Shown here: in pieces, positions 1 through 64,000 of the stretch
How positions within the stretch are numbered: the first letter of the stretch is position 1
How the letters are laid out: every line of letters starts with the position of its first letter
Source: Sulfobacillus acidophilus
GTDB taxonomy: Bacteria; Bacillota; Sulfobacillia; Sulfobacillales; Sulfobacillaceae
NCBI GenBank assembly: GCA_003023745.1
Contig: PXYV01000004.1
Coordinates: forward strand, 46,213 to 110,212
DNA length: 64,000 bases
Direction of reading: 5' to 3'
The notes under the pieces: model-generated
What the model was told of the DNA's origin: nothing
Database searches by the model: none
Seen by the model: only the letters and a program-made list of their open reading frames with translations
Translations under genes and position numbers: made by a program

Positions 1-2
1 TC

Positions 3-272
3 GAGCAAATGCGTTTCCCTTTCCCGCAAGTGACCCGATCGCTGCCTTTTTCATGCTGGCCGGACGGAAGCGAAGCCTTAGACGCTGCCCGTCCCACGAT
101 TTTCGTGGCCGGCCGCGATGACCGAGCTATTTTGGCAGCTCGCGACACCATGATGCGTGGGTTTCCACGCGTCGGTTATCTCGTCGGAGGATACGATCTC
201 TTCCATCACCCGCGCGTCTACGATCCGAAGGAGGCTGCCCGAAATTCAGCTCACCATGGTGTCTTTATCTAA
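3..272 (+). CDS. partial rhodanese-like domain protein (5' end outside window)
   Basis: The frame is open from the window edge and stops at 272. The stretch FVAGRDDRAILAARDTMMRG followed by FPRVGYLVGGYDLF has the layout of the second half of a rhodanese domain (active-site loop, helix, then the V-x-x-L-x-GG-x-x-x-F/W ending). The usual catalytic Cys is replaced by Ala, so sulfurtransferase activity is doubtful. It could be the non-catalytic repeat of a two-domain rhodanese or of a metallo-beta-lactamase/rhodanese fusion. It is convergent with the yqeY operon. The assignment rests on pattern only and is weak. Confidence 0.3.
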   Translation, partial: EQMRFPFPQVTRSLPFSCWPDGSEALDAARPTIFVAGRDDRAILAARDTMMRGFPRVGYLVGGYDLFHHPRVYDPKEAARNSAHHGVFI

Positions 273-415
273 GAGCATCATGCCGCGCCTAATTTATAGA
301 GTTGCCCGTTGTTGCCAGATCGCCGTGGGCACGCAACCGTTTCAACCGGGGGTGATCGGAGATGGCCGACGACCGGTTACACGGACCCTAGCGACCGTAG
401 TCGGCCATTGTCATG

Positions 416-443
416 CCAAAAAGGCCCATCAGGGCCCTTTTGG
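416..443 (-). terminator. hairpin at the end of the rpsU-yqeY operon
   Basis: A 12-bp stem with one mismatch (CCAAAA-GGGCCC type) and a 4-nt loop lies directly after the yqeY stop codon. T-rich arms on both strands mean it could also serve the convergent partial gene at the window start. Confidence 0.6.
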
Positions 444-445
444 TA

Positions 446-904
446 TTATCCGGAAAGTTGTTGCAACTTTGTGCGGACATGCTCAGAGACAATAGCACCA
501 TCGGCTCGACCACGCGTTTTAGGACTGAGCCAGCCCATCACCCGGCCTAAGTCTCTGGGGCCACCCGCCCCCGTGGCGTGAATGGCTTCATCAATGAGCT
601 CCATTAATTCCGACTCGGTTAAAGGTTGAGGGAGATATTCTTGCAACACCTGCATCTCTTGGACCAGCTTCTCAACCAGTTCAGGTCGGCTAGCCCGTTC
701 AAATTCGGCTATGCTGTCTTGGCGCTCTTTTACTTCCTTCGCAATGACCTGCACAATCCCCGCGTCGTCTAAGGTCTTTCTTTCTCCGCGTGTTTCAGCT
801 TGCAAAACGGCCGCTTTAACTCCCCGAATGACCGAAAGACGCAAAGAATCACGGGCGCGCATCGCAGACTTTAAATCATCATCAAGGCGGTCGCGCAGCG
901 ACAT
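446..904 (-). CDS. yqeY: GatB/YqeY domain protein
   Basis: The 152-aa length and whole sequence fit the YqeY family, a free-standing version of the C-terminal helical domain of the GatB amidotransferase subunit. It starts MSLRDRLDDDLKSAMRARD and has the family-typical centre EFERASRPELVEKLVQEMQV and end PRDLGRVMGWLSPKTRGRAD. The family is thought to bind tRNA-like partners; its exact role is unsettled. It follows rpsU by 11 bp in the same direction, the usual rpsU-yqeY pairing of Firmicutes, and probably shares the rpsU promoter. The hairpin just beyond its stop probably ends the transcript. Confidence 0.92.
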   Translation of the reverse strand: MSLRDRLDDDLKSAMRARDSLRLSVIRGVKAAVLQAETRGERKTLDDAGIVQVIAKEVKERQDSIAEFERASRPELVEKLVQEMQVLQEYLPQPLTESELMELIDEAIHATGAGGPRDLGRVMGWLSPKTRGRADGAIVSEHVRTKLQQLSG

Positions 905-915
905 CCAAACACTCC

Positions 916-1092
916 TTACTTGCTCTTTTTCTTGCGAGCCGCTTCCGACTTCTTCTTGCGCCGCACACTCGGTTTCTCATAGTGTTCGTGCCGTCGAGCC
1001 TCCGACAATACGCCCGCTTTTTGAATTTGGCGCTTAAAGCGCCGCAATGCGCTCTCTAGACTTTCATTCTTGCCGACCTTAACCTCTGACAT
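916..1092 (-). CDS. rpsU: 30S ribosomal protein S21
   Basis: This 58-aa basic protein begins [20 protein letters not shown] and ends in the lysine/arginine-rich tail normal for bS21. The longer ORF in the track (66 aa) is rejected because the ATG at 1092 follows a good GGGGAGGGAG ribosome-binding site. S21 sits on the small ribosomal subunit near the anti-Shine-Dalgarno region and helps mRNA initiation. It is the first gene after a consensus promoter about 200 nt upstream, leaving an unusually long leader. Confidence 0.96.
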
Positions 1093-1299
1093 GCGATCTC
1101 CCTCCCCTCCACCCAATCGGGTTGGGGTCTAATCGTGACACACAATCACTGGGTCGTCTTGCTAGCCATCCCTGGAGAAATTGCCTGCGACAACCATGGG
1201 AACAGGCCTTCGTCCCGATGGTCCAAGCATCCTGTTGATCAACGGATAATTTCTCTGGACAGTTCCTCTCATCCCCGGCAAGACCACGTAATCCTATTC

Positions 1300-1329
1300 A
1301 TTATACGAGCACGCCTAAAACAGTGTCAA
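1300..1329 (-). promoter_or_regulatory. sigma-A promoter of rpsU-yqeY
   Basis: On the minus strand TTGACA (1324-1329) and TATAAT (1300-1305) are separated by 18 bp. Both hexamers are perfect consensus. The predicted transcript starts near 1292, about 200 nt before the rpsU start. Confidence 0.8.
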
Positions 1330-1339
1330 ACCGTCCACA

Positions 1340-1495
1340 CTACCACGGACGATACAGGTGGCCGTATTTCGTGAGGCATTCTTTGCACAACGTGCTGTCC
1401 AAAAATCCGGAGGCAAACGAGGTGGTCTCCCGTTTGATAACGGGCTTATGACAGATATCGCAAAATTTCAGCTCGATGACTTTGCCCACTGACAT
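1340..1495 (-). CDS. small CxxC...CxxC zinc-ribbon protein (not in ORF track)
   Basis: A 51-codon reading frame begins MSVGKVIELKFCDICHKPV and ends CKECLTKYGHLYRPW. Two CxxC pairs (FCDICHK and LCKEC) separated by about 24 residues form a likely treble-clef or zinc-ribbon site. A GGGAGG motif lies directly upstream; ATG at 1495 or the in-frame GTG at 1489 could be the start, the GTG having better spacing. It sits between rsmE and rpsU in the same direction, a place occupied by mtaB in Bacillus, and ends just before the rpsU promoter. I do not know its function. Small proteins of this kind often bind RNA, DNA or act as adaptors. Confidence 0.72.
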   Translation of the reverse strand: MSVGKVIELKFCDICHKPVIKRETTSFASGFLDSTLCKECLTKYGHLYRPW

Positions 1496-1567
1496 CGACC
1501 TCCCTGCCGCTAGCATGGCCGCGCTGGGACGAATCGACTCTAGCAGTGTTGACCAAATGTGCCATCC

Positions 1568-2248
1568 CTATTGCAAAAACAAAATCGCTGCAAAGGCGCC
1601 CGCGTTTTCCGCGCGAAAAATTCCCTCTCCTAGGGAAATACGGTCAAAGCCTCCGGCTTGCAACACCTCCAATTCGCCCGCACTCCACCCTCCTTCCGGC
1701 CCTATCACCAAGCTTAGCGGCTGAACGCTCTGTGAGAGCCATACCCGGCGATATTCTCCCTGGGGATCTAACACAAATCCTTCACTTTGCGGCGGCAACC
1801 GCAGCTCGGCCAGCGAAAGCATCTCGCCTACATCCGGAATATACGCTCGCCGACTTTGTTCACTCGCCTCTTTTGCCACCAGACGCCAGCGCCGAGCCTT
1901 TGCTGCCGTGACTTCTCGCACGATGCATCGCTCCGTCAACACGGGTACAAAGTGCATCACACCCGCCTGAGTGGCACGGTCTATTACCGCACTAAAGTGG
2001 TCACCTTTTAAAAGGGCCTGGTACAGCGTGATCTCACGACGCGGAAGACCATGGCGCATTAGCGGCACTTGAAGCTGCACGCCCCGGTCCAGCAATTGCG
2101 CTTGCCAGACTTGGCCGTCTGCGGTCATCACCTCAATGGCGTCGCCAATGGCGCGACGCATCACCACGGTCACATAATGCCAATCCGCCGGTGCCAGCGG
2201 GTATATTCGAGACGACCTCCCCTGGCCTTCAATGGCTAGGCGAATCAT
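1568..2248 (-). CDS. rsmE: 16S rRNA (uracil-1498-N3) methyltransferase
   Basis: RsmE is a SPOUT-family enzyme that transfers a methyl group from S-adenosylmethionine to N3 of U1498 in 16S rRNA. The 226-aa length is a little short of the usual 240-250. The knot signature is clear near the C-terminus: LVIGPEGGWSAGELEVL then ISLGEGIFRAENAGAFAA. An N-terminal PUA-like part includes FEVMTADG-like strands and HGLPRREITLYQALLKGD. The start overlaps the end of prmA by 20 bp, which suggests translational coupling, and the gene order dnaJ-prmA-rsmE is the standard one in Firmicutes. Confidence 0.95.
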   Translation of the reverse strand: MIRLAIEGQGRSSRIYPLAPADWHYVTVVMRRAIGDAIEVMTADGQVWQAQLLDRGVQLQVPLMRHGLPRREITLYQALLKGDHFSAVIDRATQAGVMHFVPVLTERCIVREVTAAKARRWRLVAKEASEQSRRAYIPDVGEMLSLAELRLPPQSEGFVLDPQGEYRRVWLSQSVQPLSLVIGPEGGWSAGELEVLQAGGFDRISLGEGIFRAENAGAFAAILFLQ

Positions 2249-3149
2249 GTGTCGTCACCATTAAAAGCCAGCCCTCGCACACTTGGGCACGCAAAACGGT
2301 GTGATTGGTCTGGTTCAGCAATCGGCGCACCGAAGCCTCGTGCTCAGCCAACAACCCAGACAATAAGACGAGGGCTCCTGGCGCCAGGTATTGTTGCAGC
2401 GGCATCCACTCCGTTTGGATGATGTCCCAAATTAAGTTCATACAAACGACATCGAAGCGTTCGGGGGAAAGATCGGCCAGCGTTCCCGGCACCACCGCGA
2501 CCCGCCTGTCGCAATGATTCAAGCCGGCGTTATGAAAAATTGCCTGGATCGCGACGGGATCCGGCTCCACCAACACGGCCCGCTCCGCCCCACCCATTAA
2601 TCCAAACAATCCCAAAATTCCGGACCCAGCCCCCAGGTCCAAAAGCGTTTTGCGGTGCAGATCAGCGCTTGCCAAAAATTCCAGGCACATACGGGTAGTC
2701 GCATGGGTCCCCGTCCCAAACGCCATGCCTGGGTCAATCCAGAGCGTATGCTCTGCGTCTTTAGGCGACGTGTCGTACCAGGCCGGGACGATCGCATAGT
2801 CCGGAGGAATTAGGATGGGATGATAGTACGCTTTCCAAGCATTCGCCCAGTCTTCGGTGTAAACGGACTCAACCTGAAATGCCCAGCCGTGCTCCTCGCA
2901 CACCTGGCAAAGGGATTCAACTATCTGTGCCTTTTCGCTAGGAAAGTACACGCGCACAAACGGGCGACCTGGCTCTAAGGGAATGTCCGTAAATGGACTG
3001 CTATCTGAGGGTTGCCCGTCTTCATATTCAAATCCACCTGCCGCTAGATCTTGGGCCACGTCCAAGGCTTGATTGATCTCGTCGTACGGCGGGTACCAGG
3101 TAACGCGCCAATACTGTGTCTTCACTTGCCGATTATCGGCCCAAGGCAT
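2229..3149 (-). CDS. prmA: ribosomal protein L11 methyltransferase
   Basis: PrmA trimethylates ribosomal protein L11 using S-adenosylmethionine. The 306-aa product has the N-terminal substrate-recognition domain (residues 1-120, including [14 protein letters not shown]) and a class I methyltransferase domain with [14 protein letters not shown] as the AdoMet loop. The motif [19 protein letters not shown] is diagnostic of PrmA. It overlaps the start of dnaJ by 17 bp upstream and of rsmE by 20 bp downstream, indicating one operon. The initiation codon region begins [14 protein letters not shown]. Confidence 0.96.
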
Positions 3150-4266
3150 CTTTCATCTTCCGCAAGAGCCCCTTGTCTTCCGGTAAGACCTCCTCTCCGC
3201 GCACCTGCGCCCACGTCCGCAAAATCTCCCGCTCCTTTGGCGTCAAATGCGTGGGTACCGATACCACCACGCGTACATTGAGATTACCGCGCGCACTGGA
3301 TCCCAACCGTGGCAATCCCGCCTTTGGCACACGCAAGACCGTACCGATTTCAGTACCCGGCGGGATGTGCACCGTTTCTCGCTGCCCGCCCAAACCCTCT
3401 ACGACGAGCTCAGTACCCAGCGCTGCCTGAGCAAATCCAATCGGCAGATCAAGCCACAAATCGTCACCCTCGCGCCGCAAACGATCATGCTTTGCAACAT
3501 GAATAAACACGATAAGATCTCCGGGTCCCCCGCCGCGACGGCCGGCAGCCCCTTCGCCTTGAACCCTCAGACGCGTGGTCTCGTCCACCCCCGGCGGCAC
3601 TTTAACCGTTAGTCGCTTTTCAGCCCGAACCACGCCGTGCCCGGCGCAGGCCTTACACGTATGTGGAATAAGCCGACCGGTCCCGCGACAACGCGGACAG
3701 GGTTCAATCCGACGCACTCGTCCCAGAAAGCTCTCCGAAATGCGTTCAACCTCACCGCGCCCGCGGCAATCAGGACACGTCTCAATGCGTGTTCCCGGTT
3801 CCGCCTGGTTGCCATGGCATCGCGAACACGTCTCTTCACGTACGATCTTGATATCTTTTTCCGTGCCAGTGGCCACCTCTTCCAGCGTCACGGTCAAGTC
3901 ATAACGCAAATCAGGCCCGCGTTCCGGGCCATTGCGCCGCGTTTGGCCACCACTCCCGCCAAAAAACATATCAAAAATATCGCCGAAGCCGTTCGTAAAT
4001 CCACCAAATCCAAAGTCTGCCGCACCTGCTCCAGCAAAACCATCCGCGCCGGCCTGGCCGAACTGGTCATATCGGGCCCGTTTTTCCGGATCCGATAACA
4101 CTTGGTACGCTTCATTAATTTCCTTGAAGCGCTCTTCCGCCTGGTGGTCGCCTGGATTGGCGTCGGGATGATATTTGGCGGCCAATTTGCGAAACGCGCG
4201 CTTGATTTCGTCCGCAGATGCGCCACGGCTAACTCCGAGCACCTCGTAATAATCTCTCTTAGCCAT
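3133..4266 (-). CDS. dnaJ: chaperone DnaJ (Hsp40)
   Basis: Type I Hsp40 co-chaperone that stimulates DnaK ATPase and holds unfolded clients. The 377-aa chain contains a J domain with [10 protein letters not shown] (HPD at about residues 33-35), a Gly/Phe-rich linker, four CxxCxGxG zinc motifs ([31 protein letters not shown]) and a C-terminal substrate domain. The first zinc repeat reads CSRCHGNQ, slightly off consensus. It follows grpE after only 15 bp, so there is no room for dnaK, which normally lies between them. Transcription probably comes from the CIRCE-controlled hrcA promoter. Confidence 0.97.
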
Positions 4267-4281
4267 GATCTCGCCCTTCCC

Positions 4282-4860
4282 CTATTGATCGCCGGTGGAA
4301 ACCTTGACCAAGCTCGCTCGCAACACCCGGTCATTCCAGGTAAACCCGCGCTTTAACTCCTCCACCACCGTACCCTCCGGCTCCTCGCTCGGTACCTGTT
4401 CCACAGCTTCATGAAATCGGGGATCAAAGCTCGCCCCAACCGCCACAATCGGCGTAACGCCCAACCGAGCCAGCGCTTCCAGAAACCCGTTCAGCGTCAT
4501 TTCGACGCCTACTCGCCAATTTTTCGCTTCGCCCTCGGTCGGCATGTATTTCAACGCCCGCTCTAAGTTATCGAAAACCGGCAACAAGTCGCCCAGCAGA
4601 CGTTCCGCCACATGCCCCTGAATGTCATTGCGCTCACGCTCCATCCGTCGGCGAAAATTCTCAAAGTCAGCCTGCAATCGTACGAGTTGCTCATAGCGCG
4701 AACGCGCTACAGCTTCCCAATCCGTAGGGGGTTCTTCTGACTCGCCCTCAGCCGCAGGTTCTTCCAGGTCTTCGTCAGCACGAGCCTCAGGCTGGTCGGT
4801 CTCTGGCACCGGGACATCCTCCCACTGTGTCTGTGCGTCTTTTGGCGTTTCGTCATTCAT
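4282..4860 (-). CDS. grpE: nucleotide exchange factor GrpE
   Basis: GrpE releases ADP from DnaK. The 192-aa protein has an acidic N-terminal tail (residues 1-45), a long coiled coil including YEQLVRLQADFENFRRRMER, and the beta-wing domain containing FDPRFHEAVEQVPSEEPEGT and FTWNDRVLRASLVKVS, all typical. The gene lies 12 bp after hrcA and 15 bp before dnaJ on the minus strand. Its partner DnaK is not encoded in this window. Confidence 0.96.
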   Translation of the reverse strand: MNDETPKDAQTQWEDVPVPETDQPEARADEDLEEPAAEGESEEPPTDWEAVARSRYEQLVRLQADFENFRRRMERERNDIQGHVAERLLGDLLPVFDNLERALKYMPTEGEAKNWRVGVEMTLNGFLEALARLGVTPIVAVGASFDPRFHEAVEQVPSEEPEGTVVEELKRGFTWNDRVLRASLVKVSTGDQ

Positions 4861-4872
4861 GCATGATCCCCC

Positions 4873-5880
4873 TTAACCGTGCAATACACGACTCAATTCT
4901 TCCGAAACGGCTTCCACAATACTGGTCACTCGGTTATAGTGCATCCGTTTGGGACCCAAAACCAACAGATGTCCTACCACATTTCCTCCGGAGCGATACG
5001 TCGCCGTAACCAAACTACAATCTTGAATGTCATCAAAAGCTGACTCCGCTCCGATGACGACTTGCACACCTTCGCTAAAATAACGGCTGGCCAGTTCTAC
5101 GGCCGTTTCCCGTTCCAAAAATCCTAATACGCGGCGCACTTTCTCCACATCTTTAAATTCGGGGTAATTTAAGATATTCAACGGTCCCGCCAAGCTCACC
5201 TTATCTTCTTCCCCGTCGTGTTCCGTGACCCACTTGAGGGCCAACTGCCAGAGCTCTTGATAGCGGTTAATATCACCTTGCAGGGGGTCGAGAATGCGAT
5301 CTTTCAATTCTTCCAGACTGATCCCCCGAAATTCCCGAGTAAAATCCTGCGCCAATAACGCTAATTTCTCTTCGTCCAAATCGTCGGGCACCAGCATCGT
5401 TTGACTTTCAACCATACCCCCGCTGGTCTTCAACACCATCAGCACCGTATCGGCCCCCAACGGCATAAAGCTTAAGTCGCTTAATGTCGCTTGAGCCAGC
5501 GGTGGTGCCACAACCAGCGACGGATACTGTGTCAATTCCGAAACTAACCGTGCGGTTTGATGGATAAACCAGTGCAATTCGCGCACGCGTACTTGATAGG
5601 CGTGACGGATGCGCTCCCGCTCCTCCAGGTCCAAAATAGCCGGGCGCATAATTTCATCGACGTAATAGCGGTAACCCTTGTCGGATGGGACCCGACCAGC
5701 CGAGGTATGCGGCTGCTCCAAGTACCCTAACTCCTCTAGGTCTGCCATTTCGTTCCGAATGGTCGCCGGGCTGATTCCTAGACCGTATTTGCGCGCTAGA
5801 GTCCGCGACCCAACGGGCTCTGCGGTGGCAATATAGTCGTCGATTAACGCTTCAAGCAAACGCCGTTTGCGGGTATCCAT
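4873..5880 (-). CDS. hrcA: heat-inducible transcription repressor HrcA
   Basis: HrcA represses class I heat-shock genes by binding CIRCE and depends on GroE for folding. The 335-aa product starts with a winged-helix DNA-binding domain (RRLLEALIDDYIATAEPVGS then GISPATIRNEMADLEELGYL), followed by TSAGRVPSDKGYRYYVDEIM, a family hallmark, and a GAF-like domain. It is the first gene of hrcA-grpE-dnaJ-prmA-rsmE. A perfect CIRCE element lies 22 bp upstream of its start, so it should regulate itself. Confidence 0.97.
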   Translation of the reverse strand: MDTRKRRLLEALIDDYIATAEPVGSRTLARKYGLGISPATIRNEMADLEELGYLEQPHTSAGRVPSDKGYRYYVDEIMRPAILDLEERERIRHAYQVRVRELHWFIHQTARLVSELTQYPSLVVAPPLAQATLSDLSFMPLGADTVLMVLKTSGGMVESQTMLVPDDLDEEKLALLAQDFTREFRGISLEELKDRILDPLQGDINRYQELWQLALKWVTEHDGEEDKVSLAGPLNILNYPEFKDVEKVRRVLGFLERETAVELASRYFSEGVQVVIGAESAFDDIQDCSLVTATYRSGGNVVGHLLVLGPKRMHYNRVTSIVEAVSEELSRVLHG

Positions 5881-5902
5881 CGACTATCCCTCCGGCCATA
5901 AT

Positions 5903-5929
5903 TTAGCACTCCGCAGAAGAGAGTGCTAA
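5903..5929. promoter_or_regulatory. CIRCE operator
   Basis: TTAGCACTC, a 9-nt spacer and GAGTGCTAA form the textbook CIRCE inverted repeat with no mismatch. It sits between the hrcA promoter and the hrcA start codon, the normal position for HrcA repression. Confidence 0.97.
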
Positions 5930-5938
5930 CTCGTAAAA

Positions 5939-5968
5939 ACCATAGCATTGACGCCGTTTTTCTGTCAA
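5939..5968 (-). promoter_or_regulatory. sigma-A promoter of the hrcA operon
   Basis: On the minus strand TTGACA (5963-5968) and TATGGT (5939-5944) are 18 bp apart. The predicted transcription start falls at the edge of the CIRCE element, so bound HrcA would block it. Confidence 0.75.
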
Positions 5969-6439
5969 GATTAGACGCTTGCCGGATTGGCGTGTGCAAG
6001 GCTTGGGATGAATGTCCGTGTGCATAGCGGTAGCCCCTTATTCGAACCGTCTTGCCCGCAATGAGGTCAGGTCATGGGCATTGACAGCGACAGGATGGTG
6101 AGCGCCTGGAAGTTAGCGAAGCAAACCTTACAGCCGGGTTTGAGGAAAGCCCCCAGCCAAGTTACGATGCACCGGTGGTTATGGAGGACGGCACGACAGG
6201 CTTCGATTGTGCGAATGCAACGCCGCATCGACAGATGGGCGGGACGGGCTTGGAGGTCTCTGGAATCGTTCGACAGCACTGGTGCATTTTGTAGACAGCG
6301 GTGTTCTGGTTAATGTATGGTTAGGCACAAAACCCAATCATCACCTGGTAGGAGCGACAATACGCCCTAACGTAGGAAAGAAGGCAGACGGTGCGCCGCC
6401 GCACTGTAAAGAACAACTTCCCGCACCGTCAACGATCAC
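5969..6439. other. intergenic region, no gene recognised
   Basis: About 470 bp between the hrcA promoter and the Rpn gene. Short open frames on both strands show no recognisable protein features. No good ribosome-binding site is seen before the downstream start at 6440. Confidence 0.5.
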
Positions 6440-7432
6440 ATGGATATTCAGGTTCCACGAACGGCAAAAGATTACGTGCAAAAACTAATGGCAGACGTGT
6501 TCCAAAGCACGCTCGTCGACTGGTATGGTTTGGGCCAGACCCGGGTCGTGGTATCGATGCCCTCGGAGATTCCGCAAATCGTCATTCAGAATAGTGTGCT
6601 TGACCATGTGTTTTTGACAGATGAGGGCTCCCTCCTGCACATCGAGTTTCAGTCGACTGCAGAACCCGACCTTTATCGGTTTCTGTCTTATGCTACTGCT
6701 TTGACGGTAGCCCATCATCAACCGGTACGGAGCGTTATCGTCTACCTGTATTCGATCCCATCAGCTCCGGTTCGACTGAATGCGGGCGCAATCCAGTACT
6801 CGGTCGAGAATGTGTTTATATCAGAGAAATCTGGGAAAGCCGCATGGGACCGTATCCAGTCAATACCAATTAACGAATGGACGGATGCCGAGATATTAGA
6901 TCTGACCTTCTATCCATTTATGCGAGATGATAAGTCGCAGTCAGAGCGTGCTTTGAAGGCAGCTCGATTGTCAACGCAATTGCCTAAAGGCATACAACAG
7001 CGGGTGGGCGCGATGCTTTTAGGATTGACATTGTCGTTTTTGGATGAGGCGGTGGTACAATCGATTAAAGAGGTGATACGGGTGAACGACTTAATTCGGG
7101 AGTTAGAAGAAGAAGCCATTCAGCGCGGATGGAATAAAGGATGGCAACAAGGTCACGAACAGGGCCACAAACAAGGTCGTGCAGAAGGTCGTGCAGAAGG
7201 TCGTGCAGAAGGTCGCGCAGAAGGTCATGCAGAAGGGCTGTGGCAGGGAGAGTGGGTCATGATGAAGACGCTATTGGAGACTCGTCTCGGACTAATTCCC
7301 GATGCTGTTTTGACCGAAATGCGGAAATTAAGTCACGAACAATTGCTGCACTTAGGGTCCACGTTGTGGTCTATCCGTTCAGTTGAGGAACTGTCCATGG
7401 CGTTGAAAAACTTGGGAGGCCACAACGCATAG
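6440..7432 (+). CDS. Rpn-family putative nuclease (PD-(D/E)XK type)
   Basis: This 330-aa protein resembles Rpn/YhgA recombination-promoting nucleases. Residues 45-110 carry the nuclease-like core, with LDHVFLTDEGSLLHIEFQST supplying the E-x-Q motif typical of this group, followed by VRSVIVYLYS. A helical middle leads to a low-complexity stretch GWNKGWQQGHEQGHKQG and five RAEG-type repeats (about residues 245-265), then a C-terminal helical domain (VLTEMRKLSHEQLLHLGSTL) like DUF4351. Rpn proteins act on DNA and some members take part in toxin-antitoxin or phage-defence roles. The start lacks a clear Shine-Dalgarno site, so an internal start is possible. The codon context differs from flanking housekeeping genes, which fits transfer. 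Confidence 0.8.
   Translation: MDIQVPRTAKDYVQKLMADVFQSTLVDWYGLGQTRVVVSMPSEIPQIVIQNSVLDHVFLTDEGSLLHIEFQSTAEPDLYRFLSYATALTVAHHQPVRSVIVYLYSIPSAPVRLNAGAIQYSVENVFISEKSGKAAWDRIQSIPINEWTDAEILDLTFYPFMRDDKSQSERALKAARLSTQLPKGIQQRVGAMLLGLTLSFLDEAVVQSIKEVIRVNDLIRELEEEAIQRGWNKGWQQGHEQGHKQGRAEGRAEGRAEGRAEGHAEGLWQGEWVMMKTLLETRLGLIPDAVLTEMRKLSHEQLLHLGSTLWSIRSVEELSMALKNLGGHNA
7175..7234 (+). repeat. five 12-bp tandem repeats inside the Rpn gene
   Basis: GGTCGTGCAGAA is repeated five times in frame (two copies with one base changed), encoding Gly-Arg-Ala-Glu units. Copy number is a multiple of three bases, so gain or loss would keep the frame. Confidence 0.93.
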
Positions 7433-7746
7433 GGCAACACGCGACGTCCGCATGCAAGAATAACGGATTTAAGGGTTTGCGCCCGGATCGCCCTGTTTGC
7501 AGGATGATGTCTCTCTTTCCTGCATTATAACGGATGGACAGGTCATCATTGCCCAGGTAACAATACCAGTATTAATGTATCGTAACTGTTCACCTTCCTA
7601 CAGCCAGGCGAAAGCGGACACCCGGGTTGCGGGTATCTGCTTTGCAAATTGGGGCATAGGCTAGGGGAATCTTGTTAAATCCATGGAATAAAGCTGCCTC
7701 CGAGAGCTCCCGCCCAAGAATCCCCTACGTTTGGGCATGGGGCGTT
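7433..7746. other. intergenic region with an inverted repeat
   Basis: No gene is seen. It contains a pair of 13-bp arms (7662-7674 and 7715-7727, TAGGGGAATCTTG and CAAGAATCCCCTA, one mismatch) around a 40-nt loop. This could be the end of a decayed IS200/IS605-type element or a terminator region for the minus-strand iol genes. Confidence 0.45.
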
Positions 7747-9594
7747 TCAAGTCCACCACACCTTTTTCAACTCTTCTTGAGAAACGTCAAAAGCGCGACG
7801 GACATCGGCCGATGTCGAGGTCGACGCGACGTCGACGCGCCACCAGCCCCCATAGCTGTCTGTGGCCGTGCCCGGCAACACTTTCACATCAATGACCGTA
7901 CTTGGGCCGGGCTGACGGGCTTTGAGAATAGCTTCGGATAGTTGGTCTCGCGTTGTCACACGAAGGCCGCGAGCGCCCAGAGCCTGGCCAATGTGGGCGA
8001 AGTCTACGTCCAGGCAATCACCATTCAAGTCCCCGCTGAGAGGATTACGGCGCCGAAATTCAGTGCCAAACCCTTGGGATCCGTGCGCTTTCTGCAAAGC
8101 ATTAATGGAACCAAAGCCTTGGTTGTCCAGCACAATAATGGTAATGGGGGTATCCTCTTGCAGACTCGTATACAGTTCAGAGTGCAACAGTAAGAAACTG
8201 CCATCACCCACCAGAGCAAACACTGACCGGTCCGGCTGAGCCCACTTGACGCCCAGCGCACCGGCAACCTCGTAGCCCATGCAGGAAAACCCGTACTCGA
8301 GATGGTAATTGTCCACCCCGACACAGCGCCACAACCGATGCAAGTCGCCGGGCAGGCTGCCTGCGGCCGCCACGATCACGTCGTCGGGGCCTAACATCTC
8401 ATTCAAAACCCCTAAGACTTCAGTCTGTGTCAGACCACTCTGATTGGATGCGTGATACCAGCGATCGACTTCGGCATCCCAATTGCGCTTTGCGTCCGCT
8501 ACCGCATCGTTTTCATACGCGGACCGATACTTCGCCCTGCCCAACCGATCCATCAAGTCCTGCAGGCCCACGCGGGCATCGGCTATCAGCGGCACCGCCC
8601 GCAATTTATACGCGTCCATGCGGTTGATATTGATGGTCGCCACCACCGCCTGGGGATTCTGAAAGGCCTGCTTCGATGCTGTGGTAAAGTCCGTCAGACG
8701 CGTACCGACAGCCAAAATGAAATCCGCATCCGAGGCTAGGGCATTGCCCGGTTGACTCCCCGTCACACCCACACCTCCCAGATTCCACGGATGATTCCAG
8801 GGCAATGAACCCTTTCCTGCTTGAGTTTCCACCACGGGAATATGAAAGCGCGCGGCAAAATCCGCCAGGACCGTTTCTGCTCCGGAATACTTCACGCCGC
8901 CGCCCGCTATCGCGAGGGGATGGGCGGCTTGTCTGATAAGGTCAACAACGCCATCCAACTCCAATCCTGGAGCCTGACGGCGGATCGGCCAGACGCGGCG
9001 CTCCAACCAGGCGGCCGGGAAGTCCCACGACTCCGTTTGTACATCTTGCGGCAGGGCTATGGTGACGGCACCGGTAGCGGATGGATCGGTTAGCACCACC
9101 ATGGCTTGCGTCAAACTCGCAATTAATTGTTCGGGACGGGTAATGCGATCCCAATAGACGCTGACCGGCTTGAACGCATCGTTGACAGACGCCGTACGGT
9201 CAGTGTTCCCCTCCAGTTGTTGCAAGACGGGGTCAGGTTGACGATCGGCAAAATAATCCCCCGGCAGAAGCAACACCGGAAGACGATTAATGGTAGCCCC
9301 CGCCGCCGCCGTCACCATATTCAACGCGCCCGGGCCAATGGAACTGGTACAAGCCCACATTCCCAAGCGATTTTTCTGTTTGGCATACGCAACAGCCGCA
9401 TGAACCATTCCCTGCTCGTTGTGCCCTTGGACAAACTTTAGCCCGCATACCTTTTGCTCTAGCGCTTCACCGAGTCCGAGAACATTGCCGTGTCCAAAAA
9501 TGCCTAGCACACCGGCCACGAACTTGTGCTCCACGCCATCGCGTTCCACATATTGCTGGTCCAGGTAGCGCAACAACGCTTGCGCTACGGTCAT
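7747..9594 (-). CDS. iolD: 3D-(3,5/4)-trihydroxycyclohexane-1,2-dione hydrolase
   Basis: IolD is a thiamine-diphosphate enzyme that opens the inositol-derived ring to 5-deoxy-glucuronate. The 615-aa chain matches the usual length and begins with the family pattern VAGVLGIFGHGNVLGLGEAL. The N-terminal pyrimidine-binding domain contains GHNEQGMVHAAVAYAKQ with the catalytic Glu, and the C-terminal domain has the ThDP/Mg motif GDGSFLLLHSELYTSLQEDT ending in DNQGFGSINALQ. It is the last gene of the minus-strand iol block and begins 16 bp after the iolC stop. Confidence 0.94.
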   Translation of the reverse strand: MTVAQALLRYLDQQYVERDGVEHKFVAGVLGIFGHGNVLGLGEALEQKVCGLKFVQGHNEQGMVHAAVAYAKQKNRLGMWACTSSIGPGALNMVTAAAGATINRLPVLLLPGDYFADRQPDPVLQQLEGNTDRTASVNDAFKPVSVYWDRITRPEQLIASLTQAMVVLTDPSATGAVTIALPQDVQTESWDFPAAWLERRVWPIRRQAPGLELDGVVDLIRQAAHPLAIAGGGVKYSGAETVLADFAARFHIPVVETQAGKGSLPWNHPWNLGGVGVTGSQPGNALASDADFILAVGTRLTDFTTASKQAFQNPQAVVATININRMDAYKLRAVPLIADARVGLQDLMDRLGRAKYRSAYENDAVADAKRNWDAEVDRWYHASNQSGLTQTEVLGVLNEMLGPDDVIVAAAGSLPGDLHRLWRCVGVDNYHLEYGFSCMGYEVAGALGVKWAQPDRSVFALVGDGSFLLLHSELYTSLQEDTPITIIVLDNQGFGSINALQKAHGSQGFGTEFRRRNPLSGDLNGDCLDVDFAHIGQALGARGLRVTTRDQLSEAILKARQPGPSTVIDVKVLPGTATDSYGGWWRVDVASTSTSADVRRAFDVSQEELKKVWWT

Positions 9595-9610
9595 TCGTAC
9601 TGTCTTGGTG

Positions 9611-10570
9611 CTATCCGTCTTCGTTCCCCTCCCTCGCCTGAATCAAGGCCATGACTTCCGCCATGTATGGCATGGCTTCCGAACAACTGTGGCGGCTGAC
9701 GACCAGGGCACCACAAGCGGCCGCCAACTGCAACCGCCGCCGCGGTTCCCACCCTTGAGCCAAACCATAGGTATAGCCGGCCCCAAAACCATCCCCTGCC
9801 CCCAACGTATTGACCACCTCCACCGAAAATGGAGGCATAAAAAGCGATTTTGTGGCGCTAAAGTACCAACTGCCCTCTCCCCCGCGTTTGGCAACAACTT
9901 CTGGCACCCCAAGACTCAATAAGTTTGCGGTCGCCTCCTCCATGGAGCCGGATTGCCCGACAAACGCCAACTCGGTTTCATTAGCCAATACCACTGTTGC
10001 CTGAGGCAGGATGTCCTGATATACCTTCAGCGCCACGCTCGCATCCTGCCAGAATACGGGCCGCCAATCGACATCAAACACGACCGCAATGCCTGCTTGT
10101 TGGGCAATCTGAATAATCTTGTGGCAAGCGGAGCGGCTCGAGTCGGACGCCAATGCGGTCCCCGCCATCACGATTACCTGGGCACGCTGCAACTGTGCCG
10201 CATCGATATCAACGGGGCTGAGATTGGCATTGGCATTAGGAGTCCCCACAAACCACACTTGCGAATCGCTGGGCGGAAACAATGCCGCGAAAGCCAAACC
10301 TGTGCTGAGCTGGCGATCGGTTACCAGCATCGCTGTGTCTATGCCCTCTTGCTGAAGCTTTTCTCGAATAAAGTCACCCATCGGATCGGACCCAACGCGG
10401 GCTATCAATCCGACCGAACACCCCAATCGCGCCAGCCCCACGGCGGTATTGGCGGACGACCCTCCCACGTACTTGCGGAATGAAGCGACCCGGGAAAGCG
10501 GCACGCGCATCTCCTCCGCATAAAGATCGGCGATTACTCGCCCAACCGTATAAATTAAAGGTCCGGCCAT
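9611..10570 (-). CDS. iolC: 5-dehydro-2-deoxygluconokinase
   Basis: PfkB-family sugar kinase that phosphorylates 2-deoxy-5-keto-gluconate. The product (319 aa from the ATG at 10570) starts MAGPLIYTVGRVIADLYAEE, has YVGGSSANTAVGLARLG as the first PfkB signature and VVNTLGAGDGFGAGYTYGLA as the anion-hole/catalytic-base motif. The track ORF extends 88 residues further upstream but that part only mirrors the overlapping aldolase-like gene, so the shorter start is chosen. It overlaps the preceding gene by 16 bp. Confidence 0.92.
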   Translation of the reverse strand: MAGPLIYTVGRVIADLYAEEMRVPLSRVASFRKYVGGSSANTAVGLARLGCSVGLIARVGSDPMGDFIREKLQQEGIDTAMLVTDRQLSTGLAFAALFPPSDSQVWFVGTPNANANLSPVDIDAAQLQRAQVIVMAGTALASDSSRSACHKIIQIAQQAGIAVVFDVDWRPVFWQDASVALKVYQDILPQATVVLANETELAFVGQSGSMEEATANLLSLGVPEVVAKRGGEGSWYFSATKSLFMPPFSVEVVNTLGAGDGFGAGYTYGLAQGWEPRRRLQLAAACGALVVSRHSCSEAMPYMAEVMALIQAREGNEDG

Positions 10571-11481
10571 TGCATCACCTCCGCCACCGCACCACCATGC
10601 ATTAGCGACGCGATCTCTCGCACGACCATGCGTGCGTCCGCTCCATCTTGCGGAAATAAAAGGCCCCGACCGATCAGAACCCCGCGCACTTGGGGACCTG
10701 CTTGACGGCAGCGCTGCACCGCCGCCACCAATGTCTTCGGATCGCCGACATTGGCTCCTCCCAGCAGCACGATCGGACATGTGGTCGCCTGCGCCACGCG
10801 CTCGAAATCTTCGACCATCGGAACCTTCAGCCAACGTCCCCGCGACGTCGGACCCAGTGCCGACGCGACCCCCATGAGCCGCACCAGATCGTCCGTGGAT
10901 AGCGGCACCGCAATCGGTTCCAAGAACACGGGAATGTCGGCTCTCGCCAACTCTGCCAAGGCACTGGCGACATACCGAATGGTGCGCGACGAGGCGTCAA
11001 CCGCAGGATCCACCCGCAACAGCAATTTGCCCGCATCCAGTCGGGCTTTCTTCAAAGACAAGACGTCATACGCACTGACAAAGTCGTCGAGGTCAAAGAC
11101 GGTGTCTGCCAGACCCGCCCGGTTCATAGAGCCAATAAGGACCTTGTTATCGAGAAAGTCGGGGCCGCCGTGATGAACCACCCAGTGGTTGAGAATTGCC
11201 AACTCGTCCATAATGTCCGGCGTGACTAATACCCCATCCACAAATGGTTGCAGCATAAGACGGGCAATTCGCCGGATGAGGTCGACCCGTCGAGCCATGG
11301 CCCACGGATCGTTACCGGCCGCTACCGTGCGGCGCGCGGGATGGTCGGCGGCCACCAAGACCAACGGCTGCTCTTGCCATCGCGGCCGACGGCGCCGATG
11401 CGCCAAGATTTGTTCCGCCAGGGACGGCTCCGTTATCCGCGCCTGGAGTATGTGCCGTAGAATCACGTCATCTGATATCAC
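10555..11481 (-). CDS. aldolase-like (beta/alpha)8 protein of the inositol cluster (Cgl0159-like)
   Basis: A 308-aa protein with no signal peptide and the alternating strand/helix pattern of a TIM barrel: QEQPLVLVAADHPARRTVAA, DGVLVTPDIMDELAILN, AGKLLLRVDP, IPVFLEPIAVPL, CPIVLLGGANVGDPKTLVAA and VRGVLIGRGLLFP. This fits the Cgl0159-type aldolase family found in actinobacterial iol clusters. It may perform the aldol cleavage of 2-deoxy-5-keto-gluconate-6-phosphate, since no iolJ is visible here; that role is inferred. Its end overlaps iolC by 16 bp and its start overlaps iolB by 4 bp. Confidence 0.78.
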   Translation of the reverse strand: MISDDVILRHILQARITEPSLAEQILAHRRRRPRWQEQPLVLVAADHPARRTVAAGNDPWAMARRVDLIRRIARLMLQPFVDGVLVTPDIMDELAILNHWVVHHGGPDFLDNKVLIGSMNRAGLADTVFDLDDFVSAYDVLSLKKARLDAGKLLLRVDPAVDASSRTIRYVASALAELARADIPVFLEPIAVPLSTDDLVRLMGVASALGPTSRGRWLKVPMVEDFERVAQATTCPIVLLGGANVGDPKTLVAAVQRCRQAGPQVRGVLIGRGLLFPQDGADARMVVREIASLMHGGAVAEVMQWPDL

Positions 11482-12308
11482 GGTACCCTCCGATCATTCG
11501 GGACGGAAAAGCCCGGTACGTGTGAAAAATTGGGGTCAACGGTAAAGTTCCACTGGCGGGTTGGACCAGCCATGACGTTGAGGTAATAGGCGGTCGCACC
11601 AGGCGGCACGGCAACGGGGTGATATCCGCGATCCACCACCACCAGTTCGCCGTCGTAGACAGCCCAGGCCTCCCCGAGTCCATCGTCGCCGTAAACGCGC
11701 TGAATAGCCCACAGTGTAGACGGCTTCATGTGATAGTAGTAGAGCTCCTCTAGCAGGGACTCGGTCGGCGGATCCTCACGGTCATGCTTATGCGGGGGAA
11801 AGCTCGACCAATGGCCGCCCGGAGTGATGACTTCCACTAGTCGCAACCGTTCCGCCTGCCCAGGCTCCTCTAATAGATGGCGAACCAAGCGGGCAGTTTC
11901 GCCAGTGCCCCGCGATTCGATCGCCATGTCCTTGGGCTCATAGACTCGCGTGGCCACCGCGCTGCTGTCCACCCTGGCCATCGCCCACAGCAACTCGGCC
12001 TCCGAGTTGGCGTCGACGCGAAGTGCCTCGCCGGGATGCACATAGACCACGTAGGGCGCGCTATCGTCAAAAACTGATGCTCGCCCGTCAAGTCTCTTGG
12101 TGCCGATGACACGATTGGCCACCTCGACCGATCCCGACATGAGCACTAACGCGTACTCGTAGTGCTCATCGACCGTTGCAGTCCACGATTGTCCCGGACC
12201 CAAACGGCAGACTTCTGCACCCACAAACGTTAAATTGGCCATGCCCGGCCTGACGAACACTGTCCGGACATCCTCGGCCGACGCCTGGCGCGATTTGTAC
12301 TTGCGCAT
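11478..12308 (-). CDS. iolB: 5-deoxy-glucuronate isomerase
   Basis: IolB converts 5-deoxy-glucuronate to 2-deoxy-5-keto-gluconate. The 276-aa bicupin has the metal-binding motif SSFPPHKHDREDPPTESLLE and the family-typical ELYYYHMKPSTLWAIQRVY, then GYHPVAVPPGATAYYLNVMA and the end PNFSHVP. The gene overlaps the aldolase-like gene by 4 bp (ATGA), indicating translational coupling. Confidence 0.95.
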   Translation of the reverse strand: MRKYKSRQASAEDVRTVFVRPGMANLTFVGAEVCRLGPGQSWTATVDEHYEYALVLMSGSVEVANRVIGTKRLDGRASVFDDSAPYVVYVHPGEALRVDANSEAELLWAMARVDSSAVATRVYEPKDMAIESRGTGETARLVRHLLEEPGQAERLRLVEVITPGGHWSSFPPHKHDREDPPTESLLEELYYYHMKPSTLWAIQRVYGDDGLGEAWAVYDGELVVVDRGYHPVAVPPGATAYYLNVMAGPTRQWNFTVDPNFSHVPGFSVPNDRRVP

Positions 12309-12332
12309 TTTTTCATGCCTCCCATTTGCCGC

Positions 12333-13253
12333 TCACAATGGCGTGTCGTGCGAAGGTTCAATTTCGGAAGTTTCCGTTAACTTGTGCAGATACGTGAGCG
12401 CCGTGCGCATTGCCGCGACTGGCTCGGCCACAAGTGGATCCTGCTCCGCCTCGATGACGCACCAACCAGAATATCCCATCTGCTGCAAGGCCTTCACAAT
12501 CGGAGCAAAGTCGACCGCCCCGTCACCGGGCACCGTAAAAATCCCCCGCCGCACGCACTCCAAGAACCCCAGGCCCTGATCGTACTGGGTTGCCACCAAA
12601 GGCCGCACCGACTTCATGTGGACGTGTCCGATCCGTTCCGGATACTGTGAGATCACCCAGGCTGGGTCGATTCCCGCCACCGAAAGATGCCCCGTGTCAA
12701 CCACCAGAGATACTAAGTCTGCCGGGGTGTTGTCCAACAGGCGCACGACGTCAGCACGGGTTTCAATATTCGTGCCAAGATGAGGGTGATAGACCAGGGT
12801 GAGCCCCTCCTCGGCACATAGTGCGCCCGCTCGCTGCAGTCCCTCCAGCACCGTCTGCCAGGTCGTCTGATCCCATAAAATCTTATGAGGACGGTCCCCA
12901 TCAACATCCCAGTGCACACTGCCACTTCCCTCTGCTGTGACGACGACGTCTGCTCCCATCGCCTTCAAAAACTTCACATGCTGCCGGTAACGGGATAATT
13001 CTTCATCCCATCGGTCACGCTGGGTCAAATGAATCTGCGCCCAACCTGACGCCAGTTGAAGGCCATACGCCTGGAGCAGCGGCTTGAGCTCGTTGACCGT
13101 TCGGGGATACTTCCGTCCCAGTTCAGTCCCGACAAATCCTAACGCCTGCATATCTCCTAAAATGTCGGTGACGCTGTACTCGTCCCCTAAATCTAAAAGG
13201 TCATCGTTACACCAGTTTATCGGCGATGCCGCGTATTGCCACCTCGTGATCAT
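12333..13253 (-). CDS. iolE: myo-inosose-2 dehydratase
   Basis: IolE dehydrates 2-keto-myo-inositol to the trihydroxy-dione substrate of IolD. The 306-aa product from the ATG at 13253 begins MITRWQYAASPINWCNDDL, the classic IolE opening, and contains YHPHLGTNIETRADVVRLLD, LVVDTGHLSVAGIDPAWVI and GHVHMKSVRP, which place the metal-binding residues of this xylose-isomerase-like barrel. The N-terminal 78 residues of the track ORF are out of the family and are excluded. Its start is preceded by GAGGGAAG. Confidence 0.94.
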   Translation of the reverse strand: MITRWQYAASPINWCNDDLLDLGDEYSVTDILGDMQALGFVGTELGRKYPRTVNELKPLLQAYGLQLASGWAQIHLTQRDRWDEELSRYRQHVKFLKAMGADVVVTAEGSGSVHWDVDGDRPHKILWDQTTWQTVLEGLQRAGALCAEEGLTLVYHPHLGTNIETRADVVRLLDNTPADLVSLVVDTGHLSVAGIDPAWVISQYPERIGHVHMKSVRPLVATQYDQGLGFLECVRRGIFTVPGDGAVDFAPIVKALQQMGYSGWCVIEAEQDPLVAEPVAAMRTALTYLHKLTETSEIEPSHDTPL

Positions 13254-13275
13254 TGTGTCTTCCCTCGCTTCATAG

Positions 13276-14286
13276 TTAAATGGGCAAATCGACCATTTCG
13301 TTGCGCCCCGATGCCAGCGAGCGCTGTGCTGCTTGGGCAACGGACGTCGCGCGAATTCCGTCGATACTCGCCAAAGGCACTTGTTCCCCGCGCACAACTT
13401 TGACAAATGCAGACATCTCGTTGAGGTATGCCGTCTGGAATCGTTCCTGATAATCTGAAAAGGTGTCTCGCTTGATCGCGCTCTCAACCATTACCACCGT
13501 ATCACTCGGACTCGCCGCAGCAATTTTGACAGCCCCTTTGGTTCCGAGGATCTCTGTGCGAATTTCATAGCCATACACCGCATCGCGCGACAATTCCACC
13601 AGGCCCATGGCCCCGGCCACTGTTTTAAAGCTCATATGCGCATGGTCCACGTCTTGAACCGTGCGGTAATCGGGATGATTGTACACCCCGCCCCGGGCAA
13701 ACACCTCTGTCAATTCCGTGCCTAAAAACCAACGTGCCAAGTCGATGTCGTGTACCCCGGTATCTAGAAAGAAGCCGCCCGAGTGTTTCACAATTTCAAG
13801 CGCCGGAGCCATGCGGTCACGGCTGATACTAAAAAAATGGTATGGGGTCCCAATCTCGCCACGGTCGATAACGGCCTTCGCCTTAAGATAATGCGGGTCA
13901 AAGCGACGCATAAATCCCATTTGCAATGGCACCCCGGCCGTCTCGTAGAGGCGATGAATTTCCAGGGATTCCTCAAGTGTCAACGCTAATGGCTTCTCGC
14001 AAAATACGGGCCAGCGACGCTTTACCAACGCCTTCAACAACTCGCCGTGACTGGTGGACGACGACGCCACCACGACCGCATCCAGGTCTGACTGATCGAG
14101 CACATACCGATAGTCGTCAACCCTGAGCTTTGCTGACAATCCCAGACAGTTAGCGTTGATCTTCTCAATATGAGGGTCAGCCACTGCCCCTAACACGGCT
14201 CCCGGTATGCGACCTTGCAAATTTTCCGCATGAGTTCGCCCCATCGCGCCTAAGCCGATCACCGCAATCCGTACGGGAACACTCAT
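13276..14286 (-). CDS. iolG: inositol 2-dehydrogenase
   Basis: NAD-dependent Gfo/Idh/MocA oxidoreductase that makes 2-keto-myo-inositol, the first step of the pathway. The 336-aa product has the Rossmann motif IAVIGLGAMGRTHAENL, the conserved EKPLALTLEES and the catalytic-site stretch GGFFLDTGVHDIDLARWFLG; GFMRRFDPHY is typical of IolG. The ATG at 14286 is preferred over the 22-residue longer track start because the family begins at the first beta-strand. It is the first of the six catabolic genes, 23 bp before iolE. Confidence 0.92.
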   Translation of the reverse strand: MSVPVRIAVIGLGAMGRTHAENLQGRIPGAVLGAVADPHIEKINANCLGLSAKLRVDDYRYVLDQSDLDAVVVASSSTSHGELLKALVKRRWPVFCEKPLALTLEESLEIHRLYETAGVPLQMGFMRRFDPHYLKAKAVIDRGEIGTPYHFFSISRDRMAPALEIVKHSGGFFLDTGVHDIDLARWFLGTELTEVFARGGVYNHPDYRTVQDVDHAHMSFKTVAGAMGLVELSRDAVYGYEIRTEILGTKGAVKIAAASPSDTVVMVESAIKRDTFSDYQERFQTAYLNEMSAFVKVVRGEQVPLASIDGIRATSVAQAAQRSLASGRNEMVDLPI

Positions 14287-14370
14287 TTCGCTCGCAATCC
14301 CTCGTTTCCATTGTTCTCTTACCTCAAACAATCGACGACTGCTGAACGTCACTTTGAGAAGGCCTTAGCC

Positions 14371-14384
14371 TTCCTTGCAAGGAA
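14371..14384. promoter_or_regulatory. candidate operator upstream of iolG
   Basis: TTCCTTGCAAGGAA is a perfect 14-bp palindrome located 85 bp before the iolG start, in the gap to the PIG-L gene. LacI-family operators often have a TTGCAA-like centre, but it differs from the two palindromes at the binding-protein genes, so the regulator is unknown. Confidence 0.35.
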
Positions 14385-14416
14385 ACGCGCGATTGTGCAG
14401 CACCAACGCGCAACCT

Positions 14417-15184
14417 TCAGTCATCGAACCAGGCAGGCGCTATTTTTGTCATTAAGTCCTCAATCGGATCGAGGGCAATGCGGCGAAAAGACTCCACATA
14501 TTCGGGATGATCCTGCAGTGCCTGCGTAATCGGGTTTGAAAACGCCCGATAGCGGCGGCGCAATCGTGCGCGCATGCGTTCGGCCAAGTCGGCCACGTTA
14601 ACCTGTGACACATGGCGGGAGAGTGCCTCCATTTTTTTATCAAACGTCTGGCCGATGTCGATAAAGAGATTGGGTTGATTGGTCCCGAACATCCATAATT
14701 CCCTTGTTTTGAATCCCTCCAACCCTTCGTTATACAGTTCCGGAAACATCAAATTGTCGCGCGCGCTGGGATACACGGCATAGGCCGTCTCTTGTCCGGT
14801 GGCCATGTGGTCGGGATGATTTAAGCCATACGCTCCAAACCAATAACTAGACGGATCCCAACTCAACACCACGTCCGGTTTAAAAATGCGAATGATCCGG
14901 GAAATATCGCGCCTCAGCGGCAAGTCCGCCCGTAACTCCCCGTCCACATAATCCAAGAAAAAGACCTCGTCGACGCCGATCACCCGACTGGCCGCACGTT
15001 GTTCTTCTTGTCGAATTTGTTTGAGCCGCGGTCCGTCTTCTACCTTTTCCGAACCTTTTGCGCCATCGGTACAGATAAGGCATGCAACCTCGTGGCCAGC
15101 ACGCTTCATTCGCGCTAACGTGCCCGCCGCGTTGCTTTCAATATCATCCGGGTGCGCTCCCACTGCTAAAAACCGCACATGCAT
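14417..15184 (-). CDS. PIG-L/LmbE family N-deacetylase
   Basis: The 255-aa protein has the zinc motif AVGAHPDDIESNAAGTLARM at the N-terminus and GLNHPDHMATGQE later, which together with the first HPDD define the PIG-L/LmbE family. Members remove N-acetyl groups from GlcNAc-inositol conjugates (MshB, PIG-L) or from related glycosides. It contains an acidic mid-part VDEVFFLDYVDGELRADLPL common in bacterial homologues. It lies between the binding-protein genes and iolG in the same direction. An attractive inference is that it unmasks an imported N-acylated glycosyl- or amino-inositol; substrate is unproven. Confidence 0.88.
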   Translation of the reverse strand: MHVRFLAVGAHPDDIESNAAGTLARMKRAGHEVACLICTDGAKGSEKVEDGPRLKQIRQEEQRAASRVIGVDEVFFLDYVDGELRADLPLRRDISRIIRIFKPDVVLSWDPSSYWFGAYGLNHPDHMATGQETAYAVYPSARDNLMFPELYNEGLEGFKTRELWMFGTNQPNLFIDIGQTFDKKMEALSRHVSQVNVADLAERMRARLRRRYRAFSNPITQALQDHPEYVESFRRIALDPIEDLMTKIAPAWFDD

Positions 15185-15318
15185 CCTCCTCTACTCCGAC
15201 GATCTACCCATTTGCCTCTTATCATGCCCTATTCCCGTTTCGATCCCGACACTGACCCACGAAGCCCGCTGGTCCGCCACCACCCCAAGAGGTTTGGCAT
15301 GACGCCCTCTCCACCCCT

Positions 15319-17046
15319 TTAACCACTGACTGTCCAATAATTCGGATAAATCAACCCCGAACTGCTCGCGGTGGAAACCACGCCCTGCACATTCTTGGCG
15401 TAAGTGAGGTAATCGCCCTGCACCGAATAACTACCCGCCGGCCAGGGCAGAAATAAAACGGGGTTTTGCTGGCGCACATTCTTTTCATAGGCGTAAAGGT
15501 CCGCCAATGTCTTAGCGGCATTGAGCGGCTTCGCTCCCGCCGCTAAAATAGCGTTTGTGGTGGCATTGCTGTACCCGCCATTGTTGGACCCGCCGCCAGT
15601 CCCAAAAAGCTGTTCGCCACTGGGGAAAAAGGGACCCCAAGTCCAGTTATAGGGTCCTTCAATGGACCACTGGGTAGGATCGATGGTCTGATTCATGTCC
15701 ACATCGACCAACGGCTCGGGCCGAAGAGTCGCGTCAATCCCCTCTTGAGCCCAGTCCGATTTCAAGAGTTCCATCTGGTCAGTAATGGTGGGACTGCCCG
15801 AAATGTACGTCACCATGAACGCCAGCCGCAGTTTCCCTTTGGTCATGACGCCGCGAACATCCTTCCAGCCGTGCGCCTCGAGGAGTTTCTTGCCCCGGGC
15901 GGGATTAAACGGATATGCGGCAGTGGCCGTTGCAGGGCTGGCGAACTGCGATTGGGGCAAAGACGCCACCGGTCCATAGGACTGGGTCGCTTCGCCATGA
16001 AAGATGTCTTTGATCATCCCCGGTTCGTTTACACCCATTTGCAGCGCCTGGCGGATGTACAACTGGCGAAACACAGGCCCCAAGCCATTGGGAGCGTGCC
16101 TATTCATGTTAATCGGCATGTACGTGAATCCGAGAAAATAAATGGGGTGGACCACGTCATTGGTCAGTTGGTTGCGCGCATCCCAAGAGCTATTGGGTAA
16201 ATAGCCAACATTGACGGTACCTTCCTTCAGCGCTTCAAATTCCGCTGCCGTCGATGTTTCATACTGCAACACAAATGCCTTAATATGGGATTGATGTCCC
16301 CCGTAAGCCGGGTTCGGTACAAATTCCCAGTAATCGTTGGGCACCATCTTGAGAAACTTGTAGGGGCCGTCAACCACATGATAAACCGGGTTGCTGGGCG
16401 AATTCGCCACAGATGCCATAAATTGCAATTCTTTATCCATATTCTTCGGATATTTATCCCACACACTCATAGGCATGGGCGTCAGTTGACCAAGCCCGTC
16501 GATAATGAAACGCAAACGATTATAGGGGTGGGTCGTGGTAACCACCACAGTTTTGGCCCCGGTCGCGACGACACTCTTCCAAGCGGTCGGCACCCCGCCC
16601 GTTCCCACATTGGCGTACGCCCAGGGCGTGTGTTTTTCACTAGCGGCTTTGATGACGTCCCATGTAAACACCACATCTTGGGCGGTAATGGGCTGGCCAT
16701 TAGACCATTTATACTTGTTGCCGAGGGTAATGGTAAATTGCGTCGACGCCTTATTCACCGTAATCTTGGAGGCAACCGACCGGGCGTAGTCCACCGTATC
16801 TTGACTGGTCACGAAAATGAGCGGCTTATACATGAGACCTTGCAGTTGGGCATTTTGCAGGGTGTCCCCTGTGTCGCTCATAATCGGGAAAAACCAATTC
16901 GGGGCTTGTAGAGCCGCCGTCGCCATGACAATGGTGTCAGTGCCGGCCGACCTCGACGCGACCGTCACGCCAGAGGCTGCCCAACCACTCGCCGACAACA
17001 AGGCCAAGCTAGAGGCGCCAACAAACGCGATGCTTCGTTTCAGCAC
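15319..17046 (-). CDS. extracellular solute-binding protein, family 5 (copy 1)
   Basis: A secreted binding protein of the peptide/nickel (SBP_bac_5) class, about 575 aa. The chosen GTG at 17046 follows GAGGAGGGGG and gives a signal peptide with hydrophobic core FVGASSLALLSASGWAASG and no lipobox. Family features include KYKWSNGQPITAQDVVFTWD and PTQWSIEGPYNWTWGPF. It is clearly a paralogue of the next gene upstream (shared GTGGGSNNGGYSNAT). No permease or ATPase gene is nearby. A palindromic operator-like site lies just upstream. Confidence 0.9.
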   Translation of the reverse strand: MLKRSIAFVGASSLALLSASGWAASGVTVASRSAGTDTIVMATAALQAPNWFFPIMSDTGDTLQNAQLQGLMYKPLIFVTSQDTVDYARSVASKITVNKASTQFTITLGNKYKWSNGQPITAQDVVFTWDVIKAASEKHTPWAYANVGTGGVPTAWKSVVATGAKTVVVTTTHPYNRLRFIIDGLGQLTPMPMSVWDKYPKNMDKELQFMASVANSPSNPVYHVVDGPYKFLKMVPNDYWEFVPNPAYGGHQSHIKAFVLQYETSTAAEFEALKEGTVNVGYLPNSSWDARNQLTNDVVHPIYFLGFTYMPINMNRHAPNGLGPVFRQLYIRQALQMGVNEPGMIKDIFHGEATQSYGPVASLPQSQFASPATATAAYPFNPARGKKLLEAHGWKDVRGVMTKGKLRLAFMVTYISGSPTITDQMELLKSDWAQEGIDATLRPEPLVDVDMNQTIDPTQWSIEGPYNWTWGPFFPSGEQLFGTGGGSNNGGYSNATTNAILAAGAKPLNAAKTLADLYAYEKNVRQQNPVLFLPWPAGSYSVQGDYLTYAKNVQGVVSTASSSGLIYPNYWTVSG

Positions 17047-17079
17047 AGGACACCCCCTCCTCGTCCATTTTGCCAAAAG

Positions 17080-17097
17080 AGGTCAACCGGTTTACCT
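17080..17097. promoter_or_regulatory. LacI-type operator before binding-protein copy 1
   Basis: AGGTCAACCGGTTTACCT is an 18-bp palindrome with one mismatched pair and a central CCGG. It lies 34 bp before the GTG start. The same core occurs before copy 2, next to a LacI gene. Confidence 0.7.
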
Positions 17098-17222
17098 CCT
17101 ATGACAATAGAGAATTTGGTTCACGATGTGGGGCTTTCAGCCCTCGTCATTTTTGTGGCGGCGCTCGTTTCCCTCATGCACGGCGATACGCCTTCGCCCT
17201 GCTCCAACTTCTAAACGACGCC

Positions 17223-18947
17223 TTACTTGATCGTCCAGTATTGGGGGGCAATGCTGCCGGCGACACCGGCGGTCGAGACGACACCATGCACATTTTTAGC
17301 GTAAGTCAGGTAGTCGCCTTGCACCGACACGCTTCCCGCTGGCCAAGGCAGCCACAGAACCGGCACCTCTTTAGAAATATTCTCCTCATATTTAAACAGA
17401 GCGGACAACGTGGCTTTGGTTGATGCCGGCTTGGTCACAGCTGCCATCAATGCATTGCTGGTGGCATTGCTATACCCGCCATTGTTGGACCCGCCGCCGG
17501 TTCCAAAGATCGATTCACCGTCGGGGTAAAATGTCCCCCAGGTCAAATTGAACGGACCTTCGACGGACCACTTGGTGGGATCAATCGTCTGGTTCATGTC
17601 CACATCCGCCAACGCTTCGGGGCGCAACGTCACGTCGATGCCCTCTTTGGCCCAGTCCGCCTTCAGCAGCTCCATCATATCCGTGGTGGTCTGGTCGCCC
17701 GAGATGTAAGTGACCGTGAACGCCAAGCGCAATTTGCCCTTGGTCATCACACCGTTCACTTCCTTCCAACCGTTGGCCTCCAACAGTTTCTTCCCTTTGG
17801 CGGGATTATATGGATAGTCAGCCTTGGTCGTGGCCGGGTCGACGTAGACGGTCTTTGGCAGCGCCGCCACCGGTCCATAACAGAGGGAGGCCTCCCCATG
17901 ATAGATCCCCTTGATGATGGCCGGTTCGTTGATGCCCATTTGCAGCGCTTCGCGCAGGTACAGTTGTTGGAAGACCGGTCCCAGTCCTCCTGGTGCATGC
18001 GCGTTCTCGTTCATCGGCATTTCGGTGAATCCCACGAAGTAAACCGGCTTGATGACATCGTTGGTCAACTGGCCGCGCGCCGACCAAGAACTGTTCGGCA
18101 GGTACCCCACGTTGACGGTGCCTTCCTTCAACGCCTCGAACTCCGCCGCCGTCGATGTTTCATACTGCTCGATAAAGGCTTTGATGGTTGGCTTGTGTCC
18201 CCCATAGGAAGGGTTCGGGACAAATTCCCAGTAGTCGCCGGGAACCATCTTGTAGAACTTAAAAGCGCCGTCCACGACGTCGTACTCGGGACTCGTCGGT
18301 GAATTGGCCAGCAAGTCAATGAACTCCAGCTCTTTATACATATTGGTCGGATACTTGTCCCACACGCTCTGATCCACCGGAATAATCTGAGACAGACCGT
18401 CTTGAATGAACCAGACGGCATTGACGGGCGCGGTGGTCGTGATCACAACCGTTTTGGACCCCTTCGCGACCACGCTCTTCCAATCAGCCGGAACGCCGCC
18501 GATTCCTACATACGGATATCCAAAAGGTGTGTGTTTGGAGCTGGCCGCTTTAATCAAATCCCAGGTAAACACCACATCTTGGGCCGTGACTGGCTGCCCA
18601 TTGGACCACTTATACTTCGTGCCCAAATGAACCGTAAACTGATCGGAAGCCTTGTTGACCGTAACTCCCGTGGCAATCGACTGGGCATAATCGGGGGCAT
18701 CGTTCGTGCCAATATGCACCAAGGGCACATACATCAGGCTTTGCAATTGCCTGTTTTGCAGCGTAGCCCCCGTATCGCTGCCCACCGGAAAAAACCAATT
18801 AGGCGCCTGTAAGGGAGCCGTGGCCATGACAATTGTATCCGCGCTTGCCGAGGTCGACGCCACCCGTGCATGCGTCGTTCCCCACCCGGCAGCAGACAAC
18901 AGCGCCAGACATGACACGCCCAGCAACGCGATGCTCCGTTTCACCAC
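17223..18947 (-). CDS. extracellular solute-binding protein, family 5 (copy 2)
   Basis: About 574 aa; a tandem paralogue of the preceding entry with long identical stretches (QYETSTAAEFEALKEGTVNV, GTGGGSNNGGYSNAT). The start is one of two adjacent GTG codons (18947 or 18944) after a GAGGAGG site. The signal peptide core is SIALLGVSCLALLSAAGWG; it contains a Cys but not a good lipobox. The protein should bind an oligopeptide-like or other solute outside the membrane. It is the first structural gene after the LacI gene and has its own perfect palindrome upstream. Confidence 0.9.
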   Translation of the reverse strand: MVKRSIALLGVSCLALLSAAGWGTTHARVASTSASADTIVMATAPLQAPNWFFPVGSDTGATLQNRQLQSLMYVPLVHIGTNDAPDYAQSIATGVTVNKASDQFTVHLGTKYKWSNGQPVTAQDVVFTWDLIKAASSKHTPFGYPYVGIGGVPADWKSVVAKGSKTVVITTTAPVNAVWFIQDGLSQIIPVDQSVWDKYPTNMYKELEFIDLLANSPTSPEYDVVDGAFKFYKMVPGDYWEFVPNPSYGGHKPTIKAFIEQYETSTAAEFEALKEGTVNVGYLPNSSWSARGQLTNDVIKPVYFVGFTEMPMNENAHAPGGLGPVFQQLYLREALQMGINEPAIIKGIYHGEASLCYGPVAALPKTVYVDPATTKADYPYNPAKGKKLLEANGWKEVNGVMTKGKLRLAFTVTYISGDQTTTDMMELLKADWAKEGIDVTLRPEALADVDMNQTIDPTKWSVEGPFNLTWGTFYPDGESIFGTGGGSNNGGYSNATSNALMAAVTKPASTKATLSALFKYEENISKEVPVLWLPWPAGSVSVQGDYLTYAKNVHGVVSTAGVAGSIAPQYWTIK

Positions 18948-18978
18948 TGTTCTCGTCCTCCTCAATCCTTACAAGAGA

Positions 18979-18994
18979 GGTAAACCGGTTTACC
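18979..18994. promoter_or_regulatory. LacI-type operator before binding-protein copy 2
   Basis: GGTAAACCGGTTTACC is a perfect 16-bp palindrome 31 bp before the start codon. A TTGACT -35-like hexamer lies at 19020-19025 on the minus strand, so binding here would cover the start of transcription. Confidence 0.75.
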
Positions 18995-19078
18995 ACATGG
19001 TTGCAGAAATAATCGTCAGAGTCAACAGAAATAATTTGATTAATGGCGGCATTAGCCCTGTTCAGACCGTAACGGCTG

Positions 19079-20098
19079 CTAGCGCAGCGCGGGCGCAGGG
19101 TGTGCAATGGCAGACGCCCGTTCAATCAATCGCGGAGGCAATAGCACGACATCACGAGCACTGGCGTTCTCTTCGAGGGCCTCAAGGAGCAAATCGAAGG
19201 CGACCCGGCCCATGGTCTCGACTGGTTGTCGAACGGTCGTCAGGGGCGGGTGCACCATGGATGCCACCGGAATGTCATCATAGCCCACAATCGACAGTTC
19301 CTCCGGGATGCGCCATTGCAAGGCAAAGGACTCTTGCAGGGCGCCAATCGCCAAGAGATCATTGGCCGCAAAAACTGCGGTGGGTTTGACCGATACCCGC
19401 GACAACTGCCGCAGCATGGACCGTCCGCCGTCCAAGCCAAAATGGCCCGACAGGATCCATTCCGGACGCACGTCAATCCCCTGTTCATGCAGCGCCGTCA
19501 CATAGCCGCGTTGCCGCTGCGCAGACGATGAAAGTCGCGGGTCTTCCAAGAATAGAGCGATGTCGCGGTGCCCTTGATTCAACAAGTAGGTCGTGGCCAG
19601 GTAGCCGCCCGCTACATTGTCTGACGTCACCGCCCAGGTCCGGACTTTAGACATCAAGCGATCGGCCAGCACCACTGGACGGCCGCTAGACAAAATTTTG
19701 CTACAATCTTCGTCGTCCTCACTAAACGGCGACATGATATAGCCGTCGACCTGTTTTTGCAGTAACATGTCAATCAATTTATGCTGGCGATCGGTGTCAT
19801 TATCCGTACTGGCCACGATCACGTTATAGCCTCGCGTGATCGCCACATCCTCAATCGATTTGGCAAGACTACTACAAAACGGGTTGGTGATATCCGACAC
19901 CACCAGACCGACCGTAAAGGTACGCTTGGCTTTTAAGGCCGAAGCCACCATGCTCGGCTGATATGACAGCTCCTCGATCACCGCCAGCACGCGTTGACGC
20001 GTCTTTTCGCTCATACGACCACTCTGATGAAGAACTTTGGACACCGTCGAAGGCGAGACCCCGCTGGCCTTCGCAATGTCGTATATGGTGGTCTTCAT
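19079..20098 (-). CDS. LacI-family transcriptional regulator
   Basis: The 339-aa product from the ATG at 20098 begins MKTTIYDIAKASGVSPSTVS, a typical LacI helix-turn-helix, with hinge helix residues PSMVASALKAKRT and a periplasmic-binding-type sensor domain (VGLVVSDITNPFCSSLAKSI, NDLLAIGALQ, GYDDIPVASMVHPPLTTVRQ). It lies upstream of the two binding-protein genes in the same direction and probably binds the GGTAAACCGGTTTACC palindromes. Whether it also governs the iol genes is not shown by the sequence. The inducer is unknown. Confidence 0.92.
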   Translation of the reverse strand: MKTTIYDIAKASGVSPSTVSKVLHQSGRMSEKTRQRVLAVIEELSYQPSMVASALKAKRTFTVGLVVSDITNPFCSSLAKSIEDVAITRGYNVIVASTDNDTDRQHKLIDMLLQKQVDGYIMSPFSEDDEDCSKILSSGRPVVLADRLMSKVRTWAVTSDNVAGGYLATTYLLNQGHRDIALFLEDPRLSSSAQRQRGYVTALHEQGIDVRPEWILSGHFGLDGGRSMLRQLSRVSVKPTAVFAANDLLAIGALQESFALQWRIPEELSIVGYDDIPVASMVHPPLTTVRQPVETMGRVAFDLLLEALEENASARDVVLLPPRLIERASAIAHPAPALR

Positions 20099-20316
20099 GC
20101 CGCCGCCATCTCTCCTTGCCACACTCTCGCCACCCTACGGGATGCTTCAAACCGAACTCTGGTGAATAAGGCCCGGCCAGTCCTTTTCGTCGCTGCGCTT
20201 GACCAGCATCGGCGTCCCGGATCTCGACACGCATCGCTCTCAGATATTTGCGGATGCTTTATCAGACTCAGCACCGCATTCATACTTGGAACCGCGATCT
20301 TATTAGTCTTATGATA

Positions 20317-20346
20317 TCAAAAGGTGGCTTGGCCACCTACTTTTGA
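20317..20346 (-). terminator. hairpin with T-rich tail
   Basis: GGTGGC-TTG-GCCACC is a perfect 6-bp stem. On the minus strand it is followed by TTTTGATAT. It could end leftward transcription from hemW/lepA, although it is about 670 bp past the hemW stop. Confidence 0.45.
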
Positions 20347-21011
20347 GAACTATTGTCGGGAAACACTCCCCAACCTGAGGGCCGTCAAAAAGCATCACGT
20401 TAGCCAATCCTGAAACGAAACGACTAATGTCGCCATCGCCATTGGTGAAGCGTTGGCGTTGGTCAAGAATGTCCCACGCTTGGCGTCCAAAACTAGAACG
20501 TCGGCAGCACCTGTCTTTAGCGATTTTCGTCTGAGACGATGACGCGAGCGTTCGGCGTCGATCTGGCCATTCGTTCAGCGTGCGTGGCCTGCTGGCTTCC
20601 GAACGCTCGCCCATTCTGGCGCCGGTCGCAGGCTACGTTGCCTTCGCGAACCCACAAAACGGCCGTGTGGAGGATGGGACCCCATCCCAGACGCGAAATG
20701 ATGACGCGCAACCCCAACGCATGACGTCCGTACGCAAGAATTCGTCCGACGGCAGGCGTCTTGAAGTGGGCGGTGTTGCGGCGCCTTTGATAACAGGTCG
20801 CACCTGCAAAGTAAGAAGTCTTAGGCTAAGAATAGGAGCAGTTTACGGTGGCTTTCCACCATTCCAGGGTACGAGCCGATCCGCCATCTGACCCGGTCCT
20901 GATCCCGTGCCAGGCACCCCCGCGAAGGGAGCGATCCGGGTGATTTCCCCGCCGTCATTGCTCCGTTGGCGTAACCTGCCAACGCTGTGCATCCCCCACC
21001 CTGCCGACTTT
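20347..21011. other. intergenic region, no gene recognised
   Basis: About 660 bp between the hairpin and the hemW stop. Several open frames exist but none has recognisable motifs or a good start site. A short similarity (GACGTCCG, two variable bases, then GCAAGAAT) is shared with the gap at 7440-7470, perhaps a relic of the same repeat family. Confidence 0.4.
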
Positions 21012-22238
21012 TTAATCCGTGCCGGTACACGACTGATCCTTTAGCTCGACATCGCCCGCTCTGGAATCCTGCACCAACATATCCGGCGGTGCGTCCACCA
21101 AAGCACGCGCGACCACATTTGCTAAATCGCGTCCGCGCGGGGTTAAACGTAGGGCATGACCATCCTCACACAATAAGTGCTTTGCTTCGAGCTCTTGCAA
21201 CACTCCACCGAAAACCTGTGAAGCCGATATCCGAAACCGTTGGAAAAACCTCCGCAAATCGACCCCTTCGCGCAGTCTCAACCCCAGCCACAGCCATTCG
21301 CGCATCTCTTCGTCCACCGTTAAGTCTTCATAGCCATCGAGCGGGTCAACCCCTGCCTCGACCAAATCCATATAACGGCGCACACCGCGCACATTCCACC
21401 AGCGGCGCCCGGGGCGATAGGCGTGGGCCCCGGCCCCCAGGGCCACATAGGGTGCCAATCTCCAGTACAGTTGATTATGCCGGGATGCGTACCCGGCCCG
21501 GGCATAGTTGGAAATTTCGTAAGGCTGCAATTCCATCGCAGTCAAGCGTGTTTCGGCCCAATCGGCCATTTCCGCCACCAAGTCCGGGTCGGGAAGTTCC
21601 GCTTGGCCGCGCTCGACCGCCCGGTGCAGAGGCGTGCCCGCTTCAACGATGAGGGCATACAGCGAGAGGTGATCCGGCCCGAGATGCAGGAGCCCATCGA
21701 CAGTCTCTTGCCATTCCTGCAGGGTTTGGCCGGGCAACCCATAAATCGCGTCCAAATTAATGTTGGTGAATCCGGCCTCTCTAGCCATGCATACCGTTTG
21801 TCGAATCATCGACACGTCATGGATGCGATTTAAGGCCCGCAGATGATGATTTTGCATCGCCTGAGCGCCAATCGAGAGTCGGTTCACCCCAAAATCTTGC
21901 CACGATGCCAGCTTTTGTGCAGTCACCGTGCCGGGGTTGACCTCCATGGTCACTTCTGGAGCGGTCACCGGTTCACTGAGTCTTTCCCACAGCGCTTCGA
22001 GCACATGCCCAATCAGCACCGGGTCGAGAATAGAAGGCGTTCCCCCACCAAAGTACACGGATGCCAGCGACCCCTCGGGCACTGTTTCGCTTTGCCATTC
22101 GCCTAAAAGCGCCTTGGTATAGCGCAGGTGTTCGGCCTGACCCATGCCTGTCACGGTATTGAAGTCACAATAGGTGCACCGCGCTTCGCAAAAGGGAATA
22201 TGGACGTAAATGCCCCAATCCTCCGTTGGCAACATCAC
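21012..22238 (-). CDS. hemW: radical SAM heme chaperone HemW
   Basis: HemW is a radical SAM protein related to HemN that inserts heme into respiratory enzymes. The 408-aa product has the CxxxCxxC cluster site in [19 protein letters not shown], then [12 protein letters not shown] and [20 protein letters not shown]. The fourth residue after the cluster motif (F in CDF) fits HemW rather than HemN, which has an extra Cys there. Its start overlaps the lepA stop by 4 bp, the standard lepA-hemW arrangement of Firmicutes. Confidence 0.94.
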
Positions 22239-24031
22239 TCGTGCTCCGTCCGTAAAATGGCCATGAACGCTTCTTGCGGTATCTCAATCGTCCCCACCGA
22301 CTTCATGCGCCGTTTCCCCTCTTTTTGCTTTTCTAAAAGCTTGCGTTTCCGGGTAATGTCACCGCCGTAACACTTGGCCAAGACGTCCTTGCGCAGTGCT
22401 TTGACTGTCTCTCGCGCAATCACGCGCGAGCCGATCGCCGCCTGAATCGGCACTTCAAACAACTGGCGCGGAATCAGTTGGCGCAAGCGCTCCGCCAACG
22501 CCCGCCCTTTATCATACGCTCGGTCGCGGTGAACAACGGACGACAGCGCGTCCACCACCTCGCCATTTAATAGGATGTCCATCCGCACCAGATCCGCTGG
22601 CTGCACGCCCGACAGCCGGTAATCCAACGATGCGTATCCTCGGGTGCGACTTTTTAACTGATCAAAAAAGTCGTACATAATCTCTCCCAATGGCAGTCGA
22701 TAGCTCAGACGAGCTCGCAACGTATCCAGATAGTCGAGGTTAAGATAGGTGCCGCGGCGTTCCGACGCCAACTCCATCACCGCGCCAATGTACTCGCTGG
22801 GGCATATGATATCGGCGTCTACCACCGGTTCTTCAATCAATGCGATGTCCCCGGCCGGCGGCATGCGGGCTGGATTGTCCACCCGAAGGTGACCACCGCC
22901 GGTTAAAGTCACCTCGTACACGACGTTGGGCGCCGTGGTAATCAGCGTCAGATCGTATTCCCGCTCCAGGCGTTCTTGAATCACTTCCATATGCAAGAGA
23001 CCCAAAAACCCGGCACGAAAGCCAAAACCCAACGCAGCCGATGTTTCCGGCTCAAACGTTAACGCAGCATCGTTCAACTGCAGTTTTTCTAGCGCTTCCC
23101 GCAAGCGGTGATAATCTTCCGAATCGACGGGATACAATCCGGAATAGACCATGGGCTGGGCGGGACGATATCCCGGCAACGGAACGTCGGCGGGATGCTG
23201 GGCATGCGTTACCGTATCACCGACGCGCGTGTCCTGTACCGTCTTGATTTGTGCAGCAAAAAATCCCACTTCGCCCGTGGCCAGCTCTTGTACCGGCACC
23301 GGATTGGGGCCAAAGATACCGATTTCCGATACCTCGAACAGTTTATTCGTCGCCATAAAGCGCACCTGATCGCCAACTTTCAAGCATCCGTCCACCACAC
23401 GAATGTAGACTAGCACTCCCTTGTAACTGTCAAACCGGGAGTCGAAAATTAACGCGCGCAGCGGTCCATGCGCATCACCCTGCGGCGGCGGCACTTTCTC
23501 GACGACGTCAGCCAACACCCGATCAATGCCTGCACCCTGTTTTGCCGAGGTCAACACCGCTTCAGTACCGTCAATGCCGATATCCAAGAGTTGCTCCATA
23601 ACCGCCTCAGGATTAGCGCTAGGCAAGTCAATTTTGTTGATTATCGGAATGATCGCCAAGTCATTTTCCAATGCCATATAGAGATTGGCTAATGTCTGGG
23701 CCTCGACGCCTTGAGCCGCGTCGACGACCAACAGTGCTCCCTCGCAAGCTTGTAAGGCACGCGACACCTCATAGGTAAAATCCACATGGCCAGGCGTGTC
23801 AATCAGGTTCAGTTCATACTGCTCGCCCTGATATTGATAAAACAGCCGCACCGCTTGCGCTTTAATGGTAATTCCGCGCTCACGCTCTAAGTCCATAGAA
23901 TCCAACACCTGAGGCGCCATCTCCCGGGATGTCAACGCCCCGGTTGTCTCAATGAGCCGATCGGCCAATGTGCTTTTCCCGTGGTCAATATGAGCAATAA
24001 TGGAGAAGTTGCGAATGTGCGCCTGATCCAC
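22235..24031 (-). CDS. lepA: elongation factor 4 (LepA)
   Basis: A ribosome-dependent GTPase that back-translocates or rescues stalled ribosomes. The 598-aa length is normal. It shows the G1 loop [21 protein letters not shown]3 [13 protein letters not shown]4 NKID and the LepA-specific C-terminal domain ([40 protein letters not shown]). It is separated from spoIIP and rpsT, its usual neighbours, by more than 20 kb of accessory DNA. Confidence 0.97.
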
Positions 24032-24307
24032 GTTAGCCTCCTGTGACGTATCATCGTCTTTTCATGTTACCAATCGATATCGGCAAAGGAAAGAAAGCAG
24101 CTGAGACCTGTTCTCCCCCCTTTAAGCAATCCCCAAAGTCGCGAAGAAACAGCCGATGGACTTTACCAGACCTCGACCCCTTACCTAAACAGACGCCACA
24201 ACCGTCGTGGTGATCGATAGATTCTTCAACGTCACCTCGGCACGTTCCTTTTTTTGCTACGGGCGGTTATAATAGAAATAGGTTATCCAGAATGGGAGGT
24301 CAATCAC

Positions 24308-24487
24308 ATGCGGACTACAAAGAAGCCGCCGGTCGAGGTGAAAGTACTCACGGGTACTGACGCGGAAGCCGTGCGAGAGCAACGGTTTCAGGTTGCACGT
24401 GCACGCCTCGCTACCCGCATTCAAGAAGCCAATCTTTCGGAAGAGGAAATCATAGCCGAGGTTCGGGCTTTCCGCGCAGGAAAGTGA
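24308..24487 (+). CDS. small antitoxin-like protein paired with a PIN toxin
   Basis: A 59-aa charged protein starting MRTTKKPPVEVKVLTGTDAE with a predicted helical C-terminal half (LATRIQEANLSEEEIIAEVR). The ATG at 24308 follows GGGAGGTCAATCAC; the track ORF is 18 residues too long. Its stop overlaps the GTG start of the PIN-domain gene by 4 bp, as in VapBC-type modules. The family of the antitoxin is not recognised; it is judged by position, size and overlap. Confidence 0.72.
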   Translation: MRTTKKPPVEVKVLTGTDAEAVREQRFQVARARLATRIQEANLSEEEIIAEVRAFRAGK

Positions 24488-24957
24488 AAATCGTCGTTGA
24501 TACGAATGTTCTGCTCTCCTCGTTGCTCAGTTCTCCAACCAGCACGCTAAACCGTCTACTGGACCAGATTCGCACATCGCATACCCTCGTCCTGTCGCTG
24601 GCTATGGCCGTGGAGCTGGGAGCCGTTATTGTTCGCCCGAAATTCACACGCCTCGGTACCGAAAAGGAGCGCGTGACGATGGCCCAGTCGTTGCTGAGCG
24701 CGCCGCATATTATGGCTATCGTTCCCACTTTCACGATTGTTCATCCTGATTTGCCTGACGTGGACGATAATCGTCTTTTAGAAGTCGCCGTAGCTGCCGA
24801 TGCCGACATCATCATCACCGATGACAAGCAATTATTGGCGCTCACCGCGATTCGTCGCCCCCATGCGATAGAGCCGGAGCCCGAATCCTTGCTAGCGACC
24901 AAAACATTGATTTTAAGTCCCTACGATGCCCTCGATTATTTGCAATCCCTGCCGTAA
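24484..24957 (+). CDS. PIN-domain protein, probable toxin RNase
   Basis: The 157-aa protein begins MKIVVDTNVLLSSLLSS, the first strand of a PIN domain with its conserved Asp, has a Glu in LAMAVELGAVI, and ends with PDVDDNRLLEVAVAADADIIITDDKQLLAL, supplying the further acidic residues of the active site. PIN proteins of this type cut RNA. It starts at a GTG overlapping the small upstream gene. The subgroup resembles putative toxin PIN_3/COG1569 proteins. Confidence 0.85.
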   Translation: MKIVVDTNVLLSSLLSSPTSTLNRLLDQIRTSHTLVLSLAMAVELGAVIVRPKFTRLGTEKERVTMAQSLLSAPHIMAIVPTFTIVHPDLPDVDDNRLLEVAVAADADIIITDDKQLLALTAIRRPHAIEPEPESLLATKTLILSPYDALDYLQSLP

Positions 24958-24960
24958 GCT

Positions 24961-25316
24961 TTAAGTTATCGCGTAGGTCCTGACTACGGCCAACGTTTTT
25001 GTGCCTACCCAGACGCACCGACGAACGTGGTGATTAGCCCCACGCGGCTGGGCAAGTCCTCGCTCGTGTATCTCCCTTTGCTGCTCGCCGTCCCTGAGGT
25101 CCCACACCGGGAGCGTCCGCTACTGGTCATCGCCGACCCGAAGCATGAACTCTTGGCGCTTACTGGCACCCGCCTGAAAACGGCGGGTTATCAAGTGCAT
25201 CCGATTACGTTCGATGACACCAGCTTAGCCGACCGCTGGAACCAGCTTAAAGGCATTACCGATGATCAAGGGCAGGTCAACCACCAGCCCCTTTTGGGAA
25301 CTGGTAGATGCCACGA
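24961..25316 (+). pseudogene. relic of a VirD4/TraG-type conjugation coupling protein
   Basis: An open frame without a start codon contains APTNVVISPTRLGKSSLVYL (Walker A-like) followed by RPLLVIADPKHELLAL (second strand) and FDDTSLADRWNQL, the order seen in T4SS coupling ATPases (TraG/VirD4). Both ends are missing: the 5' end vanishes near 24960 and the 3' end is cut by the IS1595-type left end at 25317. The A of the Walker motif GPTRSGKS is altered (Leu for Ser). It shows that a conjugative element once sat here. Confidence 0.6.
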
Positions 25317-25342
25317 CATACATCCCAAGATGAGTCAGGTTA
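25317..25342. repeat. left terminal inverted repeat of the IS1595-type element
   Basis: CATACATCCCAAGATGAGTC followed by AGGTTA; pairs with 31476-31501 with a single mismatch. Confidence 0.85.
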
Positions 25343-25403
25343 ACGTTCTCCAGTGGAGGCAATGCGGTAGAAATGAGGAAACTCAGGGGGAGGCAGGCGG
25401 CCA

Positions 25404-25716
25404 TGACACTCCTTGAGTAACAAGACCGGTTTGGCACAGAGGACGCGTGTCGGGAGTACCTGTTTCGCCAACGCTGGCCGGAGGAATTCCGCTGTCCCGC
25501 CTGCGAAGGTAACGAGTATTGGACGATTCAGCGGTCCGGGCGGACCGCGCCCCTGTACGAATGCCCAGCCTGCAGGCAGCAGGTATCCGTGACTGCGGGC
25601 ACGATCTTTCACCGCACCTCAGTCCCGCTACGCGTGTGGTTTCTTGCCATCTTTCTGATGGCTGTCGACAAAGGGGGAAATCGGCGCTGGCCTTAAGCCG
25701 CGAACTGGGGTTGCGA
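25404..25716 (+). pseudogene. IS1595-family transposase, N-terminal part
   Basis: The reading frame gives MTLLE-stop-QDRFGTEDACREYLFRQ, a zinc ribbon (FRCPACEGN ... YECPACRQQ) and SVTAGTIFHRTSVPLRVWFL, the classic N-terminus of IS1595 transposases. It has an in-frame stop at codon 6, where the copy at 63943 has Trp, and a one-base frameshift after VDKGG. In the corrected frame it continues SALALSRELGLR, exactly where the C-terminal piece at 30676 resumes. It is not functional as it stands. Confidence 0.85.
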
Positions 25717-25971
25717 CTCAACTTCCGCATCTCACTCGGCGCCACCGCGACGATTTTTTTCGGGACCCCGGCGCTACCCGGACGGCTCAAACCGCACGGA
25801 CGCGCCCACGCCGAGGGCGTCTAGAATGCGCACGGCATGCGCGGGGACCGCACCCCACTGGTACCACAGGGCCTCCGACGTGCTCTTGCACAGGAGCCAC
25901 AGGGGACGCAGGGCATCCAAAATGACCGTTTCGGAGGGTGCCGCGTGGCGGCGTCTCGGGGTTCGTCGCCG

Positions 25972-26901
25972 TTATGCCCGAGACACCACCACGGTCAGGA
26001 CCACAAAATGCGTCGTGCTTGTCGCTAAATCCAGATAGTAGGTACCAGGGCGGGAAAATCCCGGATAGGTCAAACCCAAAATTGTGTCCGCCGCGAAGAT
26101 GCTCAGGGGGTCGGCATCCCCCCGCGTGGGAAACGGGCCGTACATGGCGAGCGTGCCGTGTTCCACGGCATGCAAGGCATCCACGGTATCGGGCCGCATG
26201 GCAATCGGCTGGCCGACCTTGAGGTGAATCACGGGGCTTCCGAGAATGGTGGGCGTCGGCTGGCCCGGATACAGGTAGACCGGGATGACATGGGCCCCGG
26301 GCGGAATCGTCTCCAGCAAGCCTTCGTGCTGAGCGATGAGCGCTGGCCCCCGCCAGGTGAACTGTTCGGCAAACGAGGAGAAGATTTCGCGAAACGATTG
26401 CGATCCGCCGGTAACGTACCCGGAATAGCCCGTGACGGTATAGGCGAGCGTCACTTTCGTCGGCGACACCACGAAGTTGAGAAACATCGTCTCGGCTGCC
26501 GCATTGCCGCCGGTGCTAACGGGCAAGATGACCGCGCCCTCATGGCCCGCCGGGTTCATGCGGACTAACGGCTTCGACGCGAGAGGCAAGGCTGACCAGC
26601 GCCGTACTGTCACGGCCTGCCAACCGGTCTCACGATGCTGCACGAAGACTACCCAGAGACCCGGCGGGTAGGAGCCGCCTTTCTGTTGAGCCCACAGTAC
26701 CAGGGTGGCGAGCGCGGGAAGGTATTCCTTCCCGAGGAGGCGCGTGTTGGTGGGAACAAAGGGGGCCACGCTGCGAGGCGGAGCCAAGGGGGCCGCATGA
26801 GCCGCAGGCGCCACAAGGCCCAACACGGCCGACAAGAACACTCCGATTCCGAGCATCAGGGCCCACAGCCGACGTCCGCCCGAGAACCATCGTCGGCGCA
26901 T
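25972..26901 (-). CDS. secreted protein of unknown function
   Basis: A 309-aa protein with a strong signal peptide: RRR start, hydrophobic core LWALMLGIGVFLSAVLGLVA and AHA-AP cleavage site at about residue 36. The rest is rich in Pro, Gly, Thr and beta-prone segments and ends TYYLDLATSTTHFVVLTVVV. No catalytic motif is recognised; no Cys is seen in the mature part. The gene has a fair AGGAGGAAT ribosome-binding site at its start. It lies alone on the minus strand within the insertion, so it is likely cargo. Confidence 0.65.
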   Translation of the reverse strand: MRRRWFSGGRRLWALMLGIGVFLSAVLGLVAPAAHAAPLAPPRSVAPFVPTNTRLLGKEYLPALATLVLWAQQKGGSYPPGLWVVFVQHRETGWQAVTVRRWSALPLASKPLVRMNPAGHEGAVILPVSTGGNAAAETMFLNFVVSPTKVTLAYTVTGYSGYVTGGSQSFREIFSSFAEQFTWRGPALIAQHEGLLETIPPGAHVIPVYLYPGQPTPTILGSPVIHLKVGQPIAMRPDTVDALHAVEHGTLAMYGPFPTRGDADPLSIFAADTILGLTYPGFSRPGTYYLDLATSTTHFVVLTVVVSRA

Positions 26902-27259
26902 AGAGATTCCTCCTTCTGTTTAGCGTTTCGGACGTTTCGATCATACCCCTGCGCTACTGCCAAGGGCAATTGAAATTCCCCCAAAAAGACAATTTGAAAA
27001 TCCTCAAAAACGTTCGCTGACATTTCGCATAAACGCCAGCTGAATTTGGCTCTTCCGCACTTTTGCTGAACGTCAGATAGAGGTAGGTTGCGAATCTTAT
27101 GGGTCTCCGTCGGGTGTTGTCGAATCTCGGGCCAACATCGCGTGGCGGATAACGGAGCGTCACTTTGGGACGGGGCGACCTACGAACCCGGGGACGTTGC
27201 CAGGATGAAGTAGAGTCCTGTCGCGACGACTGCAGTGTAGGCGCTCGTGGCAGCACGGC
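26902..27259. other. intergenic region, lower GC
   Basis: About 360 bp without a gene. The part at 26960-27070 is A/T-richer than its surroundings and holds repeated short motifs such as GAAATT, AAAATCCTCAAAA and ACGTTC, which could be the end of a decayed IS; no transposase remains. Confidence 0.35.
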
Positions 27260-27970
27260 TCACACCGTGGTCCCCCGCGCGATGCCGTCCAATACCGACG
27301 CCAGCCGATCGGGCTGGGTGGCGTGAATGTTATGATCCCCCGGCACCGTCACCACCCGCCAGTCTCGGACGCGCACCGCCTGCTCGGTTCGGAAGACTGC
27401 GGCAGACCGCGGGTTGTTCTCCCGATCCGTATACGCAATGTATGTGCGCGGCAACGCTGCGGCCTGGGGATTCGCCAAGACCACCGAATCGCGCAGGGGG
27501 CGTATCAACGCCGGCCCATAGCGACGGTCGGCAGTGATTAAGTTGGGGGACACGGGTAACTGCCAGCCATCCGGACCCAACGCCTGTTCCGTCTGTGCGA
27601 CAAATGCCGGATCATACAGATCGAGCATGTACTGCCCACTAGCCAGCGGAATGACTGCGTCCACATAGACCAGATGGGCGATGCGATCCGCCATCTGCTC
27701 GGCCGCCGCGGTAATCACCCAGCCCCCGTAGCTGTGGCCCACCAGCCACACCGAATCCATGCGTTCATACTGAACCACGGCCATCACATCTTGCACGTGC
27801 CTCTCCAACGTGATCGCGGGAGACGCTAAATGCCGGCGGTCGCCGTACCCAGTCAGGGTCACCGGAAATGCGCGATGACCCTGCTGTCGCAACCGATCGG
27901 CCACCGGCGTCCACGCCCAGGCGCCGTCGCCTGCCCCATGCACCATCACAAATGTCGCCATGTCCTTCAC
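27260..27970 (-). CDS. alpha/beta hydrolase
   Basis: The 236-aa protein has the oxyanion-region FVMVHGAGDGAWAWTPVADR, the nucleophile elbow VGHSYGGWVI (Ser about residue 83) and a C-terminal GDHNIHATQPDRLASVL with the catalytic His. The acid is likely the Asp in the strand before it or YVDAVIP. It resembles small esterases of the salicylate-binding-protein/MES type (AB_hydrolase_6/12). Substrate unknown. The start could be either of two Met codons (residues 1 or 4). Confidence 0.85.
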   Translation of the reverse strand: MKDMATFVMVHGAGDGAWAWTPVADRLRQQGHRAFPVTLTGYGDRRHLASPAITLERHVQDVMAVVQYERMDSVWLVGHSYGGWVITAAAEQMADRIAHLVYVDAVIPLASGQYMLDLYDPAFVAQTEQALGPDGWQLPVSPNLITADRRYGPALIRPLRDSVVLANPQAAALPRTYIAYTDRENNPRSAAVFRTEQAVRVRDWRVVTVPGDHNIHATQPDRLASVLDGIARGTTV

Positions 27971-29094
27971 GCCTCCGTGTCCAAGACAGATCCCGCCGCC
28001 CCCGCAGGGTTTTCTTCGGGCCGCCTATTTCTCTTGAAAGGTCCCGTCTGTTCTCTGAACCCCGTCACTCCCCGGGTGCTTCGCCAGGGTCGGCTGAATT
28101 TCCTACCCAGCGCCAAACTTCCGTGATGATGCCGCCACCCGCTGGGTCGCGGCGATAGGCCATGCTCCATCCTCCAGGGCCGGAAGATGGGCACGATCCG
28201 AACCAGACCATCAGAGCCTCCCGCGAAATCCAACCCGGCACCATCCACCGGACCGTTCCCCGCGCATTCCTGCATGCATTTTGTCTCAACTGTTGGGTCA
28301 TACGGTGATCACCGACCCAAAACTTCGCCAGGTATCGGGGCAAATCCTGCTTCAAGCGGACCGCTCAACGACGCGACAGTGATCGGGAGCATCGTGCCTC
28401 ACGCAAATCCCTGTATACGCCACCGTTACAGGCAAATTCCACGAAATCACACCGATCAGAACATTCTCAATGGTGCCGCTCTACCCGTTGATGAGCCGAC
28501 ATATAATCAGCCTCCATCACCAATCTAATATTCGGGCCGCTACGGAGCTTTCTGGCGCGGAAAAGAGGCTGTTTAGGAATTCCGACCGATCCCTCGGGAT
28601 GCTGGCCAACCTGCAAGACCCCATGACCCGACCCGTGGTTCCGACCACGAGCGGATCACATTCCCTTGGGTGCGCTCATCCATCAGAGGGTGCGCGGAGA
28701 CGACCGGCAACCTCGCCTCTCGCCGGGAGAACGCATCCTCGTGCGGGTGTTGGACGAATAGCCCGTCAGCGCCAAATGGCACCGCACGTCCAGACCGCGT
28801 CGTGCTAGCCGACCAGCGGAAAGTGGGTTAACATACGAATTTCGAAGTCAATCCACCAAAATTTCCGCCCCCTATTTCGGTCAATCTCCCCGTTGGCTTG
28901 GACGCTGTCTTTCGGTGTCATCATACGCCGGAAGGCGAGGAGTTTGTGCAGTTAAACGGGACGACGGTGGATACGGTGATAACACGAAAAAATTGCCGAA
29001 GGGCGAAGCCTGCCGTATGATGGAATCTAGTCAGTTTGTCGAATGCGCGCACTTTCCGCATCATCCGGTGCGATACAAGGAGGGCAATCCATCC
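27971..29094. other. region with no confident gene
   Basis: About 1.1 kb between the hydrolase and the endonuclease. Several overlapping open frames exist (for example 28065-28355 minus and 28470-28808 plus) but none has recognisable domains, and frames break repeatedly as in decayed DNA. A stretch reading RADHIPLGALIHQRVRGDD on the plus strand near 28650 looks like a former coding fragment. Confidence 0.35.
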
Positions 29095-30123
29095 ATGAAC
29101 ACACAGGAGAAAGGCGCCCGCTTAGAGCAGCAAGTGGCGGCGTATTTCCGATTGAACGGCTATGAGGTCGAGCAGAATGTCAAAATCGAGGGAAAGTCGG
29201 GCGGCATTCATGAAATCGATGTGTGGGCTCGTAAGTGGGACGGCATCACGGATTTTATCCTGGCCGTCGAATGCAAAGCCTGGGCGACGCCCATTGAGAA
29301 AGATGTCGTATCGAAGCTATCCATGGTGCTTGCGGACACGGGGATCAACAAGGGCATCATTGTGGCGTTACACGGTTGGCGTAGCGGCGCGGAAACCGCT
29401 GCTCGACAGGAGAAGATCGAATTATGGGGTCCCGCCGAGCTAACCGAACATTTGGGATCCGTGATGCTGGCCGATTTGAATGCGGCATCAACGAATCGAT
29501 TGGTGGTCGCCGCACCCTACCCAGTCCGGGTGGCGGAGCAAGACTTGCGCAAAACCTTGGACACGCAGTCGCGCGGCCTCTTTGGCACCGGTCGCGAGGA
29601 CCGGGTCTGGGAGCAACTGGCGTGGGTGCCGTTTCATCAACTGGAACTGCATTTGTCGACCGTCGTGCGGGAATTTTTGCGGCGACCGACGACGAAGGTT
29701 ACGACCGCATGGGCACTCTACAATGCGTTGGACAATCGCCATTATTTTAGCACGACCGAGAGCATGGTCCCCGCAGAGATTCAGGTTCCCGTAGCCATTT
29801 CCCCGAAAACCACAGCAAAGCCGATTGGTGCATCACTGGTCAACACGCTCAAAAAATATCAGGAAGTTACTCGGGAATCCAGCAAAGCCCGGTATCGCAC
29901 CCAATTACAAACCCTCGGAGTTCCGGATACCGTGGTCAGCTTGACCGTCGAGCACGCAACGATTGTCCATCTTCCGTTTTGGGTCGGCCTGTTCCACCGT
30001 CGGGGTACCGAACGGTTGGTCGCTATTAACGCCCACACGGGCACGGTGGACGGGAGTATAAGTCAAGCCTTGACGAAAAGCATGGCCTTCGTGCGTGCGG
30101 CGATGGAACCCGACGACCACTAA
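29095..30123 (+). CDS. Mrr-like restriction endonuclease domain protein, solitary
   Basis: The 342-aa product from the ATG at 29095 (after AAGGAGGGCAATCC) begins EKGARLEQQVAAYFRLNGYE and continues with IHEIDVWARKWDGITDFILAVECKAW, giving the D-x(n)-ExK catalytic motif of Mrr_cat/PD-(D/E)XK nucleases. A conserved helix with GINKGIIVALHGWRSGAETA follows. The C-terminal 200 residues (VREFLRRPTTKVTTAWALYN onward) are unassigned. Mrr enzymes cut modified or foreign DNA. No methyltransferase or specificity gene is next to it, so it may be a lone type IV-like nuclease. Confidence 0.78.
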   Translation: MNTQEKGARLEQQVAAYFRLNGYEVEQNVKIEGKSGGIHEIDVWARKWDGITDFILAVECKAWATPIEKDVVSKLSMVLADTGINKGIIVALHGWRSGAETAARQEKIELWGPAELTEHLGSVMLADLNAASTNRLVVAAPYPVRVAEQDLRKTLDTQSRGLFGTGREDRVWEQLAWVPFHQLELHLSTVVREFLRRPTTKVTTAWALYNALDNRHYFSTTESMVPAEIQVPVAISPKTTAKPIGASLVNTLKKYQEVTRESSKARYRTQLQTLGVPDTVVSLTVEHATIVHLPFWVGLFHRRGTERLVAINAHTGTVDGSISQALTKSMAFVRAAMEPDDH

Positions 30124-30675
30124 ACGGGAAGCGTGCCGCGCAGTGGCGCTCGGGTCGTGAGGCGACGGGTCGCCGCCCGTTTGGCTCCCATACACGGACA
30201 CCCCGTATGGGCAGTGTCGGTCGTCGGTTTTCGCCGGGCCCCGCACAAATGCCATTCCAGCCGACCGATGCGATGACGCCCCGTGGGTCAGCAAACGATT
30301 GGCGATGGCGACAGCAAGATTCGTCAATGTGATGACCATAAGTATTAGCGCGAACACCCGAACTCAATCGAAGCGGGACGTGGCACCCGTGAATCCCCGT
30401 TTAACCCATATGTTGTAGGTCCGCTTTATCGGTCACTGAGGTTCGGGAACTTGTTCTGTGTCCGTCATCTCCTTCCGATAGACCCGTTCATGGTGATCCA
30501 TCGGACGTCGCGGCCGCGTGGTCCCATTTCTGGCCGTCTGGACAATCGCTTCAAAAGTTAGCGCTTATGTTACCCATGCCCCTCACCGTCTTTACGGAAC
30601 CGCCTGTCCGCGTGGGCCCCTGCTAACATCCCCCGAAATAATCGGCGATTCCCACAATTTGGGTGCGATAGACGT
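30124..30675. other. region with no confident gene
   Basis: About 550 bp to the right edge of the insertion. A minus-strand frame ending RVYRKEMTDTEQVPEPQ (near 30440-30510) resembles a short C-terminus of a lost gene. Nothing else is recognised. Confidence 0.3.
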
Positions 30676-31259
30676 GTTGCGATATACTACGGCTCAGTTG
30701 TTGCATCACAAAATCCAGGCGGCGATGGCCGATCGTAATGCACCCTACCGGCTTCAGGGGATCGTGGAACTGGACGACGCGTATGTGGGCGGCGTGAGCC
30801 ACGGCACGGCGGGCCGCGGGACGAAACAGGATCCCGTGGTCGTCGGGGTCAGTCTGGATGGGCAGGGGCCCCCCGCAAAGCGTATTTCTCGAAATCGTGG
30901 CCTCGCTCCACAACGAGCACGTGTTGGCAGTGTTAGCGCGCCGGGTGGGGCAAGACGGTGTCTGGATGAGCGATGGAGCCGCCGCGGATGCGGCCGGAGC
31001 CAAAGCCCAGCATGCCGCGCACAAGGTCATCTTGAGCACCGATCCCGAGGCTCACACGGTCTTCCATTGGGTGAACACGGTCATCAGCCTCGTGAAAACC
31101 TTTGTCGACGGCACGCACCACGGGCGCGGCCGCGCTCGACGCCAACTCTATTGGGAAGAATTCACCTACCGCTTTAATCGCCGCCCCCTGGGGACGCGGA
31201 TTGCCGATCGCCTGCTCCCGGCCTGCCTCAGCAGCAACCCGCATCCGAATACGATCTAA
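30676..31259 (+). pseudogene. IS1595-family transposase, C-terminal part
   Basis: Starting in frame at LRYTTAQLLHHKIQAAMADR it continues YRLQGIVELDDAYVGG (first acidic residues of the ISXO2-like DDE domain). A one-base frameshift near 30860 moves to PQSVFLEIVASLHNEHVLAV, then VWMSDGAAADA and YWEEFTYRFNRRPLGTRIAD with the C-terminal Glu. The two pieces together would make a full IS1595 transposase but for the insertion, two frameshifts and one nonsense codon. Confidence 0.8.
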
Positions 31260-31475
31260 CGCGGGCAACTGTACGCTACGGTCGGTACACTTCCCCAGAT
31301 TACATCCTCCCAGCACCGACGGCTTTCGGGGCAGATTACGTTATGCCCGCACAGCTTATCCAATATGCTCGCGGTCGCCATCGTGTCACGCGGTGATACG
31401 GTTCCACGAAAACGCCTGCGAAATTTGTCCTAGTTTTCTTGTTCGAGAGATAGGCCTAGTGGAAGCCGTACCCTA

Positions 31476-31501
31476 TAACCTGACTCATCTAGGGATGTAT
31501 G
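31476..31501. repeat. right terminal inverted repeat of the IS1595-type element
   Basis: Reads TAACCTGACTCATCTAGGGA followed by TGTATG, the reverse complement of the left end with one mismatch. Confidence 0.85.
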
Positions 31502-31557
31502 ACTCCAGATTCCCGTATTTTATCAAGTGAAATAATAGCGATCTGGAGGTCTGCGCT

Positions 31558-31641
31558 GTGACAACATGCCCGACCAACAATGAGTTATTCCGGGCTTTGC
31601 TGGCAAGGTTCGACCGCAATATGGGCCAGGCCGTCGATTAA
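31558..31641 (+). CDS. possible very short ORF or gene start remnant (27 aa)
   Basis: A GTG start with a well-spaced TGGAGG site opens a frame MTTCPTNNELFRALLARFDR that stops after 27 codons. It may be the start of a gene truncated by rearrangement next to the IS end. No function is suggested. Confidence 0.2.
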   Translation: MTTCPTNNELFRALLARFDRNMGQAVD

Positions 31642-31724
31642 GCCTGAGTAAAATACGACGTGGCAACAACCCTAGAAGAATAAGCCACACAAATTCCTTC
31701 CTTTGCTCGGCCGGTCCCCGATCG

Positions 31725-32066
31725 CTACAGGTCGCGCTCCGTCTTCAGCAAACGTTCCACCATCGCGTCAAATTCCTGCGACGTAATTAGCCCCTTAGCG
31801 TAACGCTCGCGTGCAATCTCGATAGGGTCTTGTTCCGACCGCGTTATCACCGGCCGCCCTGCCTCGGCCGACAACCCGTCCAGAGAACGCAGCCAGTAGG
31901 CAAATCCTGCCACCGCCGCTGATCCCACAACCACCATAAATACGACCCCAAGCAAAGGAAACATCCATCGAAACCAAAAAATAAACGGCATAGCCACCAC
32001 CGTTCCTTCCGGATCCCGCCGCCGCATCCGTTTGACATCTTCATCATACCCCAAGTCTCGGCACAT
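31725..32066 (-). CDS. SHOCT-domain membrane protein
   Basis: The protein (113 aa from the ATG at 32066; the track start at 32090 is a GTG) has one or two membrane spans (FWFRWMFPLLGVVFMVVVGS onward) and a C-terminal IEIARERYAKGLITSQEFDA, a typical SHOCT motif of short bacterial membrane proteins. SHOCT modules are thought to help oligomerisation. The exact start is uncertain; the ATG before PFIFWFRW at 31991 would fit the shortest SHOCT proteins. It stands alone and may be part of the host backbone rather than the IS. Confidence 0.75.
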   Translation of the reverse strand: MCRDLGYDEDVKRMRRRDPEGTVVAMPFIFWFRWMFPLLGVVFMVVVGSAAVAGFAYWLRSLDGLSAEAGRPVITRSEQDPIEIARERYAKGLITSQEFDAMVERLLKTERDL

Positions 32067-32220
32067 TTCATGCCCCAATCGTCGCGACACCCCGAACCGT
32101 CACAGTCGACCCCTTTGGACGAAATAACGCCCGATTTCACGCATCCAAACGCGCCTGGACGCCTCAACTCACAGTGTTGGTATTTGCACCCCACCCGACA
32201 CACAAGGATTTTTATATGTA

Positions 32221-32247
32221 GAAGAAAGCATGATAGGATCTTTCTTC
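32221..32247. repeat. perfect inverted repeat
   Basis: GAAGAAAG and CTTTCTTC pair perfectly around an 11-nt loop. It could be a weak terminator or a regulatory hairpin between the SHOCT gene and the phosphotransferase operon. Confidence 0.5.
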
Positions 32248-32277
32248 TGGCTCAATCGGCGGAAAGATTTTCTCCTC

Positions 32278-32305
32278 AAGTTATATACTCGAAGTTATAT
32301 ACTCG
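32278..32305. repeat. two exact 14-bp tandem repeats
   Basis: AAGTTATATACTCG occurs twice in direct succession in an AT-rich upstream region of about 500 bp (32067-32559) that contains no gene. It lies about 255 bp before the start at 32560. Confidence 0.85.
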
Positions 32306-32559
32306 ACAAAACATCGCCGCAGCAGGAAATACCTTTTTTATAAAGAATTGATAAAGAATATAAAGATTCGCAAGGGACGTCGAGAAGATTGGGGAAACCA
32401 CTTGTAGGCAACAACGCTCTAGGTTAGTCAGGAAATCGCGGTGTGACGATGTCCATCTATGATTGGATCGGCGTCGCAACCCTTGGCTGAGTCTAGCCCA
32501 CACCTGATCTCAAAACTTCTCGCACATCTTTGCCTGAACGATCACGAGGAGGCTTTTCG

Positions 32560-34182
32560 ATGAGTCAATTAAAAGAACGTATTACATTATCTGCCGACGA
32601 CATCAAAGAGCGATTATGGACGCAGGACGGACTGCACTTTGGTCATCCCCTGACTCCGCTGTTTGCGTCTTACATGGTTCCGGCCATGACAGACGGCACA
32701 CGTCGCGCCTTTGAATCGCTCAAATCCCCCATGCGGCAATTTATCAGTAAAATACATGACGGTTATTATTATCAATCAGTCGTGCCAGCCGAGGGGGATC
32801 CACGCGCCATCGAGCGCGAACACCGCGCTGTCGTGGCGCCATTGATGGGGCACCTGCGCGAAAACTTGGCGCGCTATGTGGAGGACGTATTGTGGCCCAT
32901 GCATGAGGAAATCGACACACTGGCTCGCACTACCCAGACCAACGCCGACGCCATCGCGACACTCAGCCGATTAGAAGAAATTTACTCCACCTTTTGGGAA
33001 GCGCACTTCCGCATTGTGATGCCTCGCATGGCTGCGGGACTTGGATTTGAGGCGGTGTTCAAAGAAGCCTTCCCCGACCTCAATTCCGCTGAGGCGTATA
33101 ATCTTTTCGTCGGCGTGATGAATAAAACGTTGGAATCCGACCGCGCCCTATGGCAATTGGCAGAGCAAGCCAAACGCGAGCCCCAGGTTATGAAGGCTCT
33201 GTACAGTGAGGACATCGCACAAGCCCTGCAATCTAGTCCGGCCTGTGAAGAATACTGGACATCTGTTCAGAATTACCTTTCGGTATACGGCTGGCGTACG
33301 ATGTATGCCCACGAGTTTATCCACGAAACCTGGATTGAGTCTCCCAATTACTGCCTCTCCATAGTTCGCCGCTATGTAGAACAGGACTTTGATTTCGATC
33401 AGCATTGGGGAGGCATTATCAAAAACCGCGAGAAGCGATTCCAAGAGCTTTTACAGCAAATTGGCGACGCGTCGCTGCGCACACGGTTTCAGGAGCAATA
33501 TGCCAACGCCCTCGAAGCTTGGCCCATCGACGAAGATCACCACTTTTACATTGACGCCATGTTGCCGGCACGCAGCCGTCAGATCATCCGTCGGGTCGGG
33601 GCCCTCTTGGCTGATCAAGGCCTGCTCCGGACCTCCGACGACATTTGTTTCCTCTATCTCGATGAAGTGATGGATAGCTTGTCGGGCAGTGTTCCCCCAA
33701 CGCTACAAGACCGCATCGATGAGCGTCGCCGCGCCTATCATCAGCAGCGCCAAACGACACCCGTGCCACAATTGGGAACACCGCCCGAACACAGCGCCGA
33801 TCACGATCCCGTGTCGTCCCTGGTGTTCGGCGCGGGATCGCCGGGGCTAGAAGGCGCCACCCACGAGGTGCGGGGATTCGCCGCATCTCCCGGCCGTTAC
33901 GTCGGGCCCGTGCGCATCGTACGCAGCCCGGAGGAGTTTTTCAAGGTGCAACACGGTGATGTCCTGGTATGTCGCACTACCGCCCCGTCCTGGACGGGAC
34001 TCTTTGCAACGGTGGGCGCTGTCATCACAGAAACAGGCGGCATTTTATCCCATGCCTCCACCGTGGCCCGCGAATACGGCATCCCCTGTGTCGTCGGCAC
34101 GCGAGAAGCCACGCGCGTATTTCACGACGGCGATCGGGTCTTGGTCGACGGGAACCGCGGCATTGCGGTAATCGAGCACTAG
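32560..34182 (+). CDS. PEP-synthase-like protein, phosphohistidine domain subunit
   Basis: The 540-aa protein (ATG at 32560 after GAGGAGG) ends with the PEP-utilising swivelling domain: GFAASPGRYVGPVRIVRSPE, then ETGGILSHASTVAREYGIPC whose His carries the phosphate. Residues 1-430 are a helical domain of unknown type (MYAHEFIHETWIESPNY) perhaps for substrate. It lacks the ATP-grasp domain, which is encoded by the next gene. This His-subunit-then-ATP-subunit order is that of phenylphosphate synthase and not of fused PpsA; the middle domain and total size also recall rifampicin phosphotransferase. The accepted substrate is unknown. Confidence 0.8.
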   Translation: MSQLKERITLSADDIKERLWTQDGLHFGHPLTPLFASYMVPAMTDGTRRAFESLKSPMRQFISKIHDGYYYQSVVPAEGDPRAIEREHRAVVAPLMGHLRENLARYVEDVLWPMHEEIDTLARTTQTNADAIATLSRLEEIYSTFWEAHFRIVMPRMAAGLGFEAVFKEAFPDLNSAEAYNLFVGVMNKTLESDRALWQLAEQAKREPQVMKALYSEDIAQALQSSPACEEYWTSVQNYLSVYGWRTMYAHEFIHETWIESPNYCLSIVRRYVEQDFDFDQHWGGIIKNREKRFQELLQQIGDASLRTRFQEQYANALEAWPIDEDHHFYIDAMLPARSRQIIRRVGALLADQGLLRTSDDICFLYLDEVMDSLSGSVPPTLQDRIDERRRAYHQQRQTTPVPQLGTPPEHSADHDPVSSLVFGAGSPGLEGATHEVRGFAASPGRYVGPVRIVRSPEEFFKVQHGDVLVCRTTAPSWTGLFATVGAVITETGGILSHASTVAREYGIPCVVGTREATRVFHDGDRVLVDGNRGIAVIEH

Positions 34183-34200
34183 ATTTGGGGAGGGTCCACT

Positions 34201-35058
34201 ATGTACATTGCGTCGTTGACACAAACGAATTTAACGCGTCAGCAGGTCGGAGCGAAAGCCGCGTCCTTAGCGCGCATGGTCCAGTGCGGGATGCATGTGC
34301 CACCCGGATTTGTGGTGACCACGGCGGCCCATCAAGCTTTCCTGGCGGACGCCAACCCCACCATGCCGCAAGCCGTCCGCCGGGCCATTGAGGAATCTCT
34401 CGCCCAATTTCCCCCAACCGTACGGTTTGCGGTGCGCTCCTCAGGGGTTATGGAAGACTTGGAGCACGCCTCGTTCGCCGGCCAGTACGACACTGTACTG
34501 GACGTGGCCCATTCAGACGTGTTAGCGGCGGTGCAGCAATGCTGGGCCTCGGCCGACACCGAAACCGCGCAAGTGTATGCGCGCCAACGAGGGGTCGCCT
34601 TGACCGACCAGGCTATGGGCGTTATCGTGCAACGGCTGGTTGAAGCCCAAGTCGCAGGCGTGAGTTTCAGCCGCCACCCCGTCACTGGGGCACACCAAGT
34701 GGTCATTAATGCCTCCTATGGATTGGGTGAGTCCGTCGTCTCCGGGTTGGTCACACCCGATTTGTTCGAAGTCGATCCCATAACCGGTCAGGTGACGTCT
34801 GTACTCGGATTTAAAGAACATCTCGTGCGTCGCAGTCCCCGCGGTGGCACCGAGCAAATTGACACACCAGCTGAGCTAGCCAGCCAATTCTGCTTGCAAG
34901 CCGACCAAGTGCAGGAAATTGCCCGCTTAACCACGGCTCTTGAAACCTATTGCGGATTTCCGGTCGACTGGGAATGGGCGCTGGCCGACAACATCGTCTA
35001 TTGTCTACAAGTTCGCCCCATTACCAGCGTTGGCAAGCCACTTCATGGCCGCATCTAA
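34201..35058 (+). CDS. PEP-synthase-like ATP-grasp subunit
   Basis: The 285-aa product corresponds to the N-terminal ATP-binding domain of PEP synthase: VGAKAASLARMVQCGMHVPP, VRFAVRSSGVMEDLEHASFAGQYDT, then SRHPVTGAHQVVINASYGLGESVVSG and CLQVRPIT. It would phosphorylate the His of the upstream partner using ATP. It is 18 bp after that gene and overlaps the MFS gene by 14 bp. The pair sums to 825 aa, close to a fused rifampicin phosphotransferase or PpsA-type enzyme. Confidence 0.88.
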   Translation: MYIASLTQTNLTRQQVGAKAASLARMVQCGMHVPPGFVVTTAAHQAFLADANPTMPQAVRRAIEESLAQFPPTVRFAVRSSGVMEDLEHASFAGQYDTVLDVAHSDVLAAVQQCWASADTETAQVYARQRGVALTDQAMGVIVQRLVEAQVAGVSFSRHPVTGAHQVVINASYGLGESVVSGLVTPDLFEVDPITGQVTSVLGFKEHLVRRSPRGGTEQIDTPAELASQFCLQADQVQEIARLTTALETYCGFPVDWEWALADNIVYCLQVRPITSVGKPLHGRI

Positions 35059-36382
35059 GTCCTTGGATCGGTCTGGCCAATGGGTTTTAGCTGCCGTTGT
35101 GGTGTCGGTGGTGCTCATTCCCATCAATTCGACAATGATTGCGGTGGGTCTGGTGCCGATTGCCCATGGCCTTCACACTCCAGTCACCCGGGTGGTGTGG
35201 GCGGTGACCAGTTATTTGGTCATCATGGCGGCGTTGCAGCCGATTTCGGGGAAATTTGGAGATTTATATGGCCGTCGCCGCGTGTTGCTTCTCGGTCTGG
35301 CCATCTTTCTGGTATCTTCCGTATTGGCTGCCGTGACGCCGCATTTGTGGGCTTTGCTTAGCTTTCGCTCGGGCCAGGCCGTCGGCGGCGCCTTGATCGT
35401 GCCTAACGCGATGGGCGTCGTTCGGCGTCACTTCCTGCGGGACGACCTCCGTCGCGCCCTTGGTATTGTGGGCTTAACCCAAGGATTGGGAGCAGCCAGT
35501 GGTCCCCTTATCGGCGCCGCGTTGTTGGCGTGGGGCGGCTGGACAGCTATTTTCTGGGTTAATGTGCCCGTCGTGGCGCTCGCGTTATGGACCGTCAGGA
35601 CGAAAGTTCCGCAAGACCAGCCCGGTGCGCCAAGTCGTGTCGATGGATTAGGTGCACTGGCCTTGGCAGGTTTTCTCGCGCTCTTAGCTCTTTCGCTGCC
35701 ACGATCGGGAGACTTTCACCGATGGATTGAGACACTCCCCGCCTGTGTGTTGTTGATGGGGCTTTTTGTCGTCGTTGAGCGGCGCGCCGCTAATCCCATC
35801 GTTCGCTTTCAATTCTTTCGCCGCCGACCCTTCGCCAGCGCCAACGGCGCTATCCTGTTGAGCAATTTCTTCATGTATGCCACCCTCCTCTACATGCCGA
35901 TTTACTTAAAAAATCACGGCTACACCGCCACTGCCACGGGAATTTTGCTGTTTTTGTTCTCCTTCGCCATGTCGCTCACGTCGTGGGGAGGAAGTTATGC
36001 CGGGCGCAAATTAGGTGGACAGCGCGTCGTTGCCCTCGCTTTTGTGCTGGACTTGTTGGTGGTTGGCTGGTATATAGACCTTGTGCATCACAGCGGGTTG
36101 TGGTTGGTGATTATCGGACTCATCCTAGCGGGATTGGGCGCCGGCGTCGGCACCGTGACAATGCAGGCTACGGCTCTGGAATCGGTCGACATCGAAATAG
36201 CGGGCGTATCGGCGGGAATCTACTCCACCTTCCGTTATCTCGGCAGCATTACTGCATCGGCGCTCATCAGTCTCATGCTATTCAGTCCTGCCGTGCATAG
36301 CATCGTTCTGGGCGGCATCGCGCTGTTGGGGTTAATGGTGTCGTGGGGCTTTCCCCGCCGGCCGCATCAAAGTGGGGCCTAA
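35045..36382 (+). CDS. MFS transporter, DHA2-like multidrug exporter
   Basis: The 445-aa product from ATG 35045 has the MFS motif A GKFGDLYGRRRVLLLGLAIF between TM2 and TM3 and 12-14 predicted membrane spans. Features like LIGAALLAWGGWTAIFWVNV are typical of the EmrB/QacA group. It overlaps the ATP-grasp gene, so the three genes form one operon. Its cargo may be the product or substrate of the phosphotransferase pair. The track start at 34940 is rejected because it lies inside the ATP-grasp gene. Confidence 0.9.
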   Translation: MAASKSLDRSGQWVLAAVVVSVVLIPINSTMIAVGLVPIAHGLHTPVTRVVWAVTSYLVIMAALQPISGKFGDLYGRRRVLLLGLAIFLVSSVLAAVTPHLWALLSFRSGQAVGGALIVPNAMGVVRRHFLRDDLRRALGIVGLTQGLGAASGPLIGAALLAWGGWTAIFWVNVPVVALALWTVRTKVPQDQPGAPSRVDGLGALALAGFLALLALSLPRSGDFHRWIETLPACVLLMGLFVVVERRAANPIVRFQFFRRRPFASANGAILLSNFFMYATLLYMPIYLKNHGYTATATGILLFLFSFAMSLTSWGGSYAGRKLGGQRVVALAFVLDLLVVGWYIDLVHHSGLWLVIIGLILAGLGAGVGTVTMQATALESVDIEIAGVSAGIYSTFRYLGSITASALISLMLFSPAVHSIVLGGIALLGLMVSWGFPRRPHQSGA

Positions 36383-36688
36383 CTTCGTTTTTACGACAAT
36401 CCAGGGAACCGGAGCAGACGTTGGTCTACCTGTCGCCGTTCTTTGCCCAGGTGGTCCCTTGGCGGTTACCCGCAGTTGTAAGAGATCACCACTAACGTGT
36501 CCACTTGGGTGCGGTCCACTGGCAGACAGCAATATCTTGGCAGAACCGTTTTTCCTGCATTCGATCAGGTGCCGCCCCCTCTGTTATCCAAGGCCGCACC
36601 ACGGGGCTTAAAAACGGCGCTCGCAAAAGGAGAACGGCTGCGAAAAACTAGGGTTCACGGATTAGTCTCCCCATCCCTGTATTGCCCG
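36383..36688. other. convergent intergenic region
   Basis: About 300 bp between two convergent MFS genes. No gene or strong terminator is recognised. Confidence 0.4.
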
Positions 36689-38149
36689 CTATCCCGGGGC
36701 TGGCTGGCGCCGCATTTGGTCGGGCTCATCGGGATTATCCACCCGGCCGCTCGCGGAAAAGAAGACTGCCAACACGTTCAGTGCCGCCATCACCCAAAAC
36801 GTGCCGCGAATGCCCACCAGAAATTTGGGCAACACCGCTGTGCCGTTTGGCAAGGCCCGGGCGGTTCCGGTAAAAATCGCCAACATCGCGTCTCGTGGAA
36901 CAACACTCGCGACGACCGCAAACGCCAGCGCAATGGACAACATCATTCCGGTGTTGGTGGTAAGCGCCCGAATACCCGACGCTTCGCCCCGGCGCGCCGG
37001 TCCCGCCGCCGTCATCATGCGGCTGGTGTTGGGCGAATTAAATATCCCGGCCCCTACGCCAATAATCGCCATCCACAGCGCCAGCATGAGATATGCGCTA
37101 TGCAAATGTAACCCTAAAGCCAATCCCACGAATCCGACAGTGGACACAATCAGTCCCACCGTCGCCGGCCGGGTGGTGCCAAATCGATCGGCTATGGCCC
37201 CGCCAATTGGTGCCAATACCAACATGCCCGCCGCCAAAGGAATCAACCGCAACCCGGCTACCAACGCCGTTTCCCCTTCTGCCCCTTGAAAGTAAAAAAT
37301 CATCAAAAAGATTACTGCCATGCGCGCAATGGCATTGAGCGCCGCGGCAACCGATCCAAACCCGAACGCACGGATCCTCAATAACGGCAGATGCAATAAC
37401 GGGGCCGGGTTGCGCGATTCAATCAATATCCAGGCCGGCAATCCCACGACAAAAACCGCCCCGGCAATGAGTACAGAAGCACTGGCCCAGCCGGAGACAG
37501 CGCCAACCGAGAGGGCATACAACAATCCCGTAATCGCAAAGACATAGGTAATAATCCCACCCACGTCCACAGGTACACGGTCCTTGCTCGTGCCCTTAAA
37601 GCCCAGCACCCAGATCGCCCAGAAAACGGCAATAAGGCCAATGGGCACGTTAAACCAAAACGTCCAGCGCCACCCATACAACGTCGTCAGCCATCCACCC
37701 ACCACGGGACCCAAAATTTGCCCAACGGCCACCACCATCACATTGATCCCCAGCGCCCGACTCAGTTCACGCCGCGGAAAGCTCTGCGCCACAATCGCGG
37801 TGCTATTCGCCATGACCAAAGCCCCGCCAATCCCCTGGAAAACCCTCCAGAGGATCAGTTCCGGAGCATTGGGACTGGCGCCCGCCACCAAAGAAAACAG
37901 CGTAAACACCGCTAATCCCACAATATACAAACGGCGCCGACCAAACCGATCAGCCAGGCTGCCGCCCATCAGCACCATGACCGTTTGCGCGACCATATAA
38001 GCAAAAAGAATCCACACTCCTTGCAAGATGGTCGCATGCAACCCCCGCATGAGCTGCGGCAGCGCGATAATCAAGGTGCTAAAATTCAAAGCAGACAGCA
38101 ACGTTCCCAAACTGGTCGTCGACAAGACTTGCCACCGGTTTTCGTTCAT
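36689..38149 (-). CDS. MFS transporter, DHA2-type drug exporter
   Basis: The 486-aa product from ATG 38149 (GGGAGGACGCA upstream) shows LMGGSLADRFGRRRLYIVGL (motif A) and VGQILGPVVGGWLTTLYGWRWTFWFNVPIG (motif C region), typical of 14-TM drug:H+ antiporters. It is convergent with, and distantly like, the other MFS gene. Substrate unknown. It lies 192 bp after acsA in the same direction. Confidence 0.9.
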   Translation of the reverse strand: MNENRWQVLSTTSLGTLLSALNFSTLIIALPQLMRGLHATILQGVWILFAYMVAQTVMVLMGGSLADRFGRRRLYIVGLAVFTLFSLVAGASPNAPELILWRVFQGIGGALVMANSTAIVAQSFPRRELSRALGINVMVVAVGQILGPVVGGWLTTLYGWRWTFWFNVPIGLIAVFWAIWVLGFKGTSKDRVPVDVGGIITYVFAITGLLYALSVGAVSGWASASVLIAGAVFVVGLPAWILIESRNPAPLLHLPLLRIRAFGFGSVAAALNAIARMAVIFLMIFYFQGAEGETALVAGLRLIPLAAGMLVLAPIGGAIADRFGTTRPATVGLIVSTVGFVGLALGLHLHSAYLMLALWMAIIGVGAGIFNSPNTSRMMTAAGPARRGEASGIRALTTNTGMMLSIALAFAVVASVVPRDAMLAIFTGTARALPNGTAVLPKFLVGIRGTFWVMAALNVLAVFFSASGRVDNPDEPDQMRRQPAPG

Positions 38150-38341
38150 TGCGTCCTCCCTATGTTGTGTACGGTCAAACCGGCCCGCCCGCGGCGACAC
38201 CTCCCCTGCACCGCTGCTACGACGATCGAGATAGCACGTCCACCACCTTAGCCCAGGGGGCCTCTCCCGGCGGGGAGCGATCGGGCGGGAAGCCATTAGG
38301 GCGTCCTCTCCCCAATGGCCCGCCGCTGACCCCGAAATCCA

Positions 38342-40366
38342 TTACGAATCGGACTGCGAGACAACCAATTGATGAATCGTCTCGACCACTTCCGGATTGG
38401 ATAAGGTGGTGACATCTCCAATTTCTCGATGATCGGAAATGGACGCCAGAATACGGCGCATAATCTTTCCGGAACGGGTTTTAGGCAGGTCTGGAACAAT
38501 CCAAACGCGACGGGGACGAGCAATCGGCCCAATATCGCGTACGATCGCGTCGACAATCTTTTGAATCAGTTTTTCATCGCCTGTCACGCCAGGTTGCAGC
38601 GACACATAAATCTCCGGAATACTGCCCTTAATCGCGTCTTGCGCCGCGATCACCGCAGCCTCGGCCACCTCCGAGACCTGCAAGGCCGCAGACTCCAGTT
38701 CCTTGGTACCCATGCGGTGCCCGGCCACATTAATGACGTCATCAATCCGGCCCAAAATGCGAAAGTATCCGTCACTGGCCAGCATCGCCCCATCGCCCGC
38801 CATGTACGGCCAATCCCGCCAGTCTTTGGATTGTGGGTTTTTGTTGTATTTCCCATAATAGGTCTTGACGAAGCGCTCGGGATCATGCCAAATGGTTTGC
38901 ATGAGACCCGGCCAAGGATTGCGCACACAAATGTTGCCGCCCTCGCCTGAGCCGGCCGCAATTTCGTTGCCCTCCTCATCCAAAATCACCGGATGAATCC
39001 CGGGCAGGCCCGGTCCCGCGCTTCCGGGCTTCATTGCTTTCACCGCCGGAATCGTGGCGCACACATGACCGCCCGTTTCTGTTTGCCACCAGGTGTCGAC
39101 AATCACAGCCTGCTCTTTGCCGACAACATGGTAGTACCATCGCCACACATCGGGCTCAATGGGCTCGCCCACAGTCACCATCAGTTTGAAATGATAATTG
39201 TAGTGATTGGGCACGGCATCACCATGTTGACGCAAACTGCGAATCGCCGTCGGCGACGTATGAAAAATATTGACGCCGAGGCGTTCCGCGACCCGCCAGG
39301 GGCGCCCTGCATCCGGATAGGTTGGACCGCCTTCATAGATCACCGAAGTGGCACCCAACGCCAATGGTCCGTACACAATATACGAATGACCGGTGATCCA
39401 CCCGATGTCCGCCATACACCAATACACATCATCAGGCTGAATGTCCAACACATTTTTGCTGGTTGCCGCAACATAAGAAAGGTACCCACCGGTGCCATGC
39501 TGCACCCCTTTGGGCTTCCCGGTGGACCCCGACGTATACATCAAAAACAACGGGTCTTCCGACAGCATGCGCTCCGGCTCTACACGAGCGCCGCGATAGC
39601 GCGACAAAAGATCTTGCACCAACACATCCCGTTCCGCCAGCAACGGGCTTCCGCCATAGTGGCCCGCATCGCGTTGAAAGATCAACACATGCTCGACGGT
39701 TTGTCCCTGGGCGGCCGCCTGTTGTGCCGCCACATCTGCTTTTTCCTTATGGTTCAACCACTTTCCGTTGCGATAGTAGCCGTCAATAGTCACCAGCACT
39801 TTGCTGCCCGAATCGACAATGCGGTCGGCACAAGCCTGTCCGCTAAATCCTCCAAACACCACTGAGTGGATGGCGCCCAATCGCGCACAAGCCAGCATGG
39901 CCACTGGCAGGTCCAGCACCATCGGCAAATGGATGGTGACTCGGTCACCTCGGCGCACACCCGCATAATCGCGCAGAAGAGCCGCAAATTCGTTCACACG
40001 CGCGTACAATTCCTGATATGTTACCGCAATGATGGGATCTTCTTCCCGTTCTGCCACAAAGTAATAGGCCACCTTGTTTTGATACTGTGGCAAATGGCGG
40101 TCGACGCAGTTAACCGACGCATTAAGGCGACCGCCGACAAACCACCGCCAAAATGGTGGATTCGACGTGTCGAGCACCGTATTCCAGGGATTGTACCAAT
40201 CCAACAACTCCGCATATTGCACAAATGAGTTGGGGAAGTTATCAAGACTAAACCTGTCATAGATCTCTGGATCCGAGACATTGGCCTGCTTGACAAATTG
40301 TGGCGAGGGATTATAATAATCTTCCTCTCGCCAATGCACCGCAATATCGCGTTCTTCTTCCGACAC
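38342..40366 (-). CDS. acsA: acetyl-CoA synthetase (AMP-forming)
   Basis: Activates acetate to acetyl-CoA through acetyl-AMP. The 674-aa product starts at the GTG 40366 (after GAGGGGG, spacing 7), preferred over the track ATG 10 codons upstream. It shows YTSGSTGKPKGVQHGTGGYL (P-loop), DTWWQTETGGHVCATIP with the Trp that restricts the acyl pocket to acetate, GRIDDVINVAGHRMGTKELE and PKTRSGKIMRRILASI with the regulatory Lys. It resembles acetate rather than propionate ligases. No acuABC genes are adjacent. Confidence 0.92.
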   Translation of the reverse strand: MSEEERDIAVHWREEDYYNPSPQFVKQANVSDPEIYDRFSLDNFPNSFVQYAELLDWYNPWNTVLDTSNPPFWRWFVGGRLNASVNCVDRHLPQYQNKVAYYFVAEREEDPIIAVTYQELYARVNEFAALLRDYAGVRRGDRVTIHLPMVLDLPVAMLACARLGAIHSVVFGGFSGQACADRIVDSGSKVLVTIDGYYRNGKWLNHKEKADVAAQQAAAQGQTVEHVLIFQRDAGHYGGSPLLAERDVLVQDLLSRYRGARVEPERMLSEDPLFLMYTSGSTGKPKGVQHGTGGYLSYVAATSKNVLDIQPDDVYWCMADIGWITGHSYIVYGPLALGATSVIYEGGPTYPDAGRPWRVAERLGVNIFHTSPTAIRSLRQHGDAVPNHYNYHFKLMVTVGEPIEPDVWRWYYHVVGKEQAVIVDTWWQTETGGHVCATIPAVKAMKPGSAGPGLPGIHPVILDEEGNEIAAGSGEGGNICVRNPWPGLMQTIWHDPERFVKTYYGKYNKNPQSKDWRDWPYMAGDGAMLASDGYFRILGRIDDVINVAGHRMGTKELESAALQVSEVAEAAVIAAQDAIKGSIPEIYVSLQPGVTGDEKLIQKIVDAIVRDIGPIARPRRVWIVPDLPKTRSGKIMRRILASISDHREIGDVTTLSNPEVVETIHQLVVSQSDS

Positions 40367-40396
40367 TCCGATTCCCCCTCGCACATCTATTGTCAT

Positions 40397-40708
40397 GCCG
40401 CCTTATTCAAGCTCAGTGGCAAAAAAGCGGATGTCTCCCGTCATTATACCTCCAGGTTGGCCCACTCCCGAAGTGTGAGTTCCTAACCTCACGAAAAGAT
40501 ACCCAACAAGTATTGAGACAGGCGTCTCAACGACCGCCTGGCACCGAAACGCAGCTTGGTCAATACAGACCCCTTGCCGTCGGGAATGCAATAATTGCAG
40601 CAATGCCGAAACCACCGATCGACCAAGCGCCGCACACGCCCAACCTGCTATGATATGGGCAGGCGGAGTTGAGACGACGTTCTTCCGCAACACCAAAGAA
40701 AGGGTGAA
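40397..40708. other. intergenic region before the IscB element
   Basis: Upstream of acsA and left of the HEARO leader. A minus-strand open frame (40403-40696) shows no domain. The last bases (up to GTGA at 40705-40708) may supply the guide of the adjacent omega-RNA. Confidence 0.4.
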
Positions 40709-40973
40709 ACGGGCAACTACCCCGGCCTGAAGGCCGGAGCTTGAGAAAGCTCCTGAGTTGACCAGCCTTGGCCCTGCGGATGTGGGGCTCCGTTCGGTCG
40801 GTCATGACACCCTTGGATGCTTCTCCAGTCTGAGGCCCTGTCGTCCGTCATTAAAAGCCAGCTAGGGGTAGCGCGCGCGGTGTGGCGGACCCGACAAGCC
40901 GACCGAACATTGGCGAGGAGAGAGAGTTTTCGAATCTGTCACTAGCCCCGTAAGGGGGAGAAAGCAGGAACGC
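40709..40973 (+). ncRNA. HEARO / omega-RNA of IscB
   Basis: The 265 nt before iscB are structured: a CCGGCC-TGAA-GGCCGG hairpin (40723-40738), a GGAGCTT-GAGA-AAGCTCC hairpin (40737-40754), a long-range perfect 10-bp pairing GTTCGGTCGG (40793-40802) with CCGACCGAAC (40900-40909), and a CCCC-GTAA-GGGG hairpin right before the iscB start (40947-40958). HEARO RNAs are known to lie directly upstream of IscB and to guide it. The guide would be at the 5' end, in or next to the left flank. Confidence 0.8.
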
Positions 40974-42287
40974 ATGGTTTTTGTTCTCGACAAGCAGAAG
41001 AAACCTCTAATGCCCTGTTCCGAAAAGCGGGCGCGGCTCCTTCTCGAACGCCGCCGGGCACGGGTCGTCAACATAGTGCCCTTCACGATTCGCTTGGTGG
41101 ATCGCCTTCGAGAAAACTCGGTCTTGCAAGACATGCGCCTCAAGCTCGATCCGGGCTCGAAGACGACGGGCATGGCGATCACGTTGGATGGTATCCACGG
41201 CACGCACGTCGTCTTTCTCGGCGAGATTGTCCACAAGTCGGGGATCCAGGCCCGACTCGAGGCCCGACGAGCGGTACGTCGCGGGCGACGGTTTCGCCAT
41301 ACCCGCTATCGTGCGGCCCGGTTTCAGAATCGGACGCGGAAGGACGGGTGGTTGCCCCCGTCGCTCGCGGCACGCGTGAATCAAACGCTCCGTACCGTGG
41401 ACAAAATTCGCGCTCATGCGCCTATCACCGCCATGAGTGTGGAGCATGTTCGCTTCGACACCCAAAAGCTCGAAAACCCGGAAATCGTGGGCGTGGAGTA
41501 TCAGCAGGGCACCCTCCTAGGCTACGAAGTGCGGGAGTATCTGTTGGAGAAATGGGGCCGCACCTGCGTGTACTGTGGCGCCACCGATGTCCCGTTGCAG
41601 GTGGAACACATCATTCCCAAGCGGCGGGGCGGCAGCAATCGGATGAGCAATCTAACCCTCGCCTGCAAACCCTGCAACCTCCAGAAGGGGAAGCAGACCG
41701 CAGCGGAATTCGGCCATCCGGATGTTCAAGTCCACGCCCGTCAGCCTCTCAAAGATGCAGCGCTCATGAACGCCACGCGGTGGCGATTGTACCACCAACT
41801 GCAAGCGACGAGCCTGCCGGTGGAAGGCGGCTCCGGTGGCCGGACCAAAAAGCAACGGATTGCGCACGACTTGCCCAAAGAACATTACTACGATGCGCTC
41901 TGTGTCGGGAAAAGCACGCCTGCGCAATTCCTGACCCTGCCGGCTTTCGTCCAGATCTGGTCAGCGAAAGGACGCGGCAATCGCCAGCGCTGCCGCACCG
42001 ACAAGCATGGATTTCCGATCCGTCACTTGTCTCGGCAGAAACACCATTTTGGATTTCAGACCGGGGATCTCGTGCAAGCCGTCATCCCTCACGGGAAATA
42101 CGCGGGTACTTGGACCGGGCGGGCGACTGTGAAAGCGAGTGGATCGATCCGCATTGTCACGAGCATTGGCGTTCATCCCACGACCTCGTATCGCTATGGT
42201 CACGTGCTCCAGCGCGGCAATGGCTGGGTCTATACTCAAAAACCTTCCAATCAGGAAAGGGGGAAGGCGGCTTCCTCCCCGGCTTGA
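40974..42287 (+). CDS. iscB: RNA-guided endonuclease IscB
   Basis: IscB is the RuvC/HNH nuclease family from which Cas9 is thought to derive; it cuts DNA matching its omega-RNA. The 437-aa protein has the PLMP domain (VLDKQKKPLMPCSEKRARLL), RuvC-I (LKLDPGSKTTGMAITL), the Arg-rich bridge helix (RRAVRRGRRFRHTRYRAARF), RuvC-II (ITAMSVEHVRFD), an HNH domain (CVYCGATDVPLQVEHIIPKR, then ACKPCNLQKG) and RuvC-III (EHYYDALCVG). All catalytic Asp/Glu/His positions appear present, so it may be active. Length is normal. The 5' leader is the HEARO RNA. The track ORF at 41348-42316 is an out-of-frame shadow. Confidence 0.93.
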   Translation: MVFVLDKQKKPLMPCSEKRARLLLERRRARVVNIVPFTIRLVDRLRENSVLQDMRLKLDPGSKTTGMAITLDGIHGTHVVFLGEIVHKSGIQARLEARRAVRRGRRFRHTRYRAARFQNRTRKDGWLPPSLAARVNQTLRTVDKIRAHAPITAMSVEHVRFDTQKLENPEIVGVEYQQGTLLGYEVREYLLEKWGRTCVYCGATDVPLQVEHIIPKRRGGSNRMSNLTLACKPCNLQKGKQTAAEFGHPDVQVHARQPLKDAALMNATRWRLYHQLQATSLPVEGGSGGRTKKQRIAHDLPKEHYYDALCVGKSTPAQFLTLPAFVQIWSAKGRGNRQRCRTDKHGFPIRHLSRQKHHFGFQTGDLVQAVIPHGKYAGTWTGRATVKASGSIRIVTSIGVHPTTSYRYGHVLQRGNGWVYTQKPSNQERGKAASSPA

Positions 42288-42312
42288 AGGCCGAGGTCTG
42301 CGCCGCCAAATT

Positions 42313-43104
42313 ATGATGACGCAACTGACTGACGGAATACGCCCTGTGCTTCGGTATCATTTTGACGGCGCAAGCTGGCACACCGAGGATGCCGAAGTCG
42401 TTTCCGAAACTCCGGTCACTCTTTTTGTCAACGGAGCCGAATATGTGACAGCTGCCATCACTGCCATCGATCTGCATGACTGGGTTCTGGGCTTTTTAGC
42501 CGGGGATGGCGTCATCGCCAGCGGCGACGCAGTTACCGTCTTTCGATGGATGCCGCAAGAAGGTCAGATTTGGGTCAGGGTTCCGGGCCTTCAACCCCGT
42601 CTGGCAACGTCTCGCTATTTGGGATCGTGTTGCGGACAGAGCCGGCCTGGCTTTTTTAACCCTACCAGTGTGCCTGCTTTGGCGGCCAATCTGACATTGC
42701 AGGTCGACGAACTGAAGGCCGCCTTTGACGCGCTCAGTCGCTGGTCGTCCCATCAGCATTCGGGGGGACTGCATGTGGCAGGTCTGGCACGGCGCGGACA
42801 ACTGCTCGTTGCCCGGGCCGATGTGGGGCGCCACAACGCACTCGATAAGGTGTACGGTGCGGCGCTGACCAAGCCTGACCTGTTGCATGACGCGTACGTT
42901 GTCTTTTCGGGGCGGCTTTCCGCCGAGATTGTCTGGAAAGTGCGCACCATGGGCGTCGAAGCGATTGTTTCCAACGCTGCCCCAACCAGTCTGGGAATCG
43001 AAGTCGGGCGCACCACCGGCGTCACCACGGTTGGGTTTTTGCGCGGCCATGAGCTTAGCGTTTTTACCCATCCCGAACGACTTCTTTTGGATCCACTGGC
43101 CTAA
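42313..43104 (+). CDS. fdhD: divergent FdhD sulfurtransferase
   Basis: FdhD passes sulfur to the molybdenum cofactor of formate dehydrogenase. The 263-aa product from ATG 42313 has the family C-terminus: VARADVGRHNALDKVYGAAL, VVFSGRLSAEIVWKVRTMGV and SNAAPTSLGIEVGRTTGVTT. The usual SSCGxCG pair is changed to GSCCGQSR, giving adjacent cysteines rather than CxxC, so sulfur handling may differ. The track ORF extends 58 residues into the IscB element and is trimmed. No formate dehydrogenase gene is in the window, and the IscB element may have cut it from its original promoter. Confidence 0.82.
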   Translation: MMTQLTDGIRPVLRYHFDGASWHTEDAEVVSETPVTLFVNGAEYVTAAITAIDLHDWVLGFLAGDGVIASGDAVTVFRWMPQEGQIWVRVPGLQPRLATSRYLGSCCGQSRPGFFNPTSVPALAANLTLQVDELKAAFDALSRWSSHQHSGGLHVAGLARRGQLLVARADVGRHNALDKVYGAALTKPDLLHDAYVVFSGRLSAEIVWKVRTMGVEAIVSNAAPTSLGIEVGRTTGVTTVGFLRGHELSVFTHPERLLLDPLA

Positions 43105-43110
43105 TAGCCA

Positions 43111-43884
43111 CTACCGGCCTTGAAAATGAGGCGATCGCTTTTCGATGAAGGCGGTCATGCCTTCTTTTTGATCTTCCGAGGAAAACAGCAAGCTAAACAA
43201 TCGGCGCTCATGCGTCAATCCGATATCAAGCGGCGTATCCAACGCCGTCAGCACCGACTCTTTGGCCAAGCGCACGGCTAAAGGCGGCATGTTTGCGACC
43301 GTATTGGCGAGTTCCAGGGCACGCGCCAACACCTGTTCGCGCGCCACCACGCAATTAACCAGGCCCATTGCCAACGCCTCTTCCGCCGTGATCGTTCGAC
43401 CCGTCAGCACCAGTTCCATTGCGCGCGCCTTGCCCACCACCTTGGTCAAGCGTTGCGTGCCACCAGCGCCAGGCATCACTCCGATTTTAATTTCCGGTTG
43501 ACCAAACTGCGCATTATCGCCGGCCACCACCATATCGCAGGCCATCACCAATTCCATGCCTCCGCCCAGGGCCCATCCTGCCACAGCCGCAATAAGCGGC
43601 TTTTGAAAGCGCTTGAGGGCCTCCCAACGCGTGATCTGGCGCGACGACAACATGCTCACCGCCGTATTATCGCGCAATTCTTGAATGTCAGCGCCCGCAG
43701 CAAAGGCGCGCTCGTTGCCGGTGATCACCACCACTCGCACACTCTCATCCTGATCCAGATTGGTAAGCCGCGCCGATAATTCCTCCATGACTTCACTCGA
43801 CAGCGCATTTAACACCTGCGGTCGATTCAGAGTCAACACTGCAATCGGGCCGCGCCGCTCTTCCAAGACTACGCTCACTGCCAT
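43111..43884 (-). CDS. enoyl-CoA hydratase/isomerase
   Basis: Crotonase-fold enzyme hydrating 2-enoyl-CoA. The 257-aa product from ATG 43884 has the oxyanion-hole segments GNERAFAAGADIQELRDN and VAGWALGGGMELVMACDMVV, with the catalytic Glu pair region GQPEIKIGVMPGAGGTQRLT. PaaF-like by context with the PaaK ligase. Its start overlaps the EthD-like gene by 10 bp. The extra N-terminus in the track ORF is a frame shadow of that gene. Confidence 0.9.
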   Translation of the reverse strand: MAVSVVLEERRGPIAVLTLNRPQVLNALSSEVMEELSARLTNLDQDESVRVVVITGNERAFAAGADIQELRDNTAVSMLSSRQITRWEALKRFQKPLIAAVAGWALGGGMELVMACDMVVAGDNAQFGQPEIKIGVMPGAGGTQRLTKVVGKARAMELVLTGRTITAEEALAMGLVNCVVAREQVLARALELANTVANMPPLAVRLAKESVLTALDTPLDIGLTHERRLFSLLFSSEDQKEGMTAFIEKRSPHFQGR

Positions 43885-44186
43885 TCCACCGTCCTCATCG
43901 TCAAAAGTCCGTCTGCAAAGCTCTGAACGTCGCGCGAAGCCGCCTGGCCCTCCTTGGACTCCAACGCGCCGACTAGGGTGCGCTTGTCGGCAAACGTGAG
44001 TTCCGCTACAAAAAACCATAAGCCTTGCTCGGCGTCCTGCTCGTCTCCCAGCACTTGCGGCTGTCCCCATTTCAGATCGATGAGGCCGGGTAGACGTTTG
44101 GCCAAGGGCACATGCACGCTCTCATAATGAGACAAAAAGGCTTGCTCGTCTGCCGGCCGGCGATATAATGCGAATAACGATACCAT
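43875..44186 (-). CDS. EthD-family protein
   Basis: A 103-aa dimeric alpha/beta-barrel-type protein beginning MVSLFALYRRPADEQAFLSH; the phrase FLSHYESVHVPLAKRLPGL is the EthD signature. Family members join small degradation pathways but their reaction is often unclear. The ATG at 44186 has an AAAGGGGGC site at proper spacing. It lies between paaK and the enoyl-CoA hydratase and overlaps the latter. Confidence 0.85.
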   Translation of the reverse strand: MVSLFALYRRPADEQAFLSHYESVHVPLAKRLPGLIDLKWGQPQVLGDEQDAEQGLWFFVAELTFADKRTLVGALESKEGQAASRDVQSFADGLLTMRTVEWQ

Positions 44187-44207
44187 AATCAACACTGCCC
44201 CCTTTAG

Positions 44208-45485
44208 CTATGATTCTTCCTGCATGCGATTAATCACACGGATGGCCTTGCCTTGGCTCCGCGGAATGTGCCCATGAGCCACAACCCGAACACTCAAATG
44301 AACCCCCAACGCCGCCCTTAAGTGTATCGCCAGCGCCCCTTGGTCTAATGCCCCGACCTGCGCTTCCTCTATCTCCACCACTAAATCGGGTCGCGATGGG
44401 TGTCCTTCCCAACAGAGCTGATAGTGGGCGCTAACACCGGGCTGACTCAGTAGCACGCGTTCAATTTCACTCGGGAAAACATTGACCCCCCGCACGATTA
44501 ACATATCGTCCGAGCGTCCGTGAATCCGACTCATGCGCATCGACGTGCGCCCGCAGATGCAAGGTTCTGGGTTCACGCTCACCAAATCGCCGGTGCGATA
44601 GCGAATCATGGGCATCGCCTCTTTGCTGAGTGTCGTCAGCACCAATTCGCCCACCTCGCCAGGCGCCTTCCGCGCGCCGGTTTTTGGGTCAATCACCTCC
44701 ATATAAAAGAAGTCTTCAAATACATGAAGACCCGCTTTGGCTTCGACACACTCAATCGCCACACCCGGTCCGGTAATTTCCGATAGGCCGTAAATATCGA
44801 CCGCTTGAATGCCGAGCCCCGATTCCAGATGCTCACGCATCCCCTCGCTCCACGGCTCCGCCCCAAAAATGCCGGTTTTCAGTGCCAATTGGTCACTAGA
44901 CACCCCCAAATGGTGCATCGTCTCCGCAATATACAAGGCATAGCTTGGGGTTGCGGCGAGCCCGTCTGGTGCTAAATCCAGCATCAACTGCACTTGCCGC
45001 TCGGTTCCTCCCCCAGAGGCCGGGATCACGGCGACACCGAGCCGCTCCGCTCCTGCGTGCAATCCCAACCCACCCGTAAACAATCCATATCCATACGCAT
45101 TTTGAAGAGTTTGTCCCGGCTGCATTCCGGCTGCGGCTAGGGCACGCGCCACCACCTCCGACCACATCGTCAGATCGTGCTCCGTATAAGCCACCACCGT
45201 CGGTTTTCCCCGCGTTCCACTGGATGCGTGAAACCGACGGACTTCGCCGCGTGAGACCGCTAGAAATCCCAACGGATACTGATCGCGCAGATCGCTCTTG
45301 TGTGTAAACGGCAAGTCTTGCAGCGCCTCCAAGGGATGCTCGTCCAACCCCTTGAGATGGGAAAGCCGATCGCGATAAAAAGGGACGCGATCACGCGCCC
45401 AGTGCAACGTCCAACTCAAACGCGTCCGCTGCAAATCCTCTAGCCGGCTTCTTTCCATGGTTTCCATTCCGCGGTCCCATATCAC
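44208..45485 (-). CDS. paaK: phenylacetate-CoA ligase
   Basis: Activates phenylacetate or another aryl acid to its CoA thioester via an acyl-AMP. The 425-aa product begins at GTG 45485 (GGGAGGG, spacing 7). It contains HASSGTRGKPTVVAYTEHDL (P-loop), NAYGYGLFTGGLGLHAGAER, IYGLSEITGPGVAIEC and IVRGVNVFPSEIERVLL, all typical of PaaK; the C-terminal domain ends IPRSQGKAIRVI. With EthD and an enoyl-CoA hydratase it forms a small aromatic-acid or acyl-CoA cluster, without the paaABCDE oxygenase here. Confidence 0.9.
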   Translation of the reverse strand: MIWDRGMETMERSRLEDLQRTRLSWTLHWARDRVPFYRDRLSHLKGLDEHPLEALQDLPFTHKSDLRDQYPLGFLAVSRGEVRRFHASSGTRGKPTVVAYTEHDLTMWSEVVARALAAAGMQPGQTLQNAYGYGLFTGGLGLHAGAERLGVAVIPASGGGTERQVQLMLDLAPDGLAATPSYALYIAETMHHLGVSSDQLALKTGIFGAEPWSEGMREHLESGLGIQAVDIYGLSEITGPGVAIECVEAKAGLHVFEDFFYMEVIDPKTGARKAPGEVGELVLTTLSKEAMPMIRYRTGDLVSVNPEPCICGRTSMRMSRIHGRSDDMLIVRGVNVFPSEIERVLLSQPGVSAHYQLCWEGHPSRPDLVVEIEEAQVGALDQGALAIHLRAALGVHLSVRVVAHGHIPRSQGKAIRVINRMQEES

Positions 45486-45544
45486 TACATATCCCTCCCT
45501 GCGACTATGGTAGCCAAAAGGATCAGCGGGGGCAACGGCCAGCA

Positions 45545-46729
45545 CTAGGGGATCTCCCCGTTGGTCACCAGCCCTTGAATGGCTCGGGCCAACTCGTAGA
45601 CGGCATTGCTCTCCTCCGCCAAGGTACTGTTCGGTCCCCCTACCTCGATCATTAAGTCGCCGGGCATCAACTGCTCGTTATAGCGATACGGTACGACGTC
45701 AATGCCACTGCCTTCCAAGATGCCCGGGGCAATCGCGTTCAACCTGCGCGAGAGTTTTTCGGCAAACGCCAAGTTCTGGTGCCAATAAGGGTTGGGTAGC
45801 AATTTGTCGGTGCCAACCACGAACGAAATTTTAGCTACGGATTTTCCTGCAATTGTGGCTGGGGTACGGTTAGACGGGGCGCGATGCAAATCAATCAAGA
45901 TCCGGACCGAAGGATACCACTTTAGAAGCGTTTTCGCGGTATAGTACGACTTGTTGTAACTGGCCAAAAGTCCCTGCGACATGTTGTTGACGCGCGATTG
46001 CACCACCGAGATGCCTATAAGGTGCAAATCCTGGGCAAACCACCATCCAACCTGCACAATCGTCTTCGACCAATCGCTGGAATCCGCGGTCGCTGATCCG
46101 GCCGGTACATACGGCCAAAAGGACTCCGTGCTATGCGTCTGATAAATTCCGACTATCGGATCCGCTCCCAGCACGGCCCACACCCGACCACCATCACCGG
46201 GCAAGTTCGGATCGACGGCATTTTGGGCCTTGGGCCGCGCCGGCACCACCCTTTTCTTGACGGGCCTGACGTTCAAGGGTTTCACGACGCCCAACGCCGG
46301 AATCTCAACTTGTAAAAGCGCGTGCAGATCCGCGTAGTGCACCCCTGTCAACGCCCGCACCCCCATCGCCATCAGTTCCCCCAGATGAGCTTGTACACGG
46401 TGTCGGCTCAGGACCAAGCCCGCCAGCGGGACACCTTGATCCAACCAGGACCGCAACGTCGATTCCGGAACATTCCAGGAAGCCACGAGCCGGTCCATCC
46501 AAGACGGCCGCGATGTCACCTGTGGCTGAGTGGACACCGTAATAATCGAGGAGCGTGCGGGTACTTTCCACAGGACCAGCGCCGCCAGCAATAACGCCAT
46601 ACCATAAAGGCCAGCACTGGACCAGGGAATGCGCGCGCCTGCCCTTGCAAGCCGACGCTTGTGGGCCCAGTAGCGATTTTTGCGGGTGCGTCGAAGCCAA
46701 ATCACGATGGGGTGCCGCCCTTGTGCCAC
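45545..46729 (-). CDS. spoIIP: stage II sporulation protein P
   Basis: SpoIIP is a peptidoglycan amidase/endopeptidase of the forespore engulfment machine. The 394-aa protein has an N-terminal cytoplasmic basic tail, one membrane span (AGLYGMALLLAALVLW) and an exported catalytic domain with GIYQTHSTESFWPY, ILIDLHRAP, VVGTDKLLPNPYWHQNLAFA and YNEQLMPGDLMIEVGGPNST. The start is the GTG at 46729 after GGGGAGGG. It lies next to rpsT as in Bacillus, where gpr stands between them; gpr is not seen here. It marks the host as a spore former. Confidence 0.95.
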   Translation of the reverse strand: MAQGRHPIVIWLRRTRKNRYWAHKRRLARAGARIPWSSAGLYGMALLLAALVLWKVPARSSIITVSTQPQVTSRPSWMDRLVASWNVPESTLRSWLDQGVPLAGLVLSRHRVQAHLGELMAMGVRALTGVHYADLHALLQVEIPALGVVKPLNVRPVKKRVVPARPKAQNAVDPNLPGDGGRVWAVLGADPIVGIYQTHSTESFWPYVPAGSATADSSDWSKTIVQVGWWFAQDLHLIGISVVQSRVNNMSQGLLASYNKSYYTAKTLLKWYPSVRILIDLHRAPSNRTPATIAGKSVAKISFVVGTDKLLPNPYWHQNLAFAEKLSRRLNAIAPGILEGSGIDVVPYRYNEQLMPGDLMIEVGGPNSTLAEESNAVYELARAIQGLVTNGEIP

Positions 46730-46884
46730 GGTTATCCCTCCCCTTTAACATATGGTAAAAACTGGGGTATTAGACCCGACCGCTATCCTCAAATTCGCCC
46801 GCTATGTTCGCCGCAGTCTAGGCCGAGCAGCTCTGCCAGTGTTTTCGCTGCAAGAAGATCGCACTCGGCTAGTAAATGGCGTCC

Positions 46885-46913
46885 TTTACCACCCTGTCCT
46901 AACATGCTATAAT
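46885..46913 (+). promoter_or_regulatory. sigma-A promoter of rpsT
   Basis: TTTACC (46885-46890) and TATAAT (46908-46913) are 17 bp apart, the -10 preceded by TGC like an extended -10. The TATAAT lies 21 bp before the GTG start of rpsT, so the leader is very short and contains only the AGGAGGT site. Confidence 0.75.
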
Positions 46914-46934
46914 TAATTTTTAGGAGGTATATTT

Positions 46935-47210
46935 GTGGCCAATATTAAGTCTGCTAAAAAGCGTATTCGTCAAACCCGAGAACGGACGCTGCGCAACAAA
47001 ATTCGAAAGACTATGGTCCGGACAGCGGTGCGGCGGTTTGACGATGCACTTAACCGGGGCGATTTGGAGACGGCGGCGACCGCTTTGCAGTTTTGCTACG
47101 GTCGGTTGGATCGAGCAGCGCAAAAAGGTGCTATTCACCGCAACAGTGCCAGTCGGCATAAGTCGCGGCTAGCTCAGAGACTTCATAAAGCTCAGCAGTC
47201 GGCAAGCTAA
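46935..47210 (+). CDS. rpsT: 30S ribosomal protein S20
   Basis: The 91-aa product begins MANIKSAKKRIRQTRERTLR and ends HKSRLAQRLHKAQQ, the usual bS20 pattern of a basic helical bundle bound to 16S rRNA. It starts at GTG after TAGGAGGTATATTT. It faces holA tail to tail and overlaps its end by 4 bp. It is monocistronic with a strong promoter and terminator. Confidence 0.97.
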   Translation: MANIKSAKKRIRQTRERTLRNKIRKTMVRTAVRRFDDALNRGDLETAATALQFCYGRLDRAAQKGAIHRNSASRHKSRLAQRLHKAQQSAS

Positions 47211-48220
47211 ATCTTGTGCATTCGCCCCCCGCGTTGATACCCGGGGGGAATTTTTTTCTCCGCCCATATGTGAGTCCAGGCAATAAGCCACACATCGGGC
47301 TCTCCATACCCTGTCTTCATGGCCACATCAATTTTCGCCGCCCAATTCAAGAGAACGTCTAGGTCGTCATCCGTCCACTGTTTCGCGGCGGCCCAAATCT
47401 TCTTCGCCACAAAATCACGCAGGCCCTCTTGCTGTTGAAACTGCGCCAGTGTCATTCCCTCACGCAATGCGCCCCGCGCTCGGTCAATCTGGATGAGTTG
47501 GCGGGTCAGCAAAGCGAACAGAAAGAGCGGTGCCATGCCTTGGTTCAAATGCCGATTAATTCCCTCCATGACCGCTTTTCCATCATGCCGCAAAAGGCTG
47601 TCGGTCACATCCCAAGGCTTGTCCTCGGCCACAATCGGAACTACAAGATCGTCGAGATCTTGATTGCTAATCGGCGCAGGTGTTCCTAGCGCTAATTTCT
47701 CCAGTTCCTCAATAGCGACAAATTCGTTGCCATCCACCTGTTCGCAAAAACGCTCGAACGCCCCTTTTTGCCAGGTAATGCCACGATGCTGGGCTTGTTC
47801 TTTAACGAAGCGTCGAAAAGAATGCGGTGGCAGCACGCTCATGTCCACCACGTGCTTTCCGCCCAGCGCCTTTTCCCACGAGGCCGCTTTCTCTTCAATC
47901 AACACCAACAAACTATCCGCAATTGGGTGGCGCAAATATTCGGCCAGCGTCTCTTCTTTTTTGGGCCAGCGCCCGCCCTCAACCACTACCAACCGTCTTG
48001 GGGAAAAAAGTCCCGCGGTAGCCAACTCCATTTTCACCGCGTTAAAGTCGCTAACGCCGTCTAGATGAATCGTAGCCGTAGACTGGACATCCTCCCCCAG
48101 CCAGCGCTTTGTGGCACGAACCAACCACTCGCGCCGCCAAAATCGGTTAGGCCCGGCTAACACATACGTGGACGCCAACGACCCCCGCTCGACTACGGAC
48201 ATTGCTTCTTCAATCGTCAT
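47207..48220 (-). CDS. holA: DNA polymerase III delta subunit
   Basis: Clamp-loader subunit that opens the sliding clamp. The 337-aa product fits HolA in size and pattern, with YVLAGPNRFWRREWLVRATK, a RLVVVEGGRWPKKEET strand-turn and GNEFVAIEELEKLALGTPA, then PLFLFALLTRQLIQIDRARG. HolA next to rpsT is the typical Firmicute order. It overlaps the end of rpsT by 4 bp on the opposite strand. Confidence 0.88.
   Translation of the reverse strand: MTIEEAMSVVERGSLASTYVLAGPNRFWRREWLVRATKRWLGEDVQSTATIHLDGVSDFNAVKMELATAGLFSPRRLVVVEGGRWPKKEETLAEYLRHPIADSLLVLIEEKAASWEKALGGKHVVDMSVLPPHSFRRFVKEQAQHRGITWQKGAFERFCEQVDGNEFVAIEELEKLALGTPAPISNQDLDDLVVPIVAEDKPWDVTDSLLRHDGKAVMEGINRHLNQGMAPLFLFALLTRQLIQIDRARGALREGMTLAQFQQQEGLRDFVAKKIWAAAKQWTDDDLDVLLNWAAKIDVAMKTGYGEPDVWLIAWTHIWAEKKIPPGYQRGGRMHKI
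47223..47257 (+). terminator. rpsT terminator inside the end of holA
   Basis: CCCCCCG, a loop, then CGGGGGG followed by AATTTTTTTC is a strong intrinsic terminator for plus-strand transcription. It lies within the last codons of holA on the other strand. Confidence 0.85.
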
Positions 48221-48300
48221 GCGCTACCTGTCCCCCACCCTCGGATTTCCTGACTCCATTGTAGCGTACCCGCGCGGCTTGCCATCTCGTCAGTTGCGCC

Positions 48301-49575
48301 CTATGACGGGCGAGGCTGGGGAAAGGTGAGTTCCACAGTGGTTCCTTGGTGAGAGAGTATCCGCAGCGTGCCCCCATGGGCTTCCACGATGTGTCGCACA
48401 ATCATGAGCCCCAAGCCCCCGCCAGACTTCTTGGTGGTGTAACGAACCAGGGAGAGTTTTGCCAGCGACTGCCCCGAAATGCCAGGGCCATTGTCCCGAA
48501 CTGTCAAAATCGCCGCTTGGGGCGCCTGGCGTACGCCCACTTCGATCCAGCCTCCTTGCTCGGGCGCTGCCTCGATGGCATTTTTGATAAGGTTGGTCAG
48601 GACTTGCAGCAACCGATCCGGATCAGCCCAGATTTTCTCATCCGCCGCATATTTTTTTCGTAACTGCATGGGTAAGGACACTGTCGTATGGTCCAACTGT
48701 TCTGGCCCACGCGTCGCCGTCGTCCACGCGTTATCGACGACATCATCCACCACGGTCCATTGGGAAGCGATTTCCGGCAAGCGTGAAAGAGACATCAGAT
48801 CCGACGTCAAACGGTTAAGGTGGTGAATTTCATGCGCCATTTTCTCATAATAAGTCAATGTTTCCGGCGCGGCGGAGTTCAACGCCATCTCCAGATAGGC
48901 GCTTAAGGCGGCCAACGGATTGCGAATCTCATGCACCATGCTCACGACTTGCTCCACAGGCAGGGTCGGCCCACTGGGACGAACCGCATCATTCCAATAT
49001 TCGGCCACCACATGGGGCCCGATCGCCTCGCAACGCAGCACATAGTCGCCGATTCGGCGAATCGTGACGCCCTGCGCAACATCCTGCCACTGCGGGAACC
49101 CGCTCAAGTCCTCCCATTTGGCCTCGGGCTGAAGATGAAAAAAACGGCGGGCAGCCGCGTTGGACCATACCACGAGCTGGTCCTGGGCAACCAACACGGC
49201 TGTTTCCAACTGATCCATCGCCCACGCCGCCAGAATTTGTGCAGACCAGGCCAGATAGCCGATCCGTCGTCCTTCAAAGCTGTAGATCGGCTCGAATTGA
49301 ACGTCATCGCGGCTTGTGGACGCCACCGATTCTGTGTAGGGCGCAACATCCTCGCGAGCCGTTTCACTATGAGTTTGTCGCAATTCCTGCGGGTTTGTCC
49401 CAAACATCGATGTGTCGCGCGCACTCCGGTTCATCCAAACCCATTGGTCACCCACTGCCAAAGCCATCGGTACCGGCAACAAATCCAAAATATCACGGCG
49501 CAGCGCCAAATCATTGATCAGCAAAATCTTTTCGGTAAGCGGAAACACAAAATGATCATTGTTGTTATTATGCAT
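48301..49575 (-). CDS. soluble sensor histidine kinase
   Basis: The 424-aa product from ATG 49575 has no membrane spans. A PAS-like region (residues 20-200) precedes the HisKA box VVSMVHEIRNPLAALSAYLE with the phosphorylated His, then the ATPase with N box LTNLIKNAIEAAP, G1 DNGPGIS and G2 GGGLGLMIVRHIVEAHGG. It resembles KinA-type sporulation kinases that feed a phosphorelay. No response regulator is adjacent, so it is an orphan. The longer N-terminus in the track is not needed. Confidence 0.9.
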   Translation of the reverse strand: MHNNNNDHFVFPLTEKILLINDLALRRDILDLLPVPMALAVGDQWVWMNRSARDTSMFGTNPQELRQTHSETAREDVAPYTESVASTSRDDVQFEPIYSFEGRRIGYLAWSAQILAAWAMDQLETAVLVAQDQLVVWSNAAARRFFHLQPEAKWEDLSGFPQWQDVAQGVTIRRIGDYVLRCEAIGPHVVAEYWNDAVRPSGPTLPVEQVVSMVHEIRNPLAALSAYLEMALNSAAPETLTYYEKMAHEIHHLNRLTSDLMSLSRLPEIASQWTVVDDVVDNAWTTATRGPEQLDHTTVSLPMQLRKKYAADEKIWADPDRLLQVLTNLIKNAIEAAPEQGGWIEVGVRQAPQAAILTVRDNGPGISGQSLAKLSLVRYTTKKSGGGLGLMIVRHIVEAHGGTLRILSHQGTTVELTFPQPRPS

Positions 49576-49882
49576 GCATTGCCCACCTTTGCGACGATTA
49601 AGTGTGTTGAACAGGGCATTGTCTATCTCACATTCTATAGTTTTCCACAAATGGCTACACAATCCTTCTTTTAGGCCGCTCAAGTAGGCGGCCCAACACC
49701 TTAACGCCCTTAACTTTCCTTTGCGCGCAGATGCGGGTAAGATGAGGGTAGTGAATTTCAGCCATGCGTGTCATAGACCCCACGGCTAACGCCGCGAATA
49801 ACTCGCGGGCATTGGGCGAGGTTTAGGATCCTACCATGTCATCGTCCCTGGCCTTCATATCACCATGAGAGGAGGACGCGTT
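49576..49882. other. divergent intergenic region
   Basis: About 300 bp between the divergent kinase and ABC operon; promoters for both are expected here. No confident promoter or operator was picked out. Confidence 0.4.
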
Positions 49883-51586
49883 GTGTCCGCACAGGATCGC
49901 CCCGGTGTAGGCTTTGCTGACATCTTAGTCGGTGCCTCTCTCCTCGCCATGATTTCGGTCATCATTGCCTGGTCTACCCATGCGCATCCGTACACGGCCG
50001 AATCAGGCCAAATCTCGCTGGCTTGGTGGCATCTCCCTTTAGACGCCACCTATTCCTGGCTACGGATGCTGGCGGCTTACGCGCTCTCCCTGGTTTTCAC
50101 GCTGATTTATGGATATTTGGCAGCCTTTAACACTCGCGCCGAAAAAATTTTGTTGCCGCTATTAGATATTTTGCAGTCAATTCCGGTTTTGTCGTTTCTG
50201 CCGGTTGTGCTGTTGGCGTTCATTGCCTTATTCCCCCATTCGCGCATCGGGGTCAATTTGGCTTCAATCATGTTAATCTTTACGGGCCAGGTGTGGAATA
50301 TGGTCTTTGCCGTCTACCACGGCTTTATTACCATCCCACGCGATTTGCGCGAATCCGCCCTGTCCTTGAATCTATCCCCGTGGCAACGCTTTCGCACGCT
50401 AGAGCTTCCATACGCCATGGTGGGGTTAGTGTGGAATTCAATGATGTCATGGGCGGGCGGCTGGTTTTTCTTGATGGCAGCGGAAATGTTTTCGCTAGGC
50501 AATCGCTCCTATCAACTGCAAGGTCTCGGATCATATCTGCAAACAGCCGCCAACCAAGGGCGCTGGGGCGCCGAATTGGCAGGGCTTGCGACACTCGTCT
50601 TAGTCATCGTTCTAATGGATCAATTGGTCTGGCGCCCACTGTTAGCGTGGGCCGACAAATTTAAAATGGAGATGGTGGAAGGAGGCGAACGACCCCGTTC
50701 GGCCGTGCTTCGCATCCTGCGACGCTCACTCATCTTAGAATGGCTAGGACGTGCATTGTGGATTCCCCTCACGCAGTGGAGCGACCATCTTTTTTCAAAC
50801 ACGCTGCCGCGCTGGCGCCGCAACGACTCGGTCTTAAACATCGTCGCTCTGGTGCGGTGGCTTTTAGTCGCCTTTATCGTCGTCGTCATCGTCACCGCGC
50901 TTGAGGGCGCTTTACGCCTGTTGGAACATCTCACCTGGCCAGAAATTGAACTGGTGGCGTTGGCAACATTGGCAACCCTTGGTCGTGTGGTTGTAGCACT
51001 CATCATTTCCGTCGTGTGGACCGTACCGGTCGGAGTGTTTATTGGACTCAATCACAAGTGGGCGGCGCGGTTGACGCCGCTGTCGCAAATCGCGGCATCG
51101 GTTCCCGCCACCGCACTCTTTCCCGGTATCGTGGCCCTTCTCATCCACATCCATGGGGGCCTCAATGTCGCCTCGGTTTTGCTCATGGTCTTAGGCACCC
51201 AGTGGTATATCCTGTTCAACGTCATTGCCGGTGCGTCGGCTATTCCCGAAGACCTGCGCGAGGCCACGCGCATCTTTCGACTCAGCCGATCTAAAACCTG
51301 GACCACGCTCATCCTACCAGCCATTGCCCCGTTTCTCATCACGGGCCTCATTACTGCCGCGGGGGGTGCCTGGAATGCCAGTATCGTTGCGGAATATGTC
51401 AGCTTTCACCATCATGTTTATACGGCCTTCGGCGTTGGGGCGATCATCGCCCAAAGCTCTCAAGACCGCGGATTTTCGGTGTTGCTGTTAGCCACATCGC
51501 TACTGGCGCTCACCGTTGTCCTGATTAACCGCCTGGTCTGGCGGCGGTTGTATAACAAGGCGGCCGAGCGCTATTCATTGTCGTAA
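49883..51586 (+). CDS. ABC transporter permease with two fused domains (NitT/TauT type)
   Basis: The 567-aa protein contains two tandem BPD_transp_1 permease domains. The first carries the ATPase-contact loop HGFITIPRDLRESALSLNLS and the second ASAIPEDLREATRIFRLSRS, each within about six membrane spans. This suggests a nitrate/sulfonate/thiamine-precursor-type importer. GTG at 49883 is chosen because of GAGAGGAGG before it. It is followed after 27 bp by its ATPase. The expected periplasmic binding protein gene is not next to it. Confidence 0.9.
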   Translation: MSAQDRPGVGFADILVGASLLAMISVIIAWSTHAHPYTAESGQISLAWWHLPLDATYSWLRMLAAYALSLVFTLIYGYLAAFNTRAEKILLPLLDILQSIPVLSFLPVVLLAFIALFPHSRIGVNLASIMLIFTGQVWNMVFAVYHGFITIPRDLRESALSLNLSPWQRFRTLELPYAMVGLVWNSMMSWAGGWFFLMAAEMFSLGNRSYQLQGLGSYLQTAANQGRWGAELAGLATLVLVIVLMDQLVWRPLLAWADKFKMEMVEGGERPRSAVLRILRRSLILEWLGRALWIPLTQWSDHLFSNTLPRWRRNDSVLNIVALVRWLLVAFIVVVIVTALEGALRLLEHLTWPEIELVALATLATLGRVVVALIISVVWTVPVGVFIGLNHKWAARLTPLSQIAASVPATALFPGIVALLIHIHGGLNVASVLLMVLGTQWYILFNVIAGASAIPEDLREATRIFRLSRSKTWTTLILPAIAPFLITGLITAAGGAWNASIVAEYVSFHHHVYTAFGVGAIIAQSSQDRGFSVLLLATSLLALTVVLINRLVWRRLYNKAAERYSLS

Positions 51587-51613
51587 AAGCAGGGTGAAGG
51601 GGGATTCGCAACC

Positions 51614-52984
51614 GTGAGCGTGAAAGAACGGAACCAAAACACAAGTCTGGTGCGTTTGTTGGGCGTAACCAAGATGTACACGCAGCCCGACAATTATAAT
51701 ATCCGCGTGTTAGACGACATCAATTTCGACATCCAGACAGGTGAATTTGTGGCCTTACTGGGGCCCAGCGGTTCCGGCAAGTCTACCTTGTTGCGCATTA
51801 TTACCGGATTGTCCGAACCCTCCTATGGGACGGTTTTATACCGAGGCGAGCCGGTTTCTGGGCCCAATCCGCACGCCGCCATGGTTTTTCAAAGTTTTGC
51901 GTTATATCCCTGGCTCACAGTGCAGCAAAACGTCGAATTGGGGCTTGTGGCGCAAGGTGTGGCGCCCGACAAGCGGCACCAACGGGCAGTGCAATTGATT
52001 GACTTAATTGGCCTCAACGGATACGAGGACGCCTTCCCTAAAGAACTTTCGGGCGGCATGCGGCAGCGGGTCGGGTTTGCCCGGGCACTAGCAGTCGATC
52101 CAGAACTGTTGTGCATGGACGAACCGTTTTCAGCGCTGGATTTTCTCACCGCCGAGAATTTGCGGTCCGAGCTGTTGGACTTGTGGCTTGAATCGCGCAT
52201 TCCGACGCGCGCCATTTTGATGGTGACGCACGGCATCGAAGAAGCAGTCTATATGGCCGACCGTATCGTTCTGCTATCCAAGAATCCGGCGCGAATCATT
52301 GCCGATCTGCCGAACTTGCTGCCGTTTCCGAGAAACCGCAAAGCACCGGAATTTGTGCAGTTGGTCGACCATGTGTACAAGATTGTCACGGGATGGGATG
52401 ATACGGAAAATGACGCGGACCTCGTCGAGTCCACTGTCCCGTCGCAACCGTCCCAGGGCGGCCAGCCCCGCTTGAAACCGATCCCCTACGGTCATCTCTC
52501 CATGTTGTCAGGATTATTGGAACTGGTGGCCGATCGCGGGGGTCACGACGATCTTTATCGCCTTGGCGCCGAACTGTTCTTAGAGGTAGACGATTTGCTG
52601 CCGGTCACGGAAACGGCAGAGTTGTTTCATCTCGCCGAAGTGCGGGAAGGAGACCTCTTTCTGACAGAATTGGGCAAGAGCTTCGTGGACCGCGACGTAA
52701 ATGAACGCAAGGCTATTATTCGCGAGCAGCTCAAAGACATTCCAATTATCCGCATGATTACCCGTGTGCTCGTGAGTAAAGCCAATCACGCCATGAGCAA
52801 GGAGTTTTTCACGGACATTTTGGAAGAACACTTTTCCGTCAATGAATCGGAGCGCCAATTGATGACCGCTATTAATTGGGGACGGTTTGCCGATTTGTTC
52901 CACTATGACACCGATACCGAATTACTCTATCTGGACGACGATCAGATGCGCGATCCGCTGGCCCTAAGCCTGCAAGATTTCTAG
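51614..52984 (+). CDS. ABC ATPase with C-terminal AAA-associated domain
   Basis: Residues 1-250 are a NitT/TauT-type ATPase: Walker A LLGPSGSGKSTLLRIITG, Q-loop VFQSFALYPWLTVQQ, signature KELSGGMRQRVGFARALAVD, Walker B LLCMDEPFSALDFLT and switch His in MVTHGIEEAVYMADRI. Residues 300-456 match the AAA_assoc_C extension found in a subset of these ATPases (GHLSMLSGLLELVADRGGHD, then LFHLAEVREGDLFLTELGKS). It starts at GTG 51614. With the permease it is one operon; substrate unknown. Confidence 0.9.
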   Translation: MSVKERNQNTSLVRLLGVTKMYTQPDNYNIRVLDDINFDIQTGEFVALLGPSGSGKSTLLRIITGLSEPSYGTVLYRGEPVSGPNPHAAMVFQSFALYPWLTVQQNVELGLVAQGVAPDKRHQRAVQLIDLIGLNGYEDAFPKELSGGMRQRVGFARALAVDPELLCMDEPFSALDFLTAENLRSELLDLWLESRIPTRAILMVTHGIEEAVYMADRIVLLSKNPARIIADLPNLLPFPRNRKAPEFVQLVDHVYKIVTGWDDTENDADLVESTVPSQPSQGGQPRLKPIPYGHLSMLSGLLELVADRGGHDDLYRLGAELFLEVDDLLPVTETAELFHLAEVREGDLFLTELGKSFVDRDVNERKAIIREQLKDIPIIRMITRVLVSKANHAMSKEFFTDILEEHFSVNESERQLMTAINWGRFADLFHYDTDTELLYLDDDQMRDPLALSLQDF

Positions 52985-53019
52985 TGGGACCGGACATACT
53001 CCCAGTGGAGGTGATCCGC

Positions 53020-53427
53020 ATGGCTTTGATGCGTTGGGATCCGGGTGAGATGGATCGAATTCGCGATGACTGGTCGCGCATGTGGAACCGAGTGCGTGAA
53101 GACTGGAATCTTGATGCCACTCGGCCTCGGACACATTTGCACCAATTGGACAACGGCTACTTAGCCGAGTTCGAATTGCCGGGCGTTAACCCCAGCGAGG
53201 TGGAAATTGATGTGGACGAGGAGACCGTGAGCGTGCACGGCGAGTTTCCCAGTTGCCCCGGCGAAGATGATCGCCGGGCTGGGTCGGAATTTCGTGTCGT
53301 TCTATCCTGGCCTACGGAAATAAATCCTGACACCGCGAATGCCGATTGGCGCCACGGCCTGTTGTCGATTACCGCGGAAAAAGCAGCGGGCCGCCGTCGC
53401 CGGATCTCGCTCCAAGATCAGCACTAA
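53020..53427 (+). CDS. small heat-shock protein Hsp20
   Basis: A 135-aa alpha-crystallin-type chaperone. From ATG 53020 (GGAGGTGATCCGC) it begins MALMRWDPGEMDRIRDDWSR, then the crystallin domain NGYLAEFELPGVNPSEVEID and FRVVLSWPTEINPDTANADW with GLLSITAEKA in place of the usual GVLTI...PK motif. The C-terminal IXI tail is short or missing. It follows the ABC operon by 35 bp and could be co-transcribed. A hairpin follows. Confidence 0.85.
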   Translation: MALMRWDPGEMDRIRDDWSRMWNRVREDWNLDATRPRTHLHQLDNGYLAEFELPGVNPSEVEIDVDEETVSVHGEFPSCPGEDDRRAGSEFRVVLSWPTEINPDTANADWRHGLLSITAEKAAGRRRRISLQDQH

Positions 53428-53430
53428 CAA

Positions 53431-53462
53431 AACGCCCCTGCGGACTCAACCGCGGGGGCGTT
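53431..53462 (+). terminator. hairpin after hsp20
   Basis: AACGCCCCTGCGG and CCGCGGGGGCGTT pair with one mismatch around a 6-nt loop. The T tract after it is poor, so efficiency is uncertain. Confidence 0.65.
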
Positions 53463-53711
53463 GTGCCAACGCCTGCCGTTTTGCTCACTTTCGCCGTCAC
53501 GGTCGACCGGATTGGACTTCAGGCAATCCCTGTTCGATCATGACATACCCGGGTATTAGTTGGTGGGGATGTTCTTACAAGGCCAAGAAGACGTGTCCGG
53601 TACTGTCGCATACACCTTGAGATCTTGCACCGCCGATCACTTGTCCGTCCATACTCGAACACACTCCCCCGCGTCAAGGCTCTTCATAATGCCAAACTGC
53701 ACCGTCGGTAT

Positions 53712-53999
53712 TCAGGAATGGGGGCGACTTGGGGGCAATTGGTCGGGCGGAGGGGGTTTGCGACCGCTGAAAAAACCCGCCACCAGACCCAGCACCAGCC
53801 CTCCTACCACCGGCTGCAACACCGACTGCGGAGCGCCAACCCACAGCACCGTCCCCCCCTCGGCGACCAAGACGGCTGCTACACTAATGAGAATGACGTG
53901 CCCAACCGAGTACCGACCGTACGGGCGGCGCGAGCGACCGACCACGGCCCCGATTACAGACGAAGACACCGCGATAACTAATGCCAATACCGTTCTCAA
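53712..53999 (-). CDS. small membrane protein
   Basis: The 95-aa product, read from a TTG that overlaps the leuS stop codon (TTGA), has two or three hydrophobic segments (VLALVIAVSSSVIGAVVG, VGHVILISVAAVLVAEGG, PVVGGLVLGLVAGFFSG) and a Pro-rich tail. The overlap with leuS suggests co-translation. Function unknown. A gene here is likely but not certain, because the frame is uninterrupted only by modest length. Confidence 0.6.
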   Translation of the reverse strand: MRTVLALVIAVSSSVIGAVVGRSRRPYGRYSVGHVILISVAAVLVAEGGTVLWVGAPQSVLQPVVGGLVLGLVAGFFSGRKPPPPDQLPPSRPHS

Positions 54000-56440
54000 G
54001 CGACCACCACGTTAACTAAACGCGTCGGAATCACCACCACCTTCTTGACTGTCCGCCCCTTGAGGTAGGGCACCAGGGTGGCATGACTCAAAACCAGTTC
54101 TTGAATCCGTTGCACGTCCCAATCCACGCCCACCATTATCCGTCCGCGCACCTTGCCATTAATCTGAATCGCAATCTCCACCTCATCTTCGATTAGCGCG
54201 GCGGCATCATAGGTCGGCCAATTGGCTTCGTGCACGCTATCGGCATGTCCCAGGCGCATCCACAATTCTTCCGCCAAATGTGGTGCCAAGGGCGCCAATA
54301 ATAGGGTGAGGGTTTCCAAAAGTCGGGTTTGCAGTGCCTGGGGCACCGACTCAATGTCTAAATAGAGCGCATTGGTGTACTCCATCAAGGCACTGACCGC
54401 AGTATTAAAGGCGCGGCGCGGACCTAAGTCTTCTGTCACCTTTTTGATGGTACGGGCTTGCATTCGCTCCAGTCTCTGAATGGCACCCACATCTTCAGCC
54501 TCCTGGCGCGGACGCGCCACCAGCCGAAAGACCCGCTGCAAAAACCGATATGAGCCTTCTACACCTTGTTGTGACCATTCGAAATCCTTCTCCGGCGGCG
54601 CTGCGAACAACATAAACAGGCGGGTCGCATCCGTGCCCCACTCGGCTAAAATCGTTTCCGGCGACAAGGTGTTGCCCTTGGACTTAGACATTTTGGCGCC
54701 ACCGTAAACCACCATGCCTTGCGATAGCAAACTCTGAAATGGTTCGTCTATCGTGAGCCAACCGGCATCATGCAGCACTTTCGCAAAAAAGCGCGAGTAC
54801 AAAAGGTGTAAAATAGCATGTTCCTTGCCACCCACATATTCGTCAACTGGCATCCAATAATCAGCATCCGCCCGATCAAACGGCTGATTCGCCAATGCCC
54901 CTGAGGTGTAGCGCAAATAGTACCAACTGGAATCGACAAAGGTGTCCATGGTGTCGGTCTCGCGCCGGGCCGGCCCCTGGCATTGAGGGCAGCGCACCTG
55001 CACCCACTCCTGCACCTGAGTCAGCGGGGACGCTCCGCGACCGGTAAATTCCACATTTTCGGGTAAAAGCACGGGCAGTTGGTCCTTGGGAACTCCCACG
55101 GGTCCGCATGTCGGGCAGTGAATGATGGGAATGGGCGCGCCCCAATAGCGTTGGCGCGAGATGAGCCAATCGCGCATGCGATACGTAACGCGCGGTTCGC
55201 CATGACCCTTACGCTGCAACTCGGCTGCAATCGCGCCCTTCGCATCCTCCGACCGCATGCCCGTAAAGACTCCAGAATCCGTCAGAATGCCCGGCGCCAC
55301 ATACGGCAATTGGGGCGAGTCCCCCGACTCCGGCACAACCACCGTGCGAATCGGCAATGCATATTTTTGGGCATACAGATAATCGCGTGCATCGTGCGCC
55401 GGCACGCCCATAACGGCACCTGTGCCGTAGTCCACGAGCACATAATTCGCCACCCAAACCGGAATTTGGGCCTCGGTTAACGGATGGCGAGCATAGATGC
55501 CGGTAAATACGCCACGTTTTTCGGTCGTCTCAGCAGTTCGTTCAATGTCGCTGACTTGGCGCTCCCGTTGGACAAATGCGCGCACCGCCTCGGCCTCCGG
55601 CCGGTTCTGAATGATCCGCTCCACTAGGTGATGTTCCGGCGCCAATACCAAGTAGGTCGCCCCATACAGAGTATCGGGACGCGTGGTAAATACAGTCACG
55701 CTTTCATCGAGGCCAACCAGATCAAATTGCACGACTGCTCCTTCGCTGCGACCAATCCAATTGATCTGCTGGACCTTGATGTCTTGCGGCCAATTGACTG
55801 TGTCCAATCCGGCCAACAGGCGGTCTGCATAGTCCGTAATGCGAAAGTACCACTGCGTTAAGTCGCGTTTCGTCACCGGTGAGTCACATCGCCAACACAA
55901 TCCGTCTTCGACCTGTTCGTTGGCCAACACCGTCTCGCAACTCGGGCACCAGTTCACCGCCCCTTCCCGTTGATACGCGAGGCGGCGCTCAAAGAACAGC
56001 AGGAAGAGTTCTTGGGTAAAGCGGTAATAATCCGGCAAACAGGTGGTAACTTCCCGCTCCCAATCAAAGGAGAGGCCCATTTGCCGCATTTGTTGCTTCA
56101 TATAACCAATGTTGGCGAGAGTTGACACTTTGGGTGGAACCCCGGACTTAATCGCGGCGTTTTCAGCCGGCATGCCAAACGCATCCCATCCCATGGGATG
56201 CAGCACGGCATAACCTTGCATGCGCCGATAGCGCGCAATGACATCCCCAAGAGTGTAGACCCGCACGTGTCCCATATGCAAATGGCCTGACGGATAGGGG
56301 AACTGTTCTAGACAGTAATACTTCGGTTTGTCGGTTACTCGCTGGGCGCGATAGATGTTGTCCGCATCCCAGCGTTCACGCCAAAACGCCTCGACCGCCG
56401 GCACATCATACCGGTCGACACTCTGTGCCTTCTGTGACAT
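53996..56440 (-). CDS. leuS: leucyl-tRNA synthetase
   Basis: Charges tRNA-Leu. The 814-aa class I synthetase has the HIGH-type motif PYPSGHLHMGHVRVYTLGD, an editing domain with FTTRPDTLYGATYLVLAPEH, and the KMSKS loop KMSKSKGNTLSPETIL, plus a C-terminal tRNA-binding domain. It starts at the ATG 56440 after GGAGGAAGAGAG. A T-box leader with a terminator lies directly upstream and should let uncharged tRNA-Leu induce the gene. Confidence 0.97.
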   Translation of the reverse strand: MSQKAQSVDRYDVPAVEAFWRERWDADNIYRAQRVTDKPKYYCLEQFPYPSGHLHMGHVRVYTLGDVIARYRRMQGYAVLHPMGWDAFGMPAENAAIKSGVPPKVSTLANIGYMKQQMRQMGLSFDWEREVTTCLPDYYRFTQELFLLFFERRLAYQREGAVNWCPSCETVLANEQVEDGLCWRCDSPVTKRDLTQWYFRITDYADRLLAGLDTVNWPQDIKVQQINWIGRSEGAVVQFDLVGLDESVTVFTTRPDTLYGATYLVLAPEHHLVERIIQNRPEAEAVRAFVQRERQVSDIERTAETTEKRGVFTGIYARHPLTEAQIPVWVANYVLVDYGTGAVMGVPAHDARDYLYAQKYALPIRTVVVPESGDSPQLPYVAPGILTDSGVFTGMRSEDAKGAIAAELQRKGHGEPRVTYRMRDWLISRQRYWGAPIPIIHCPTCGPVGVPKDQLPVLLPENVEFTGRGASPLTQVQEWVQVRCPQCQGPARRETDTMDTFVDSSWYYLRYTSGALANQPFDRADADYWMPVDEYVGGKEHAILHLLYSRFFAKVLHDAGWLTIDEPFQSLLSQGMVVYGGAKMSKSKGNTLSPETILAEWGTDATRLFMLFAAPPEKDFEWSQQGVEGSYRFLQRVFRLVARPRQEAEDVGAIQRLERMQARTIKKVTEDLGPRRAFNTAVSALMEYTNALYLDIESVPQALQTRLLETLTLLLAPLAPHLAEELWMRLGHADSVHEANWPTYDAAALIEDEVEIAIQINGKVRGRIMVGVDWDVQRIQELVLSHATLVPYLKGRTVKKVVVIPTRLVNVVVA

Positions 56441-56455
56441 CTCTCTTCCTCCAAC

Positions 56456-56662
56456 AAAAAAACCCCTAGACTGCTAGGGACGAGCATCTACCCGCGGTAC
56501 CACCCCGGTTGGCTCCCTAGGCGGAATCCCACTTCCCGAGCGTTAACGGGACTCACCGCGACCTCCCCCCTGACGCGAGACACCTGGCTTGGCTGGCATC
56601 ACCCGCCAATTTCCGCCCCCTGTCTCGTCAATTCGGGTTTACGCATCGTAGACGGTATCGTT
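56456..56662 (-). ncRNA. T-box leader of leuS
   Basis: The minus-strand leader holds the T-box core GGGGTGGTACCGCGGG (56492-56509) and, just before the gene, a terminator stem CCCTAG-CTAGGG followed by seven T. A GACGAGACA / TGTCTCGCGTC pairing upstream may be Stem I, which looks short for a T-box. The specifier codon could not be assigned with confidence. Confidence 0.88.
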
Positions 56663-56669
56663 ATGGGGT

Positions 56670-56698
56670 ATTTTATGCTAATTAGGCGTCTAACGCAA
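56670..56698 (-). promoter_or_regulatory. promoter of the leuS T-box transcript
   Basis: On the minus strand TTGCGT (56693-56698) and TAAAAT (56670-56675) are 17 bp apart, placing the start of transcription near 56662, at the head of the T-box leader. Confidence 0.6.
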
Positions 56699-57087
56699 AC
56701 GAGACGATTGCAAAAACGGGAGCCAAAAACGAGAAGGGGAGGGCGGAAACCGCACCCGCTTCCTCAGCGTCCCAAGAATAGTTGCACGTTCCATACGTTT
56801 TGCCGCTAGGTTGTGCAGCAAACTCGACGGGCATTTTGCGGCAGAGTACGGGGAGACCCCGTCGGGATAATCTCGGATTTGCTACCGTCTATCGCGTATG
56901 GTGTTAACTTTTTTCCCGACGCTGTCCTGTCTTTGACCGTCGTCATCATCTGGGGAAGGAACTCTCGCGCCACCTCACCCTATCGGGTTTAGGTGGGGGT
57001 CTTGGGATCACTCCGAGAAGTTCCTGGGTCTGCGACCCCTGCCTGCCCGTCTCTCGCATGGTGCTGAACGGGCCTTTCGCTCACAAG
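56699..57087. other. intergenic region with a hairpin
   Basis: No gene seen. CCACCT-c-ACCC-tatc-GGGT-tt-AGGTGG (56970-56996) forms a long hairpin and could end transcription of the amine oxidase gene on the minus strand. Confidence 0.5.
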
Positions 57088-58371
57088 TTAGAGCAACAAT
57101 TGCTGCACTTCTTTGGCTGCACTCATGCCACTTAGCAACGCGCCTTCCATCCAGCCTGTCCATTTAACCGCGATGTCGGACCCGGCAAAGACGCACCGGC
57201 CTTCGGCCTGTCGCAGGTGAGCGCCATATTCGGTCATCTGCCCGGGACGGTAAGCCAACCAGGTTCCCAGCGCATACGGATCCTTGACCCAATCGTGCCC
57301 GTCACAGGCCACAAGGCGGGCTTCGGGCCAAAAGAATTGAATACTTTTTTCGATCTGGCCGCGGTCAGCCAGATCCAATGTCAAGGGCGCCCCGCCAAAC
57401 CCAACCAGCAACCGGCCTTGCGGCCACTCTTCTTGCTCCCCCACCCAGACCAATCCCGGCCCCAAACCGCTTGCGGTAAATTGTGGCGGAAGGCCTTGCA
57501 CCAGGGCCCAAACTTTGCTGGCTTGGCCAGCGTGCCGCTGCCGGGACACCGCCATCTTATCCGGATGCAGCTTAGGTGCAAACACGATTTGGGACCAAAG
57601 ATTCAGCGGAAGCGCAACAATGACGGCCCGGGCACGCAATACCTCACGGAACGCCGTTCTGACGCTGACGTACGTTCCATCTTGCTCGATCGCCGCCACT
57701 GGGGCATTTAACCTAATCGTAGCGCCGCTGCTGTCAGCCAACGCCTGCACCAATGCCGCCGTCCCCTGGGCAAAAAAAAACTCATCCGCCATTTCAAGAG
57801 CCTCGGGAGAGCATTGTGAGGATGCCAGCCAACCCAACAGCGACAATGCCGACACCATCGTCCAATCGGCTCCAAACATATTGATCACCATGCTCTGCAG
57901 CGCTTCTTGCGTGGCAGGCGACACATGCCAATCGCGAACCAGATGGGCAACCGACACATCTAAGTCGAGCGGGGGCTCGAGTAGCGGTGCCTCGGGCGAC
58001 AAGGTGCGCGCCAACGCGATGAGCCGCTCGACAGCCTGCTCCAGATCCTTGCGATCGGCCAAGGGCACTAGTTCGCCAACCTCGAGCCTCTTCCCTGCAA
58101 TCACCCCATAGGCCCGATGTCCCGATGGGCGACGCTTCAGTGGCAATCCGTAACGTGCGATTTCACGCGCCATACACGGCTGCCATTGCGGAATAACCCA
58201 TGTCCCTCCCATCTCGACCCAATTGTCCGTTGCCTCAAAGGGTCTGTACCAGGTTCTGCCGCCCAGCCGATTACGTGCCTCCAATACCGTCACAGACACA
58301 TTTTGGTCGCCCAACTCGCGTGCCGCCATGAGTCCCGCTAAACCGCCACCAATGACGATAACATCAGGCAT
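57088..58371 (-). CDS. flavin amine oxidase (monoamine oxidase family)
   Basis: FAD-dependent oxidoreductase of the amine oxidase superfamily. The 427-aa product starts at ATG 58371 and opens with the dinucleotide motif DVIVIGGGLAGLMAARELGD, then ARNRLGGRTW, typical of MAO/LSD-type enzymes. A C-terminal GRCVFAGSDIAVKWTGWMEGALLSG matches the FAD-covering motif. No Cys for covalent flavin is apparent at the usual end site. Substrate unknown; likely a primary amine or a carotenoid-like substrate. It stands alone near TnpB remnants. Confidence 0.88.
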   Translation of the reverse strand: MPDVIVIGGGLAGLMAARELGDQNVSVTVLEARNRLGGRTWYRPFEATDNWVEMGGTWVIPQWQPCMAREIARYGLPLKRRPSGHRAYGVIAGKRLEVGELVPLADRKDLEQAVERLIALARTLSPEAPLLEPPLDLDVSVAHLVRDWHVSPATQEALQSMVINMFGADWTMVSALSLLGWLASSQCSPEALEMADEFFFAQGTAALVQALADSSGATIRLNAPVAAIEQDGTYVSVRTAFREVLRARAVIVALPLNLWSQIVFAPKLHPDKMAVSRQRHAGQASKVWALVQGLPPQFTASGLGPGLVWVGEQEEWPQGRLLVGFGGAPLTLDLADRGQIEKSIQFFWPEARLVACDGHDWVKDPYALGTWLAYRPGQMTEYGAHLRQAEGRCVFAGSDIAVKWTGWMEGALLSGMSAAKEVQQLLL

Positions 58372-58400
58372 CGACGCACCTCTTTCACTATGAGAGATGT

Positions 58401-59591
58401 TCATGCATACGCGAATTCGTTAGCCTGCAGCATACACCAAAGAGACCACGAATGACTAAAAATGCTTGTCAGCGACCCCACCCTCAAGGGCGGAGCTTGC
58501 AGCTCGGCGATCCCGCCTGCCGCGTGCGGCTGGTTGACAACAGCCCCACCGGCAATGTTGCCCGCCGCGATGGTGTCGGCGGGCCCAGCGAAGCCACGAC
58601 CGATACACCGAGAGGAGGTTTGATTGGGACGATTGCGCCTATCGATCAATCCACAACAGGGACACGTGCGCGAGGTATTGCGCCGATTCACGCACACCGC
58701 CGGCATTCCGGTGAGCTGCGCTTTGTATTGGATAAACTGCCGTAGTTGATAGAACGCCCAACTGTAATGGCGGTTTTAAAGCCGATGTGGCGCCTTTTGA
58801 ACCGTTGTCCTGTCGCGGATCCCCGTCAGGTCTTCGAGGGCAATGCCGCGACGAGTGCCTTGGGCGGTCGCCACCACCTGTTTGGCAATGCGGTGATTCT
58901 TGTTCGTCGCCACGCGCTGCTCCTTGCACCGTCGCTTCTTGAGCAGGCGTTTGGCCGATTTCGTGCCTTGCTGTTGCAACCGTTGCCGCAGCTTGGCATA
59001 GCGCTTGCGGGGGCCGTTCAGGTGGCCGCCCGAGTAGGTCTGGCCGTCCGAATCGGCGGCGATATTAACAATGTCGCGATCCACGCCCAACCAATCGTCC
59101 GGTTGCACGGGCGGCGGTTCGGGCACGTCCACAACGACCGCCAAGTAAAACGTTCCGTCCCGATACAGCAAATCGGCTTGGCCGCGCATACGATCCGTCC
59201 GCGCCTGATGGTAACCATCCAGGACAACGGGGATGATCTGCCGCCCGTCCAATGTCAGGATCGACACGCGGTCGACGCCTTTCCACGAAAACAGGCGTTG
59301 ATCATACACCATCGCCCCATGTGGATGGAAGGTCGGCTGCACCCGCTTGTCCCGCTTGTAAGCTTCCGCCACTTTGCTGATCGCCCGCACCGTCATTTGG
59401 AGCGACAAGCCAAAGGTGGCGCGAATGTCGGCATAGACCAGCTTTTGCAGGCGGATCTCGTTCGCGGTGTGTTCGCGAAATGCGGTCACCGCAATGGTGT
59501 TACACGCGGCGTTAAACCGCTCCATCGTCTGGAGCAGCGCCTGTGCCTGATCGGGAGTCGGTTGGAGTTTGATCATCAACGTCAATTTCAC
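58401..59591 (-). pseudogene. TnpB (IS200/IS605-type) gene with premature stop
   Basis: Begins near GTG 59591 with KLTLMIKLQPTPDQAQALLQ and has RuvC-I WLGVDRDIVNIAADSDGQTY, RuvC-II RRGIALEDLTGIRDRTTVQK, then an in-frame TAA right after KAPHRL. The frame reopens as YSWAFYQLRQFIQYKAQLTG and RNTSRTCPCCGLIDRRNRPN, then ending CIGRGFAGPADTIAAGNIAG. The second Cys of the last zinc pair is Arg. So the nuclease is broken by one nonsense codon and its zinc finger is damaged. The end of the element (58478-58493, CCACCC-TCAA-GGGCGG hairpin) still looks intact, as does a TGAA-loop hairpin at 59652-59673. Confidence 0.85.
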
Positions 59592-59749
59592 GAGAGGAGT
59601 ACAGCATAAAATGATCAATGACGCAAACATTTCGCAAATCGACGCGCTGCCGCCCCGTCCTGAAGGGCGGGGCCCCCGCGCTGGGTTCCTGGTGAATGGA
59701 CCTTCCCTCGGCAATGTCTAGTCAACGACCCCGGCGGGAGCTTATGATT

Positions 59750-60087
59750 CCCCGGAAGTGCGGACGGTAGTCGAAGCTGTCTCCTTCGTGAGTGGGGTCG
59801 TATCGTAGGGCGGTTGACAACATGTTCACGAGGGGCGGGCGCACCGGTCACCCGGGACTCAATTCTCTGCCGGTAAAGGTTCATGGCGCCAATCCGATCA
59901 TCGTTCACGCGGTGATACATTGTTGACACACAAAGCGGTGCCGATGCTTCACGTGATTGCCGCACCCGACGTGCTCACCTGTCGAACCGCTGTGCGTGGC
60001 ATAGCGCGGATCGACCGCGGCCGTGCGCACTTGATATCGCGCCGCTTTATCTTCGCGCATTGCCGGGCCAAGCCACACCCTATCTTT
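59750..60087 (-). pseudogene. relic of a second TnpB C-terminus
   Basis: The minus strand reads AARYQVRTAAVDPRYATHSG, then a zinc-finger remnant CGNHVKHRHRFVCQQC and, after a frameshift, DDRIGAMNLYRQRIESRVTG, matching the end of a different TnpB type. The start and most of the gene are missing, and the first zinc Cys is lost. It indicates repeated insertion of IS605-type elements at this spot. Confidence 0.6.
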
Positions 60088-60169
60088 ACTTAAAATAGCA
60101 AGATCAGCGAGTCCTTCAGGTAATCTAATTTATGTGTTGATGCCATCAATTGAGGTAGGAGTGAATACC

Positions 60170-61585
60170 ATGTTCGCACGATTTGTCATGGACCCAGACT
60201 TCCTTTCGGGGAGGCCTAGCGACTCTCTGATGCTGGCTCAATGGTGGATGCAAACCAGTCCCCACCAAACCGTCTACGTGCTTGATGACGTAGGACACTA
60301 TCTTGGGTTGGTCAGGTTATCCGCTGACTTAAATTGGGACACCCCCGGAACGCTCGCCGATCATATGGTCCCAGCCCACGCCACCGCAACCATACGTCCG
60401 GAGGATGAAGTTGAGTCGTTGGCGTCACTGTTTTCTGCGCATCCGGACTGGCCTTCCATTGCAGTCGTGGATTCCCAACAGATCATGCGGGGGGTGATTA
60501 CTCGCGATGTTCCGCTGACTCCACGAAAGCCTGCCCCAAACTATGAGCAAGCGCAAGCAAGCGGTATGTTGGCGGCCCATCTCGTCGAAGTGTTGCACTC
60601 CGGGCTGATCATTGTCGATGCGCATGGGGTCGTGCGCCTGTTGAATCCGTATGGAGCGGAATTGTTGGGCGTAACGGCCGAGCACGTGTTAGATCGCCCC
60701 TACGAGGAATTGGCGCAGTATCTCTTCTGGCATATGCGTGATTATCTGCGCGACAGCGCGGTGCCAAAGGCGCTAAGCGCCGAGGCCGACAACGGCGATC
60801 GAGAATTCGTGATTCAAAACGGGCGCCATATCCGATTCTCATTTGGAACCATGCGGGAACGAGATACACTGGTGGCAATCGTCATCACGTTTGTCGATGT
60901 GACCGAACTCAGAAATGCCGAACAAAAGGCCGAAGACACCGCACGGGAAGCCGAAATGGCGTTTGCATTGGCACTGCCTAACAGCAAGGTAGAAATGAAG
61001 TTAAAATCGTCTCCCGAATATCAAGACCTGTACGATCCCGTGACGGGCCAAGCCACCGTTACCGCTATTATCCCTGACGGAACCTATTGGCACGTCGTGA
61101 ACGGCTTACGCATCATGGCAGAGCTCAAGGAAATTGGCGTGTTTCAATTGGTTGGCCTGGATAAAGATACGATGGTTCAAGCCTTTATCTTTCACGACAT
61201 CGGCAAGGACCAACCACGCCTCGCGCTGAGACAAAGCTTTGTTCCCGCTGAAACCTTTGAGCCAGGGCCGCTGCACGCCGCCCGCAGTGCCGATTGGGCT
61301 GCAAAAGACTATCACCTGTCAGCCGACGTCCAGTGGATTATCCGCTATCATCACACGCCCGAATCTGATCTGCCCAACGACTTTCCGAAAGCCTTAAAGC
61401 CGATGTGGCGCCTCTTGCGGCTGATCGACGGCCTATCTGCCGGAATCACGCGGCGCCAAGCCAAAATTGCCCCAATCACGCGCGATGGCACCATTCTCAC
61501 CATACGTGAAGACAACGATGACTTACGCTATCGGCGCGCCTACACCATCTCCATTTATACGGGCGAGGAACACTCACTCCCATAA
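60170..61585 (+). CDS. CBS-PAS-HD domain signalling protein
   Basis: The 471-aa product from ATG 60170 has, in order, a CBS pair (residues 20-110; VYVLDDVGHYLGLVRLSADL and IAVVDSQQIMRGVITRDVPL), a PAS domain (EVLHSGLIIVDAHGVVRLLN through LVAIVITFVDVTELRNAEQK) and an HD domain with FIFHDIGKDQPRL and later LIRYHH-type IIRYHHTPESDLP and LLRLIDGLSAGITRR. No membrane span. It probably senses a small molecule and hydrolyses a nucleotide; the HD active residues look intact. The mid-part (AEMAFALALPNSKVEMKLKS) is like other Sulfobacillus-type PAS-HD proteins by impression only. Function unproven. Confidence 0.82.
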   Translation: MFARFVMDPDFLSGRPSDSLMLAQWWMQTSPHQTVYVLDDVGHYLGLVRLSADLNWDTPGTLADHMVPAHATATIRPEDEVESLASLFSAHPDWPSIAVVDSQQIMRGVITRDVPLTPRKPAPNYEQAQASGMLAAHLVEVLHSGLIIVDAHGVVRLLNPYGAELLGVTAEHVLDRPYEELAQYLFWHMRDYLRDSAVPKALSAEADNGDREFVIQNGRHIRFSFGTMRERDTLVAIVITFVDVTELRNAEQKAEDTAREAEMAFALALPNSKVEMKLKSSPEYQDLYDPVTGQATVTAIIPDGTYWHVVNGLRIMAELKEIGVFQLVGLDKDTMVQAFIFHDIGKDQPRLALRQSFVPAETFEPGPLHAARSADWAAKDYHLSADVQWIIRYHHTPESDLPNDFPKALKPMWRLLRLIDGLSAGITRRQAKIAPITRDGTILTIREDNDDLRYRRAYTISIYTGEEHSLP

Positions 61586-61812
61586 ACGATGGCCACTATC
61601 CCATGGGGGTCAGCCGAAATTGTTTCATGGTCTTACGCATTGCAACCGGTGTTTGCCTCTGGGAGCACCGCCGGGCCGTCTGGAACATTCGGTGGATGGC
61701 CCGCTGCCTAAGCCTATAGCCGACGACGCGAGCCTTGCAATTTGCCGAAGTCTTGTGTATCGCACAGTATATAATGGGGGCAATGGATCACTCGGGAAGG
61801 AACGTGAAACAT

Positions 61813-63309
61813 GTGACCGTCGTCGATATCGTGGCAGGCACCTCATTGTTGATTAATATCGCCCTCTTTATCCTCCTCTTAACCGGAGGATTGGTCAGAA
61901 GCTTGCAAACCTTTATGAAACAGCAAATGGAAATGTTGGCCAAAGGACAAGAACGGTTAGAAAAGGCACTGCAAGACAGCCTGTCGCTGGCCCGGGTGGA
62001 GTCCGGCCAAGCCGCGCAACATTTGCGCGAAGAAGTCGCTGGACACATCCAAACACTGGGCCAGGCACAAACCGATCTAGTGCGGACGGCAACCCTGGAT
62101 CAGGCCAAACTCATCCAAAATCTGCGAGAGTTTGAAGAAAGCACCCTGAAGCATATGGCAGCCGCCGACAAGGAACGCTTTGACACGTTCTCCCGCCAAA
62201 CGGACGACGGATTAGCTCAGCAGAACCGACACCTATCGGCCCTCATCGGCGAAATGGCCCTGCAACAAAAAAATCTCTTGGATTCATTTATGAAGCAGCT
62301 GGCCGAACTGACGCAAATGAACGCGACCAAGCTGGAACAAATTCGGACTACAGTGGAACAACAACTGACGGCCTTGCAAAAAGATAACAGCGAAAAACTG
62401 GAGTTGATGCGGGCCACCGTCGACGAAAAACTGCACCAAACGCTGGAACAAAGGCTGGGCGAATCATTCAAGCTGGTCAGTGAACGGCTCGAGCAAGTGC
62501 AAAAGGGATTAGGAGAAATGCAATCTCTGGCCTCGGGAGTCGGAGACTTGAAGAAAGTGCTGACTAATGTCAAGACGCGCGGGACGCTCGGCGAGATTCA
62601 ACTTGACAATATTTTGGAACAAATTTTAACGCCCGACCAATACGAATCCGCCGCCATCGTAAGGCGCGGCAGCCAGGAGCGCGTCGACTTCGCGGTGCGC
62701 TTGCCGGGCCGTGACGATGCCGGAGATGTTGTCTTGTTGCCTATTGATGCCAAATTCCCGTTAGAGGACTATCAACGCCTGGTGGAGGCACAAGAATCCG
62801 CGGATCTCGGGCAAGCGCAAGAAGCCGCAAAATTCTTAGAGACGCGCATTCGGGCCGAGGCTCGGAGCATTTCCGAAAAGTATGTGAACCCGCCCACCAC
62901 GACCGATTTCGCCATCTTGTTTGTGCCGATTGAAGGCTTATTCGCGGAAATTCTGCGCCGCCCGGGGTTATGGGAAGGGATACAGCGCGACTATCACGTC
63001 ATTGTCACCGGCCCCACCACGATTACCGCGCTATTGAATAGTCTCCAAATGGGCTTTCGCACGCTAGCCATCCAAAAGCGATCAAGCGAGGTGTGGAAGC
63101 TTCTCGGTGCGGTGAAGACGGAGTTTGGCAAGTTTGGCGAAGTGCTTGAAAAAACGCAAAAGAAGCTCCAAGAAGCCAGCAACACCATTGACTCGGCAAC
63201 CGTTCGAACTCGGGCCATTGAGCGCCAGCTCAGGACCGTGCAAGCGTTGCCGGTCGAAGAAAGCCAGCCTCTGCTGGAGGCGCTGGAAGGCAGTGTCGGC
63301 GAACGTTAA
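61813..63309 (+). CDS. rmuC: DNA recombination protein RmuC
   Basis: RmuC family membrane-anchored protein thought to limit inversions between repeats. The sequence has a membrane anchor (TSLLINIALFILLLTGGLV), long coiled coil (residues 25-250) and the RmuC core with TRGTLGEIQLDNILEQILTP, LPGRDDAGDVVLLPIDAKFP and TTDFAILFVPIEGLFAEILR. The start is uncertain: GTG 61813 suits the GGAAGGAA site, but ATG 61783 or GTG 61804 are possible. A TATAAT lies at 61770-61775, so the longer start would be almost leaderless. Confidence 0.92.
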   Translation: MTVVDIVAGTSLLINIALFILLLTGGLVRSLQTFMKQQMEMLAKGQERLEKALQDSLSLARVESGQAAQHLREEVAGHIQTLGQAQTDLVRTATLDQAKLIQNLREFEESTLKHMAAADKERFDTFSRQTDDGLAQQNRHLSALIGEMALQQKNLLDSFMKQLAELTQMNATKLEQIRTTVEQQLTALQKDNSEKLELMRATVDEKLHQTLEQRLGESFKLVSERLEQVQKGLGEMQSLASGVGDLKKVLTNVKTRGTLGEIQLDNILEQILTPDQYESAAIVRRGSQERVDFAVRLPGRDDAGDVVLLPIDAKFPLEDYQRLVEAQESADLGQAQEAAKFLETRIRAEARSISEKYVNPPTTTDFAILFVPIEGLFAEILRRPGLWEGIQRDYHVIVTGPTTITALLNSLQMGFRTLAIQKRSSEVWKLLGAVKTEFGKFGEVLEKTQKKLQEASNTIDSATVRTRAIERQLRTVQALPVEESQPLLEALEGSVGER

Positions 63310-63408
63310 CAGGAGTCAACAAACCAGAGACCCGTTCGGGCTGACGGGAAATTCACATCAAGGTGCCTAGAAGCGGAAGCATCGGCTATCGAACCTTTAC
63401 CTTGCTGG

Positions 63409-63729
63409 TTACTGTCTCGCCAAAATGCGCGGCAAGTGCGGATAGCGGAGATGCAACACCACTGAACGCAAGCCCCATACGATCGCTATCCCCAGGGCAA
63501 TCTCCCAGGTGACGGGCGTGGTCTGATGCAACACGACGGCCACGGCTCCTTGTAGCCCAAACACGACCAGCAGTCCTTTGCTCATGGAGACGGCCTGCGC
63601 GATGTCCTCAATGCGGGTGCCGACATACCCGTTATGCGCAAATAGCCGCGCCGCCACCCGCCGAATCTGGTCCTCGCGTTGCGCGCGAATTTCTTGGTTC
63701 GCCCATTTGTGCGGGGCACTCAGTGTCAC
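63409..63729 (-). CDS. TetR-type helix-turn-helix fused to membrane segments
   Basis: The 106-aa product has a TetR N-terminus (REDQIRRVAARLFAHNGYVG, TRIEDIAQAVSMSKG) that is replaced after residue 50 by hydrophobic spans (LLVVFGLQGAVAVVLHQ, WEIALGIAIVWGLRSVVLHL). The normal TetR ligand domain is absent. It looks like a chimera formed by deletion, or a small membrane-tethered regulator. The start codon at 63729 is a GTG lying inside its own Shine-Dalgarno-like AAAGAGGTG, so the true start is uncertain. Confidence 0.6.
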   Translation of the reverse strand: MTLSAPHKWANQEIRAQREDQIRRVAARLFAHNGYVGTRIEDIAQAVSMSKGLLVVFGLQGAVAVVLHQTTPVTWEIALGIAIVWGLRSVVLHLRYPHLPRILARQ

Positions 63730-63849
63730 CTCTTTGTACTGAACACATGGTCAATGATAGCCGGTGTTAGTCGGGAAGCAAGATGGATCTAAAAGAACAG
63801 GCAGCCAGGCCATTGGGCGTTTGTCTATCGGCCCCCGTCGTTTTGGCTA

Positions 63850-63872
63850 CATACATAGACGGTTAAGTCAGG
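63850..63872 (+). repeat. left end of a second IS1595-type element
   Basis: CATACAT, 8 variable bases, then AGTCAGG with the same spacing as the left end at 25317; the transposase start lies about 70 bp further right, as in the first copy. Confidence 0.6.
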
Positions 63873-63942
63873 GAAGAGTCCCCGAGTGGAGGAAAGTATG
63901 CTAAAATTAGGGAAATCGGGGCATTCGGGGAGGAATGGCACG

Positions 63943-64000
63943 GTGACGTTGATCCAATGGCAAGACCGATTCGGGACCGAGGAGGCTTGTCAAGATTACC
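63943..64000 (+). CDS. IS1595-family transposase, start only (window edge)
   Basis: GTG 63943 after GGGGAGGAATGGCAC opens MTLIQWQDRFGTEEACQDY, which matches the N-terminus of the decayed copy (MTLLE*QDRFGTEDACREYL) with a Trp where that copy has a stop. The rest lies outside the window. This copy may be intact. Confidence 0.78.
   Translation, partial: MTLIQWQDRFGTEEACQDY

Follow-up and report, generated by a model that had tools for sequence, protein, structure and literature searches.

The locus considered here raises the question of what carried a 4.96-kb segment of DNA into the transposase gene of an IS1595-family element. It lies in a window of 64,000 nucleotides, the whole stretch of Sulfobacillus acidophilus DNA that was analysed, in which the complete IS1595 element, inverted repeats included, occupies 25317-31501. 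The reading of the two interrupted fragments as one IS1595 transposase, put forward in an earlier note on this DNA, held up well. To the right of the insert two frames matched NF033547 (7.5e-12 and 3.3e-14) and PF12762 (9.7e-13), while the left fragment aligned with an intact relative at 64% over 86 residues. Independently of the insert the gene is also broken by an early stop, at the sixth codon of the ATG at 25403, and by changes of frame near 25680 and 30873 relative to the intact relative. The role of the IS1595 family (NF033547, PF12762) at this locus is that of the insertion target only, the target being itself a pseudogene.

The string GTTGCGA is found at both junctions of the insert (25710-25716 and 30676-30682), and had been taken as a 7-bp direct repeat. 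A target duplication is indeed present at both junctions, but it is TTGCGA, of 6 bp (25711-25716 and 30677-30682). The seventh base belongs to the insert and not to the target, G30676 being where the right inverted repeat of the insert terminates, and G25710 is native to IS1595. The proposal of a single insertion point with a short target duplication was confirmed by uninterrupted copies of the IS1595 element, which the earlier note had suggested should be sought. Two of these were found by DNA search in the same genome (C63:110251-111210 and C80:416-1210) and 13 in other genomes. In both own-genome copies the alignment ends at 25715 and restarts at 30676. When the flanks were joined with one TTGCGA, the alignment was gap-free across the join, within 24 bases on either side, in all 15 relatives, these loci having been picked from the matches that apparently held both sides of the site and being a subset of all IS1595 matches. 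Elsewhere in the insert TTGCGA occurs only at 26398, inside the secreted-protein ORF, and at 27088, inside a repeat. The other search that had been suggested, for the 4.96-kb segment elsewhere, returned no second copy from 60 relatives or from 72,556 plasmid records. The IS1595 copy at C63:110251-111210 sits just past the end of the window.

It had also been stated that the inserted DNA had no recognisable transposase of its own and that the mover was unknown. This can now be revised, since both edges of the insert are IS1634-family termini and the last transposase codons can still be read. The left edge, 25717, is the base directly after TTGCGA and represents the 3' terminus of a minus-strand IS1634-family element, of which there are the last 57 transposase codons (25777-25947), a stop codon, 57 bp and the terminal repeat CTCAACTTCCGCA. 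A plus-strand ORF at this edge was considered and rejected because the transposase tail is on the minus strand. At the exact edge the outer repeat also matches four other relatives at 13-17 of 20 positions, and when the 6.2-kb locus was compared with 61 genomes one DNA match of 92%, in G026, began exactly at the edge (25716-25868). The 57-residue peptide has relatives in 26 of the 61 genomes at E<=0.1 (own genome counted), to the better of which it shows about 44-58% in the alignment, and several of the relatives are the C-termini of open frames of 567-597 residues. Three full-length relatives matched the IS1634 model NF033559 at 1.5e-65 to 9.9e-64, with 216-222 bits against a cut-off of 100 bits, and the two of these that were scanned with Pfam contain DUF4277 and DDE_Tnp_1. 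The 57-residue stub alone matched no NCBIfam model. Alignment of the 3' tails of this subfamily places the end of the element at TGCGGAAGCTGAG or a close variant, and in three copies from G001 the agreement stops at that terminus, beyond which the sequences differ except for a shared T. Two further members of the left subfamily, L122 (1855 bp) and L134, have inverted repeats that match at 15/20 and exact 6-bp duplications, TCGCAT and TTAGAA respectively. For the left element no inner 5' end could be located in the insert, the best match being not above chance.

At the right edge, 30676, lies the 3' terminus of another IS1634-family element, distinct from the first and on the plus strand, with the terminal repeat CACGTCTATCGCACCC. 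The final 100 bases of the insert are 73-81% identical to several IS1634-family copies, with the match reaching 30668, and the true ends of those copies lie 8 bases further outward. In the same genome, L061 has the inverted repeats CACGTATTCCGCACCTAAAT and CACCTTTTTCGCACCCAAAT and the duplication TTCAAG, and its excision together with one copy of the repeat restores the frame of its host gene; the same arrangement is seen in L132, with the duplication ATTGAA. By this measure the right element ends at 30676 with CACGTCTATCGCACCCAAAT, at the base before the right TTGCGA. The copies matched at the DNA level by its C-terminal part belong to NF033559. For the N-terminal part, the DNA from 28589 onwards is 76-79% identical to L005 and L006, and the stub alone matched no NCBIfam model. 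A tentative inner end at 28440 is marginal, with P=0.025 for a match at least as good in 171 bp of resampled sequence. Since it adjoins AAATTC and not TTGCGA, the right element does not look independently inserted.

The family table for IS1634 gives a length of 1500-2000, ends of the form C-----YT and repeats of 5-6 bp (PMC2266710), and 6-bp repeats are described for ISGka5 of Geobacillus (PMC8024623). Against the tabulated pattern (PMC2266710), the left end CTCAACTT fits and the 6-bp duplication is within range, whereas the right end CACGTCTA carries A, not T, at position 8. Full copies of IS1634 elements in this material measure 1.82-1.86 kb with 6-bp repeats. Thirteen copies were examined for duplications, which were of 6 bp in four (L061 and L132, L122 and L134, thus including intact copies of both subfamilies) and of 5 bp in one (L060), with none convincing in the remaining eight. 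Very long repeats have been reported for IS1549 and for IS1634 itself, but none were seen here. Representatives of the left and right subfamilies are only about 28% identical in amino acid sequence, and the two outer inverted repeats in the window agree at 11/20 bases. Compared with one 5' end of the right-hand subfamily the left end agrees at 13/20, a value equalled by 0.1% of random 20-mers from the locus against the same set of four, and this speaks for the ends being compatible.

Table. Features of the interrupted IS1595 element and its insert, in window coordinates (., no strand).
Feature	Position	Strand	Evidence or remark
Left part of IS1595 element, N-terminal part of transposase pseudogene	25317..25716	+	inverted repeat 25317-25342
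Target duplication TTGCGA, left copy	25711..25716	.	6 bp as in intact IS1634 copies
Outer inverted repeat, left IS1634-family element	25717..25736	-	18/20 to L122 3' end, 19/20 to L140
Last 57 codons and stop, left IS1634-family transposase	25774..25947	-	homologues; full-length ones NF033559
309-aa ORF, N-terminal signal-like stretch	25972..26901	-	no Pfam, NCBIfam or PADLOC family
Scraps of other repeated elements (26958-27068, 27049-27214)	26958..27214	.	each at several places in relatives
Alpha/beta hydrolase, 236 aa	27260..27970	-	82% identical 554-bp DNA copy on contig C96
Tentative inner (5') inverted repeat, right IS1634-family element	28440..28459	+	14/20 to that of L006; AAATTC on left
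N-terminal coding part, right IS1634-family transposase	28513..28756	+	tblastn 7e-5 and 2e-7
IS4-family remnant, start of transposase gene	28755..28833	-	relatives; L158 full-length
Mrr_cat endonuclease, 342 aa	29095..30123	+	PF04471 2.5e-14; between two IS4-remnant blocks
IS4-family remnant, leader and terminal end	30452..30569	-	block also in the copy on C52
Last codons and 3' tail, right IS1634-family element	30570..30656	+	73-81% DNA to L010, L012, L054, L056
Outer inverted repeat, right IS1634-family element	30657..30676	+	three 3' ends of the subfamily matched at 16-17/20
Target duplication TTGCGA, right copy	30677..30682	.	join alignment to uninterrupted IS1595 relatives
Right part of IS1595 element, C-terminal part of transposase pseudogene	30677..31501	+	inverted repeat 31476-31501

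We favour, with moderate confidence, the interpretation that the insert is what is left of a composite transposon of the IS1634 family, consisting of two different elements, inverted with their 3' ends outward. Each outer end coincides to the base with an IS1634 3' terminus, one on each strand, the 6-bp duplication is as long as those around intact copies from both subfamilies, and the empty site is exact. Since one duplication surrounds two opposite IS1634 ends, the simplest account is that both ends moved together. The outer ends of the two elements would have been cut and joined into one IS1595 target with duplication of TTGCGA, presumably by a DDE transposase of the IS1634 family supplied from either copy or in trans, and the two ends would have been mobile together in this one event, carrying in the secreted-protein and hydrolase genes. 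At some stage the left element lost everything but its final 57 codons, and an IS4-family element holding the Mrr-like nuclease split the right one. Other genes lie between two IS copies, as in a composite transposon, but these copies are not the same element, as is usual though not strictly required. One duplication encloses the whole insert; movement as a unit was not seen elsewhere in the relatives and plasmid records searched. The distance between the two subfamilies, the mismatch of their outer repeats, the lack of a second copy of the unit in those searches, the missing inner 5' end on the left and the marginal one on the right count against a composite, as do the inverted cluster on C102, which gave no sign of a shared outer repeat, and the finding that IS1634 elements can abut precisely without forming one.

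The last point leads to the main alternative, a stepwise history, which we regard as unlikely but deserving of serious consideration. The left IS1634 element would have inserted first, making TTGCGA, and the right one later, exactly at the far end of the first and next to the right TTGCGA, after which other genes and IS elements would have filled the middle, erasing the inner part of the first element. End-to-end IS1634 copies do exist, since in G006 two elements of the left subfamily stand in direct tandem, separated by 1 bp, and on C102, the sole other inverted cluster examined, where no sign of a shared outer repeat was found, there is an IS1634 inside an IS1634-like gene. Furthermore, the interior of the insert is clearly a mosaic of several events. 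However, stepwise insertion demands that the second element strike a single precise base. Had the right element used TTGCGA as its own target, a copy of TTGCGA would be predicted before its inner end, where AAATTC is found instead (at an end that is itself marginally identified), and if it had abutted the first element, the 5' repeat of the first would be predicted just to its left, yet none above chance is present in the insert.

It is more improbable that a single IS1634 element inserted and that recombination or gene conversion afterwards replaced its far end with one from another subfamily. Such an exchange would explain two ends of one family and a target duplication of the right length, but the subfamilies are too unlike for homologous exchange (see above), and the right end is a clean end of its subfamily (16-17/20) rather than a chimera. 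That the short repeat arose by chance, with the edges coming from separate insertions and a deletion, is very improbable: despite the heavy decay of the locus, each edge coincides exactly with an IS1634 terminus, and in 15/15 relatives aligned the IS1595 sequence is continuous with a 6-bp overlap.

Since the subfamilies are distant and their outer repeats differ at so many positions, it is not obvious that one transposase could act on both. One transposase may nevertheless have paired these mismatched ends, which have little in common beyond C.C...T..CGCA, a suggestion that we make only tentatively. The closest described likeness is Tn6097 of Paracoccus ferrooxidans, an IS1634-family composite with two ISPfe2 copies and 6-bp repeats (PMC3281130). 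According to that description, it too has two opposite IS1634-family elements around unrelated genes and a 6-bp duplication, with an element of about 1.85-1.88 kb (PMC3281130). The account of Tn6097 is of two identical, convergent and complete copies whose movement was observed (PMC3281130), whereas the unit in the window has elements of different subfamilies with their 3' ends outward, and both copies are wrecked. The mover is an old and known family, IS1634, and not an unknown class. What the locus contains is insertion sequences nested in one another and decayed, and its sole notable point is the mismatched pair of ends. If these ends did move together, the locus offers a natural test case for how strict IS1634 transposases are about end sequences; it would mean that ends of distant subfamilies can cooperate, and that chance neighbours, not only twin copies, can mobilise a cargo of genes. 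Otherwise, it is another case of insertion sequences nested in insertion sequences in an IS-rich genome.

The mosaic interior comprises the secreted-protein gene, the alpha/beta hydrolase, IS scraps and an IS4-family remnant. The earlier note had listed a secreted protein, a hydrolase and a lone endonuclease as cargo, and the genes for the first two lie in this interior. The 309-aa secreted-protein ORF was rejected as a clue to the mover because it has no relative in the contigs of its own genome and just weak partial matches in 2 of 60 relatives. The repeats at 26958-27214 may resemble IS21 ends. The IS4-family remnant, whose full-length relative L158 matched NF033592 (IS4) at 3.4e-37, splits the right IS1634 element at 28756/30570. 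The nuclease lies inside this remnant and is therefore not, in any simple sense, the insert's own cargo. Long relatives of it were found in 8 of 33 other genomes, and the DNA they have in common with the window is confined to the gene. This gene-only sharing, together with its position between the two IS4-remnant blocks, led us to reject the nuclease as the mover. In a copy on C52 the same two blocks (28755-28833 and 30452-30569) are just 44 bases apart. Eleven contigs of this assembly also have the IS4 terminal end at their ends or close to them, which fits a repeated element.

The terminal end of the IS4-family element, a remnant of whose family lies inside the right-hand IS1634 element of the insert, was found at or near the ends of 11 contigs of the window's own genome, G000 (C4, C7, C13, C71, C74, C78, C84, C105, C108, C113 and C118), and it is therefore probable that this element breaks the G000 assembly.

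The insert's left IS1634 terminus occurs in another copy on a contig of the relative G026, and the similarity of this locus to the window ends after 153 bases. This copy has probably been cut by another mobile element shortly before the contig end. IS1634-family elements also form a direct tandem of two with a 1-base spacer in the relative G006, and are clustered in G000, where a minus-strand IS1634-like transposase gene is interrupted by the IS1634-family copy L061 (repeat TTCAAG), itself adjoined by locus L062. A repeat inside the insert is present in several relatives, for instance at locus L048.

Another IS1595 copy, without interruption, runs on just beyond the window, the final 40 bases of which match the IS1595 gene start at 77.5%. 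The left end of the interrupted IS1595 element adjoins a VirD4-like fragment, part of a conjugative coupling protein, that matches NF045973 (1.2e-9) and PF02534. Also to the left, a small ORF is followed by a PIN_3-domain protein, a layout suggestive of a toxin-antitoxin pair.

Coordinates of the features described
Feature	Sequence	Position	Strand
Small ORF, then PIN_3-domain protein	window	24254-24957	
VirD4-like fragment	window	25027-25289	
Repeat inside insert	window	27049-27214	
Match to IS1595 gene start	window	63961-64000	
Uninterrupted IS1595 copy	C63 (contig carrying the window)	110251-111210	
Left IS1634 terminus copy (L140)	G026:C40	3491-3767	
IS1634-family tandem (L123)	G006:C51	~1957	reverse
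IS1634-family cluster (L133)	G000:C102	6600-11500
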